From: a virus
Virus record (IMG/VR): IMGVR_UViG_3300037247_000370
Span: 1-40,395 of that record
Length of the DNA: 40,395 nt
Strand: one strand, 5' to 3'
Shown one piece after another: positions 1 through 40,395 of the stretch. The notes under the pieces are model-generated. The model was not told the DNA's origin, did not search any database, and saw only the letters and a program-made list of their open reading frames with translations. Both the position numbers and the translations under genes were made by a program. Each line of letters starts with the position of its first letter. Position 1 is the stretch's first letter.

Positions 1-103
1 GATCAAATGTAAATACCCGAGGCAATGTTAGGCTTCCGTCAGTCCCAGATGACACCAAAGTTGCCGCTGTCGGAGCTCCTGCTCTTACTGATCCCTGTCC
101 CAT
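1..103 (-). CDS. N-terminal part of proline-rich protein, continues across the window edge
   Basis: An ATG at 103-101 follows an AAGGA Shine-Dalgarno sequence and opens a reading frame that stays open to position 1. It encodes 34 residues starting MGQGSVRAGAP and ending ..RVFTFD. Nothing in this piece identifies a family. If the window is closed into a circle, the frame runs straight into the proline-rich frame entering from 40395, giving one uninterrupted 241-codon ORF that ends at 39773. I therefore read this as the first part of that gene. It lies 30 bases downstream of the stop of the beta-helix gene at 134-1519, in the same minus-strand late unit. Confidence 0.6.
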   Translation of the reverse strand, partial: MGQGSVRAGAPTAATLVSSGTDGSLTLPRVFTFD

Positions 104-133
104 GAGTTTCCTTCCCTTTTCTTCCTGCTTAGT

Positions 134-1519
134 TTAGTTTATTTGACCCTGAATAGCTAAACCAGAATTACCACTGCCGCCACCACCGGCGACAAGCTCC
201 CCAGTAAATTCCGTGCCACCTGCTCCATACTGTGTGGAGTCCCTCACGTCTGCTACGGCCGGTACACCAAATGTCCCCGTAAACTCTGTTCCCCCGGCCC
301 CAAATTGAACTGTCTCCTCTACATCACCCACCGCCGGGGCTGTAAATGTCCCTGTGAATTCCGTACCACCTGCCCCAAATTGAATGGAGTCCTGCACATC
401 CCCTACTGCCGGGACACCAAAGGTTCCTACCAGATTGCCGGAGTCATAGGAAACCCCTTCCTCTACATCACCTACGCCGGGATAGTCACAGGCCGCAACC
501 GCATTAGTAGATGTACTCCCAAGATAACTAGTATCCCCATCTTGGGCAGGAGCATTGGGAGAAAAGGTAGGATGGACTCCTACGTCCAGGGCAGGACTGG
601 CTGCACCCAAACTGAAATCCCCAGCAGCATCGTCCACAAAGAGAGGGTCAGAAGTAAGCTCTCCAAGGGATGTATCTGCGTCTTCGTAGTCAGTTGTGTT
701 GTCAAAGAGAAGATTGTGCATCGAACCTGCCATATTCTCCCACAGGTCGGTACTGTCAGTCTTTATACCAACAGCACAGTCTACGATAATGTTGTTTGCG
801 ATAAGAAAGGAATGAGTCCCAACTACCGTAAAGATTCCCACGTCTGTGGCTTTACCATTTCCAAATATGGTATTCCCCACGGCGAGTGCGGGAGTGGCGG
901 ATAGGACAATTCCATATTGCAAGTTTCCATCAACAGTGTTTCCAATAACTCGTCCCCCGCCTCCTACACACCATATACCAGTGGTGCCATTATTAGAGGA
1001 CGTGCATCCCATGATTACTGTATTTACAGCACCATATATACCCATCAGTGTATTGTCGTGAGCATGGCACCCGCACCTATAAATTTGTGCCCCCGGACTA
1101 TCACACCCCGTAGCTCCGTTGTTATCAAATTCACAGAAGCGGAATATAATATCGCTGGCATTATCAGTGTCTACCCCGTTTCCGCTGTAGTCCGTAAACC
1201 TGATGTTTGTCCAGACATGATACCGGGCGTCGGCCACATACAGCAATCCCACAGTCTCCGCTCCACCATTTCCATCAAGTGTGGCTAGACCGCCATCTCC
1301 TACCGTTGATGAATACCCTGTAAAGAATATAGGAGCCAGAAGGGTTCCTACAGCGGGGGCGGTAAGGGCTTCCACATAATTGCCGTCGCCCTTAATGTTG
1401 ACGGTGTCCCCTGGCCCAACAGTATCTACAGCCTTCTGGACTGTCTTAAAGGCCAGGGCCTCAGACAGGCCGGTATCCGTGTCGTCACCAGTAGCGTCTG
1501 AGACGTAGTAAGTGGCCAG
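134..1519 (-). CDS. Right-handed beta-helix tail-spike/fibre-like protein, probable CTG start
   Basis: About 461 residues. The N-terminus (ATYYVSDATGDDTDTGLSEA..) and the repeated short strands rich in Asn, Gly and Cys (GNGVDTDNASDIIF.., NTVIMGCTSSNN..) are typical of right-handed parallel beta-helix proteins found in phage tail spikes. The C-terminus carries three 25-residue repeats and a glycine-rich tail. It is a paralog of the protein at 29821-30867, sharing the N-terminus and the GYSSTVGDGG / GYTSTIGDGG segment. The first possible ATG/GTG start (GTG at 1375) would remove the conserved N-terminus. Upstream in frame there are only GAA AAT CCC CTG before a TAG, so CTG at 1519-1517, seven bases after AGGA, is the best start. 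The role is inferred: host-surface binding or depolymerase. No catalytic residues were assigned. Confidence 0.7.
   Translation of the reverse strand: MATYYVSDATGDDTDTGLSEALAFKTVQKAVDTVGPGDTVNIKGDGNYVEALTAPAVGTLLAPIFFTGYSSTVGDGGLATLDGNGGAETVGLLYVADARYHVWTNIRFTDYSGNGVDTDNASDIIFRFCEFDNNGATGCDSPGAQIYRCGCHAHDNTLMGIYGAVNTVIMGCTSSNNGTTGIWCVGGGGRVIGNTVDGNLQYGIVLSATPALAVGNTIFGNGKATDVGIFTVVGTHSFLIANNIIVDCAVGIKTDSTDLWENMAGSMHNLLFDNTTDYEDADTSLGELTSDPLFVDDAAGDFSLGAASPALDVGVHPTFSPNAPAQDGDTSYLGSTSTNAVAACDYPGVGDVEEGVSYDSGNLVGTFGVPAVGDVQDSIQFGAGGTEFTGTFTAPAVGDVEETVQFGAGGTEFTGTFGVPAVADVRDSTQYGAGGTEFTGELVAGGGGSGNSGLAIQGQIN
203..427 (-). repeat. Three tandem 75-bp repeats encoding 25-residue units
   Basis: The C-terminal part of the beta-helix protein contains three in-frame units of 25 residues, each of the form GTF-x-x-PAV-x-DV, then QFGAGGTEFT or QYGAGGTEFT. 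A degenerate fourth copy (PGVGDVEEGVSYDSGNLV) precedes them toward 490. The units differ mainly at the QDSI / EETV / RDST positions. Such repeats often form a trimeric shaft or a tip that varies by recombination; that role is inferred. Confidence 0.8.
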
Positions 1520-1540
1520 GGGATTTTCCTATCTAGCCCT

Positions 1541-2248
1541 TTAGGCCGCCAGCTTCCTACTCATGGCCACACCCCTCACGAAGAGGATCAGTGGATTTGT
1601 ACTGCCTTCCTGAATACCGATCACCGGAAGGAGGTCCACGTCAGCGGAATGGGCCAGGGAAGTATGTACCAAGTTACCATTGATGTAGTACCGGCATCTC
1701 CGGTTGGCATCAAACTCAACCTGGAATCTGTAAAGTGAGGATGCCACTACTGTCACTCCGGTATCGGCTGTGGTGTCTGTACTCCCGATACTGTTGTTGA
1801 CCTGCCAGGTGGTATCAGTCCCATTGAGCCACCGGAACACAGCCTGGTCAGCCTTGTCCCCAACAACGAAGGGAGAGGAGAGGCCCAGTGACATGCCGAT
1901 CATAATCACACCCGTGGTTTCCAGGACACTTGTTCGGACGAGACACTCAAACTTCACCTCATCCTTTGTACTCCATGTAATCTCCCGAAACAGGCTTCTA
2001 TCGTCTGCCGCAGCCGAGGGTTCCATAATGACCTGGTCCGCAGCCGCACTCTGTGTGGTAAATTTTAGGCCATGATCGCCATCATATGTGACGTTGCCAT
2101 CAACCACATTGGTACCAGAAACCTCAAAGTTTCCGTCCTCCAATAGTACGGCAGTGGCATCCACGCCTACCAGTCCACTTTCTCCAGCCCTCCAGATCAG
2201 TTGAATCCTGTCGGGATCACCCAGTACACTCGAAACTATCTGACTCAT
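1541..2248 (-). CDS. LamG/concanavalin-like virion protein
   Basis: 235 residues starting MSQIVSSVLGDP. The central and C-terminal parts look like a concanavalin/LamG jelly roll: strands such as EVKFECLVRTSV and GVIMIGMSLGL, then YRFQVEFDANRRCRYYINGNLV, the usual pattern of these lectin-like folds in phage tail and head-decoration proteins. It sits between a small beta-rich protein and the beta-helix protein in the late unit, which supports a tail-fibre or appendage role. Family assignment is by pattern only. No catalytic site is visible. Confidence 0.6.
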   Translation of the reverse strand: MSQIVSSVLGDPDRIQLIWRAGESGLVGVDATAVLLEDGNFEVSGTNVVDGNVTYDGDHGLKFTTQSAAADQVIMEPSAAADDRSLFREITWSTKDEVKFECLVRTSVLETTGVIMIGMSLGLSSPFVVGDKADQAVFRWLNGTDTTWQVNNSIGSTDTTADTGVTVVASSLYRFQVEFDANRRCRYYINGNLVHTSLAHSADVDLLPVIGIQEGSTNPLILFVRGVAMSRKLAA

Positions 2249-2262
2249 CTTTATTTCTTCCT

Positions 2263-2820
2263 TTAGTTGACTCTCAGTCCCTGTACTTCGACAAGAAACT
2301 TCACAGTGGGGTTATTCCCCATGCTATCCGCTTTTGACTCAAACTTGCACCGCAGGCCTTCATTACTTGCAACCGTTGCAGGCACCTGGTTCAACGCACT
2401 AAATTCCCGTACATCACCCGACTCCATGCCCCCGACGTGCGACCAGGGTAGGATGTCCGTCCACGTACCACTGCCATCTCCATCTTCTACAACAACTCGG
2501 AGGCTTCCAAACCCATTACTAAAGTCCCTTGACAGGCTGGAAATGCACCGTACCTTTACACTCAACACCCTAAACTTGAAGGGGGAATTCGCGGAGACCG
2601 GAGTGCTCGTAGTGGTCTGTACCGCAGCAGTCGTACTGTGGGTAAAGTAGAAGAGCATGGAGAAGGGTACCCCAAACCCTACGTTACCATCAGCCAATAG
2701 GAGACCGTCTGGCCCCTGGCTGTGCAACATGCTCTCCGGGTCCTGTGTGACGATACCCAGTACCCCGTCGCCAGTAAGGTTTACATCGGCCCCGGTTCTC
2801 CCAGTTTCATTCAGTGACAT
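2263..2820 (-). CDS. Beta-rich virion protein, one of three tandem relatives
   Basis: 185 residues. The N-terminus MSLNETGRTGADVNLTGDGV resembles MALRESGKTGRDVTESIDNV of the protein at 3398-3982. Both also share a PFxFRV segment and an EGxR stretch near the C-terminus, so they are paralogs. The ATG at 2820 overlaps the stop of the upstream gene as TAATG, implying translational coupling. The composition (many Val, Thr, Ser) suggests an all-beta fold such as a decoration or fibre subunit. I do not recognise a named family. Confidence 0.7.
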   Translation of the reverse strand: MSLNETGRTGADVNLTGDGVLGIVTQDPESMLHSQGPDGLLLADGNVGFGVPFSMLFYFTHSTTAAVQTTTSTPVSANSPFKFRVLSVKVRCISSLSRDFSNGFGSLRVVVEDGDGSGTWTDILPWSHVGGMESGDVREFSALNQVPATVASNEGLRCKFESKADSMGNNPTVKFLVEVQGLRVN

Positions 2821-3398
2821 TACTGGTTCTCCGTGATCCGCTTTGGAATCACAACATAGCTGACCATAACGAGTACCCGCCCAGTGGTATCGCCCGCAGT
2901 TCCATCCAATCCCGCTGTAACCAGTGCCACTTCCAACCCATGTCCTGCTGGAACGTGCATAATCGTCTGATCTTCACCTTCGGAGGTTGTCGTATTGTGG
3001 GCCACTGGAAGCCCCTTGTCTGCCAGGCTAGAGGTAGTCAGAAACTGCCTGAAAACTCCAACAGCATCAGCCGTGGTAAGTGTCAAGTCACTGAAGGTTG
3101 CAGGAGAGGCTCCCTTGGTTCGGAGACGGATAATAGCCGCTACCGAATCCTGAACAACTGCTTCCGTTATCAGGGCACCGGCCCACAGGACTACAATCCC
3201 CGTGTCGGCAGCTTCATCCTCATGTACCAGCGTATGGTACTGTGCCAGGACTGTCTGGCCCCCACTTGATCTCTCGTCTCCATCCAACTCAATCATGGCG
3301 ACCTTGACGGGTACCGACATGCCCCTATTAGGAACCGCACCGGCACCAGATAGTCTGGCCTGCAAGGAAGAGTGAACGCTAAAGTCTGTACCTGCCAT
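2820..3398 (-). CDS. Beta-rich virion protein, unknown function
   Basis: 192 residues from the ATG at 3398 (MAGTDFSVHSSLQARL..). This start overlaps the previous stop as TAATG and is preferred over the in-frame ATG 7 codons upstream. The C-terminal pattern, HGLEVALVTAG followed by a long beta strand (GRVLVMVSYVV), parallels the C-termini of its two neighbours. This may be a third, more distant member of the same fold; that is an inference. No catalytic motifs or membrane segments are seen. It is coupled to both neighbours in the late unit. Confidence 0.65.
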   Translation of the reverse strand: MAGTDFSVHSSLQARLSGAGAVPNRGMSVPVKVAMIELDGDERSSGGQTVLAQYHTLVHEDEAADTGIVVLWAGALITEAVVQDSVAAIIRLRTKGASPATFSDLTLTTADAVGVFRQFLTTSSLADKGLPVAHNTTTSEGEDQTIMHVPAGHGLEVALVTAGLDGTAGDTTGRVLVMVSYVVIPKRITENQ

Positions 3399-3982
3399 TA
3401 CACTACCACCCTCATGCACATGAAGAAGATTGTAAAGTCCGCCTGCTCCGTAGACCCCAGTAGAACAGAGAGACGTATGCCCTCCCCAGCGTCTACCAAA
3501 GCGTAGGGGGAAATAAGCTGTCCTGCCCCACTTGCCGAAAACCCAATATCATCCTGATCCAGATTCAGGTCAAATGCTTCGCTCATGGCATTTGCAGAAG
3601 CACTGGAATTCAGATGCTGAACAGTCAGTGTTCCCTCGGGTGCTGTTGCCGAAGCTCCAGCCACGACCCACCATTTGATTACTCGGAACAGGAAGGGGGA
3701 GGGACCATTGGGCGTACCCGCAGTTCCCGTAGGGTCCATCACGTCAAGGGTAGATGTCCGGCCTCCACTAAGGTCATCCATCACAACCGTAAATGCCATG
3801 ATGAAGGGTTGGCCATACTGGGTGGACACAATGGACTCTGCATCATCAGCAGCGATAGCCGTGCTCTGGAGAGTCACACCACTCTGTACCATTCCCTCGG
3901 GATTCTGTAGAAGTAGGCCTGTTACATTGTCGATCGACTCCGTAACATCCCGCCCCGTTTTTCCGCTTTCTCTGAGTGCCAT
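3398..3982 (-). CDS. Beta-rich virion protein, first gene after the minus-strand promoter
   Basis: 194 residues from the ATG at 3982 (MALRESGKTGRDV..). I chose this start because its N-terminus aligns with that of the paralog at 2263-2820. An upstream in-frame ATG at 4063 would add 27 residues (MTYRERWGRHW..) that have no counterpart and would use part of the leader. An AGGG lies upstream of the chosen start. It is the first gene of the minus-strand unit, about 90 bases after the predicted transcription start. Function unknown; probably a virion component, given its neighbours. Confidence 0.7.
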   Translation of the reverse strand: MALRESGKTGRDVTESIDNVTGLLLQNPEGMVQSGVTLQSTAIAADDAESIVSTQYGQPFIMAFTVVMDDLSGGRTSTLDVMDPTGTAGTPNGPSPFLFRVIKWWVVAGASATAPEGTLTVQHLNSSASANAMSEAFDLNLDQDDIGFSASGAGQLISPYALVDAGEGIRLSVLLGSTEQADFTIFFMCMRVVV

Positions 3983-4045
3983 ACTAACTAGGTCCCTAAA
4001 TAAAACGATAGGGGAGGTTGGTGACCAGCACCAGTGCCTCCCCCA

Positions 4046-4056
4046 TCTCTCCCGGT
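4046..4056 (-). promoter_or_regulatory. Copy of ACCGGGAGAGR motif in the minus-strand leader
   Basis: An exact copy (ACCGGGAGAGA on the minus strand) lies about 18-28 bases after the predicted start of the minus-strand transcript and co-directional with it. It is one of only two copies outside annotated coding sequence. An operator- or stoperator-like role is an inference from position only. Confidence 0.5.
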
Positions 4057-4080
4057 ATGTCAATTCCCGTTTGTCATCAT

Positions 4081-4109
4081 ATCTTAGCCTCTCCGATCGT
4101 CAAAGTCAA
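4081..4109 (-). promoter_or_regulatory. Sigma70-type promoter for the minus-strand (late) unit
   Basis: On the minus strand, TTGACT (4109-4104), a 17-base spacer, then TAAGAT (4086-4081). A second TTGACA lies at 4121-4116. Predicted start near 4074, leaving a leader of about 90 bases before the ATG at 3982. Spacing is ideal; the -10 box is imperfect. Confidence 0.6.
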
Positions 4110-4154
4110 GAGGATTGTCAATTTATTTTTCAAAAAAAGTTTTACCTTTTTAAT

Positions 4155-4183
4155 TTGACTTCCGCTAACGCACCCGCTATATT
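4155..4183 (+). promoter_or_regulatory. Sigma70-type promoter for the plus-strand (early) unit
   Basis: TTGACT (4155-4160), exactly 17 bases, then TATATT (4178-4183). A very AT-rich stretch precedes it and could be an UP element. Predicted start near 4190, about 48 bases before the first ATG at 4238. This is the strongest promoter match I found and fits early transcription by the host RNA polymerase. Confidence 0.75.
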
Positions 4184-4237
4184 AAGGTATCGATCGCAAC
4201 CAAAAATCAAGGAAACCCAACGAAAAGGAAGCACCTC

Positions 4238-4615
4238 ATGGAAAAGAATGACCACGAACCTGTCCCAGACCCAGTACAAAAGACACCTGTCAACGTACCA
4301 ATTCCCCCTACTTGGCCAAACAAAGAGGCCAATCTCTTCCGGGAAAAGGTCGAACGTACATCAGCAGACCTTCAACTTTTGATTTCTCGGGTAAGCCAAT
4401 TGGAGGGTGGACTTACATCAGCACTAGGGTGTATCCGACAAATCAACACCGATCAAGAGAAAGACTATGGACACAGTTTGACAATGGTGATGAAGTTAGC
4501 TCAGCTCCAGAGTAATCTCAAGCTCACCATCCAAGCCGTCGAGAAGCTGGCTAAGGGTAAGTCATTGGGGGCCCTTGGACTGCCCGGGGAAGAGGAGTGG
4601 AAGGAAACCAAATGA
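4238..4615 (+). CDS. Hypothetical early protein with helical C-terminal half
   Basis: 125 residues. The N-terminal third is proline-rich and probably disordered (EPVPDPVQKTPVNVPIPP). The rest is predominantly helical with heptad-like spacing (FREKVERTSADLQLLISRV.., QLQSNLKLTIQAVEKLAK), suggesting a coiled coil. A good AAGGAAG Shine-Dalgarno sequence precedes the ATG. It is the first gene after the early promoter, a position often used for host-takeover or regulatory proteins. I do not recognise a family. Confidence 0.7.
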   Translation: MEKNDHEPVPDPVQKTPVNVPIPPTWPNKEANLFREKVERTSADLQLLISRVSQLEGGLTSALGCIRQINTDQEKDYGHSLTMVMKLAQLQSNLKLTIQAVEKLAKGKSLGALGLPGEEEWKETK

Positions 4616-4995
4616 AGACCGTTTATGTAGTAACCTCGGGAGAGTACTCAGACTATGGTCTCAATGGACTGTTCTCTACTCCTGAGAAGGCCCAGGCCTT
4701 TATGGATAAGAACAAGATCGAACTGTGTTGTGGGCGGGGGCAAATTGAGGAGTGGGAACTAGATGAACTTGTGAAACATACCACCAAAACCGTCTGGTTC
4801 TGTCGAATAAGCATCCACAATGGAGATCTAAACTGGGAATATAATTCTGAAGTGTCCTGCCCTCCTCGGTATAAGGAAGTACATACAAATAGGATACACG
4901 CCTGGGCTCGGTCTTCTATTTCCCAAAAGCACGCCCACAAGTTGGCAGTTGAGAAGCGTCAAGAGGTCCTACGTCTCCGAGAGGCTTCCAAGTGA
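4612..4995 (+). CDS. Small hypothetical phage protein (MKTVYVVTSGEYSDY type)
   Basis: 127 residues from the ATG at 4612, which overlaps the previous stop as ATGA and follows AAGGA. An upstream GTG at 4597 is less likely. The N-terminus, VYVVTSGEYSDYGLNGLFST then EKAQAF, is a recurring pattern in small phage and bacterial proteins of unknown function that start with a strand and an EYSDY motif. The C-terminus is basic and helical. No catalytic residues can be assigned. Its stop overlaps the GTG start of the polymerase gene. Confidence 0.7.
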   Translation: MKTVYVVTSGEYSDYGLNGLFSTPEKAQAFMDKNKIELCCGRGQIEEWELDELVKHTTKTVWFCRISIHNGDLNWEYNSEVSCPPRYKEVHTNRIHAWARSSISQKHAHKLAVEKRQEVLRLREASK

Positions 4996-7760
4996 ATTTT
5001 GGAGTATGTGATCCTGGCTGTCATGCGTGCCCTCTGCACTTACAGTGCCAGACTGTATGTATTGCAGCCGTACGGTATCCCAACGACGTGAGGTGGCCCC
5101 AAGATCGAACCTACTACCACCATGGCAAGGCCCTGTACGTCATAGGAGAGGCTCCTGGGTACAATGAGGACAAGGAGGGACAGGCTTGGGTAGGCAAGGC
5201 AGGAAAGGTCCTCAAAACTGCGTATATCGACTACTTCAAGTTCCCAGACCAAGTAGATGTCTTTCTCTCCAATGCCGTGAGGTGCAGGCCTCTGGGTAAC
5301 AAGACACCCAATACGACCCAGCTCAAGCAGTGTCAGGGCTTCTACCTGGCCGACATTGTCAATCTCCAGAAGATTTATGACCAGGTCATTGTCCTGTGCT
5401 GTGGAGCCGCTGCTACAAAGTCCGTCCTCGCCATGTCCCTAAAGAAGGCATTTTCTAGGCAAGGGAATCTCTCTGATTTCCGAGCATTGACAGCACCTAC
5501 CCCAAAGTCCATAATCCGAGTGGGAGAAGTAGTTGGGCCATTCCTATCCAACCCAACTCTTCCCCCTTTTCCCTCACCATGTCCCGTCTTCGTTACATAC
5601 CACCCTGCTGCCCTTATGAGGGACAAGAATAAGGGGCCATATGTCAACTCCCACCTCTCAATGCTACAGGACTATATAAAGGGAGACTTGACATATGCCA
5701 TCAAAGGGGGTACCCTCAAGATAGATATTGCCCCCTTACCGCCATCTTACCCCATTTCCCGGCTGTCTCTGGACATCGAGACATACGGCATACTCAAGGG
5801 ACAGAACCAAACTCAGTTCCACCCTCTCAAATCCGAAATCCACGATAAGATACCCCGGGAGAGATTGGTGGTCACAACTGCCCTCACCTGGGAGAATCCG
5901 GAGGGGGAGCAGGAACACGCAATCTTCATTATGAGTAAGTTGAAACACAGAAGGAGGCTATGGTCATGGATAAGGAAATGTCACGATACATCAAGCACGT
6001 TGAAGAGTGTCACAGGAAAGTCCTTCAGATACTTGATAGGTCAGAACATAAAGTTCGATCTGATGTATCTGAGACATGCGTACCCGGAGTGCAAACAATG
6101 GCTGGATTACCCCCTACCGATTGTGGACCTAATGGTAACGAACTATCTCTACAACGAGGGAAGGCCAGAGAAGAGTCTAAAGGCCTTGGCCCCCTTACTT
6201 CGAGTGACCCAGTACAATGGAGAATTTACGCAGTACGAAACGGAGTTATGTCCAAGTCTCCATCAATACAACTGTCAGGACACTTCCGCGACATTGATGT
6301 TACAAGACAAGCTGACGGCACTGATTCGACAACTATACGGTTCAGACACACCGAAGACGTCTGGGTTCAGCTTGCAGTGGTACACAAAACTCCTGTGGCT
6401 GACCATATGGATGGAGGAAGAGGGCATTTCCATGAAGGCCACTACGCTCGCTGGTCTTCTCAAGTCAATGAAGTCCAGACTGGAAAGGTTGGAGAGGGGG
6501 ATAACGAGCCGGTGGGGGATCAACCTTCGGGGGAAGGGGAGCAACAAGTGCAAGAGGGAGGTGATGGACGAGGCCTGTCAAGCCTGTCTGGAGAATCAGT
6601 TGGTGATTCCGAAGATGGTAAAGACGAAAGCGAGGCAGGAAATAAGTTTCTGCGAAGAGAACCGAAACTCCTTGCTGGATGTCCTGCCCGCCACTATGAA
6701 TTCAGCCCGGAAATTACGAGCGATAGGACGTGTCCATACTGTGGCTGGTATTTTGGACCGTTATCTGTACCCACTTCTGGTAGGTCGGGGCAAAGGTCAC
6801 ACCGATCCAACAACTCGCCTAATTAAAGGCTTAGCTTACCCTCGCTGGTACGCCACACCCTCCGAATATGAGGATGGGACATCCGGGGGAACCAAGCAAT
6901 GTCGGATTGTGGCCAAAGGCCCCGCCTGCCAGACTTTTCCTCCTCTTATCAAGAAGTGTGTAACCTCTCGATACTCCCATCTCATATGGTTCGACTACTC
7001 CCAAGTAGAGCTGAGGATTGCTGCCCTCTTGAGCAACGATCCGTGGATGATGGGAGAGTACAGTAAGGATGACTGTGACTTCCACCTGGCTACTTCACGA
7101 AGGCTCTTTGGAGACAAGGATGCAAAAAAGTTCCGCCAGATTGGCAAGACTCTTAATTTTCTGGTTATTTACCTCGGAGGGGCCAACCAGTTTCAGACCA
7201 CCCTCATGCGTAACGTAGGTATCCGAAGATCACCGGGTCAGTGCCAAAGGGACATAGATGCCTGGTGGGAACAGGCTGAGGGCTTGCGTAAGTGGCAGGA
7301 TGACCTGTATGAGTCGGTGTGTGAGCTTAGGTACTTCCAGCTCCCATTAGTTGGTCAGTCCCGACTGTTTCTTGGCAACAGGTCTGATGTTAAGGAGAAG
7401 ATGAAAGAGATTGTGAACATGCCGGTACAGGCAGTGGCTGCCAACGTCATGCTCTCGGCCCAGTTTGAATTGCAGTGGTCCTTCAAACAGAAGGGCATGA
7501 AGGCCATTCTCCCCCTGAATGTCTATGATGCGGCCACCATAGAGTGCCCTAAATCAGAGCTTCACACAGTAAAGCGGGAGATGGAGAGAATCCTTCCAAA
7601 CCCTCCCTACTACCAAGCACTGTGTCAAGTCCTTGGCCGGAGTCTTCCGTTGAAATATGATTTGACTTTGGAAGCAAAGAAACCTACAATGGAGAAAGCA
7701 CTATGTTTGACGATTGGATGCCCGAACCAAAGTGGTCCCGGGGAGAAAAAATCTTTGTAG
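4992..7760 (+). CDS. Uracil-DNA glycosylase (family 4) - 3'-5' exonuclease - family A DNA polymerase fusion
   Basis: 922 residues from a GTG at 4992, which overlaps the upstream stop as GTGA. Residues 1-235 form a family 4 Fe-S uracil-DNA glycosylase: cluster cysteines C10, C13, C98 and C114, uracil-pocket motif GEAPGYNED (52-60), and HPAALMRD (204-211). Residues 255-440 are a DnaQ-like proofreading exonuclease with D261/E263 (LDIET), D356 (NIKFD) and Y426/D430. The C-terminal half is a family A polymerase: motif A FDYSQVELR (667-675), motif B R715, K719, F723, Y727, and a QAVAANVM helix. Motif C reads VYDA (844-847) instead of VHDE; the catalytic Asp is kept. It should copy phage DNA and recognise uracil, acting in the cytoplasm. 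The C-terminal 20 residues overlap the next small gene. Confidence 0.93.
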   Translation: MNFGVCDPGCHACPLHLQCQTVCIAAVRYPNDVRWPQDRTYYHHGKALYVIGEAPGYNEDKEGQAWVGKAGKVLKTAYIDYFKFPDQVDVFLSNAVRCRPLGNKTPNTTQLKQCQGFYLADIVNLQKIYDQVIVLCCGAAATKSVLAMSLKKAFSRQGNLSDFRALTAPTPKSIIRVGEVVGPFLSNPTLPPFPSPCPVFVTYHPAALMRDKNKGPYVNSHLSMLQDYIKGDLTYAIKGGTLKIDIAPLPPSYPISRLSLDIETYGILKGQNQTQFHPLKSEIHDKIPRERLVVTTALTWENPEGEQEHAIFIMSKLKHRRRLWSWIRKCHDTSSTLKSVTGKSFRYLIGQNIKFDLMYLRHAYPECKQWLDYPLPIVDLMVTNYLYNEGRPEKSLKALAPLLRVTQYNGEFTQYETELCPSLHQYNCQDTSATLMLQDKLTALIRQLYGSDTPKTSGFSLQWYTKLLWLTIWMEEEGISMKATTLAGLLKSMKSRLERLERGITSRWGINLRGKGSNKCKREVMDEACQACLENQLVIPKMVKTKARQEISFCEENRNSLLDVLPATMNSARKLRAIGRVHTVAGILDRYLYPLLVGRGKGHTDPTTRLIKGLAYPRWYATPSEYEDGTSGGTKQCRIVAKGPACQTFPPLIKKCVTSRYSHLIWFDYSQVELRIAALLSNDPWMMGEYSKDDCDFHLATSRRLFGDKDAKKFRQIGKTLNFLVIYLGGANQFQTTLMRNVGIRRSPGQCQRDIDAWWEQAEGLRKWQDDLYESVCELRYFQLPLVGQSRLFLGNRSDVKEKMKEIVNMPVQAVAANVMLSAQFELQWSFKQKGMKAILPLNVYDAATIECPKSELHTVKREMERILPNPPYYQALCQVLGRSLPLKYDLTLEAKKPTMEKALCLTIGCPNQSGPGEKKSL
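7676..7710 (+). repeat. Direct repeat, copy 1, around a start codon
   Basis: The 23 bases at 7676-7698 recur exactly at 7824-7846, and similarity continues through the start codon into TGTTTGA. The unit contains GGAG and the start codon of a small membrane protein. Copy 1 is simultaneously the end of the polymerase reading frame. The offset is 148 bp. Confidence 0.85.
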
Positions 7761-7825
7761 CGGTGTTGCTGGTTATTGTAGTCCTCTCTGTTATAGGGGC
7801 TTTAATTTCCCCTGTTTCTCAGTAA
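7703..7825 (+). CDS. Membrane microprotein, 40 residues
   Basis: The ATG at 7703 follows GGAG by 9 bases and lies inside the 3' end of the polymerase gene in another frame. The product is MFDDWMPEPKW.., followed by a single strongly hydrophobic segment (IFVAVLLVIVVLSVIGALI, residues about 17-35) and a short tail. It looks like a single-pass membrane protein with a short acidic/aromatic N-terminus. Function unknown; a holin-like, superinfection or membrane-anchoring role is conceivable. Its stop lies in copy 2 of the direct repeat that sets the next start. Confidence 0.65.
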   Translation: MFDDWMPEPKWSRGEKIFVAVLLVIVVLSVIGALISPVSQ

Positions 7826-7858
7826 AGAAACCTACAATGGAGAAAGAACCGTGTTTGA
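7824..7858 (+). repeat. Direct repeat, copy 2, around a GTG start codon
   Basis: Second copy of the initiation cassette seen at 7676-7710. It carries the same GGAG ribosome site with the same spacing, but the start codon is GTG in place of ATG. The overlap with the preceding stop codon suggests a small duplication that created a new gene start. Confidence 0.85.
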
Positions 7859-8030
7859 AATAGCTATTTGTATGGCACTAATGTTCATCCCTTTAGCTCT
7901 AGGGTTTTTTATGGGAAAACATCACACCGAGTGCTGGGCCTATGAGGAAATTGGACGACTAACGGAACTAAGTCGGCATCTGACCCGAGAACTTCGTTCC
8001 TTGGAAGAGAGGAGAAAGAAGAATGCGTAA
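7851..8030 (+). CDS. Small membrane-anchored coiled-coil protein
   Basis: 59 residues from a GTG at 7851, chosen because it occupies exactly the position of the ATG in repeat copy 1. An ATG at 7872 is the alternative. The N-terminus is a membrane segment (FEIAICMALMFIPLALGFF), followed by a charged helical tail (RLTELSRHLTRELRSLEERRKK) with coiled-coil character. This topology resembles small inner-membrane lysis accessory or anchor proteins, but no family can be named. Its stop overlaps the start of the next gene by 8 bases. Confidence 0.65.
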   Translation: MFEIAICMALMFIPLALGFFMGKHHTECWAYEEIGRLTELSRHLTRELRSLEERRKKNA

Positions 8031-8388
8031 GTTACGAGTCTATATCGCTGGTCCCATGACGGGAGGGAACGGAGCCAATTTTAACATGGGAAAGATCAAT
8101 GAGGCAGTGGACGCATACCTTAAGCTCATTGACCTGGGGTTTTCTCCTTTCTGCCCCCAACTTTCAGTATTTTGTGAGTTGCTACAGCCAGGTCGTATAA
8201 GTTATGAGAAGTGGCTGGAATATGACTTTGACATTATTAAGAGTTCAGATGCCGTTCTGAGAATTCCCGGTGTCTCTCCCGGAGCAGATCGAGAGTGTGA
8301 GTACGCCCGTAGCATCGGTGTACCTGTATACTTTATGTACGATCTCCTTCTTAAGTTTAAGAGTGCCACGACATGCAAAACCACCTAA
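8023..8388 (+). CDS. DUF4406 / nucleoside 2-deoxyribosyltransferase-like protein
   Basis: 121 residues. The N-terminus RVYIAGPMTG is the hallmark of the DUF4406 group related to nucleoside 2-deoxyribosyltransferases. The later stretch (EYDFDIIKSSDAVLRIPG.SPGADRECEYARSIGVPVYF) matches the conserved region where D, S.GA and E line the nucleotide site. Such proteins are common in phage nucleotide-metabolism clusters; the exact reaction is unproven. The gene overlaps its neighbours on both sides (8 and 16 bases). Confidence 0.8.
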   Translation: MRKLRVYIAGPMTGGNGANFNMGKINEAVDAYLKLIDLGFSPFCPQLSVFCELLQPGRISYEKWLEYDFDIIKSSDAVLRIPGVSPGADRECEYARSIGVPVYFMYDLLLKFKSATTCKTT

Positions 8389-9134
8389 CTCGTATAGTAC
8401 TACCAGACACCCACTTTCCCTTTCAGGATGATCCTCTCCTCAACTCCTGGCTGAGCCATCTTTCTGATCTAAAACCCGATGGGGTTGACATCATAGGCGA
8501 CTTAGTGGACTGCTATACTCTCTCCCGGTTTGATCGTAATCCTGCTCGTAAAGCGTCCTTCCAGGATGAGATTGATAAGACCTGGAAATTTCTTGGGTGC
8601 ATTAGGGAGCTGGCCGGAGTAAAGTGTGACATCCGGTACTCTGAGGGCAACCATGAGAGCCGTCTGCGTAAGATTTTGTGGAAGAAGATTCCCGAGCTGG
8701 CGGGGTTGAGAAATCTTACCATCCCACGACTCCTGGGCCTAAAAAAACTGGGAATCAAGTGGCATGGCACTCAAAATCCCTATCCGATACGGGACCTCTG
8801 GTTCACCCACGGTGACCTACTACGTAAGCACGCAGGCATGTCCGCCAGGGCCAAGTCCGATGATAGTCACTGCTCCCTCATAGTAGGACATACCCATCGT
8901 ATGGGGTGGTCACCCAGGACTACATGGACGGGGATAGAAGATGCTTATGAGGTGGGGTACCTTGCAGACTACAAGCAGTTGGACTACGTGCATACGGTTC
9001 CCAACTGGCAGCAAGGGTGGGCGGTGGTTGAATTTCCACCGGAGGGTGGTCATTATGTCAACTTCGTCAAGGTAGTAGTAGTCAAGGGAAAACGCCTGGT
9101 CATGTACAAAGGGAAGGTTATTGACAAGCTATGA
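8373..9134 (+). CDS. Calcineurin-like metallophosphoesterase
   Basis: 253 residues with the full set of two-metal phosphoesterase motifs in order: DTH (residues 12-14), GDLVD (about 42-46), GNHES (about 91-95), HGD (around 147), and GHTH (about 172-175). These bind a binuclear metal centre and hydrolyse phosphodiesters or phosphomonoesters. Phage members act on nucleotides or DNA/RNA ends; the substrate here is not evident. It lies among nucleotide and nuclease genes and overlaps the next start as ATGA. Confidence 0.88.
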   Translation: MQNHLTRIVLPDTHFPFQDDPLLNSWLSHLSDLKPDGVDIIGDLVDCYTLSRFDRNPARKASFQDEIDKTWKFLGCIRELAGVKCDIRYSEGNHESRLRKILWKKIPELAGLRNLTIPRLLGLKKLGIKWHGTQNPYPIRDLWFTHGDLLRKHAGMSARAKSDDSHCSLIVGHTHRMGWSPRTTWTGIEDAYEVGYLADYKQLDYVHTVPNWQQGWAVVEFPPEGGHYVNFVKVVVVKGKRLVMYKGKVIDKL

Positions 9135-9343
9135 GCAAGGGTAGTCAGATACGACCACATAACAAGGAGAAGTTTGATGAGTCGTTCATCCGCATATTTG
9201 GCCGGAAAGAAATCAAGACATGGAACCCAGGAGGAGAGGAAGAGAGCACGAACCATGTACATAATGAAGACCCAGTCGGAGAAGATGGCCGAGATGGTAG
9301 CAGCAAAGGTGAAGCAACTAATCGTCGAGGAAGTATCTCGTGA
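9131..9343 (+). CDS. Small basic phage protein (MSKGxxxRPxNKEKF type)
   Basis: 70 residues from the ATG at 9131, which overlaps the previous stop as ATGA. The N-terminus, MSKGSQIRPHNKEKFDESF followed by IRIFGRK and TWNP, is a pattern I have met in many short phage proteins of unknown function. The part after about residue 35 is low-complexity and overlaps the next gene in another frame, so only the N-terminal half has family support. Confidence 0.6.
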   Translation: MSKGSQIRPHNKEKFDESFIRIFGRKEIKTWNPGGEEESTNHVHNEDPVGEDGRDGSSKGEATNRRGSIS

Positions 9344-9458
9344 ACTCGACCGACGTGGATACAGAAATCGAAAAGACGGTGGATCAACTACTGAAATGTC
9401 CCCCCAAGAAGAACGACCACCTAATCAAGAAGTTGATGAAACTGTGGACGAAGCGTGA
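9255..9458 (+). CDS. Small helical hypothetical protein
   Basis: 67 residues from the ATG at 9255 (or the ATG at 9264), after a GGAGGAGAGGAAGAG purine tract. The N-terminal half is helical and charged (SEKMAEMVAAKVKQLIVEEV), the C-terminal half acidic and probably disordered (PQEERPPNQEVDETVDEA). It shares 89 bases with the gene at 9131-9343 in another frame. Its stop overlaps the next start as TGATG, which supports it being translated. Function unknown. Confidence 0.5.
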   Translation: MYIMKTQSEKMAEMVAAKVKQLIVEEVSRELDRRGYRNRKDGGSTTEMSPQEERPPNQEVDETVDEA

Positions 9459-9967
9459 TGATTCCCAACGAGATCACCATACTGATTGATAGCCGGGAGA
9501 AACATAAGCTGCTGTTTCCTTCATGGATTACCCTGTACTTTGACCGCATTGGTAAGATTCAGCCAGTCCATATCGAAACCAAGGTCTCGCGTATGGTAGC
9601 AGGGGACTATGCCATTGAGGGATATGAGGACGTGTGCCTCATCGAAACCAAGAGATCCCTTCGAGAACTTCATAGTAACATAGGTCCGGGAAGCTGGCCC
9701 CGAGTGTGCAAGGCCCTGAAAAGACTGTCCAAATGCCAGTATCCCTACCTGGTTCTGGAAATGACACCCTCCGAGCTGTTTCAGAAGAGCATTCATGTGG
9801 AGAACCCGGAGCTTGTATTCGACAGATGGATGCGGATCGTTGCACAATTCGATCTCCACTTGATGATAGTGGGTGGCAGTAAGATGCCCGGCCCACGACG
9901 CAAGCTGGGGGAGCAACTGGTAAGACTAATGATAGCACATGTACTCAATGAAGGAGGGTTCAAATGA
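9458..9967 (+). CDS. ERCC4/XPF-type nuclease
   Basis: 169 residues from the ATG at 9458 (the GTG at 9455 is an alternative). The motifs of the ERCC4 nuclease fold are clear: IDSREK near the N-terminus, MVAGDYAI, and LIETKRSLREL, corresponding to the GDx(n)ERKxxxD core of XPF/Mus81 enzymes. This family cleaves branched or flapped DNA next to single-strand/double-strand junctions. It could resolve recombination or replication intermediates made by the nearby Sak4/SSB/exonuclease genes. No helix-hairpin-helix domain is present, so it is a minimal nuclease. Confidence 0.85.
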   Translation: MIPNEITILIDSREKHKLLFPSWITLYFDRIGKIQPVHIETKVSRMVAGDYAIEGYEDVCLIETKRSLRELHSNIGPGSWPRVCKALKRLSKCQYPYLVLEMTPSELFQKSIHVENPELVFDRWMRIVAQFDLHLMIVGGSKMPGPRRKLGEQLVRLMIAHVLNEGGFK

Positions 9968-10494
9968 AACCACCGGGAGAAATGAAAGTATTTAAGTCGG
10001 GGGCTAAGAGAGAGACGAAGGATGGTAAAGGCAGACCCGATCTTATAAGTCCCATTATGCTACACCGTCTTGCTGTCCTCATGGAGGAGGGAGGAGTTGT
10101 ACATGGGGATCGTAGCTGGGAGTCAGGAATGCCCCTCTCGGGACTGCTCTCCTCTGCTTCTAGACACCTAAACCAAACCATTGATGGGTGTGAAGACGAG
10201 GACCATCCCATCCAAGCCATTTGGAACCTAATGGCCTACGTCCACACTCTACACCGCGTCCGAGCTGGTTCTCTCCCGGTAGAACTGGATGATATGCCAA
10301 GGGAAAAAAATCTGCAAGGGAACTTGACTTCTGACAAAAAAGGGTCTACGATTAAGGAGTTAGGAACGAATACGGCTTTCTATGATGGGCCTAGCTTGGT
10401 ACGATGTTGTCCCAAATGCTACATGCCAATTCCCAGATGCCAAATTGAGAAGCCCATGGCTGAGTTTACATGTATTTGTGGGGAGAAGCTATAA
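9964..10494 (+). CDS. dATP/dGTP pyrophosphohydrolase-like protein with zinc-ribbon tail
   Basis: 176 residues. Residues 10-95 follow the pattern of the phage dATP/dGTP diphosphohydrolase family (all-alpha, MazG-like): FKSGAKRETKDGKGRPDL, RLAVLMEEGG, HGDRSWESGMP, ASRHLNQ (H68), DEDH (78-81), AIWNLMA (W87-N88). These enzymes convert purine dNTPs to dNMPs and pyrophosphate. The C-terminus adds a zinc ribbon with CPKC and CIC pairs, which is not part of the core. No PurZ-like or DatZ-like gene is visible, so 2-aminoadenine genome chemistry is not supported. The start overlaps the previous stop (ATGA) and the stop overlaps the next start (TAATG). Confidence 0.8.
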   Translation: MKPPGEMKVFKSGAKRETKDGKGRPDLISPIMLHRLAVLMEEGGVVHGDRSWESGMPLSGLLSSASRHLNQTIDGCEDEDHPIQAIWNLMAYVHTLHRVRAGSLPVELDDMPREKNLQGNLTSDKKGSTIKELGTNTAFYDGPSLVRCCPKCYMPIPRCQIEKPMAEFTCICGEKL

Positions 10495-11672
10495 TGAGAA
10501 CCGTTGAATTTGTACCCCCCAAGCATGACTCCTCCGTAAGGCTGGGAGTCAAGGACCACAAGGGACAGAGAGCTACTCCCGACAGTAAGTTTGGGGTAGG
10601 CAGGCCTCAATGTCTGACTGATTTCTTTACAGACATTCGCATCAGCCCGGTCAGGTCGTCTGCCATGAAGGACTTTGAGCACTGCCCTCGGAAGTTCCTT
10701 TACAGGTACAAGCTGGGCATCAGTAGTCGCGTCTATCAACCCTCCCTCCACACTGGTCAGGTGTTTCATAGGATATTGCAGTCCCTGTTTATGGGTGCTC
10801 CAGTGGATGAAGCCTTGGACTCTTCTAAGCAGTACCTGCACCAATTCTGCAACAAGATTCTTATTACTGCTGATGAGTGTGGGTTTACTCCCAATGGCAA
10901 GAGCGTAACTAGTATAGTCAAGGCAGCGGAGGAGGACTATAACAAGGCCCGTGCCATGGCAGTGGCCTTCATCTCCTTCAAGCCATTTGACTGGTCGAAG
11001 TGGGAGATATTGTCTACACCAGATGGCACTCCCTGTGTGGAGTTGCTCCTTGAGGCCAAGGTTAAGGGAATTCCTGTTCCCCTTATCGCTCCATGTGACC
11101 TGGCCCTCTTGAAGAAGGGCACCAAGGAGGTCTGGATTGTTGACCATAAGACTACGAGCACTGACACAAAGGCCCGTGCCCAGTCCGTTAAGATAAGTCC
11201 TCAGATAGCACTGTATCGGTTAGTCCTCCAGTGTCACATAGATGTCTGGGCTGAAGAGCACTCCAAGTATGAGGGACTACGTGTAGTGGGGTCCATACAT
11301 AACATTGTGAAGAAGCCCACTATCAAGTATTGCAAGAAGGATGCTACCTTCAATGCCTACATCGACAGAGTCACAGCCTGGTATAAGGAGAAACATGAGG
11401 CAGACCCCACCCATTCTCCTATCCTTCAGTCGGAGACTTACTTCTCTGGTCCCGTACTTACCCGGGAGATATGGATAAGACTGAGGCAACAGGCCCGTGC
11501 ATCTCGTGCAGCCCCCGACCTCGACCGCTTCTATAGGGCCGGGGACTACGCCTGCCATGAGTTCAACTCCGTGTGTCCTTACCTGGACCTGTGTGACAGC
11601 AAGCCTGCCATGTGGCCCGACATTGTCAGGACACGGTTTGATATTAAGTTTAGGGAAGATGAGGAGGGGTAA
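10494..11672 (+). CDS. PD-(D/E)XK exonuclease, RecB/AddB/Cas4-like
   Basis: 392 residues from the ATG at 10494 (TAATG overlap). An upstream in-frame ATG at 10470 is less likely. Motifs in order: HCPRKFLYRY (63-72), a conserved His (GQVFHRILQ, H92), DLALL, WIVDHKTTS (the D-x-K core), and SPQIALYRLVL (Q/Y motif). C64 plus three C-terminal cysteines (CHEFNSVCPYLDLC) match the four-cysteine Fe-S staple of AddB/Cas4-type nucleases. It should degrade DNA strands to make recombinogenic single strands for the Sak4-like ATPase and SSB downstream. The protein lies wholly within the early unit. Confidence 0.88.
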   Translation: MRTVEFVPPKHDSSVRLGVKDHKGQRATPDSKFGVGRPQCLTDFFTDIRISPVRSSAMKDFEHCPRKFLYRYKLGISSRVYQPSLHTGQVFHRILQSLFMGAPVDEALDSSKQYLHQFCNKILITADECGFTPNGKSVTSIVKAAEEDYNKARAMAVAFISFKPFDWSKWEILSTPDGTPCVELLLEAKVKGIPVPLIAPCDLALLKKGTKEVWIVDHKTTSTDTKARAQSVKISPQIALYRLVLQCHIDVWAEEHSKYEGLRVVGSIHNIVKKPTIKYCKKDATFNAYIDRVTAWYKEKHEADPTHSPILQSETYFSGPVLTREIWIRLRQQARASRAAPDLDRFYRAGDYACHEFNSVCPYLDLCDSKPAMWPDIVRTRFDIKFREDEEG

Positions 11673-11676
11673 CACC

Positions 11677-11967
11677 ATGGATAGCCCCATCATTCTATGT
11701 TCAAGTTGTGGAGTTCCCTGCAAAGAATGTATGGAGGAGGGTAAAAATCTCTACGATCGACAAGGAAATGGCGACTATGTGCAGAGGTGGATTTGTGCTA
11801 AGTGTTCGGAAGACTCCAACATCCGATGCTCCCACTGCAACGACATAATTAAGAGGTCTTTGCCGGAACCACTAGATGATGGGTCTTTTCTATGCAAAGA
11901 GTGTGACACCAAACTACTGGAGGAACTTGATGAGTTCACAAACAATAACAAGCCCAATTCCCAGTGA
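11677..11967 (+). CDS. Multi-zinc-ribbon protein
   Basis: 96 residues from the ATG at 11677, four bases after the exonuclease stop and preceded by GAGGAGGGG. It contains CSSCGVPCKEC, CAKC, CSHC and CKEC, arranged like paired LIM/treble-clef zinc knuckles. The C-terminus is acidic and then polar. It probably binds nucleic acid or a protein partner. No enzyme motif is present and no named family is recognised. Its 3' end overlaps the Sak4-like gene by 38 bases. Confidence 0.7.
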   Translation: MDSPIILCSSCGVPCKECMEEGKNLYDRQGNGDYVQRWICAKCSEDSNIRCSHCNDIIKRSLPEPLDDGSFLCKECDTKLLEELDEFTNNNKPNSQ

Positions 11968-12832
11968 CCTGGCTAAGATTCCCGGGGTCACTACTGGCTT
12001 CCGGCCCGTGTCTGTAAACCGGGGGAGATTTGTATTCACCGGCAGGCCCGGGTGCGGAAAGAGCACCTTGGTACATAACAACCCCAAGGCTTTTATTCTG
12101 GACCACGATCAGGGTGGCAATACGGTAGACGATCCCCGGGCCATCCGCTACTGTCCCGACCCCGACAAGACTCCGGAGGGAGCCACCGCTGATGCCTATC
12201 GAAACATTGTAGATGTCCTCATCGCTCGTCGTAAGAAGGGAGCAAAAGACATTGAGATGATTGCTCTTGATACATATGATGAACTGATAGAGATTTTCCT
12301 TCGGGACTTCTGCCTCAAGCACAAGCTAGAGGACCCTTTGGACTATAAGAGCGGGGAGGGTAATGCCTACAGCATAGTTCGACGAGACATCTTCGAAATT
12401 CTAAACCGGGCCTACCGAGCTGGCTTTGGCTGGGCCATCCTGGTCAACGTCACTCCCAAGGTCATTCGTCACGGTGGTGAAGAAAGAACGGTCCTATCTC
12501 TGTCCGTCTCGGAGTCCTTTGCCAATGCCGTGCGTAAGAAGTGTGAGCACTTCATGTACCTGGCCTATCATACCAAGACAGTGAAAGGTCCTCCAACAAC
12601 TCGCACTATTGGGGGTAAGAAGGTGACTATACCGGGAGAGACTAGGAAGGAGGAGTGCCGCCTTCTCAAGACCAAGCCCGGTACTCTTTGGGCCGGAGAA
12701 ACTACTGATGAGGTTAAGGTTCGGATACCGTTTCCGGACTCCACGGAAATTCCTCGCCTCGGGGGATGGGATGTGTTTACTAGGGTCTATGACGAGGCAA
12801 TCCAAACTCTTACAAAAGGAGTAAAAGTATGA
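11930..12832 (+). CDS. Sak4-like RecA-fold ATPase (single-strand annealing/recombination)
   Basis: 300 residues from the ATG at 11930, which has GGAGG six bases upstream. An in-frame upstream ATG would run through the zinc protein and lacks such a site. Walker A is GRPGCGKST (38-46), the Walker B strand ends MIALDTYDE (D114), and a basic region follows. Phage proteins of this kind (Sak4/AAA_24 group) bind ssDNA and promote annealing, and typically pair with an SSB as here. The next gene, SSB-like, starts inside its stop (ATGA). Confidence 0.85.
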   Translation: MSSQTITSPIPSDLAKIPGVTTGFRPVSVNRGRFVFTGRPGCGKSTLVHNNPKAFILDHDQGGNTVDDPRAIRYCPDPDKTPEGATADAYRNIVDVLIARRKKGAKDIEMIALDTYDELIEIFLRDFCLKHKLEDPLDYKSGEGNAYSIVRRDIFEILNRAYRAGFGWAILVNVTPKVIRHGGEERTVLSLSVSESFANAVRKKCEHFMYLAYHTKTVKGPPTTRTIGGKKVTIPGETRKEECRLLKTKPGTLWAGETTDEVKVRIPFPDSTEIPRLGGWDVFTRVYDEAIQTLTKGVKV

Positions 12833-13344
12833 GTGACATTGATGCTGGGTTTATGGAGGTACTGGAAAGTTGTGCCGGTGCTGAGGGAGAGGTGGACTAC
12901 TCAGACGATGGGTGGAAGCCCGAAGATGGGGAGTACACTGTACTCCTGGAGAAGTTTACCTGTGGCACTACAGAAAAGAACGGAATCTCCAACGGGAGGG
13001 GCAATGCCATCTTCCGAATCCTCTCGGGAGACTTTACCGGCAGGTCGTTTGGGGAGTTCTTCTGGCTGCCGTCCAATGCAAAGCAGACCTCGCCTGGAAT
13101 GGCTAACCTGCTTCGCCTTGCTACCTGTATCTGTGACCGGGAGTTCAAGGTATCTGAAATCGGAGAGGCGGGGCAACTGATTGGAGACAACTGTGGATCG
13201 GCAGTCCTCAGTGTCCGGGTCTTTTCTACCACTCGCCAGTCGGATGGTAAGGTGTTTGTAAACACACGATTCCTTACCCTGATTGACGAGCCAATTGAGC
13301 CGCCCATCGATCCTTCCCAGGTCGAGGCACCGGCCACAGCGTAA
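12829..13344 (+). CDS. Single-stranded DNA-binding protein-like (DUF669 type)
   Basis: 171 residues. The pattern DDGWKPEDGEYTVLLEKF, then IFRILSGDFTGRSFGEFFWL, then ANLLRLATCICD, resembles the DUF669/SSB-like proteins that follow Sak4 genes in many phages. These have an OB-fold-like core and an acidic or Pro-rich tail (EPPIDPSQVEAPATA here). It probably coats ssDNA during replication and recombination. The gene overlaps the Sak4-like stop and ends 12 bases before a tRNA-like element. The end of the gene is also the first part of a direct repeat. Confidence 0.72.
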   Translation: MSDIDAGFMEVLESCAGAEGEVDYSDDGWKPEDGEYTVLLEKFTCGTTEKNGISNGRGNAIFRILSGDFTGRSFGEFFWLPSNAKQTSPGMANLLRLATCICDREFKVSEIGEAGQLIGDNCGSAVLSVRVFSTTRQSDGKVFVNTRFLTLIDEPIEPPIDPSQVEAPATA

Positions 13345-13362
13345 AAGCTAGCCGGAGGATCG
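13333..13362 (+). repeat. Direct repeat copy 1, leading into tRNA-like element 1
   Basis: A 30-base stretch (GCCACAGC..TAAA.GCTAG.CGGAGG.TCG) that recurs at 13437-13466 with 26 of 30 identities and an offset of 104 bases. Copy 1 covers the last codons and stop of the SSB-like gene and the 5' side of the acceptor stem of the tRNA-like element. Confidence 0.85.
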
Positions 13363-13410
13363 AGTGGCATTCGCCCAGACGTGGGGTCGGTTCGATTCCG
13401 ACACGATCCT
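13357..13410 (+). tRNA. Truncated tRNA-like element 1 (acceptor and T arm, middle shortened)
   Basis: The 5' GGATCG pairs with CGATCC at 13404-13409. A canonical T arm is present: stem GTCGG/CCGAC and loop TTCGATT (13386-13402). Only 22 bases lie between the acceptor strand and the T arm, about half of what a D arm plus anticodon arm needs; one GGC-ATTC-GCC mini-hairpin can form there. No anticodon can be assigned and no CCA is encoded. It is therefore a tRNA-like element or tRNA remnant, not a normal tRNA. Confidence 0.5.
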
Positions 13411-13413
13411 TTA

Positions 13414-13424
13414 ACCGGGAGAGA
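13414..13424 (+). promoter_or_regulatory. ACCGGGAGAGR motif acting as ribosome site of a mini-ORF
   Basis: An exact copy of the genome-wide 11-bp motif, here outside coding sequence between the two tRNA-like elements. Its GGGAGAGA lies 4 bases before an ATG and could serve as a Shine-Dalgarno sequence. Confidence 0.5.
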
Positions 13425-13428
13425 TTAA

Positions 13429-13455
13429 ATGTCAAAGCCACAGCCTAAAGGCTAG
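13429..13455 (+). CDS. Eight-codon mini-ORF between tRNA-like elements
   Basis: ATG at 13429 to TAG at 13455 encodes MSKPQPKG. It follows GGGAGAGA at good spacing. It may be a real leader peptide, but it may equally be the remnant of a gene shortened by the tandem duplication: its end occupies the same place in repeat copy 2 as the SSB gene end does in copy 1. Confidence 0.35.
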   Translation: MSKPQPKG

Positions 13456-13466
13456 TCGGAGGGTCG
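13437..13466 (+). repeat. Direct repeat copy 2, leading into tRNA-like element 2
   Basis: Second copy of the 30-base repeat, 104 bases after copy 1. It covers the end of the mini-ORF, its TAG, and the 5' acceptor strand of tRNA-like element 2. Confidence 0.85.
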
Positions 13467-13532
13467 GTAGTCCAATGGTAGAGACAGGCAGACAATGCTT
13501 CGACAGTCCCGGTTCGATTCCGGGTCGACCCT
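13461..13532 (+). tRNA. tRNA-like element 2 with aberrant anticodon arm
   Basis: The 71 bases from 13461 to 13531 fold with a 7-bp acceptor stem (GGGTCGG with TCGACCC, one G-T). The D arm has a 3-bp stem (GTC/GAC) and a loop containing the conserved GG. The T arm is perfect (CCCGG, TTCGATT, CCGGG). Overall length is right for a tRNA. The anticodon arm is not: the best stem (13486-13490 with 13496-13500) leaves a 5-base loop, GACAA, with no U33-like residue, so no anticodon is assignable. No CCA is encoded. It could be a processing signal or a degenerate tRNA. Confidence 0.6.
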
Positions 13533-13551
13533 GTAACAAGGAGAAGTTCTA

Positions 13552-14037
13552 ATGGCCAAGACTACAAGGTGTACGGCAAGTGTCTGGCCCCATAGACGCA
13601 CAGATGAACTGACTGGTCCTCTTGACCTTACCATAAGCTACAAAAACCAACACCCACTAGTACAAGAGGGGTTCTTTGGGAGGTATGCGTTTATCACCTT
13701 GGTACAACCAGACGACAAAACCAATCTCACCCTCATGCAGTTGGTATTTGCCCGGGAACACTACACCTTCTGTCCTTACTCCCAGGTACAGCAGTCTAAC
13801 AAAGTCCGGGTCTACCGTAAGGGTCGGAGCAAGGCGATAAAGGTCTACATCCGAAGCCGCCTAACCAATAAAATGGATCACCCTATTCCCCTGGGAGCCT
13901 GGGAGGGGACCCTAAGTGAGGACAATAGTGGACCCCAGAATGGAGTGGTGTATACATTCCAAGCCATGACGGCCAAGGTTGTAAAGAAGAAGCCACTTAT
14001 TATCTTACCGGGAGAGGAGGGGTTCGTGCTACCATGA
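13552..14037 (+). CDS. Hypothetical early protein
   Basis: 161 residues starting MAKTTRCTASVWPHRR, after an AAGGAGAAG ribosome site just downstream of tRNA-like element 2. The composition is basic and mixed alpha/beta (KVRVYRKGRSKAIKVYIRSRL). A PLGAWEGTLSEDNSGPQNGVVYTF segment suggests a beta-rich C-terminal part. I do not recognise a family and see no catalytic motif. Its stop overlaps the next start as ATGA. Confidence 0.65.
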   Translation: MAKTTRCTASVWPHRRTDELTGPLDLTISYKNQHPLVQEGFFGRYAFITLVQPDDKTNLTLMQLVFAREHYTFCPYSQVQQSNKVRVYRKGRSKAIKVYIRSRLTNKMDHPIPLGAWEGTLSEDNSGPQNGVVYTFQAMTAKVVKKKPLIILPGEEGFVLP

Positions 14038-14222
14038 CCATTTTTCCTCAGATGTCAGAAGACCCCCATGATGACCTGTGCTGGGAGTGTGGTAGAGAGG
14101 TAGCAGAGTGTGCATGTGGTACAACTCTCCCGGATGATTTTGATCCCATGGATGAGAATGGACCAGACCCAGACTGGGATGAGTATGAGGATGACCTAAC
14201 CAAGGAGACGAACGATGACTAA
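14034..14222 (+). CDS. Small acidic protein with CxxC pair
   Basis: 62 residues, very acidic at the C-terminus (DPDWDEYEDDLTKETNDD). CWEC and CAC motifs near residues 16-28 could bind one zinc ion. The start overlaps the previous stop as ATGA and the end overlaps the GroES-like gene by 8 bases. Acidic proteins of this size are sometimes DNA mimics or partners; that is speculation here. Confidence 0.6.
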   Translation: MTIFPQMSEDPHDDLCWECGREVAECACGTTLPDDFDPMDENGPDPDWDEYEDDLTKETNDD

Positions 14223-14514
14223 GAAGAACACAGTTAAGCCACCGTGGGGTGCAGCACCCCTGGGTAAGAGAGTGATGCTAGTAAAGGATGAGGCCCTGTC
14301 CACTTCCGAAGGAGGCATAGTCATTCCCGAGAATGCCAGAGAGAAGCCCCTTATAGCTCACATCATCAGCGTAGGAGTGGACGTAACAACTATGAAGCCT
14401 GGAGATGAGGTAATCTATGCCTCCTTTGCTGGGACCGACTTCAACATCAATGGGGTCGACGTGATTGTGGTGGACGAAGAGGACATCATGTTGATACTGA
14501 AGGACAAGAACTAA
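14215..14514 (+). CDS. groES: GroES-like co-chaperonin
   Basis: 99 residues that follow the GroES/Cpn10 pattern throughout: PLGKRVMLVKDEA, the mobile-loop region (STSEGGIVIPENAREKP) with the GGIVIP anchor that docks on GroEL, the VGVDVTTMKPGDEVIYASFAGTDF core, and the C-terminal strand DVIVVDEEDIMLIL. It should cap the host GroEL chamber during folding of a phage protein, by analogy with T4 gp31 and the capsid protein. It lies in the early unit between two small zinc-type genes. Confidence 0.92.
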   Translation: MTKKNTVKPPWGAAPLGKRVMLVKDEALSTSEGGIVIPENAREKPLIAHIISVGVDVTTMKPGDEVIYASFAGTDFNINGVDVIVVDEEDIMLILKDKN

Positions 14515-14529
14515 TCTAGGGGGATTATA

Positions 14530-14760
14530 ATGCCTGTAACAACTACTACTATCACCAAGTGTGATCGCTGTGGAGCGGAGAAAGTCCATTGTAACGGTAA
14601 ATCAACTGGATGCAAAACTGTTTCCATCCATGTAACTAAATTCTTCTTTGATGGGCGGGGAAACAGCTATCCTGTGCCAACCCCTACGATTTTGTGCAAG
14701 GCCTGTAGTAGGGAATGGAATGACAGGCTTACGGACTTCATGGAAGGATACACCCCATGA
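14530..14760 (+). CDS. Small zinc-ribbon protein
   Basis: 76 residues with CDRC and CKAC pairs flanking a beta segment (VSIHVTKFFFDGRGNSYPV), the layout of small phage zinc-finger proteins. A strong GGGGGA ribosome site precedes the ATG, and the stop overlaps the next start (ATGA). Probably nucleic acid or protein binding; no named family is recognised. Confidence 0.65.
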   Translation: MPVTTTTITKCDRCGAEKVHCNGKSTGCKTVSIHVTKFFFDGRGNSYPVPTPTILCKACSREWNDRLTDFMEGYTP

Positions 14761-15341
14761 GCATGACAAGAATAACAAATAAGGATAAGGTCCTCGACGA
14801 GATACAACTTGTCCAGGAAGAAGGTCTCACAGTTCCCGAGTTTCTTAGGCTCTATCCCAGCCTTCTCCCCCAGACTGTATACCCCTGCTTCACTCAACTG
14901 TGCAAGGAAAAAAAGATTCTGCACAGTGGAAGCTATCGCAAATCAAAGAACAACCGGCGGTCAATCGTCTGGGTGGACAAGAAGCATGGGGGAGTGGTCC
15001 CGGTATGGGGTAGTGGACAGCCCAGTTACAGCTACAAGAATAGAGCGAAGGTTGTTATGGACCTCCTTGCTGATTTCGGTCCACTCAGTGTGTCTGAAAT
15101 GATGACATCGTGTTCCAGTCTCAAACCTATGAGCACGTCCTCTTTGGTGTCCCGTCTAGTACGGCAACAGTGGCTGTTCAAGACTAACAAGACCAGACGT
15201 AATGCCCTGGACCAGACGTGCTGCCTCTATGACCTCACACCACGGGGCAGACAGGTAAGGAATGATTCACCTCGTCGAGACTCGGGGACCTTTGCTAGTC
15301 CCCCTGATATACGCAGAACTACGGAGAAGCCCCATGGATAA
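14757..15341 (+). CDS. Winged-helix-like DNA-binding protein
   Basis: 194 residues. Residues 8-60 (DKVLDEIQLVQEEGLTVPEF.., then TVYPCFTQLCKEKKI and SGSYRKSKNNRR) and residues 95-160 (KVVMDLLADFGPLSVSEM.., then SSLVSRLVRQQWLFKT and LYDLTPRGRQV) each look like a winged helix, ending in the basic beta-hairpin typical of MarR/replication-initiator folds. It could be a transcription regulator or an origin-binding protein. It is the only clear DNA-binding regulator candidate in the window. Confidence 0.6.
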   Translation: MSMTRITNKDKVLDEIQLVQEEGLTVPEFLRLYPSLLPQTVYPCFTQLCKEKKILHSGSYRKSKNNRRSIVWVDKKHGGVVPVWGSGQPSYSYKNRAKVVMDLLADFGPLSVSEMMTSCSSLKPMSTSSLVSRLVRQQWLFKTNKTRRNALDQTCCLYDLTPRGRQVRNDSPRRDSGTFASPPDIRRTTEKPHG

Positions 15342-15468
15342 TGTTCAAGTACACAACCAATTGAAACAAGCAGTCGAAGCCCTAGAGACTATTGCCAGAG
15401 AACTGGGTCGGATTGCAGATTCTCTAGAATGGACAGCTAATGCTGCAAAGTATGATAATGGCAGCTAG
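15334..15468 (+). CDS. Short coiled-coil protein at the end of the early unit
   Basis: 44 residues from the ATG at 15334, which overlaps the previous stop by 8 bases and follows CGGAGAAG. Almost the entire product is one amphipathic helix (NQLKQAVEALETIARELGR..). Its TAG shares the palindrome CTAG with the stop of the convergent virion gene. Small size makes it uncertain; composition and coupling support it. Confidence 0.55.
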   Translation: MDNVQVHNQLKQAVEALETIARELGRIADSLEWTANAAKYDNGS

Positions 15469-18400
15469 AAACCGAACTTGGAGTTGCTTGGTAGGGCCTG
15501 GCGTCCCACCTTCGCCGGATCAACCGTGTCAAACGGACCAATACGGTAGCCAGGGCGAGCCTGACCTCCGCCTGAAGGTGGAGGTGTTCCAAAACGGGCA
15601 GCCTCTCTTACAGACTTTGGTTCTCCCAAGAGAGCTGGGTCAATTCCTAACAGTGCTGGTCCAGACGCTCCCAGGGTTGTTGCAATCAACTGTACGTATT
15701 GATCTCTCGCCTCTCCAGGGGGAAGGGTACGGACCAACTGCTCTAACCTAGAGACTCGTCGTCGGACCTGCATAGCCTCAATATCCTGTTCTGTCACCGG
15801 GAGAGAGAAGCCGAATTGCTTTTCAAATCTCTCGGCGATGGTATTGGCAGTCGAGGCATCGTTACGTAGCCGAGCATCCATGTAGTCCTTACGTGTCTCC
15901 CGTATCTCATCCCGACTCTTAACCAGTAAGGTCATAAGCTCTTCCTCCTTCACCTTGTCCCCATGCCGAACACCCATGCCCATAAGCAGGAGTTCCCATC
16001 GGGTGTAGAAGCCCTTGAGGGTTCCTTGCCGGGTGTACACAGCAATTCTCCCATCAGGTGCTGGATGATTGTAGTCGGCATAGGTACGACCCAGGGCCTT
16101 GGATGCTCGTGCCCCTATGTCACCCCCAACACCAGGTGGCAGAAGCCCAACCGCTCGGAGAGCACCCGTCCCTCCCGGTATCAGGAGAGGAGTGGACCGT
16201 ACCAGAGAGGAGAAGTCTCCAGTAGTAGCACCCTGAAGTAGGCTACCAACTATGCCTACCGCCGGAGGAACAATAGGAAAGCCCCCAAACGGGCCTTCTG
16301 TTCTCTCCTGAAATGTTGGGAGGGCTCCTCCAACCAAGGCGTCAGAAGCATCTACCCCAAGGTACCGGCCCAATTCTATAGCCATGATGGACCCAGCAAC
16401 CATCCGGGCAAAGGTCCCTGGATTGAACTGGCCCAGGGGGTTGAGGGCCTTACCAGTTAGAGGATTAACAGCACCCTCTCCAATACGCCAAGCAGTGTGG
16501 GTAGCAAACTCCAGGAACCGGAGAGGAAACTGTGCAAGCTGACGCACTAAAGGATTTCTCCCAAGTAGCAGGAAGGGTGTATTCTGGGGACCGGTAAGGA
16601 ACTGGGTCTCTTCCACGATCCGGGCCGCAAATGTGGTAGCTTGAGTAGCAGTCATCTTAGCACGACGGGCATGGATCATGGCTCCTTCCCATGTAGCCAG
16701 TCGGTTCATAGTCTCGGACGCTGTGAACAAGGACATCATTCCTGCACTGATCTTCTTGCTTAGGGTCTGTACCTTCTGTCCGGCCAACGATTGTATGTTT
16801 ACAATGTTCTTCAGACTGTTTTCTAGGGCCTCATCGGTGAGGGGAGCAGAAGCCACACCGGACCTACCAAATGCCGGGTAGGCAAAGCGTATAGCCTCAT
16901 CGTGGCTCAACTTCTTGGGTCCTAGCCTAACCGCAAAATACTTATGAGACTTCCGCATGGCCTCACTCAATCCACGGGCTGCTGTTACCGGACCCAGGAC
17001 AGGACCTGTGGTCAGTACCATCTGGAGAGTGTTCTTGAGGGCTGATGCGGGGTTCATACCTAGGGTAGAGAGGTAGAAATACCCCGCCGCTTTCTGACTC
17101 ACATTCACATAAGAAAAGGCACTTTGGGTATTGGTCAGGTGCTCATACATGGTATTGGTAAGGTTCTTACCTAATACTCTACTGACCTTGGGAGTCTTTA
17201 CCCACTCAGCAAGCTGGTACATGTTCTGCTCCCAGGCCTGAGCCTTTAGAGCATTGTTGAAGGTACCTCGCCCCAGGGCAATAGGAATGTATGTCTCCTC
17301 CAGCATCTTGGCCCGCATCTTTGCATAGGGGGCCCCCAAACGTCCCTCTTTGCTAACGAACTTGAGGTCCCGAAGATGATCCATCAACTTCTCACCACCG
17401 CCCCTAACGGTCCAGCCAAAGGTACTTCCCATGGTCTGAGTATAGTTATTGAGAGTGGTCATCAGCTTTAGGGTGTACTGCTTGGGAGCTGTCTCAGCCA
17501 AGATACTTTGAAATGCTAGGCTCTCCCGATGGCTCATTACTCCCGGAAAGTTGTCTCGCACCTCATCAAAGGTCGCCCCTTCCAGTTTCCGTAGTGTTCT
17601 CAAGGACAACACGTCCTCCGACCTGGCCTTGGAGAGCACCTTGAACTTGGCTGCCTCCTTAAGTTTGTTCAACTCTACTGTATTTACAAGACCAGACTTT
17701 GCCAGGATGTCCAACTCGGGAAGGCTAGGCATCATAGCATTGTGACGAGCATAACTCTCTGGCCCCAGCCACCTCTCTGCTCTTCTTCCAGCGGCTGTAC
17801 CAAACTGCCGACTACTACTCTTATCTGTCATGGCCTTCATCATGGCCGCGAAGTCAGCCTCAGTACGAATGAGCCGGTGCGGGTAGTAGTTCTCAATCTT
17901 ACGCGGGTTATTCAAGTACTCAGACCAGACCTCTGACATCTCGTCTGCCTGCCCGGACTTCTGCATCTTAGTCATGGCCCGACGAATGGTCTCACGCTTC
18001 TTAGGGTCCCCAAACGTCTCTCCCCACATGGTATCCAGTACACCCCGTGTACCCTCAGCAAACTGCCGAAGAGGACGACCCATCTGTGCCTCCAGGTTGG
18101 GCATCAGGGTGCCCACAGACGGTAGCTGTACCCGCGAGGCACCCTTCCCAATGGTAATGACACCGTTGGTACCCTCCCACCCTCGTAGCGGACGGTGTAG
18201 ACCATCCAACCAGGAGGATACCATGAGCTGTTCCTTCTGGGTAACATCACGACCCACTCGTGACCGGAACTGCCTCAAGAGGGTGGACATCTGGCCATTG
18301 TACCTGGACCTATAGTCCCATATGTCCCTGACAATTCCCCCGTATGTCTCCGGTATCCCCGTACCCCTGTACAGTCCCTGCATGGAGGCCAGTCGTCCCA

Positions 18401-18725
18401 TGATGGGGAACCTCTTGGTCATGGCCCCAACCATGTTCTGTACCTTGAACATAGAGTCCGCCTTAACCACAGGAAATTTGAAGGAGAGGGCCAACGTCAT
18501 AATCAGGAGAGGGTTGGTTAGCATACGGAACACAGGAAGCCAAGGACCCTTATCCAATCCGTGTTCCTTAAGGAAGGCATCCCTCTGCTTGATAGAGAGG
18601 CTACCGGGAGCAAACATGGCTTGGAAGCCCGCTGGTAGGTCACCCAAGAGAGTTTGCTGTGCGGCCTGACCAGGACGGTCAAGCATTCCCAAGCTAGCCG
18701 GTAGTCCAAGAGAAGATTCAGGCAT
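15465..18725 (-). CDS. Large internal virion-type protein
   Basis: 1086 residues after a GGAGGAG ribosome site. It is Ala-, Arg- and Leu-rich and mostly helical, with hydrophobic stretches (LLIMTLALSFKFPVV near residues 53-67, FARMVAGSIMAIELGRYLGV in the last third). It is the last gene of the virion unit, after a run of other large helical proteins, as with the internal/ejection proteins of podoviruses (compare T7 gp14-16 by position). I see no lysozyme or transglycosylase motif. The role in genome ejection is inferred from size, composition and order. Confidence 0.65.
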   Translation of the reverse strand: MPESSLGLPASLGMLDRPGQAAQQTLLGDLPAGFQAMFAPGSLSIKQRDAFLKEHGLDKGPWLPVFRMLTNPLLIMTLALSFKFPVVKADSMFKVQNMVGAMTKRFPIMGRLASMQGLYRGTGIPETYGGIVRDIWDYRSRYNGQMSTLLRQFRSRVGRDVTQKEQLMVSSWLDGLHRPLRGWEGTNGVITIGKGASRVQLPSVGTLMPNLEAQMGRPLRQFAEGTRGVLDTMWGETFGDPKKRETIRRAMTKMQKSGQADEMSEVWSEYLNNPRKIENYYPHRLIRTEADFAAMMKAMTDKSSSRQFGTAAGRRAERWLGPESYARHNAMMPSLPELDILAKSGLVNTVELNKLKEAAKFKVLSKARSEDVLSLRTLRKLEGATFDEVRDNFPGVMSHRESLAFQSILAETAPKQYTLKLMTTLNNYTQTMGSTFGWTVRGGGEKLMDHLRDLKFVSKEGRLGAPYAKMRAKMLEETYIPIALGRGTFNNALKAQAWEQNMYQLAEWVKTPKVSRVLGKNLTNTMYEHLTNTQSAFSYVNVSQKAAGYFYLSTLGMNPASALKNTLQMVLTTGPVLGPVTAARGLSEAMRKSHKYFAVRLGPKKLSHDEAIRFAYPAFGRSGVASAPLTDEALENSLKNIVNIQSLAGQKVQTLSKKISAGMMSLFTASETMNRLATWEGAMIHARRAKMTATQATTFAARIVEETQFLTGPQNTPFLLLGRNPLVRQLAQFPLRFLEFATHTAWRIGEGAVNPLTGKALNPLGQFNPGTFARMVAGSIMAIELGRYLGVDASDALVGGALPTFQERTEGPFGGFPIVPPAVGIVGSLLQGATTGDFSSLVRSTPLLIPGGTGALRAVGLLPPGVGGDIGARASKALGRTYADYNHPAPDGRIAVYTRQGTLKGFYTRWELLLMGMGVRHGDKVKEEELMTLLVKSRDEIRETRKDYMDARLRNDASTANTIAERFEKQFGFSLPVTEQDIEAMQVRRRVSRLEQLVRTLPPGEARDQYVQLIATTLGASGPALLGIDPALLGEPKSVREAARFGTPPPSGGGQARPGYRIGPFDTVDPAKVGRQALPSNSKFGF

Positions 18726-18743
18726 ACTCCTCCTTACCCTTTC

Positions 18744-19931
18744 TTACATACCACGCATTTGACCAAGCAGTTGTTCCATCAATTTATCCATGTCACCGGG
18801 AGAGGTTCCCTGTTGGCCCTGGTCTACCCCATACCCCACCTCGCTGCGTGTCAACGTGCGGGACTGTGTGCTACCCATGGCCTGGGTGATCTGCTGCATC
18901 AACTCGGGGTCTCGGGCGAGCATGGCACGGCGGGCAGAGAGGTCGGCCTTCTTATCCAGTATGTCATACATGAGTTCCTGCGACACGGAGACTGTACCCC
19001 CCCGACGACTGGCTTCCAAGGCTGCTCTAGCCCTCTTGGACTTCCCAACCAAGGAGTCATACAGTTCATACCCCAGTGCTGCACCCCCCGCTACTGTCCC
19101 AAAGCTACCTGCCTTCCTAAGAAGACGTGCTCCCTTGCCTACTCCCTTAGCTCCAGCCTTCTTAAGACCACCTAGTATTCCCTCATCCGCTGCTGATGCT
19201 CCTTCGGGACTAAGGGCAGCTATGGCCCTCTTCCCCACTCCCCTGGCCCCAGCTTTAGTCTTACCAAAAGCTCCTTCCGCAGCCCCCACTTCTTCAGATA
19301 ACTTAGACTGGGCAATACCCTCCAAGCCTCCTATTTGTGTACGGAGATTCTCAGACAAGCCCTTCAGGGTTCCCCCCACTGCCCCTCCGGTAGCCCACCG
19401 CATAAGTTTTCGAGCAAACGGGTCACGTATAGCCGCGTCATATACACGGGCCACATTGGTAGGCCCCTTTGTGAAGAGGCCCTTGGGACCAGTACGCTTC
19501 AAAGCATCAAGCATCTGGGGAGACATGCCCGATTGCTTCGCCGCCCGCATAGCCAGACCGAACGTCTTGCGAAGGTCATTTGGGGAGGCTCCATTCTTGA
19601 ACCCTCGCATCATCCTCAAGTACTGAGTGAACTGGGCTTGCTTCTTGGGATTACCCGCCGCCTTCATAACAGCCTTGGGAATCTTATTGAGAGGCATGTC
19701 CACTATCTTCTCCCCCAACTCTCCTTCCATCATTCTCAACAAAGATGCAGAAAACCTATCGTTCTTCAGCAATACCCTCAAGGTCTCTGCCCTCTCACCA
19801 GCAGAGGCCCCATTCAACCACTGCTCGGATAGCCGGTGCATGATCTCTATGGGAGACAGGACCGCACCCTCGGCAGCCATGCCCAATCCCGCTACCGGAA
19901 CAGACCCAGGTGCAATTTTCAAATCAGCCAT
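18744..19931 (-). CDS. Helical internal virion-type protein
   Basis: 395 residues from the ATG at 19931 (MADLKIAPGSVPVAG..), 1 base after the upstream stop; a longer TTG-initiated form is unlikely. It is basic and rich in Ala, Gly and Lys, with a small hydrophobic Gly/Ala segment (GSFGTVAGGAALGYELYDSL). The C-terminus is polar and methionine-rich (DKLMEQLLGQMRGM). By order it belongs with the ejection-type proteins. No family is recognised. Confidence 0.6.
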   Translation of the reverse strand: MADLKIAPGSVPVAGLGMAAEGAVLSPIEIMHRLSEQWLNGASAGERAETLRVLLKNDRFSASLLRMMEGELGEKIVDMPLNKIPKAVMKAAGNPKKQAQFTQYLRMMRGFKNGASPNDLRKTFGLAMRAAKQSGMSPQMLDALKRTGPKGLFTKGPTNVARVYDAAIRDPFARKLMRWATGGAVGGTLKGLSENLRTQIGGLEGIAQSKLSEEVGAAEGAFGKTKAGARGVGKRAIAALSPEGASAADEGILGGLKKAGAKGVGKGARLLRKAGSFGTVAGGAALGYELYDSLVGKSKRARAALEASRRGGTVSVSQELMYDILDKKADLSARRAMLARDPELMQQITQAMGSTQSRTLTRSEVGYGVDQGQQGTSPGDMDKLMEQLLGQMRGM

Positions 19932-19932
19932 T

Positions 19933-20352
19933 TTACTGTCCCATCTTCTTCGCTGAACGACCAAAGGCAGCCTTACTTAGGGATGAATAGTCTCCCATAC
20001 GTGTAGGACTCAGCCTCCTACCCAACTCCTCCGGCGTGGTTCCCAACCTCTCAGACACAGATTCCAGAAGCTCACGAGGAGAAGTCACTCTCCTGCCCAT
20101 GTTCACCTCCCGAAGGTCAGAAGTAAGCCTCCCCCTTTCCCTCCCCATAGCCCCCTCCACCTCTAAAGCCCCTCCCAACTTCTGACGCAGCTTATGGGCT
20201 GGTATAGACTGCCGCATACCCTCCATCGCTTGATACTTGGAAATCTCCCCCATCACTTCACCTTCCGGATCACCTCCCATCCACTCAATCACCTTGGAAG
20301 CCGCCAGATATGACCCGATACCTAACGCTATTCCCGCTACCCCTATTGCCAT
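19933..20352 (-). CDS. Small virion-associated protein with N-terminal hydrophobic segment
   Basis: 139 residues. The N-terminus (AIGVAGIALGIGSYLAASKVI) could be one membrane helix. The rest is charged and helical (MRQSIPAHKLRQKLGG.., RRVTSPRELLESVSERL). It sits 3 bases after the stop of the 724-residue protein and is followed directly by the next internal virion-type gene. A membrane-interacting ejection component is plausible; this is inferred. Confidence 0.6.
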   Translation of the reverse strand: MAIGVAGIALGIGSYLAASKVIEWMGGDPEGEVMGEISKYQAMEGMRQSIPAHKLRQKLGGALEVEGAMGRERGRLTSDLREVNMGRRVTSPRELLESVSERLGTTPEELGRRLSPTRMGDYSSLSKAAFGRSAKKMGQ

Positions 20353-20355
20353 ATC

Positions 20356-22530
20356 TTAAACCCCCGGCCTTGCCATTGGAGCGTTCGGTTCATCTTGTCC
20401 ACCACCAGGAGTAGCGGCCCCACCTTTAGTCTCTCCCGGTGTACTCGTCTTCGTCTTCGTTTTCTTTTCATGCTCTTCTCTTCGCTGTCTCATCTCGGCA
20501 GTAACCCTGCCCCGTCTCCTCTTTGATGCCCCAATGTAATTATCTAGGGCCAGTTGGGCCTCTCCCAAGTTAGCTGCTGATACTGGAGGCATTTCCAAGG
20601 GAACCAAGTCATAGTCCCCAGAGTATATGGCAGCAAGGAATTCAGAATGAGTAGTGAGACCTGAGTATAACTGACCGGCTGCCTGGAAAGGTGATAGCAT
20701 GACAGCTTCCCTCAAGGTCTCCGTCTTAATATCAAATTCATCAGGAGCCCCCTCCCCAACGTCTTCCAAGGCCTGTAGTTGCTGCTCGGCAGTAGCCCCT
20801 TTCATTGCCTTCTGTCTCATGGCTTCATCGGGTTCTGGGCCTTCCTTACCTGACATGTATGAGCCTACAAGAGCGTCTATATACCGTAGAGAGGCTCCCT
20901 GCTTCATACTGTATCCTTGCATGATGGGCTGGGCTTCGATTAACCCAATGAGGTCACTGGCTTTCTGCTTGGAAAGGCGGAACATGCGGTTTACCCCCCT
21001 GTGTATCTGTCCCAGAAGGGTACCCGAGACCTTTATCCCTCCTTTTCTAGTAACAATGGGCTCCAGCAACTTCCCTCTTTCAATGTCTCCTGGTACCATA
21101 ACCAGGGAGCGTAAAAGTTGGGTCTTCTGGTTGCTCTCCGGCATATTGGCAATGTTCTTGGCAATTCTCATGGACATAGGGTCCATGCCCTTTGTGTCGG
21201 GGGCCTTCATCATGTCCTCAAGTCTCTCTCCAAGGTGCCGGAGTATGTTCCTCATGTTGAAGGCCTTGTACATCTCCACGTCTACATCAAGGAGTCCCTT
21301 CTCTCCTTCTCCTTCAAGAAGAGAGTTTAGATCAGAAAGAATAGCCTCGCTTCCTGGACCCGATATAGATGTGAATACAGATTCCAGGAGCTTTGTGGCC
21401 ATAGCATTACTAACGTCTGGCGACGCGAACTCTCCAGACTTCAACACGAGTGAACCACTTAGATTACCGGGAGAGATGCGGCCTTCGCTGATATCATTAG
21501 CAAACTGGGCTGCACCATAGTACGCTCCCTCAACCACCGTATCTGCCAGCCTATCGTAGTCCTTGGTAGAGAACTCCTGGAGCTTGGTCAGCTCCTCTCG
21601 CATCTCCTTTATGCCCTCCATCTTCATAACTACATACTCTTGCTGGAACTTCTTGTGGGTGAATGTAGCAAAGAACTGTTCGTCTTCCATCATCCACATG
21701 TTGCTCATGTAGTCTACCGGATTGAAGTTATCATACTTCTTAATGCTAGAGTCACCAGGGTCCCTCCCATACAGGCCTCCCGGAGGATAGCCACCGGAGT
21801 GGAAGAGTTCCTCTTGCTCCTCTGCGGAGAAGGACATGAGTTCCTTGGGCTTTACTCCTAGCAACTTAGTGAGGTCAGTGTGGGGACGTCCTGCCCTAAC
21901 GTCCTCTTCCACCTGAGTCATTATCTGAGCAGCCTCGGCAGTGTAGGGAGACTGGTGGTCCTGTTCATGGAAGACTTCCGCCTGCCGGAGCTTATTGTGT
22001 GCTTCTTCCAGCCGTTCTGACCCTCCCGGTATATTCATCCACCGATCAATACGGTCGGGGTCCATAAGCATCGCACGCATACCCCTGATACGATCGCCAA
22101 ACTCCACCCGGTTGGCATCCATCCTCTGAATGAAGTTCCTTGCAGATGCCATCTGGGAATTCACCCGCGTCTGGGTTGCCTGCATGTCCTTAACGGCATT
22201 GGCCTGGAACTCAGTAGTCCACTTGGCATACTTCTCTTGGTACTCACGGTCCCCGGTCTTCTCCTTGAGAGATTCTTCTCGTACTTTCTTTTCATCTTCG
22301 GTAGCCACTACCCGGTTCATGGCCTGGGTCATTTGGGCGGCATTCTGGGAGGCTTCCATGGCCTGCATCTCTTGTATCTTGGAAAAGTTCTGCATCATCT
22401 TCCTTTGGGCCATATTCTGGTCCTTGATGAAGTCTGATACAGCTCCGGAAGCAAGACCGACACCGCCTCCACCCCCTCTGCCACGGGTACTCTGTCGAAT
22501 AGGAATCTGTTGTTGTGGTTGCTTTGGCAT
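20356..22530 (-). CDS. Large helical internal virion-type protein
   Basis: 724 residues. The N-terminus is Gln-rich and then glycine-rich (RGRGGGGGVGLASG). The middle is long, Met-, Glu- and Gln-rich and helical (SKIQEMQAMEASQNAAQMTQ, EKKVREESLKEKTGD). The tail is disordered (TKTSTPGETKGGAATPGGG). A ribosome site (TAGGAG) lies upstream. It is one of four consecutive large helical proteins that fit the ejection-protein position. No enzyme motif is recognised. Confidence 0.62.
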   Translation of the reverse strand: MPKQPQQQIPIRQSTRGRGGGGGVGLASGAVSDFIKDQNMAQRKMMQNFSKIQEMQAMEASQNAAQMTQAMNRVVATEDEKKVREESLKEKTGDREYQEKYAKWTTEFQANAVKDMQATQTRVNSQMASARNFIQRMDANRVEFGDRIRGMRAMLMDPDRIDRWMNIPGGSERLEEAHNKLRQAEVFHEQDHQSPYTAEAAQIMTQVEEDVRAGRPHTDLTKLLGVKPKELMSFSAEEQEELFHSGGYPPGGLYGRDPGDSSIKKYDNFNPVDYMSNMWMMEDEQFFATFTHKKFQQEYVVMKMEGIKEMREELTKLQEFSTKDYDRLADTVVEGAYYGAAQFANDISEGRISPGNLSGSLVLKSGEFASPDVSNAMATKLLESVFTSISGPGSEAILSDLNSLLEGEGEKGLLDVDVEMYKAFNMRNILRHLGERLEDMMKAPDTKGMDPMSMRIAKNIANMPESNQKTQLLRSLVMVPGDIERGKLLEPIVTRKGGIKVSGTLLGQIHRGVNRMFRLSKQKASDLIGLIEAQPIMQGYSMKQGASLRYIDALVGSYMSGKEGPEPDEAMRQKAMKGATAEQQLQALEDVGEGAPDEFDIKTETLREAVMLSPFQAAGQLYSGLTTHSEFLAAIYSGDYDLVPLEMPPVSAANLGEAQLALDNYIGASKRRRGRVTAEMRQRREEHEKKTKTKTSTPGETKGGAATPGGGQDEPNAPMARPGV

Positions 22531-22546
22531 AATATATTACCTACTC

Positions 22547-23779
22547 CTATCCTGGTATAAAGCTCTCTACAAACGCTAGAAAGGTGCCAACCCATCCTGA
22601 TTGCTTCTGGGCTTCATAGGCTTTCATCATTAGATCAATAGATGTCTGGAACTCTCGATCAGAAATAACCATTCCGGCCGCATCTTGAATCCAGTTCAGA
22701 CTATTGACGGCCATGGGAGTTCCCAACACCACGGAGTCCTGAGTATAGTCCATCATTTGCAGGTTGGCCATGTCACTATTATAGTTGAAAGTTGCTCTTG
22801 TGGCAGCATTATTAGATCGGCTGGCATCCCTACGACCTACTGCCTGAGCCCCAATGTCTGTGAGGGCAACATTGAACTGGCCCATTGCCGTAGTGGCAGC
22901 AGCAAAGGCCTGCCCAGCGGCCGCACCAAACTGTCCCATGACCTGCTGGGACGTGCCCTCCATCTGAGTGAACATCTGCCCAAAGCTGGTAGCAACCTGG
23001 GCCTGGGTAGCAGCAAAGGCATGAGCAGTTTGCCCTACAGCCACACTAAGCTGCATGGAAGAGCCCATCCGAATCCGGGACTTCATGGCATCAGCCTGGG
23101 ATGGACTGAGAGTACCCTGTTGCACCTGGGCATCTATGTTTGCTATCTGCTGTTGAGTTGCACCATGGATGCTTGAGACCGCTGCATCCATTGCATCGGC
23201 CCGGCCATCCATTACTCCAGCCAAGGCCTCTCCCCTTTGGCCCTCTAACCCCGTCTGAGCTTCCTCAATGGCCGTATCAAGTTTATCACCATAAGCGTCA
23301 AACTCTGTCTTAACATCGTCTGGCATTGCATTCACTACATCACGAGTGTCTGCAATGTCTCCCTGTATGTCCTCCAGGCCCTCCTCAGCAGCTACGTCGG
23401 CTTCGTCAATCTTACCAGCAACAGCGGCCTGGCCCTCTCTTGTAGCTACATCGGTAGCCCTATTCATATCAAGATTTTCTTGCTGTGTCTTAGTCAGGTT
23501 CTCATAGTCCTCCTGCCCCGCCTCATCCAACCTTTCCCCGGCTGCAACTACAGCATCTACGGGGTCCGTCTGAACATCTGGGCGATCTCCTGGCTGGCTA
23601 GCTGTTCCACCCTGGTCTGCTGGGCCACCAGTAGCACTGCCTGTAATGCTTGCAGCCCTGTTCCGGGCTCCTAAATTAAGAGCACTACCCATACCAGCCA
23701 GGGCAGCAACGGCAGGATTTGTTTTGCTGGTTACTTCCTTCCCAAACCAGTAGGTTTTTTTGTCTTTGTCTTGGGCCAT
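22547..23779 (-). CDS. Ala/Gln-rich helical virion protein
   Basis: 410 residues from the ATG at 23779 (MAQDKDKKTYWFGKEV..), which has GAGG at good spacing; the longer frame from 23821 is less likely. The centre is an alanine- and glutamine-rich helical region (ATQAQVATSFGQMFTQMEGT.., AAAGQAFAAATTAMGQF), the N-terminal third acidic (EGLEDIQGDIADTRD). This composition is typical of podovirus internal or ejection proteins. It follows the nozzle-like gene. Function is inferred from context only. Confidence 0.6.
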   Translation of the reverse strand: MAQDKDKKTYWFGKEVTSKTNPAVAALAGMGSALNLGARNRAASITGSATGGPADQGGTASQPGDRPDVQTDPVDAVVAAGERLDEAGQEDYENLTKTQQENLDMNRATDVATREGQAAVAGKIDEADVAAEEGLEDIQGDIADTRDVVNAMPDDVKTEFDAYGDKLDTAIEEAQTGLEGQRGEALAGVMDGRADAMDAAVSSIHGATQQQIANIDAQVQQGTLSPSQADAMKSRIRMGSSMQLSVAVGQTAHAFAATQAQVATSFGQMFTQMEGTSQQVMGQFGAAAGQAFAAATTAMGQFNVALTDIGAQAVGRRDASRSNNAATRATFNYNSDMANLQMMDYTQDSVVLGTPMAVNSLNWIQDAAGMVISDREFQTSIDLMMKAYEAQKQSGWVGTFLAFVESFIPG

Positions 23780-23833
23780 AGAATCCTCACTAATTATAGG
23801 CCTGGAAGGCCCCCAAGTCAACTTTCTTCTGGG

Positions 23834-26629
23834 CTAGGACTGCCTGGACTGTGCCTCAGATGGACACAGGAGCCCATGGATAAGTATAGCCTGAATCTCA
23901 AAGTCTAAATTCCCACCTAGAAATCTCAAGCTGGGGTATACACGCACGTCCGAAGCAGACACACGAGCCTGCATCTGATCGGGTATTATGTTCATCGCCT
24001 GTTCCACCTCTATCAATCTCTGCCGGTTCCGCCACACTCCCAGTCTTACAAATGGGTTAGTATCGGAGGACCCTGTCTCTCCCCCCATGTCCGAAAACGC
24101 TACGGTCATAGCCGTAACAATCTTCCTGGAAAAGGGGTCCACTTCAGCCTGCCCTGACAACTGCTGGAAGACCAACTCCACTACAACCGGGGCTATGGAG
24201 TACCGAGTAGATGTAGTTGTGGTCTCAGACAGTCCCGTCACCGTAAGGACCGTGTTACTAACCCTGGTTGCAACTACTACCTTATCTCCCTCCATGTTTC
24301 CATTATGTATATAGACCTGATGTCCTACACAGTTGGCCGGAAACGTAGCTGTGGAGTCAATGATCTGAGAAGCCGATGCTGTAGTACACGTACCGTTGAC
24401 TGTCTCACCGGCTGTCGTACCACACATGGACCTCTTTCCCATCTCCCGAGCCCCATCAATGCAGTGTACCATGCCATCGCTCTGAATGAAGTAGGCCCGT
24501 TGTGATCCATCTGTAAGAACATCATTTCCACCAGCCAGAAAGGCCCATGGACAATCCGTTAGTCGGGTGACAGCTCCCGTGGCCTCCCACAACAGGAAGC
24601 ACTCGTTCTTTGTAGTGTTCAGAAATACCAGCACTCCCATGGTAGCATCATACTGCAAGTGTATGTCACTCAAAGACCCTGCCCACTCACTGTCGTCAAA
24701 TATAATTCTGTCCATTGCCGAAATGGATTTGACTGCCCCTGTGTTTCCATCAATGCTTTTCACCCCCGCCTTAGTGACCAGAAAGAGGGTGTTCCCAACT
24801 CCAGTCGCAGCATATCTTGATACTCCACCTAACCGGGAGAGAATGCGGTTTAGGGCCAGGGTGCTTCCAGAGCGAGAGACCTTGTAGACAGAGGCCGTAG
24901 AGATAGCAAAGCAGTGGTCACCTGCAATCTCCAGGGCCAGGAACTTCTCTCCCGGGTCATCAGGTGGATAGCGATTCTCCGGTGGAAAGTTCTCCGGTTC
25001 CAACTTGCCGGTATGAGACCAAAACAGCTCTTCGGTGCGACGATCAACGTCCTCCCAATCATCGGTGAGGGTAGAGGGTTCGGCAATATCAGTAACCCCT
25101 ACCAGTAGTCCTGCATAGTTGACCAGGAGCTTGGCTCGGGGCATCGCCCCAAATGCCTCATCGAGGGGATCAAACGGAATCTGGGTAACAAGACCAACAT
25201 CACTGTAGTAAGTAGTGTTTGGCCCCGACTCATCACTAGTGTTACCAACTGGAGCATGGTCAAACTTGAATGTTAAAGAAGCAGACGTTGGCTGGTATAC
25301 ACTTTTTGTGAGGTATTGGTCCAGTAGATAGAGGGGGTTTACCAGAGTATACTTGTCCTCATTAAGATCAGAGGAAGCCCCATCTCCTTGTGAACGCCAA
25401 AACCGGAACCCATCACAGTGGGGTATGCCCCAATTCATCAGGCAGGTATCATTAGTTGCATCCCCCCTGACCTGATTAACCTGACCTGATACTCCTTCCG
25501 TGGTTGGGAGTTTTATTCCGTTTACATAGAACCGTAGTCCTGAGTTGGCCGTCCCTATAGCGAATCGGGTGTTGTATCGAATGTAGGATCGGAGGTTGTG
25601 CTTTCGGCTAACCAGTTCTATGGCTCCGGTGTAATTACCAACGGGCATTTTCCAGCCACCATGGCCCCCATCCACATCAAAGGCCATGTAGTCTTCAGAA
25701 TCCAGTCCAGTTGCATCTTTAATTTTCCAGGTAAGGGATGTCCCCGAAATGCCTGGAGCTGAGGCCACTACTACAGTGTCGGCTCCGTCGTCAACAGAGT
25801 TAATAGTTCCTTCATAACTCCACGAGACACTATCAGTGACCCCAAACATTTGTATGATGTCCGCAGCACCCACACTACTCAGGTCTGGAGTATCCCCCGT
25901 CAAGTCAATGGTTGTCGACCCAGAGGTTGTGGCTCCCGAAGTGCCCTCGGCCAACACGTCCCTCTGGTCCTCATTTATGGGAGCAACCAAGAGTCGTGTG
26001 GGCATGACACTCATAAACCGACCTTCAAAGCCCGTACTGTTTCTATCAAAAGCATCCCAGGTATTGATCTTCCAATCGTAGAAGTATGCCTTGTTGTAGG
26101 GAGGCTCTCTTTCATTCCACTTAGGCAAAGGAGTGGAGCTAGTTGCACCCGAACATACGAAGTAGATGTACTTGCCATTGGAAGTAATGTCATACTCTGT
26201 AAGGGAATCCAATGTAAAATCAGTCCAGCCCTTGAAGTCCTCCAGTACGACTACATCATCGGAACCATCCTCAGAGTCCCTGTAAGCAAAGTATATTGCC
26301 GAACCAGTAGCGGCTTGATTGTCTGCAATGTAGGCAATACCCTTTAAGGTGTAGCGAGTGGCCCCCTTCTGAATGGACACATACTTAGCATAGACGATAT
26401 TGCTGATACTGGTAATAGTCTGTCCAGCCTCGGGCTTGGGTACACCATGCACTGTGGAGTCGGCCATACCTGGGAAGGGACGAATGGCTCCCATGAACCG
26501 CCCATCCGTACCTGTGGCCTCTACCAGTTGAGGGTGCCTTACGCCAATCTGGTTCTTCTTGAAGTCGGCACCGGGGTAGGCAGTCTGGTACTCCCAATAA
26601 GCATTGTTGTCACCCTCTCTTTCAGGCAT
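23834..26629 (-). CDS. Tail nozzle-like protein (tail tubular B type)
   Basis: 931 residues, almost all beta. Repeated blade-like strands (GDHCFAISTASVYKVSR, NTLFLVTKAGVKSIDGNTG, VLVFLNTTKNECFLLWEATG) suggest a beta-propeller, as in podovirus nozzle proteins of the T7 gp12/P22 gp10 type. The early part has FPGMADSTVHGVPKP, and the end has a beta-sandwich (RKIVTAMTVAFSDMGG). Position between the adaptor-like gene and the internal virion-type genes supports this. The assignment is by fold pattern and order and needs a profile search. It overlaps the small upstream gene by 8 bases. Confidence 0.65.
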   Translation of the reverse strand: MPEREGDNNAYWEYQTAYPGADFKKNQIGVRHPQLVEATGTDGRFMGAIRPFPGMADSTVHGVPKPEAGQTITSISNIVYAKYVSIQKGATRYTLKGIAYIADNQAATGSAIYFAYRDSEDGSDDVVVLEDFKGWTDFTLDSLTEYDITSNGKYIYFVCSGATSSTPLPKWNEREPPYNKAYFYDWKINTWDAFDRNSTGFEGRFMSVMPTRLLVAPINEDQRDVLAEGTSGATTSGSTTIDLTGDTPDLSSVGAADIIQMFGVTDSVSWSYEGTINSVDDGADTVVVASAPGISGTSLTWKIKDATGLDSEDYMAFDVDGGHGGWKMPVGNYTGAIELVSRKHNLRSYIRYNTRFAIGTANSGLRFYVNGIKLPTTEGVSGQVNQVRGDATNDTCLMNWGIPHCDGFRFWRSQGDGASSDLNEDKYTLVNPLYLLDQYLTKSVYQPTSASLTFKFDHAPVGNTSDESGPNTTYYSDVGLVTQIPFDPLDEAFGAMPRAKLLVNYAGLLVGVTDIAEPSTLTDDWEDVDRRTEELFWSHTGKLEPENFPPENRYPPDDPGEKFLALEIAGDHCFAISTASVYKVSRSGSTLALNRILSRLGGVSRYAATGVGNTLFLVTKAGVKSIDGNTGAVKSISAMDRIIFDDSEWAGSLSDIHLQYDATMGVLVFLNTTKNECFLLWEATGAVTRLTDCPWAFLAGGNDVLTDGSQRAYFIQSDGMVHCIDGAREMGKRSMCGTTAGETVNGTCTTASASQIIDSTATFPANCVGHQVYIHNGNMEGDKVVVATRVSNTVLTVTGLSETTTTSTRYSIAPVVVELVFQQLSGQAEVDPFSRKIVTAMTVAFSDMGGETGSSDTNPFVRLGVWRNRQRLIEVEQAMNIIPDQMQARVSASDVRVYPSLRFLGGNLDFEIQAILIHGLLCPSEAQSRQS

Positions 26630-26846
26630 CTTCTCCCCCGATGGATGTGTCAGTTGGTATTATATCCTTGGTACTTATATACTCTCCTTGCCTACGATCA
26701 AACCTGTCGTCATATACATCCTCGTCCAAGGGGTCACTGAACATTGGCCTGGCTCCGGCCTCAGGGTCTAGCTGACTACTGCTGCCCGTAATCTGTCCCC
26801 GTGCCCATGTAGGAGGATTGGCAGTGGTCTTATTGAAGAACTTCAT
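26622..26846 (-). CDS. Small virion-cluster protein
   Basis: 74 residues from the ATG at 26846, which overlaps the stop of the 991-residue gene as TAATG; the in-frame GTG at 26858 is less likely. The product starts MKFFNKTTANPPTWARG and is polar and acidic afterwards (DPLDEDVYDDRFDRRQG). No motif is recognised. Its place between adaptor- and nozzle-type genes suggests a minor structural or assembly role. Confidence 0.6.
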   Translation of the reverse strand: MKFFNKTTANPPTWARGQITGSSSQLDPEAGARPMFSDPLDEDVYDDRFDRRQGEYISTKDIIPTDTSIGGEDA

Positions 26847-29821
26847 TACACGAGCCACCCGTAATAATCTCCTCTGGCATCGTTGTCACTGGTGTCTCCT
26901 ATCATGTACCCACCGAACCTGGAGGACTTCTTGACAATCATTTGACGTAGAGCACGAATCTTCACCAGGTACCTTTCGGTTACTGTCTTCATCCTCTTGG
27001 TGTTACCCTCATTTCCAAGGATGTCCATGGCTGCTTGCATACATACACAATGCTTGATGATGTTGCTGTAGCTGGGAAGCACCTCATAGACGATAGTGCC
27101 TGTTGGCACAGGGTTCCAGTCCGTAGTGAGAACAGCCTTTCTGGTTACATTGTCGTAAGTGTCAATGACACGCTCCTGGACGTAGCCGGTGGTATCAGAC
27201 AGGATACGAACCAGGTACCCCGAATAGGCACTCTGTCTGGTGTCCAGGCTCCCATCCGTTACCGTTCCCGGAAAGATGATACTGTCTGCACCCACACTAG
27301 AGGCAGTGGCCTTGTGCATCTGGCTCTCACCGTTAGGAACATACAGTATTTCCAGTACGTCCGTACTCCTCCAGTCCGTTAGGAGCCTGAATTCGTTATG
27401 CTCAATTACGAAGCCCGACTGATGAGAGGACCAGTGGTTGTCTCCCCATATTTCATACACTGGAATGACAGGGGTAGTGGTAGTCATCTTACGGACTGCC
27501 CAAATCTCTCCCACATTCGGAGGGAGAATATAACTCTGTACCCCGGCCACGAGCTGTATGTCAAACCGGCAGATGATATTGTGGTCAGAGTTGTTGTGAA
27601 TCTCTGACATGACCACCGTAAAAGCCGATGTTAGATGCTCTACCATATCCGAATCGGTGTACTTGGGAAGGAGCGAGGGCTCATCGGTCATCCGTCGCAT
27701 GAGGGTGACACAATCACTGAGGAACCCAGACCCCGAGAGAGCAGACGACCCCACAACTGCTGGTGCAATTAAGGTATCAATGGCATCTCGAATCTGTTTC
27801 AGGCTATCTGTTCCTGTAGCAAACCCTGAGCCCCGGGCCGATACTTGACCCTCGCCCAGGACCTCAAGACTGTCAGTTGAGGGATCATACGTCCCAGCAT
27901 TGGCAGGGGCTGATGCCACTTTGGACATCATAGCCCGCAGATAGGCCTCCAGGGTATCCGGTGCAGACGATCCAAAACCCGTTGCCAGTTTGGTCAAGGC
28001 CGCCAGATTTGCGGCATCAGCCTGCCATACCTCAACAAGGTCACCGCTCTGGGGAGTGAATCCTAGAGAAGCGTCCAGAGTAAAGGAGGGATCGGAATCA
28101 TCGTAGTCTGAAACTGCCCGGATATTTACCCTGGCCGTAGTCTTGTTAGAGCCCCTCCACACTGCAATTAGGGTATTGTTGTAGTCATCATCCGCCCCAC
28201 CAGAGGGAGGATCAGTAGCTTGTACAAAGACCTTTGAAGAAGTCGAGCTAGCCGTGGAGGTCCCATCGAATATGCGGCCGGAGGAGTCAGCAATCTGGTC
28301 GGGAGCAACCCGGGCCAATTCCGTGATAGTGAGATTGTCAATTCCAGAAACAGATATGATTCCCCGAATTGTCACCGTCCCACCAGTACAGGTTCCTTCA
28401 ATAAGGTTGGCCATTCCCTCAAAGTTCAAGGTATCAGTACCAGCTAATCCCATATTCTCAAGTTGGAGACCGCCGCTGTATCCTCGAAAGTGGACATTTG
28501 AACTTCCTAACTCCTGCCCAAAATCCAAAATCGGAGCCGTAGACCCAGTGACACCAGAGTGGCAGTCCTCATAGAACACATCGCCTACCTCGGTTAGCGT
28601 CTGGGTACCGGTAATACGACAGCTCTCAAAGTGGGTGTCCTTTATGATGGACATTGCTCCAAGTTGACAGTTACGGAAGGACTGATTGGCACCAGTTCCA
28701 GCCATAATACCAGAAACATCCGCTCCTTCTACATGTATGCCAACCATTATTTCGCCACCCAAGGCCAGGGTCCAGTTGTCTCCAAAGAAGGAGTAGGTAG
28801 AGGCCGTGGCAGCAAGGGTAATGGTCGAGCCATTTATAACATGGAAGTCACGCAGCCCCAGGTCGCTGGCTATGGCAAAGGCAGCTCCAATTGTACTTAC
28901 CGGATTGTCGGCAGTACCATCAACGAAGTTCTCCGTATTGGTGTTGGAGGCATTTGTGTCAATCCAAATAGCACCGTTAGCATAGCCCACCGTACGGGAA
29001 ACAACAGTGTACTCCACCAGGATTTGGTCCACCAATAGTTCTGTTGTCGCAGTGAATGCCACACTACCAGTTCTATATCGGATACGAACCTTTCCCGTGC
29101 CAGCCTCAACGTGAGCCGCGAATAAGGTATAATCATCCGTTTCCAGAGACGTACTTGACTCCAATGTGCCAATCTGGTTCCAAGTGCTGGGCCAGTTAAG
29201 GGCCTCTACAATAAGGTTCTTACCTGCTCCGCCCCCCTTATCGAGCTGGTGGTGGGCTTTCACACCTGTTGGGATGCCATCTCCCCCCACAGTAAACTCG
29301 TAGTATACATCAATCTTGAGAGTACCACTATCATCAGCGGTCCCGATGTCATGGGTGGTGCCGTCAAGAGCATGTGTGCGGTCCTCGTCCCCCACTTCCT
29401 CACCCCAAGTAGCGACAAAGCCATCCGGTGCATCTCTTGGGGGGGTACTGATAGCCGCACCCGTGGAAAACTCAATCGGGACACTCAGGGTGATATCCTC
29501 GACAGCGGGAGCGAATCCCGAACCTGTTACCACCAAAATTACACTCGTTGCACCCACCGCAAACGCAGCATCCGGCCAGTCCACCCTATAGAGACCGGGA
29601 GAGGATGTGGCGTCCACTTCGATCATTTTGTTGTCAGTATGTACAGTATCGGTCGCTGCCAGGGCTGTGGCATCTGCCTTAGCAACCGGGTCTTCCCCGG
29701 CTCGTGTGTACTGAAGATCAAAGTTTGCAATGGTCGCACCAGTTTCAGGAGCCCCAGTTGTATCGTCTACAACCATGACATAGCGAGTAACATCAGTTGT
29801 GCCCCTATCAATTGCAGACAT
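26846..29821 (-). CDS. Beta-helix protein fused to tail-adaptor-like C-terminus
   Basis: 991 residues. Residues about 1-130 look Ig-like (TRYVMVVDDTTGAPETGATI.., GLYRVDWPDAAFAVGATSV). About 150-280 are lectin-like strands, and 285-520 are right-handed beta-helix (NGAIWIDTNASNTNTENFVDG.., FHVINGSTITL). The last 280 residues differ: LLPKYTDSDMVEHLTSAFTV, SYILPPNVGEIWAVRKM, FRLLTDWRSTDVLEILYVP, then a helical end (IIKHCVCMQAAMDILGNEG). This tail resembles the head-tail adaptor (gp11/gp4-like) proteins that sit under the portal. The start overlaps the preceding stop as TAATG. The fusion is unusual; assignments are by pattern. Confidence 0.65.
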   Translation of the reverse strand: MSAIDRGTTDVTRYVMVVDDTTGAPETGATIANFDLQYTRAGEDPVAKADATALAATDTVHTDNKMIEVDATSSPGLYRVDWPDAAFAVGATSVILVVTGSGFAPAVEDITLSVPIEFSTGAAISTPPRDAPDGFVATWGEEVGDEDRTHALDGTTHDIGTADDSGTLKIDVYYEFTVGGDGIPTGVKAHHQLDKGGGAGKNLIVEALNWPSTWNQIGTLESSTSLETDDYTLFAAHVEAGTGKVRIRYRTGSVAFTATTELLVDQILVEYTVVSRTVGYANGAIWIDTNASNTNTENFVDGTADNPVSTIGAAFAIASDLGLRDFHVINGSTITLAATASTYSFFGDNWTLALGGEIMVGIHVEGADVSGIMAGTGANQSFRNCQLGAMSIIKDTHFESCRITGTQTLTEVGDVFYEDCHSGVTGSTAPILDFGQELGSSNVHFRGYSGGLQLENMGLAGTDTLNFEGMANLIEGTCTGGTVTIRGIISVSGIDNLTITELARVAPDQIADSSGRIFDGTSTASSTSSKVFVQATDPPSGGADDDYNNTLIAVWRGSNKTTARVNIRAVSDYDDSDPSFTLDASLGFTPQSGDLVEVWQADAANLAALTKLATGFGSSAPDTLEAYLRAMMSKVASAPANAGTYDPSTDSLEVLGEGQVSARGSGFATGTDSLKQIRDAIDTLIAPAVVGSSALSGSGFLSDCVTLMRRMTDEPSLLPKYTDSDMVEHLTSAFTVVMSEIHNNSDHNIICRFDIQLVAGVQSYILPPNVGEIWAVRKMTTTTPVIPVYEIWGDNHWSSHQSGFVIEHNEFRLLTDWRSTDVLEILYVPNGESQMHKATASSVGADSIIFPGTVTDGSLDTRQSAYSGYLVRILSDTTGYVQERVIDTYDNVTRKAVLTTDWNPVPTGTIVYEVLPSYSNIIKHCVCMQAAMDILGNEGNTKRMKTVTERYLVKIRALRQMIVKKSSRFGGYMIGDTSDNDARGDYYGWLV

Positions 29822-30867
29822 TACTGCTTCCCCGCCCTCTTGTTGGCACCACCAAGTCCCCCACTAGCGGCCTGGTGGGCTCCCATATCCCGATTCGGTG
29901 TGTCGCCCGAAAGTATTGACCCATCATACCCCGCTCCCTTAGCAGGGGATGTAGCTTGTAGGGTGAAGTCACTACCCTCGGCAGTAAACACGGGAGCTGT
30001 CGTTACCTCCCCTAGAAATGTCTCTAAACCAGTTCCATAATCAGATGTATTGTCGTTGACAAGGTTGTTACGAGATATGAAACGAACACCTTGATTCAGT
30101 CCAGATATGCCCGCTACACAATCGTAAAGGATGTTGTTAATGGCGACATTTACTCCTCTATTACCCCCGGGGAAATTAATGGCAATACCAGTATCTTTAT
30201 CATCCCCATCAACGGTACACCCATACACAACGTATACAAAGTCGTTACTCCCCCCCTGAAGGTTCATAGCATGTCCTGCATTACTGAAAAACACACAGTC
30301 TATAATAACCGCACCATTATCTGTCTCAAGACCGTCTAATCCCTGGTTGAAGAATCGACAACCAACCACTACCGTATTATTTTCTGTGTTCAATCCGTCC
30401 CCAGTATTTCCACTGAATAGACAATTCTCAAAAGCAACTCCATTCCCCACAAACGCTCCTGCGGCCCCATTGCTATTAAACTCACAGTTCTTGCATATGA
30501 AACGATCGGCATCTACCATGCTCATTCCATGGCTTGTAGCGTCCTCAAATTTTAGGTTCTGGAAGACATAGTAGATGTTACCGACAGCACCAGAAGATAT
30601 AGCTAAGGTCTCCCCCGTGGCATCTATTGTTGCCTTTCCACCGTCCCCTATTGTTGACGTGTAGCCCTCAAAGACTATAGGAGCCGTAGGGCCGCCGGCC
30701 GTATCCACCTGAACTGTCTCGGTATAGTCCCCATCAGCCTTGACCCATACCTTGTCTCCAGCAGCCACAGTATTCATGGCCTTGTCAATAGTCAGGAAAG
30801 CAAGGGCTTCAGTTAGACCGGTATCCGTATCATCTCCCGTAGCTGCACTAACGTAGTAAGTGGCTAT
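29821..30867 (-). CDS. Right-handed beta-helix protein, apparent ATA start
   Basis: About 348 residues. The N-terminus ATYYVSAATGDDTDTGLTEA matches its paralog at 134-1519 almost exactly and lies upstream of the first ATG (30777). Between that sequence and an in-frame TAG there is a single codon, ATA (30867-30865). It overlaps the upstream stop as ATAG and sits 7 bases after GGAGG. Beta-helix coils follow (VVVGCRFFNQGLDGLETDNG, IIDCVFFSNAGHAMNLQGG). It is probably a tail- or head-attached spike or fibre component. If only the ATG is used, the protein is 318 residues and lacks the conserved first coil. Confidence 0.68.
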   Translation of the reverse strand: MATYYVSAATGDDTDTGLTEALAFLTIDKAMNTVAAGDKVWVKADGDYTETVQVDTAGGPTAPIVFEGYTSTIGDGGKATIDATGETLAISSGAVGNIYYVFQNLKFEDATSHGMSMVDADRFICKNCEFNSNGAAGAFVGNGVAFENCLFSGNTGDGLNTENNTVVVGCRFFNQGLDGLETDNGAVIIDCVFFSNAGHAMNLQGGSNDFVYVVYGCTVDGDDKDTGIAINFPGGNRGVNVAINNILYDCVAGISGLNQGVRFISRNNLVNDNTSDYGTGLETFLGEVTTAPVFTAEGSDFTLQATSPAKGAGYDGSILSGDTPNRDMGAHQAASGGLGGANKRAGKQ

Positions 30868-31292
30868 CTAATCACCTCCCCCTTACTCATAGGGGTGCTG
30901 AAGGCATATGGGATGGGCAAGGTATCCTTGGTCTTCTTCTTGAGCCAGTCCCACCTCTCCTGATCCTGGATTATGGCCTCATTCTGTCGACGTATGTTAG
31001 TCAAATTCCGGGAGAGAATACGCTTTTTCTTCTTGGAGAAGTCCACTGGGCCATACGCTCCCACTATCATGTCTACAAAGGCCGGGGTCACTGCTTCACA
31101 GTTGGGTCCAAGGTCCTCCAGCTCCTCTACAATCCTCTTACCCTTGTGCATCCAGAAGGCCAGGACCCACATACCCGTGTCGGCATTCCAGAAGGTTATA
31201 ACGTCAGGCTCTGATAGACGACGCCTGAAGAACCGGGCTGCGGCAGTATCCTTAACGAGGTGAACTCGTGGATTTAGGACGGTTATACTCAT
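30864..31292 (-). CDS. Hypothetical virion-cluster protein after the capsid gene
   Basis: 142 residues: a compact alpha/beta N-terminal part (VITFWNADTGMWVLAFWMHKG) and a basic helical C-terminus (KKKKRILSRNLTNIRRQ.., RWDWLKKKTKD). Its position just after the major capsid gene suggests a connector or assembly role, but I do not recognise a family. The stop TAG overlaps the proposed ATA start of the next gene. Confidence 0.65.
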   Translation of the reverse strand: MSITVLNPRVHLVKDTAAARFFRRRLSEPDVITFWNADTGMWVLAFWMHKGKRIVEELEDLGPNCEAVTPAFVDMIVGAYGPVDFSKKKKRILSRNLTNIRRQNEAIIQDQERWDWLKKKTKDTLPIPYAFSTPMSKGEVIR

Positions 31293-31320
31293 GGTTTTCC
31301 TCTATCCCTCCCAATAAGAA

Positions 31321-31354
31321 AGGCCAGACCAAGCCTTACAGCCCAGCCTGGCCT
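31321..31354 (-). terminator. Hairpin after the major capsid gene, possible partial terminator
   Basis: On the minus strand AGGCCAG (31354-31348) pairs with CTGGCCT (31327-31321), a 7-bp stem with a 20-base loop. TTCTTATT follows. The T tract is weak, so it may act as an attenuator or mRNA-stabilising hairpin. It lies in the 94-base gap between the capsid gene and the next gene, a common site for such signals in phages. Confidence 0.4.
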
Positions 31355-31386
31355 CTCCGGAGGAGGAGTCTCCTAGATTGTTTACT

Positions 31387-32883
31387 CTATCCCAAAACTT
31401 CCGCGATACCCGTGAGCTTCATCCAGTTCGGTTGCACTGGCATACAGTTCCACTGGCGAACGAACGGGGCCTCCAGGAAGTCCGTGGTCGCACCCGACCC
31501 ACCATGGGCGTGCTTAAAGATACCTTGGTACCCGCCGGACCCGCCGATGGGGGCAATGAATTCCACTTCGGCACCGAACCGAGAGTCAACCTTGGCACCT
31601 GGAATGGCCGGAGGAACGTACCGCGTGATGCCCCCGTTCTTGAGCTTGCCGGAATAGAAGGTGCCACTGTTGGCGTACGTGGAGGTGTAAATCTCACACG
31701 CTCTGGAAGCGAACCTATAGCGGAACGACTCCCAGCCCGCATCAACTTCCAAGGCCCTACCGTTACGGTCATACCGGAAACGACCCGGCTGGTCGGCCAC
31801 GGCCGCGTTGTAGGTGTCCAGGTTGTCAATGAAGCCAATTAGAACACCCATGGTCGTAATCGCAGCGTCAAGCTGCTTACCCGGAAAGGCCTCATAGAAC
31901 CGAGCAAAGTGCCTGTTCAGAGTGCTCTCCGTCAGAGCTGCATTGATAGCAGAGGGGACATAACTCTTGAACTGAGAGTTATCAGCAACTGTAATTCCGA
32001 AGAAGTCGGTAACAGAAACACCGTCTGCAATCCAGGACTCAAGGGAGTTAGGAGCAACCTTTACGGAGTCCTTAATGACGATGATGTCATTATCTCCACC
32101 CGCACCTGCATAGGTAATGCCCCCACCAAGGACCGTAGTCGTTTGGAGGTCCCCGCCGTCCATTCGGCGAAGGGTAATGGTATCAGCCAGAGGGTCTACA
32201 TTGTCAACAGCCACATAGAAGTTGGTATTACGCTTTGTGTTACCATCCGAGCTGAACAGGTCCACGAGCATTCCACCCCGGAACCTATGAACCCTACCAC
32301 TTGCATCAGTCCCGGACAGGTCAATTTCAATCGCCGCTGTATCACCACTCTTATTGGAGACGTTACCACTGGAGTTCCCTAAGTCAGCCAGAGCAAACGA
32401 CGTGGTATCAGTGCTATAGAACACCGAAGACTCTTGCTGGGCCAGAAGGTCACCGACACCCTTGAGGTTCTGGGCAACCACAGACCCAATGCTGGCATTC
32501 AGGCGATCCGCCCTAAGAATCTGGTGGGGCAGATAGAAGTTCCCCCGGTGTTCCACAAGCTGAATGGTAGTTTGGATGAAGGCCGGAGCTGATACCTCAT
32601 CAACCGCTTGGAAGGATTGGGGAGTGTCGTACATGGTAAAGTTGTTCGTGCCCGAGACAACATTTCCACCTACCGGGGACGTAAACTTGGCACCCCCAGC
32701 CACACCAGCAACCCAGGTCTTGAGAACGTTCCACCCACGACCGATACCACGGTTACGAACCACGTTGGTCGAGGACCGAGCGATCATGGGGTAGATTGGA
32801 TCGAGAGCCCAGAGGCTTTCAAAGATCGTGGGCGTGATCTTTTGTTCAAGTGTCAGTTGTATACTGTCGGAAATTGATGCCAT
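31387..32883 (-). CDS. Major capsid protein
   Basis: 498 residues, directly after the scaffold-like gene and before the connector-type genes. The N-terminus (ISDSIQLTLEQKITPTIFES) and a long beta-rich body (FYVAVDNVDPLADTITLRRMDGG, with IVIKDSVKVAP) fit podovirus-type HK97-fold capsid proteins. The segment YDTPQSFQAVDEVSAPAFIQT and the helix around EHRGNFYLPHQILRADRL fit the E-loop/spine-helix order. The start ATG has AAGGA upstream. No protease gene is seen. It is the most likely client of the GroES-like protein; that is an inference. Confidence 0.82.
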   Translation of the reverse strand: MASISDSIQLTLEQKITPTIFESLWALDPIYPMIARSSTNVVRNRGIGRGWNVLKTWVAGVAGGAKFTSPVGGNVVSGTNNFTMYDTPQSFQAVDEVSAPAFIQTTIQLVEHRGNFYLPHQILRADRLNASIGSVVAQNLKGVGDLLAQQESSVFYSTDTTSFALADLGNSSGNVSNKSGDTAAIEIDLSGTDASGRVHRFRGGMLVDLFSSDGNTKRNTNFYVAVDNVDPLADTITLRRMDGGDLQTTTVLGGGITYAGAGGDNDIIVIKDSVKVAPNSLESWIADGVSVTDFFGITVADNSQFKSYVPSAINAALTESTLNRHFARFYEAFPGKQLDAAITTMGVLIGFIDNLDTYNAAVADQPGRFRYDRNGRALEVDAGWESFRYRFASRACEIYTSTYANSGTFYSGKLKNGGITRYVPPAIPGAKVDSRFGAEVEFIAPIGGSGGYQGIFKHAHGGSGATTDFLEAPFVRQWNCMPVQPNWMKLTGIAEVLG

Positions 32884-32885
32884 TC

Positions 32886-32939
32886 TTACTTAGTTCCTTT
32901 GGTGTACCCCCTCTTGTAAAAGTTCAACTCCCATCTCAT
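32886..32939 (-). CDS. Possible 17-residue leader peptide upstream of the capsid gene
   Basis: ATG at 32939-32937, five bases after a very strong GGGGGAGGA ribosome site, encodes MRWELNFYKRGYTKGTK and stops at 32886-32888, two bases before the capsid ATG. The capsid's own ribosome site (AAGGA) lies within this mini-ORF. Translation of the leader could therefore feed ribosomes to the capsid start or regulate it. No homology can be claimed. Confidence 0.45.
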   Translation of the reverse strand: MRWELNFYKRGYTKGTK

Positions 32940-33047
32940 GGTATTCCTCCCCCATCTAGTTATGTAGGATTAGGGAACCATAGCCTACACCTAGCCCACG
33001 AGAAACTACCAGATAGTCCACGGTCTATTAACCACCAAGCAGGCTAC
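32940..33047. other. Non-coding spacer between scaffold and capsid genes
   Basis: With the leader ORF excluded, about 108 bases separate the scaffold stop from the leader ATG, one of the larger gaps in the late unit. I see no convincing promoter (best match TTGGTG, 17 bases, TATCTG is weak) and no clear terminator hairpin. It may hold a phage-specific promoter for high capsid expression that I cannot recognise. Confidence 0.4.
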
Positions 33048-34094
33048 TTAGTTACCTTGCTGAGCCTTGAACACGTTGTGAGCTAGAGTCTCACTTATAT
33101 GCTCGTCAAAGCCCGGATCAGTGGACGATACGTGGTCTGGTTGTTTCGTTGGGTAGATTTCAGCTCCTTGGCCCCCCGGTGCTGGGCCTAAGCCCATTTG
33201 TGGGGTTGATCGGTTAAGAGTACCAAGTGCTTCCAGGGTCGACTTCACCTCAGGAATGACCTCTCGAAGTATCTGGATTCCATTGCCGAACTTTCCATCA
33301 GAAGCATCAAGTCGCCCTCTGACTTTCTCGTCAATCATGTCACGAATGGCCCGCTGGCCATTGGTATCATGCGTCTTCATATAATAGGACATAATCTCGT
33401 CAGAGTCAAGTGCTTTCTGGATTATTTTATCAACTCTGGCTTGTTCTACGTCCGTAACCACCACTTGAAGGGACTCATCCAGGTCCCCAAAGTTAGTACG
33501 TTTATTTTCAAGTATGGCTGTAGTCTTGGATAGGGCCGCTTCCAGGGCTGCAATCCGCTGGGATACACTCCCCTCCCGCCCCTCCTGACCCCTAGAAGCC
33601 CTACCATCATAGGCACCATCATCATTGAACTGATCTTCACCGGGAGAGGATGGGTTATTAGGGCTTTCTCCCATGCTCTCATAGACGATGCGGGCAGCTT
33701 CCTCGACCTCATCACCCGTGAGGCCCATAGAGGCACCAGCCCTGCGGAAGGCACTGATGTCTCCAGTCTCAGCTAGAATTTCCAAGTCAGCCTTTAGGGC
33801 AATGGCCGAATCAGCCTCCTTAGATTTAGCAGAGGCCTCCTGAAACCTGCTGGCCGAGGAAACCCCCTTCTGAGCCAGTTCTACCAGCTTCGAGTGTGTA
33901 ACAGTCTGTTTTTCACCGTCCACAATTATCTCGGTAAGCTGCTGCTCATAGGGATGGGGAGCATTGGCCATTTGGGGGGGCACTGCACTCGCCGGGATAT
34001 TTACCACGGGGTTATTATCCGACTGGTCTTGGGGCATTGGATAGGCATGGGGATTTCCTGCCCCGGGACTACCACTTGTAATTTGATCAGGCAT
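33048..34094 (-). CDS. Scaffold-like head assembly protein
   Basis: 348 residues, acidic, with a Pro/Asn-rich N-terminus (MPDQITSGSPGAGNPHAYP). Helical segments follow (HSKLVELAQKGVSSASRFQE, SQRIAALEAALSKTTAILEN) and a polar C-terminus. Size, composition and the position directly before the major capsid gene match podovirus scaffold proteins. A TAGGAG ribosome site precedes the ATG, and the first bases overlap the end of the zinc-type gene upstream. Confidence 0.72.
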   Translation of the reverse strand: MPDQITSGSPGAGNPHAYPMPQDQSDNNPVVNIPASAVPPQMANAPHPYEQQLTEIIVDGEKQTVTHSKLVELAQKGVSSASRFQEASAKSKEADSAIALKADLEILAETGDISAFRRAGASMGLTGDEVEEAARIVYESMGESPNNPSSPGEDQFNDDGAYDGRASRGQEGREGSVSQRIAALEAALSKTTAILENKRTNFGDLDESLQVVVTDVEQARVDKIIQKALDSDEIMSYYMKTHDTNGQRAIRDMIDEKVRGRLDASDGKFGNGIQILREVIPEVKSTLEALGTLNRSTPQMGLGPAPGGQGAEIYPTKQPDHVSSTDPGFDEHISETLAHNVFKAQQGN

Positions 34095-34479
34095 TTTTCT
34101 TTTCTCCTAGTTTAGTGGAATCGCACTTGCATTTTCGTATCAGCACCTGAAGGCCAGGTTGTCGGTAATACTTCTTGGGCAGCACACCTCGATCATCGGC
34201 ACAGTCTGTTTCAAACACAACCGGATTTACCGTAGTCCAACTCCTTTTGCATTTGTTACAGAACCAGACACATTTTCCGGGGATGGCCTTTTCTACGGCA
34301 CCCTTCCGTATGGGCTTTACATTGTCCTTCTTCCACAGGTTATCCCAACATACATGGTCCTCCCTATGAAACCATTTGCACCAAAGAACTTTAATGCCCT
34401 TCTTTTCTCCTACTCCCCGGTTCTCTCTCCGAAGAAAATCACATATATTACAATCCCATGCAGACCAATTCGTTCTCAT
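34087..34479 (-). CDS. Cys-rich zinc-binding protein, possible homing-type partner
   Basis: 130 residues with CNIC near the N-terminus, WCKWFHREDHVCWDNL (H/C spacing reminiscent of zinc-supported nuclease folds), CNKC, and CKC near the end. Strongly basic and aromatic. It interrupts the usual portal-scaffold order together with the HNH gene next to it. I cannot name the family; a degenerate HNH-like or recombination endonuclease VII-like protein is one option. Confidence 0.6.
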   Translation of the reverse strand: MRTNWSAWDCNICDFLRRENRGVGEKKGIKVLWCKWFHREDHVCWDNLWKKDNVKPIRKGAVEKAIPGKCVWFCNKCKRSWTTVNPVVFETDCADDRGVLPKKYYRQPGLQVLIRKCKCDSTKLGEKKNA

Positions 34480-34516
34480 ATGTTCTATCTCCTACTGCGG
34501 CCCAACCCCCGGAGCC

Positions 34517-34843
34517 CTATCTAGTTTTCCGACAGTGGCAATTAGCACACATAATATCACACTTCTCCACTTCATTTTGGAGAGCACTCCAGCTCTTGTT
34601 AGTCATTTCAGTAACACAAAACAATTTAGTACTCGGGTCCCGGTGATGAAATTCCAAACATCGTGGGTCTTGCATACCACATTCAATACACCTTACCCGC
34701 AAGGACTTTAACCATGCTAGCTTACGATTCCTGGCTTTTTTCTTCTCCGCTCGACATTCCACGGGGTGATTCTGCCTCCACTTTCTCGCGGTATTACGAT
34801 GTGAAATTCTAGCAGCTTCACATGTTAGATCGGCGTATGGCAT
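34517..34843 (-). CDS. HNH endonuclease
   Basis: 108 residues. The C-terminal half is a zinc-supported HNH nuclease: C52-x2-C55, then LEFHHRD (catalytic H66/H67 region), then C99-A-N-C102-H103. The N-terminal half is basic and helical (HRNTARKWRQNHP, CRAEKKKARNRKLAW) and likely binds DNA. The ATG overlaps the portal stop as TAATG. HNH genes at this spot are usually mobile homing endonucleases; those that cooperate with terminase usually lie next to terL, which this one does not. Confidence 0.82.
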   Translation of the reverse strand: MPYADLTCEAARISHRNTARKWRQNHPVECRAEKKKARNRKLAWLKSLRVRCIECGMQDPRCLEFHHRDPSTKLFCVTEMTNKSWSALQNEVEKCDIMCANCHCRKTR

Positions 34844-36903
34844 TACTGTGGGGCGACTCCTGCGGTCATACCTGGAGGTATGCCCATTCCTTCCTGTCCT
34901 TCTCTTGGCATGGCAGCCATGGCCTGAGCCGCAATCTCATCCGGTGGGCCTAGACCAACGGGGAAGTTCCTACCTGTGAGGATTTCCAGAGTGATCTTCC
35001 ACTCTTCAAATCTACTGCGGACTGCCTCGCTTGCCAAGGCAAACTCAATCTTGTTCATAAACCTTTGGACAGCCATCAACTGTATGTCGGGGTTCTGGGT
35101 GTGTTCCCCAACCACCAGAGGACCTGGTTCCTTACCATCCCGGAACATGATAATGATTTGCCAGGTGGCCTTCCGCCATGTCTCCCATATCTCCTTGTCA
35201 GCACCCGGAAAGTCCAGATTCTCTTCCAGGGCTGCTATCCAGAACCGTGTGGGGTCTACAAGCTGTAGGCCAAACAGTTCCTTCAACTCTTCTTTTCGGA
35301 CGTTTCTGTCACGGGGAGTTCTGTCTTTGACGTTGATTTCCACTTCCCAAGGATCAGGGATAGGGTTGTTAGACAACTCCATGAGTCCCGTCGCCGGATC
35401 AATAATGACACCCGCCACGGCGTCGTCGATAGTTGCCAACTCAATAGTGTCCCCCGGACCGAGTCTGTCTTTTGCCACTTGAAGCATCCGGGCATACGCA
35501 CCAGATAAGGCATCAGCCATTCCGTGAGTCGGCAGACCCAACGCAATGTTACCCGTATTGAACAGGAAACCGAGTCCAGCCGCTGAGTCAATTCGTCCAC
35601 TGGTTTCACCTTGGTAGTAGGGGCCTTGGTTTGCCAACCTTTGCATTTGTTCAAGAGCAATCTCCGCAATTTTAGCGGGCATAGTACCCGTGTTGTGGGG
35701 TCCCAATGTAAAGGGCTGACCTCCGGGGTTCAGGGGATCAGGATCAAACTTCTCTACCTTGGGTCGGATTCCGGTTCTCCATCTTTTGAGATCAATGCCG
35801 GACGCTCCAGGAATAAATAGTGTTCCAAACGTATCCAGTTCTCGTATATTCTTGAATAGAGACGCGAACATCTTTTCACACTGGTCATTGAAGGGTATAA
35901 GAGGGTGCACAAAACCACGAGCGAACATCCGACCAATATCTGTATGCCTTGCCACATGGAGCGGACATACCACCCTAACACCTTTCTTCTCGAAATTCTC
36001 ATCGACCAGTATAACGTCTCCAACCTTGATGATGTATCGGGCAACAAACTCTTGGGAATCATCGTAAACATAAATTTCCTCCATCTGAACATAGGGTCTT
36101 CCATCCTTTCTTGCCTGACTCTTACTTGGATCGAACTGGGTCCCTAAGAGGTCATACCTCCGCACCCCTACGGCAGAGCCCGGATCATACCCATGAGGGG
36201 AGATGCGGTCATAGCTCTGCTGTCCCGGAGGGGTCGAGCCCCAGGGGATGTCCGTGGCCCTGAGCCTAGTAAAGGGGTCCTCCTTCATCTTAACATCAAA
36301 CACAGCCTTCATCTTGGCTGCAACCCATTCCATAGGCACCCACCGCACACGGGCTATACCCATGAGGTTATCTATCCCATCCACATATGCCGGGAATCCG
36401 CGTAACTGCCTAGCGGGAACTACCTCTATGATGTCCGGCATGTCCGGATCACCAGTCTCATAGTGACTTATCCCCACAGTTCCATACTTTAGGAAAGGAA
36501 TAACTACCTTCCTCTTGAACTTCTCTTTGGGCATACGAGCTGCCAGAGACCCCAACGCTGCATTAGCAATAGACGCCTTACGCAGGGAGTCAAGAGACTC
36601 ACCCTTCTTTACTGCCACGGGAGATATGTCCATCTTCATGTACCTACCACACTCGATAAGGTACTGACGAACAATCTCCTCAAACCGCATATCAATTTCG
36701 CCCTTACTGTTCTCCCAGGCAATTGATACGTGACCACTCCACCTGTCCATGATCTTGAACTTACGAACCCCGGCTAGGTAAGCATCTATGATCTTCCAGG
36801 TTACCAGGTGGACGTTCATCTCCGTCTCTCCCGGTTGAAGCTCTCTCTCCAGTGCATCAACCAGGGCATCTTCATCACTCTTAGGTGGAAGTTCTAGTCT
36901 CAT
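34843..36903 (-). CDS. Portal protein
   Basis: 686 residues, the size of podovirus portals. It lies between terminase (with one small gene) and scaffold/capsid. Segments such as FLKYGTVGISHYETGDPDMPD and IIEVVPARQLRGFPAYVDG look like the portal wing/stem region. There are later HPLIPFNDQCEKMFASLFKN and ISPYDRISPHGY-type loops, and the C-terminus is Met/Gly/Pro-rich (PREGQEGMGIPPGMTAGVAP). It forms the dodecameric DNA channel at the head vertex. The start overlaps the previous stop as TAATG. Confidence 0.8.
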   Translation of the reverse strand: MRLELPPKSDEDALVDALERELQPGETEMNVHLVTWKIIDAYLAGVRKFKIMDRWSGHVSIAWENSKGEIDMRFEEIVRQYLIECGRYMKMDISPVAVKKGESLDSLRKASIANAALGSLAARMPKEKFKRKVVIPFLKYGTVGISHYETGDPDMPDIIEVVPARQLRGFPAYVDGIDNLMGIARVRWVPMEWVAAKMKAVFDVKMKEDPFTRLRATDIPWGSTPPGQQSYDRISPHGYDPGSAVGVRRYDLLGTQFDPSKSQARKDGRPYVQMEEIYVYDDSQEFVARYIIKVGDVILVDENFEKKGVRVVCPLHVARHTDIGRMFARGFVHPLIPFNDQCEKMFASLFKNIRELDTFGTLFIPGASGIDLKRWRTGIRPKVEKFDPDPLNPGGQPFTLGPHNTGTMPAKIAEIALEQMQRLANQGPYYQGETSGRIDSAAGLGFLFNTGNIALGLPTHGMADALSGAYARMLQVAKDRLGPGDTIELATIDDAVAGVIIDPATGLMELSNNPIPDPWEVEINVKDRTPRDRNVRKEELKELFGLQLVDPTRFWIAALEENLDFPGADKEIWETWRKATWQIIIMFRDGKEPGPLVVGEHTQNPDIQLMAVQRFMNKIEFALASEAVRSRFEEWKITLEILTGRNFPVGLGPPDEIAAQAMAAMPREGQEGMGIPPGMTAGVAPQ

Positions 36904-37316
36904 TATCCCACTATGTCCATAGCATCACAGCCTCGGGGGGGCCAGACATCCTCTTCGGACTCCTTGTCCCCTTCCCAGGATTGTGGGTTGGAAAAATTAC
37001 TCTCCAACCGTGACTGGGACCTATGAATAGCGGCTTGGTCTCCCTGTCCTCGGTTTACAAGGGACATTTCTATCAACCGGTCCACCAGCTTCCCCGAATC
37101 CATCTGGGCCGCTGCCATACGATCCAGACGCTCGCTAATCGTCCTTTCCATGCTCTCTATCCGAGACTCCATCTTTACCATATCAGACATGAAATGTAGA
37201 AGGGAATCCAAACGACGGTTTATCCCTACCAGGCTCTCCTCTTGCTCCTTCTGATAGACTTCAATAGATTGAATGCCCGCTACCAAGTCCCCATAAATGC
37301 CTTTCATAAAGCCCAT
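36903..37316 (-). CDS. Coiled-coil protein between terminase and portal
   Basis: 137 residues after an AGGAGGAGAAG ribosome site. Residues 15-85 form a long heptad-rich helix (QEESLVGINRRLDSLLHFM.., ESRIESMERTISERLDRM). The C-terminus is polar and ends WPPRGCDAMDIVG. No helix-turn-helix is visible, so a small-terminase assignment is not supported. It could be an assembly or packaging accessory factor. Its stop overlaps the portal start. Confidence 0.65.
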   Translation of the reverse strand: MGFMKGIYGDLVAGIQSIEVYQKEQEESLVGINRRLDSLLHFMSDMVKMESRIESMERTISERLDRMAAAQMDSGKLVDRLIEMSLVNRGQGDQAAIHRSQSRLESNFSNPQSWEGDKESEEDVWPPRGCDAMDIVG

Positions 37317-37328
37317 TCTCTTCTCCTC

Positions 37329-39209
37329 CTATGGATAGTTAAGCCATTCTGGTTCTGGTTCGTACTCATCTGACTGTATCTCCTCCCATTTCCTTTGGAA
37401 CATCTCCTCTAGGACATCATTTGGAATGTCCGCAGCATTGATTCCGGACATGACTCCTATTCCCGACTCATAGTGGTAGTCTCCATCCTTTAGCATTTGG
37501 ATGGGAGTTCTATGAAGGTGGACATCGGGACCAGTTGGTGCAGACGGCTTTCCAATTGCCAGGTGCATGGCAAGAGTATCAACGGCATCATCATGGCGTA
37601 GGAGAGCCAAGTCTTCTGTAAAGTTCTCTATCTGATACCACAGGTCCCGGTAGGGAGACTCACTGGACCTATCCAATGGCAGCTTCATACGATACTGCTT
37701 GAACCTCCAGTGAAGACCCGAAATCTTGTCCGGCTTCTTATAGGACGTTGGAAACTTTATCGGCAGCACACGACAGGGAACTTGTCCCTCTCCATACATA
37801 GAGGGCAGATCATGCTTCAATCTCTCAGCAAATTCCAGTTGTATGGAATAGGCCTCTACGGCGACCAAGGGCACCTGCCACTTCAAAGCCATAAGATAAG
37901 TCCTTCTAATGACTTCCTCGGACGATTTCTTACCCAACCATAGGTCCAGAGACCACAAGGTGTCCCTATAGTCGTTGGAGTTTTCTATCCCCATTACGTG
38001 GATGCACGAGAAGTCCGAAGTCTCCGAAACCGTAGGTGCCCAGTCGATCGTAATGAATCGTCGCATACCAGATACGGACGGTCCAAAGGGTCTGGTACAT
38101 ATATGAGGCAAGGGTGTGGGCTCAGCAAGGGTGTTTTCCCACCCGACGAGCTGGTGTGATACCATAGTTGCTTGTGAATTAAGGGGATCATTTTCAAAGG
38201 CACCATCTTGGTTCTCCACCCAGTAGGTATTGAGTTCAGGATGTATACGCAGAATTCTCTCTGCTTCGGTTACCGGGTTATTCTCATACTGGGCCGCATA
38301 TGCTGCCGGACCCATCCTCCTCTTCTGAATCTCCTGCCACTTACTCCCCATCTTCTCGGGCCACTCATCCTGAGTCCTGCCCTCCTTATTGACAAAGGTA
38401 ACAGCATGAAAGATTTTCTTCCAGTCTATAATCCTTGCATCCTTCGTGCTGTGAAGCCAATAGATGAAGGTTCTCCGGGAGAGAAGTGTGCCAACTATAC
38501 GAATGCGTACCGAGAAGTCATCCGCCATGGGGTATACCACGTTGAAGAAGAAGGACTTGAACCTCCCAATGTTCTCCGATGGGGCCATAACCAGGGAATC
38601 ATCCTTCTCCACGTCATCGAAGTAGATTTCGTGGGGCCGTTTTCCAAGAGCAGCTCCCATAATTGGGAGACCGGTTATCATTGCCCCATTCCGGAGCTTG
38701 ATCTGGGAGTGATTCCAGATGCCCTGATTACGAGCTGGCTTGAGAACGCCGAAGTCCTCAATGATCTTGTCATTGCCCTCTATCTGTACCATAAAGTCAT
38801 CGAAGGTAGTCGTAATGAAGTCCTGCTTTGCCAGGAACATTACCGTCTCCCAGTGTGGCCTGGACACTACCTTGCGGAGTATGTTCTCCTTAATGAGTGT
38901 GGACTTCGCTGCTGAGCGAGGTGCCGCCGTCACCGATAGCTGATTACATTCCCAGTGATAAATCCACCTATAGTGCATGTCCGGTGATCTCAGAGCCCCG
39001 TGCTTATAGAAGGGACCACGCCCCCCCTCAGTTGTGGGGAAGAGGTAAAATTCGCGGAAGAAGGCCCACGACGCCACCTCCAGGTCAGGTCTCCCTTCCA
39101 GCTTCACGGCATTCACCCGTGCCATTCTCATCCCCTTCTCATCCAGGGTTGGATAGTCGGGTGGGAGGGGCCAGAAATTATTCCCTTTGATTGGAAAGAC
39201 TACGGCCAT
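37329..39209 (-). CDS. terL: Terminase large subunit
   Basis: 626 residues with both terminase domains. The ATPase has a P-loop variant, APRSAAKST (96-104), Walker B IYFDDVEKDDS (195-205, D198/D199), and the coupling motif IRIVGTLLS (236-244). The RNase H-like nuclease follows: FITIDWAP (D389), the VAVEAYS acidic strand, and RHDDAVDTLAMHL. It packages DNA into the prohead through the portal and cuts it. It starts 10 bases inside the upstream gene. The P-loop lacks the usual G-K-T/S glycine but keeps K102-S103-T104. Confidence 0.93.
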   Translation of the reverse strand: MAVVFPIKGNNFWPLPPDYPTLDEKGMRMARVNAVKLEGRPDLEVASWAFFREFYLFPTTEGGRGPFYKHGALRSPDMHYRWIYHWECNQLSVTAAPRSAAKSTLIKENILRKVVSRPHWETVMFLAKQDFITTTFDDFMVQIEGNDKIIEDFGVLKPARNQGIWNHSQIKLRNGAMITGLPIMGAALGKRPHEIYFDDVEKDDSLVMAPSENIGRFKSFFFNVVYPMADDFSVRIRIVGTLLSRRTFIYWLHSTKDARIIDWKKIFHAVTFVNKEGRTQDEWPEKMGSKWQEIQKRRMGPAAYAAQYENNPVTEAERILRIHPELNTYWVENQDGAFENDPLNSQATMVSHQLVGWENTLAEPTPLPHICTRPFGPSVSGMRRFITIDWAPTVSETSDFSCIHVMGIENSNDYRDTLWSLDLWLGKKSSEEVIRRTYLMALKWQVPLVAVEAYSIQLEFAERLKHDLPSMYGEGQVPCRVLPIKFPTSYKKPDKISGLHWRFKQYRMKLPLDRSSESPYRDLWYQIENFTEDLALLRHDDAVDTLAMHLAIGKPSAPTGPDVHLHRTPIQMLKDGDYHYESGIGVMSGINAADIPNDVLEEMFQRKWEEIQSDEYEPEPEWLNYP

Positions 39210-39418
39210 ACAAGTGCCACACTATCCTCTGGTAGGTCTTCTATCCAGAATACCTTGAAGACACGGCCATAGGAATTTATAGTCATCTCTGTGGTATCCT
39301 CACTAGCCCCCAGGGTCTTCCATCCTTTCTTGCTAACTCCAATTAGAAACTTCTCCGGGTCGATCTTTCCAGACATGGCCCAGACGTAGTTCAGGACCTC
39401 ATGGATTTTCTTTTCCAT
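39200..39418 (-). CDS. Small hypothetical protein before terL
   Basis: 72 residues from the ATG at 39418, two bases after the preceding TAG (TAG-TT-ATG). The longer frame from 39448 would overlap the upstream gene. The product (MEKKIHEVLNYVWAMSGKIDPEKFLIG.., SYGRVFKVFWIEDLPEDSV) is a small alpha/beta protein of unknown function, overlapping the terminase start by 10 bases. Confidence 0.6.
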   Translation of the reverse strand: MEKKIHEVLNYVWAMSGKIDPEKFLIGVSKKGWKTLGASEDTTEMTINSYGRVFKVFWIEDLPEDSVALVWP

Positions 39419-39420
39419 AA

Positions 39421-39600
39421 CTACACCTTCTGACAACCCCGTGGGCACTGAAGGTCTTTCTCCGTAAAGACACCCTTCCCATCGAAAACCTCTTTACAGT
39501 GCTTACACCAGACAAGGTTACCCAGAAGCGTCTGGCTATCTGTATATTGTGAGGTCATTACACGAAAAAGAATTTCATGCATTTCATCTGACATCTTCAT
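39421..39600 (-). CDS. Small zinc-ribbon protein
   Basis: 59 residues from the ATG at 39600, again TAG-TT-ATG after the preceding stop. A helix (SDEMHEILFRVMTSQYTD) is followed by a zinc ribbon, CKHC then CPRGC. Unknown function; the helix start, MHEILFRVM, resembles KIHEVLNYVW in the next gene, so the two may share an ancestor in part. Confidence 0.6.
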   Translation of the reverse strand: MKMSDEMHEILFRVMTSQYTDSQTLLGNLVWCKHCKEVFDGKGVFTEKDLQCPRGCQKV

Positions 39601-39602
39601 AA

Positions 39603-39770
39603 CTACTCCTTGGGACACTTGGGACATTTATCAGCATTTATATCTAACGTCCCATCCTTCAAAGCTGTCATGGAATAGCACTCTCCACACAGCATGCATT
39701 CGATATGGGGTGTCATATCCCCCGGAGCCTTGAAAATCTTGTCCGTCACCATTTCTTTTTCATACTTCAT
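39603..39770 (-). CDS. Small zinc-ribbon protein
   Basis: 55 residues from the ATG at 39770 (MKYEKEMVTDKIF..), two bases after the TAG of the proline-rich gene, with GGAAG upstream. The longer frame from 39884 overlaps that gene. CMLCGEC and CPKC pairs form a zinc ribbon. Function unknown. Confidence 0.6.
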   Translation of the reverse strand: MKYEKEMVTDKIFKAPGDMTPHIECMLCGECYSMTALKDGTLDINADKCPKCPKE

Positions 39771-39772
39771 AA

Positions 39773-40395
39773 CTATGCTTCCAGGAGGGAGAAGGACAAG
39801 AACCCCGCAGTGGCCACAATGAAGGCCCCCATTACGTGAGGAGCCACCAGGTGCCCATTCTGGAATCTTATAACCCTGCCACACAGTGTAGAGACAAAGC
39901 AGGGATCGCTGACCATAGCATTGAACCGCTCGTCAAATGCCGCTTGGAACTCCGGAGGCCAGGTGTTATAACTCAGATTTTTATTACACGTGCCAGAAAG
40001 GAAACGACGCCAGAACTTATGGGAGTCCCTTGTCTTTATCCAGGTCATCGTCTGGTCTGTGAGAATCTGATGACGCTCCACCCTCTTGACCTCAGCAGCA
40101 TCGACTTGTGGGACCTCTTCTACTGCCGCCAAAGCCTCTGTTGCTGAAACTTCCACTTGATTTTCACCGGGAGAGATTAGCTCTTCCTCGCCTACGACCT
40201 CATATTGGTCAAAGTCAGCTACATTCTCAGACGCTGTGCTCCCTACAGTTCCCATACTAACACTAGCTGGGGCTTTCATCTCCGGGGAATCCTGCTGCGG
40301 CGGCTTCGGGGGCCAGGAAGCGGGCGGATATATGGGGGGTGTGGGAAGGGGCGTCGGCGGAACCATCAGAGGCTCGGGGGGTGGAGATGTCGGGG
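39773..40395 (-). CDS. Proline-rich protein with hydrophobic C-terminus, continues from the window edge
   Basis: The frame is open from 40395 to a TAG at 39773. It encodes a proline-rich stretch (PPTPLPTPPIYPPASWPPKP), an acidic linker and a folded C-terminal part (TWIKTRDSHKFWRRFLSG.., WPPEFQAAFDERFNAM). It ends in a hydrophobic helix, GAFIVATAGFLSFSLL, that could be a tail anchor. Joined across the window ends to the frame at 103-1, it makes one 241-codon gene. An internal ATG at 40366 is the first start within this piece. Function is not recognised; a small-terminase or membrane role cannot be excluded. Confidence 0.6.
   Translation of the reverse strand, partial: PTSPPPEPLMVPPTPLPTPPIYPPASWPPKPPQQDSPEMKAPASVSMGTVGSTASENVADFDQYEVVGEEELISPGENQVEVSATEALAAVEEVPQVDAAEVKRVERHQILTDQTMTWIKTRDSHKFWRRFLSGTCNKNLSYNTWPPEFQAAFDERFNAMVSDPCFVSTLCGRVIRFQNGHLVAPHVMGAFIVATAGFLSFSLLEA

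Follow-up and report, generated by a model that had tools for sequence, protein, structure and literature searches.

Behind an SSB-like gene in a 40,395-base virus record, which was analyzed at full length and is called the window here, two tRNA-like folds (E1 and E2) lie in tandem copies of one intercistronic block. Both folds retain the acceptor and T stems of a tRNA, these stems have changed in a compensatory manner, and similar folds occupy the same position in related phages. Because the anticodon loops are abnormal or absent, the stems compensatory, and the position conserved, the comparison of sequences supports the reading of E1 and E2 as non-decoding tRNA-like folds. We give about an even chance to the proposal that they are t-element-like RNase P/RNase Z processing or 3′-end signals exapted from a tRNA gene.

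Genomic context

The + strand of the window carries a replication arm that includes a UDG-PolA fusion (a uracil-DNA glycosylase domain fused to a family A DNA polymerase, window 4992–7760), an exonuclease, a Sak4-like recombinase, an SSB-like protein, and a GroES-like protein (gene at 14215–14514). The minus-strand arm includes the terminase. A single-sequence scan with the SSB-like protein returned no match; the homolog in the relative L128 matched the SSB family phrog_378 (PHROG), and an AlphaFold model of the family matched the plasmid SSB PrgE (prob 1.00, E 9.8e-4). Family searches with the gene that follows the elements gave no match. A wider-family protein encoded in that position had no PDB fold match, and homology between the next gene and the wider-family proteins there was looked for and not supported. 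The features around the SSB-like gene are as follows.

12829–13344, + strand: SSB-like gene (OB fold), after the Sak4-like recombinase gene, with the tRNA-like elements directly 3′
13333–13436, + strand: duplicated unit, copy 1 (SSB gene end, E1, motif, and ATG)
13356–13410, + strand: tRNA-like element E1, 55 nt
13414–13423, + strand: copy of ACCGGGAGAG, a 10-bp motif dispersed genome-wide, which had been taken for a dedicated Shine-Dalgarno sequence
13429–13455, + strand: 8-codon ORF MSKPQPKG, at the duplication junction according to the unit alignment
13437–13554, + strand: duplicated unit, copy 2, from the unit alignment
13460–13532, + strand: tRNA-like element E2, ~73 nt, with a 7–8-bp acceptor, D arm, and T arm
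13538–13543, + strand: Shine-Dalgarno AAGGAG of the next gene, from the sequence
13552–14037, + strand: next gene, of unknown function, without a family match

Structure of E1 and E2

The first-pass annotation had described tRNA-like folds with a perfect T arm (loop TTCGATT), and these were present in both elements, each with a canonical 7-bp acceptor and a 5-bp T stem with a TTCRANY loop. In E1, the acceptor is AGGATCG/CGATCCT (13356–13362/13404–13410) and the T arm is GTCGG-TTCGATT-CCGAC (13386–13402). The 23-nt middle that separates them forms one small hairpin, and E1 is indeed too short for both D and anticodon arms, as had been noted. Also as described, the minimum-energy fold of E2 showed acceptor, D, and T arms together with a pseudo-anticodon arm of 5 bp and a 5-nt loop. 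Neither element has the canonical anticodon arm of a tRNA (5-bp stem, 7-nt loop, U33): E1 has no room for one, and E2 has either the 5-nt loop or a mismatched stem with A33. An encoded CCA was absent from the elements.

These features bear on whether the elements are working tRNAs with unusual anticodon arms, which we regard as very improbable. ARAGORN called E2 tRNA-His(ATG) and L051 tRNA-Pro(AGG), but the call for E2 was not a clean one: it placed two mismatches in an anticodon stem of 5 bp and had A33. Moreover, E1 and its counterparts in L002, L010, L057, and L126 have 4–6-nt loops or no arm. The check by an Infernal-type tRNA model was divided: E2 scored 33.1 bits against Rfam tRNA (RF00005; gathering 29) when a short stretch was searched, and no tRNA match, E2 included, passed in the whole-window search. 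Two other identities were tried for E1 and rejected, namely selenocysteine tRNA (21.6 bits vs a cut-off of 47) and mascRNA/menRNA (RF01684; 16.5 bits vs a gathering score of 42.5).

The folding energies of E1 and E2 as single sequences were unexceptional compared to those of shuffled sequences (z about −1.1); the evidence for the folds is comparative. In a long-transcript fold, an alternative pairing competed with E1.

Tandem duplication and the mini-ORF

Window 13333–13551 consists of a ~104-bp block, extending from the end of the SSB gene to the next start codon, and its tandem duplicate. Local alignment of the two units scored 72.5, compared to 32 for the best of 500 shuffles, and covered the stretch from the last SSB codons through the next start codon. 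This confirmed the earlier description of two 104-base units that each contain a 30-base repeat (13333–13362 and 13437–13466, spacing 104). The T arms, at about 13388 and 13510, are spaced 122 apart. Comparison of E1 with E2 showed compensatory changes at three pairs, affecting both the acceptor and T stems.

Since the units align from the SSB tail to the next start, the mini-ORF between the elements starts as a copy of the downstream start and ends in the SSB-tail copy. Thus, MSKPQPKG is best read from the alignment as the duplicated downstream start codon joined to a duplicated SSB tail that is out of frame; its start, MSK, resembles the MAK of the next gene, and it requires no function of its own. 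The ORF reported in the first-pass annotation exists, but is best seen as a duplication junction, and the analysis gave no support for a designed feature. Its supposed Shine-Dalgarno sequence was not upheld either, as it falls in ACCGGGAGAG, which recurs at over 20 places in the genome, chiefly within genes. The earlier idea of tRNA-like folds that are not translators was supported by the loops, covariation, and position, but the mini-ORF with its ribosome site was not supported as part of the design.

The dispersed motif was found as 21 copies of CCGGGAGAG vs 0.35 expected, and as 24 sites of CCGGGAGA (e.g., 4048, 5855, 8275, 12632, 13415, 14008, 21467, 33640, and 40167). The copies lie on both strands, mostly inside genes, and in all reading frames. 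Every related phage carries a dispersed motif of its own, 9–12 bp long and likewise on both strands and mostly intragenic: AGCCGGGAGAG in L002, GCAGAGACAGG in L003, and TGTGGGTGAGATT in L007 and L012. The wider family shares CCTCCGCAG (L046, L051, L055–L058, L060, L061, L063, and L129) at a density of about 0.6–1.5 per kb, with 0.04–0.2 copies expected per locus. The SSB-downstream gap of seven close genomes contained 8 motif copies vs about 0.64 expected, all on the sense strand, and that of eight wider genomes contained none. The motif may mark where a phage DNA-binding protein attaches, in the manner of a stoperator, or may serve as a replication or recombination signal. The nearest analogy is the mycobacteriophage stoperators, which are predominantly in one orientation relative to transcription (PMC6550527), whereas the window motif has no such predominant orientation.

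The site behind the SSB gene in related phages

IMG/VR protein searches yielded the close relatives L002, L004, L010, L012, and L003, and a wider family with about 30% PolA identity. The gene order exonuclease, Sak4, SSB was conserved among the relatives. Among annotated phages, there were no close DNA relatives, and PolA matched distant ones only. No relative of the exonuclease was found in bacterial and archaeal genome contigs, and a scan with the DNA pattern of the tRNA-like element gave no match. The following were observed directly behind the SSB gene.

L002: 46 nt; between the acceptor (AGGATCG/CGATCCT) and the T arm, a single arm of 4 bp with a GAAA loop
L010: 50 nt; a single arm between the acceptor (AGGACTG/CAGTCCT) and the T arm
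L012: tRNA-like, about 160 nt
L057: 67 nt; D arm, 6-nt loop; Rfam tRNA 50.7 bits
L126: 72 nt; D arm, 4-nt loop; Rfam tRNA 49 bits
L061, L145, and L150: tRNA-like, 57–66 nt
L051: at least one tRNA-like element, apparently more
L128: genuine tRNA-His (GTG); Rfam tRNA 63.5 bits

The middle of the element measures between 14 and 127 nt. Structurally, it runs from a D arm with a short-looped anticodon arm (L057 and L126) to one small arm (L002 and L010). Some relatives, such as L004, have no tRNA-like element behind the SSB gene; in L004, L003, and several members of the wider set, GC-rich stem-loops stand in its place. We also observed several tRNA-like units in a row in L051 (15208–15540), the last of which has a long insertion at the anticodon-loop position and stops a few bases short of the following ATG. 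A conserved GC-rich two-part hairpin lies just before the next gene in L004 (8248–8284), L010 (13089–13124), and L012 (7406–7441). It has a CUGGY pentaloop and the form GGGGGACCGC..GGCUGGUCC..GUCCCCC; its loop and outer stem co-vary, and it is possibly bistable.

The elements could be plain transcription terminators or mRNA-stabilizing hairpins in which the tRNA likeness is history only. A hairpin followed by a T run at the SSB-downstream site of some other relatives and TTT(T) located 3′ of many tRNA-like elements are consistent with this. Nevertheless, the conserved TTCRANY T loop and 7/5-bp stem geometry would be needless for a terminator, the window elements lack a long T run, and no intrinsic terminator (G+C-rich stem then T run) was called on the + strand at 13345–13551, which makes this explanation distinctly unlikely.

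Position and covariation

In 11 of the 24 related uncultured phages, a tRNA-like or tRNA fold (in one case the genuine tRNA) was found no more than 400 nt beyond the SSB stop, compared to 13 of 5487 control windows taken from the contigs of these phages. The scan score combined acceptor, T stem, and T loop with a threshold of at least 16 of 18. The Fisher p value of 1.7e-21 is approximate because the control windows overlap and the genomes are related. Some control matches resemble real tRNA-like elements (L051 17771 and L063 7857). In a previous scan, reversed sequences yielded 0 matches. As in a t-element, a tRNA-like fold thus occupies a non-coding stretch beside a gene, here behind SSB.

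This strong tie to the gap behind SSB suggests that the elements act in cis. It argues against a free small RNA that is excised and works in trans, with a stable tRNA-like form that would decoy RNase P, tRNA-modifying enzymes, or tRNA-cleaving host defences, as does the lack of a promoter-like site immediately upstream of the window elements. Such a decoy appears unlikely, although host tRNA-cleaving defences cut anticodon loops and a top-half fold without the loop would survive anticodon nucleases. It would also accord with a 126-nt tRNA-like element in L063 (7857–7982), which is not behind SSB and follows closely on a promoter-like TTGACT-17-TATAAT sequence.

Double changes were seen in 9 of 13 acceptor/T-stem pairs, with 96.9% paired, and in 10 of 12 in the nine-element set, although these counts overstate the covariation because most elements entered the alignment through pairing. 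E1 and E2 were picked in the first-pass annotation, independently of the pairing-based scan. Decaying, non-functional tRNA genes would account for the genuine tRNA-His in L128, for anticodon arms damaged differently between phages, and for the loss of the element in L004. However, nearly all acceptor/T-stem pairs changed compensatorily, tandem copies included, and the element is retained in roughly half of this highly divergent family; we therefore consider decay quite improbable.

A partial tRNA from the attP of an integrating phage is extremely improbable. Partial prokaryotic tRNA genes commonly arise through integration (PMC9897764), but the 5′ strand of the acceptor covaries with the 3′ strand, which is unneeded for attP. 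Tyrosine and serine recombinase families were absent from 15 records, several of 49–57 kb, which may be incomplete, and the attachment-site reading was rejected on this lack of an integrase.

Proposed processing role

RNase P and RNase Z recognize the acceptor-T domain, the top half of a tRNA. Punctuation by these enzymes, a suggestion of the first-pass annotation that the comparison of relatives strengthens, fits best, because only the top half that they read is kept and because a tRNA, a tRNA-like element, and a plain hairpin interchange at one site. We infer transcription through the site, cleavage, and an effect on expression. Within the polycistronic phage mRNA, acceptor and T stem would stack to form a tRNA top half. 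The 5′ side would be cut by host RNase P, and the 3′ cut would fall to RNase Z or 3′ exonucleases. These cuts would give the SSB message a defined 3′ end and separate it from the next cistron, which would be translated from its own Shine-Dalgarno sequence. As decoding would not be needed, the middle of the molecule could become shorter or longer. The window carries two tandem copies of the entire intercistronic block, and pairing has been kept in both. In L057, L150, and L051, only a few bases separate the last tRNA-like element from the next gene's start codon, such that 3′ cleavage there would leave nearly leaderless messages.

With a probability somewhat short of even, a lineage of tailed phages turned a decoding tRNA gene behind SSB into cis-acting RNase P/Z punctuation with the stages still visible, namely an intact tRNA-His, a 4–6-nt anticodon loop, a minimal form without an anticodon arm, and a tandem duplicate. 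Such a series from tRNA to minimal fold renders the transition testable. Codon supply is the usual explanation for phage tRNAs. A tRNA-shaped RNA kept at a fixed position of a replication operon after loss of the anticodon points to tRNA-processing enzymes shaping phage messages. Nearly all these elements were missed by annotation programs.

Comparison with known systems

No description of such phage elements was found in the open-access literature. Among the Rfam-scored elements (E2, L126, L057, and L128), the likeness to Rfam tRNA (RF00005) lies in the scores, and the difference is that the normal anticodon loop is present in L128 only. The mascRNA/menRNA are small tRNA-like RNAs whose arms are reduced and which RNase P and RNase Z cleave; they differ from E1 in being mammalian, and the E1 match is far below the gathering score. 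M3 RNA (phi80) and C4 RNA are non-tRNA phage RNAs cut by RNase P (PMC11143913). E1 and E2 resemble them as phage RNAs that are not tRNAs and as RNase P substrates, putatively so for E1 and E2. To our knowledge, M3 and C4 RNA have no known location behind an SSB gene.

At plant mitochondrial transcript ends, tRNAs, t-elements, and stem-loops interchange, and a pseudo-tRNA is kept only as a processing signal (PMC6801519). The elements described here are similarly intergenic tRNA-like folds that are interchangeable with tRNAs and stem-loops. They differ in belonging to phages and not to an organelle, in that cleavage is putative, and in that the anticodon arm is often wholly gone. Together, the interchange at one site, the plant mitochondrial parallel, and the phage RNase P substrates lead us to rate intercistronic processing or 3′-end formation as evenly poised.
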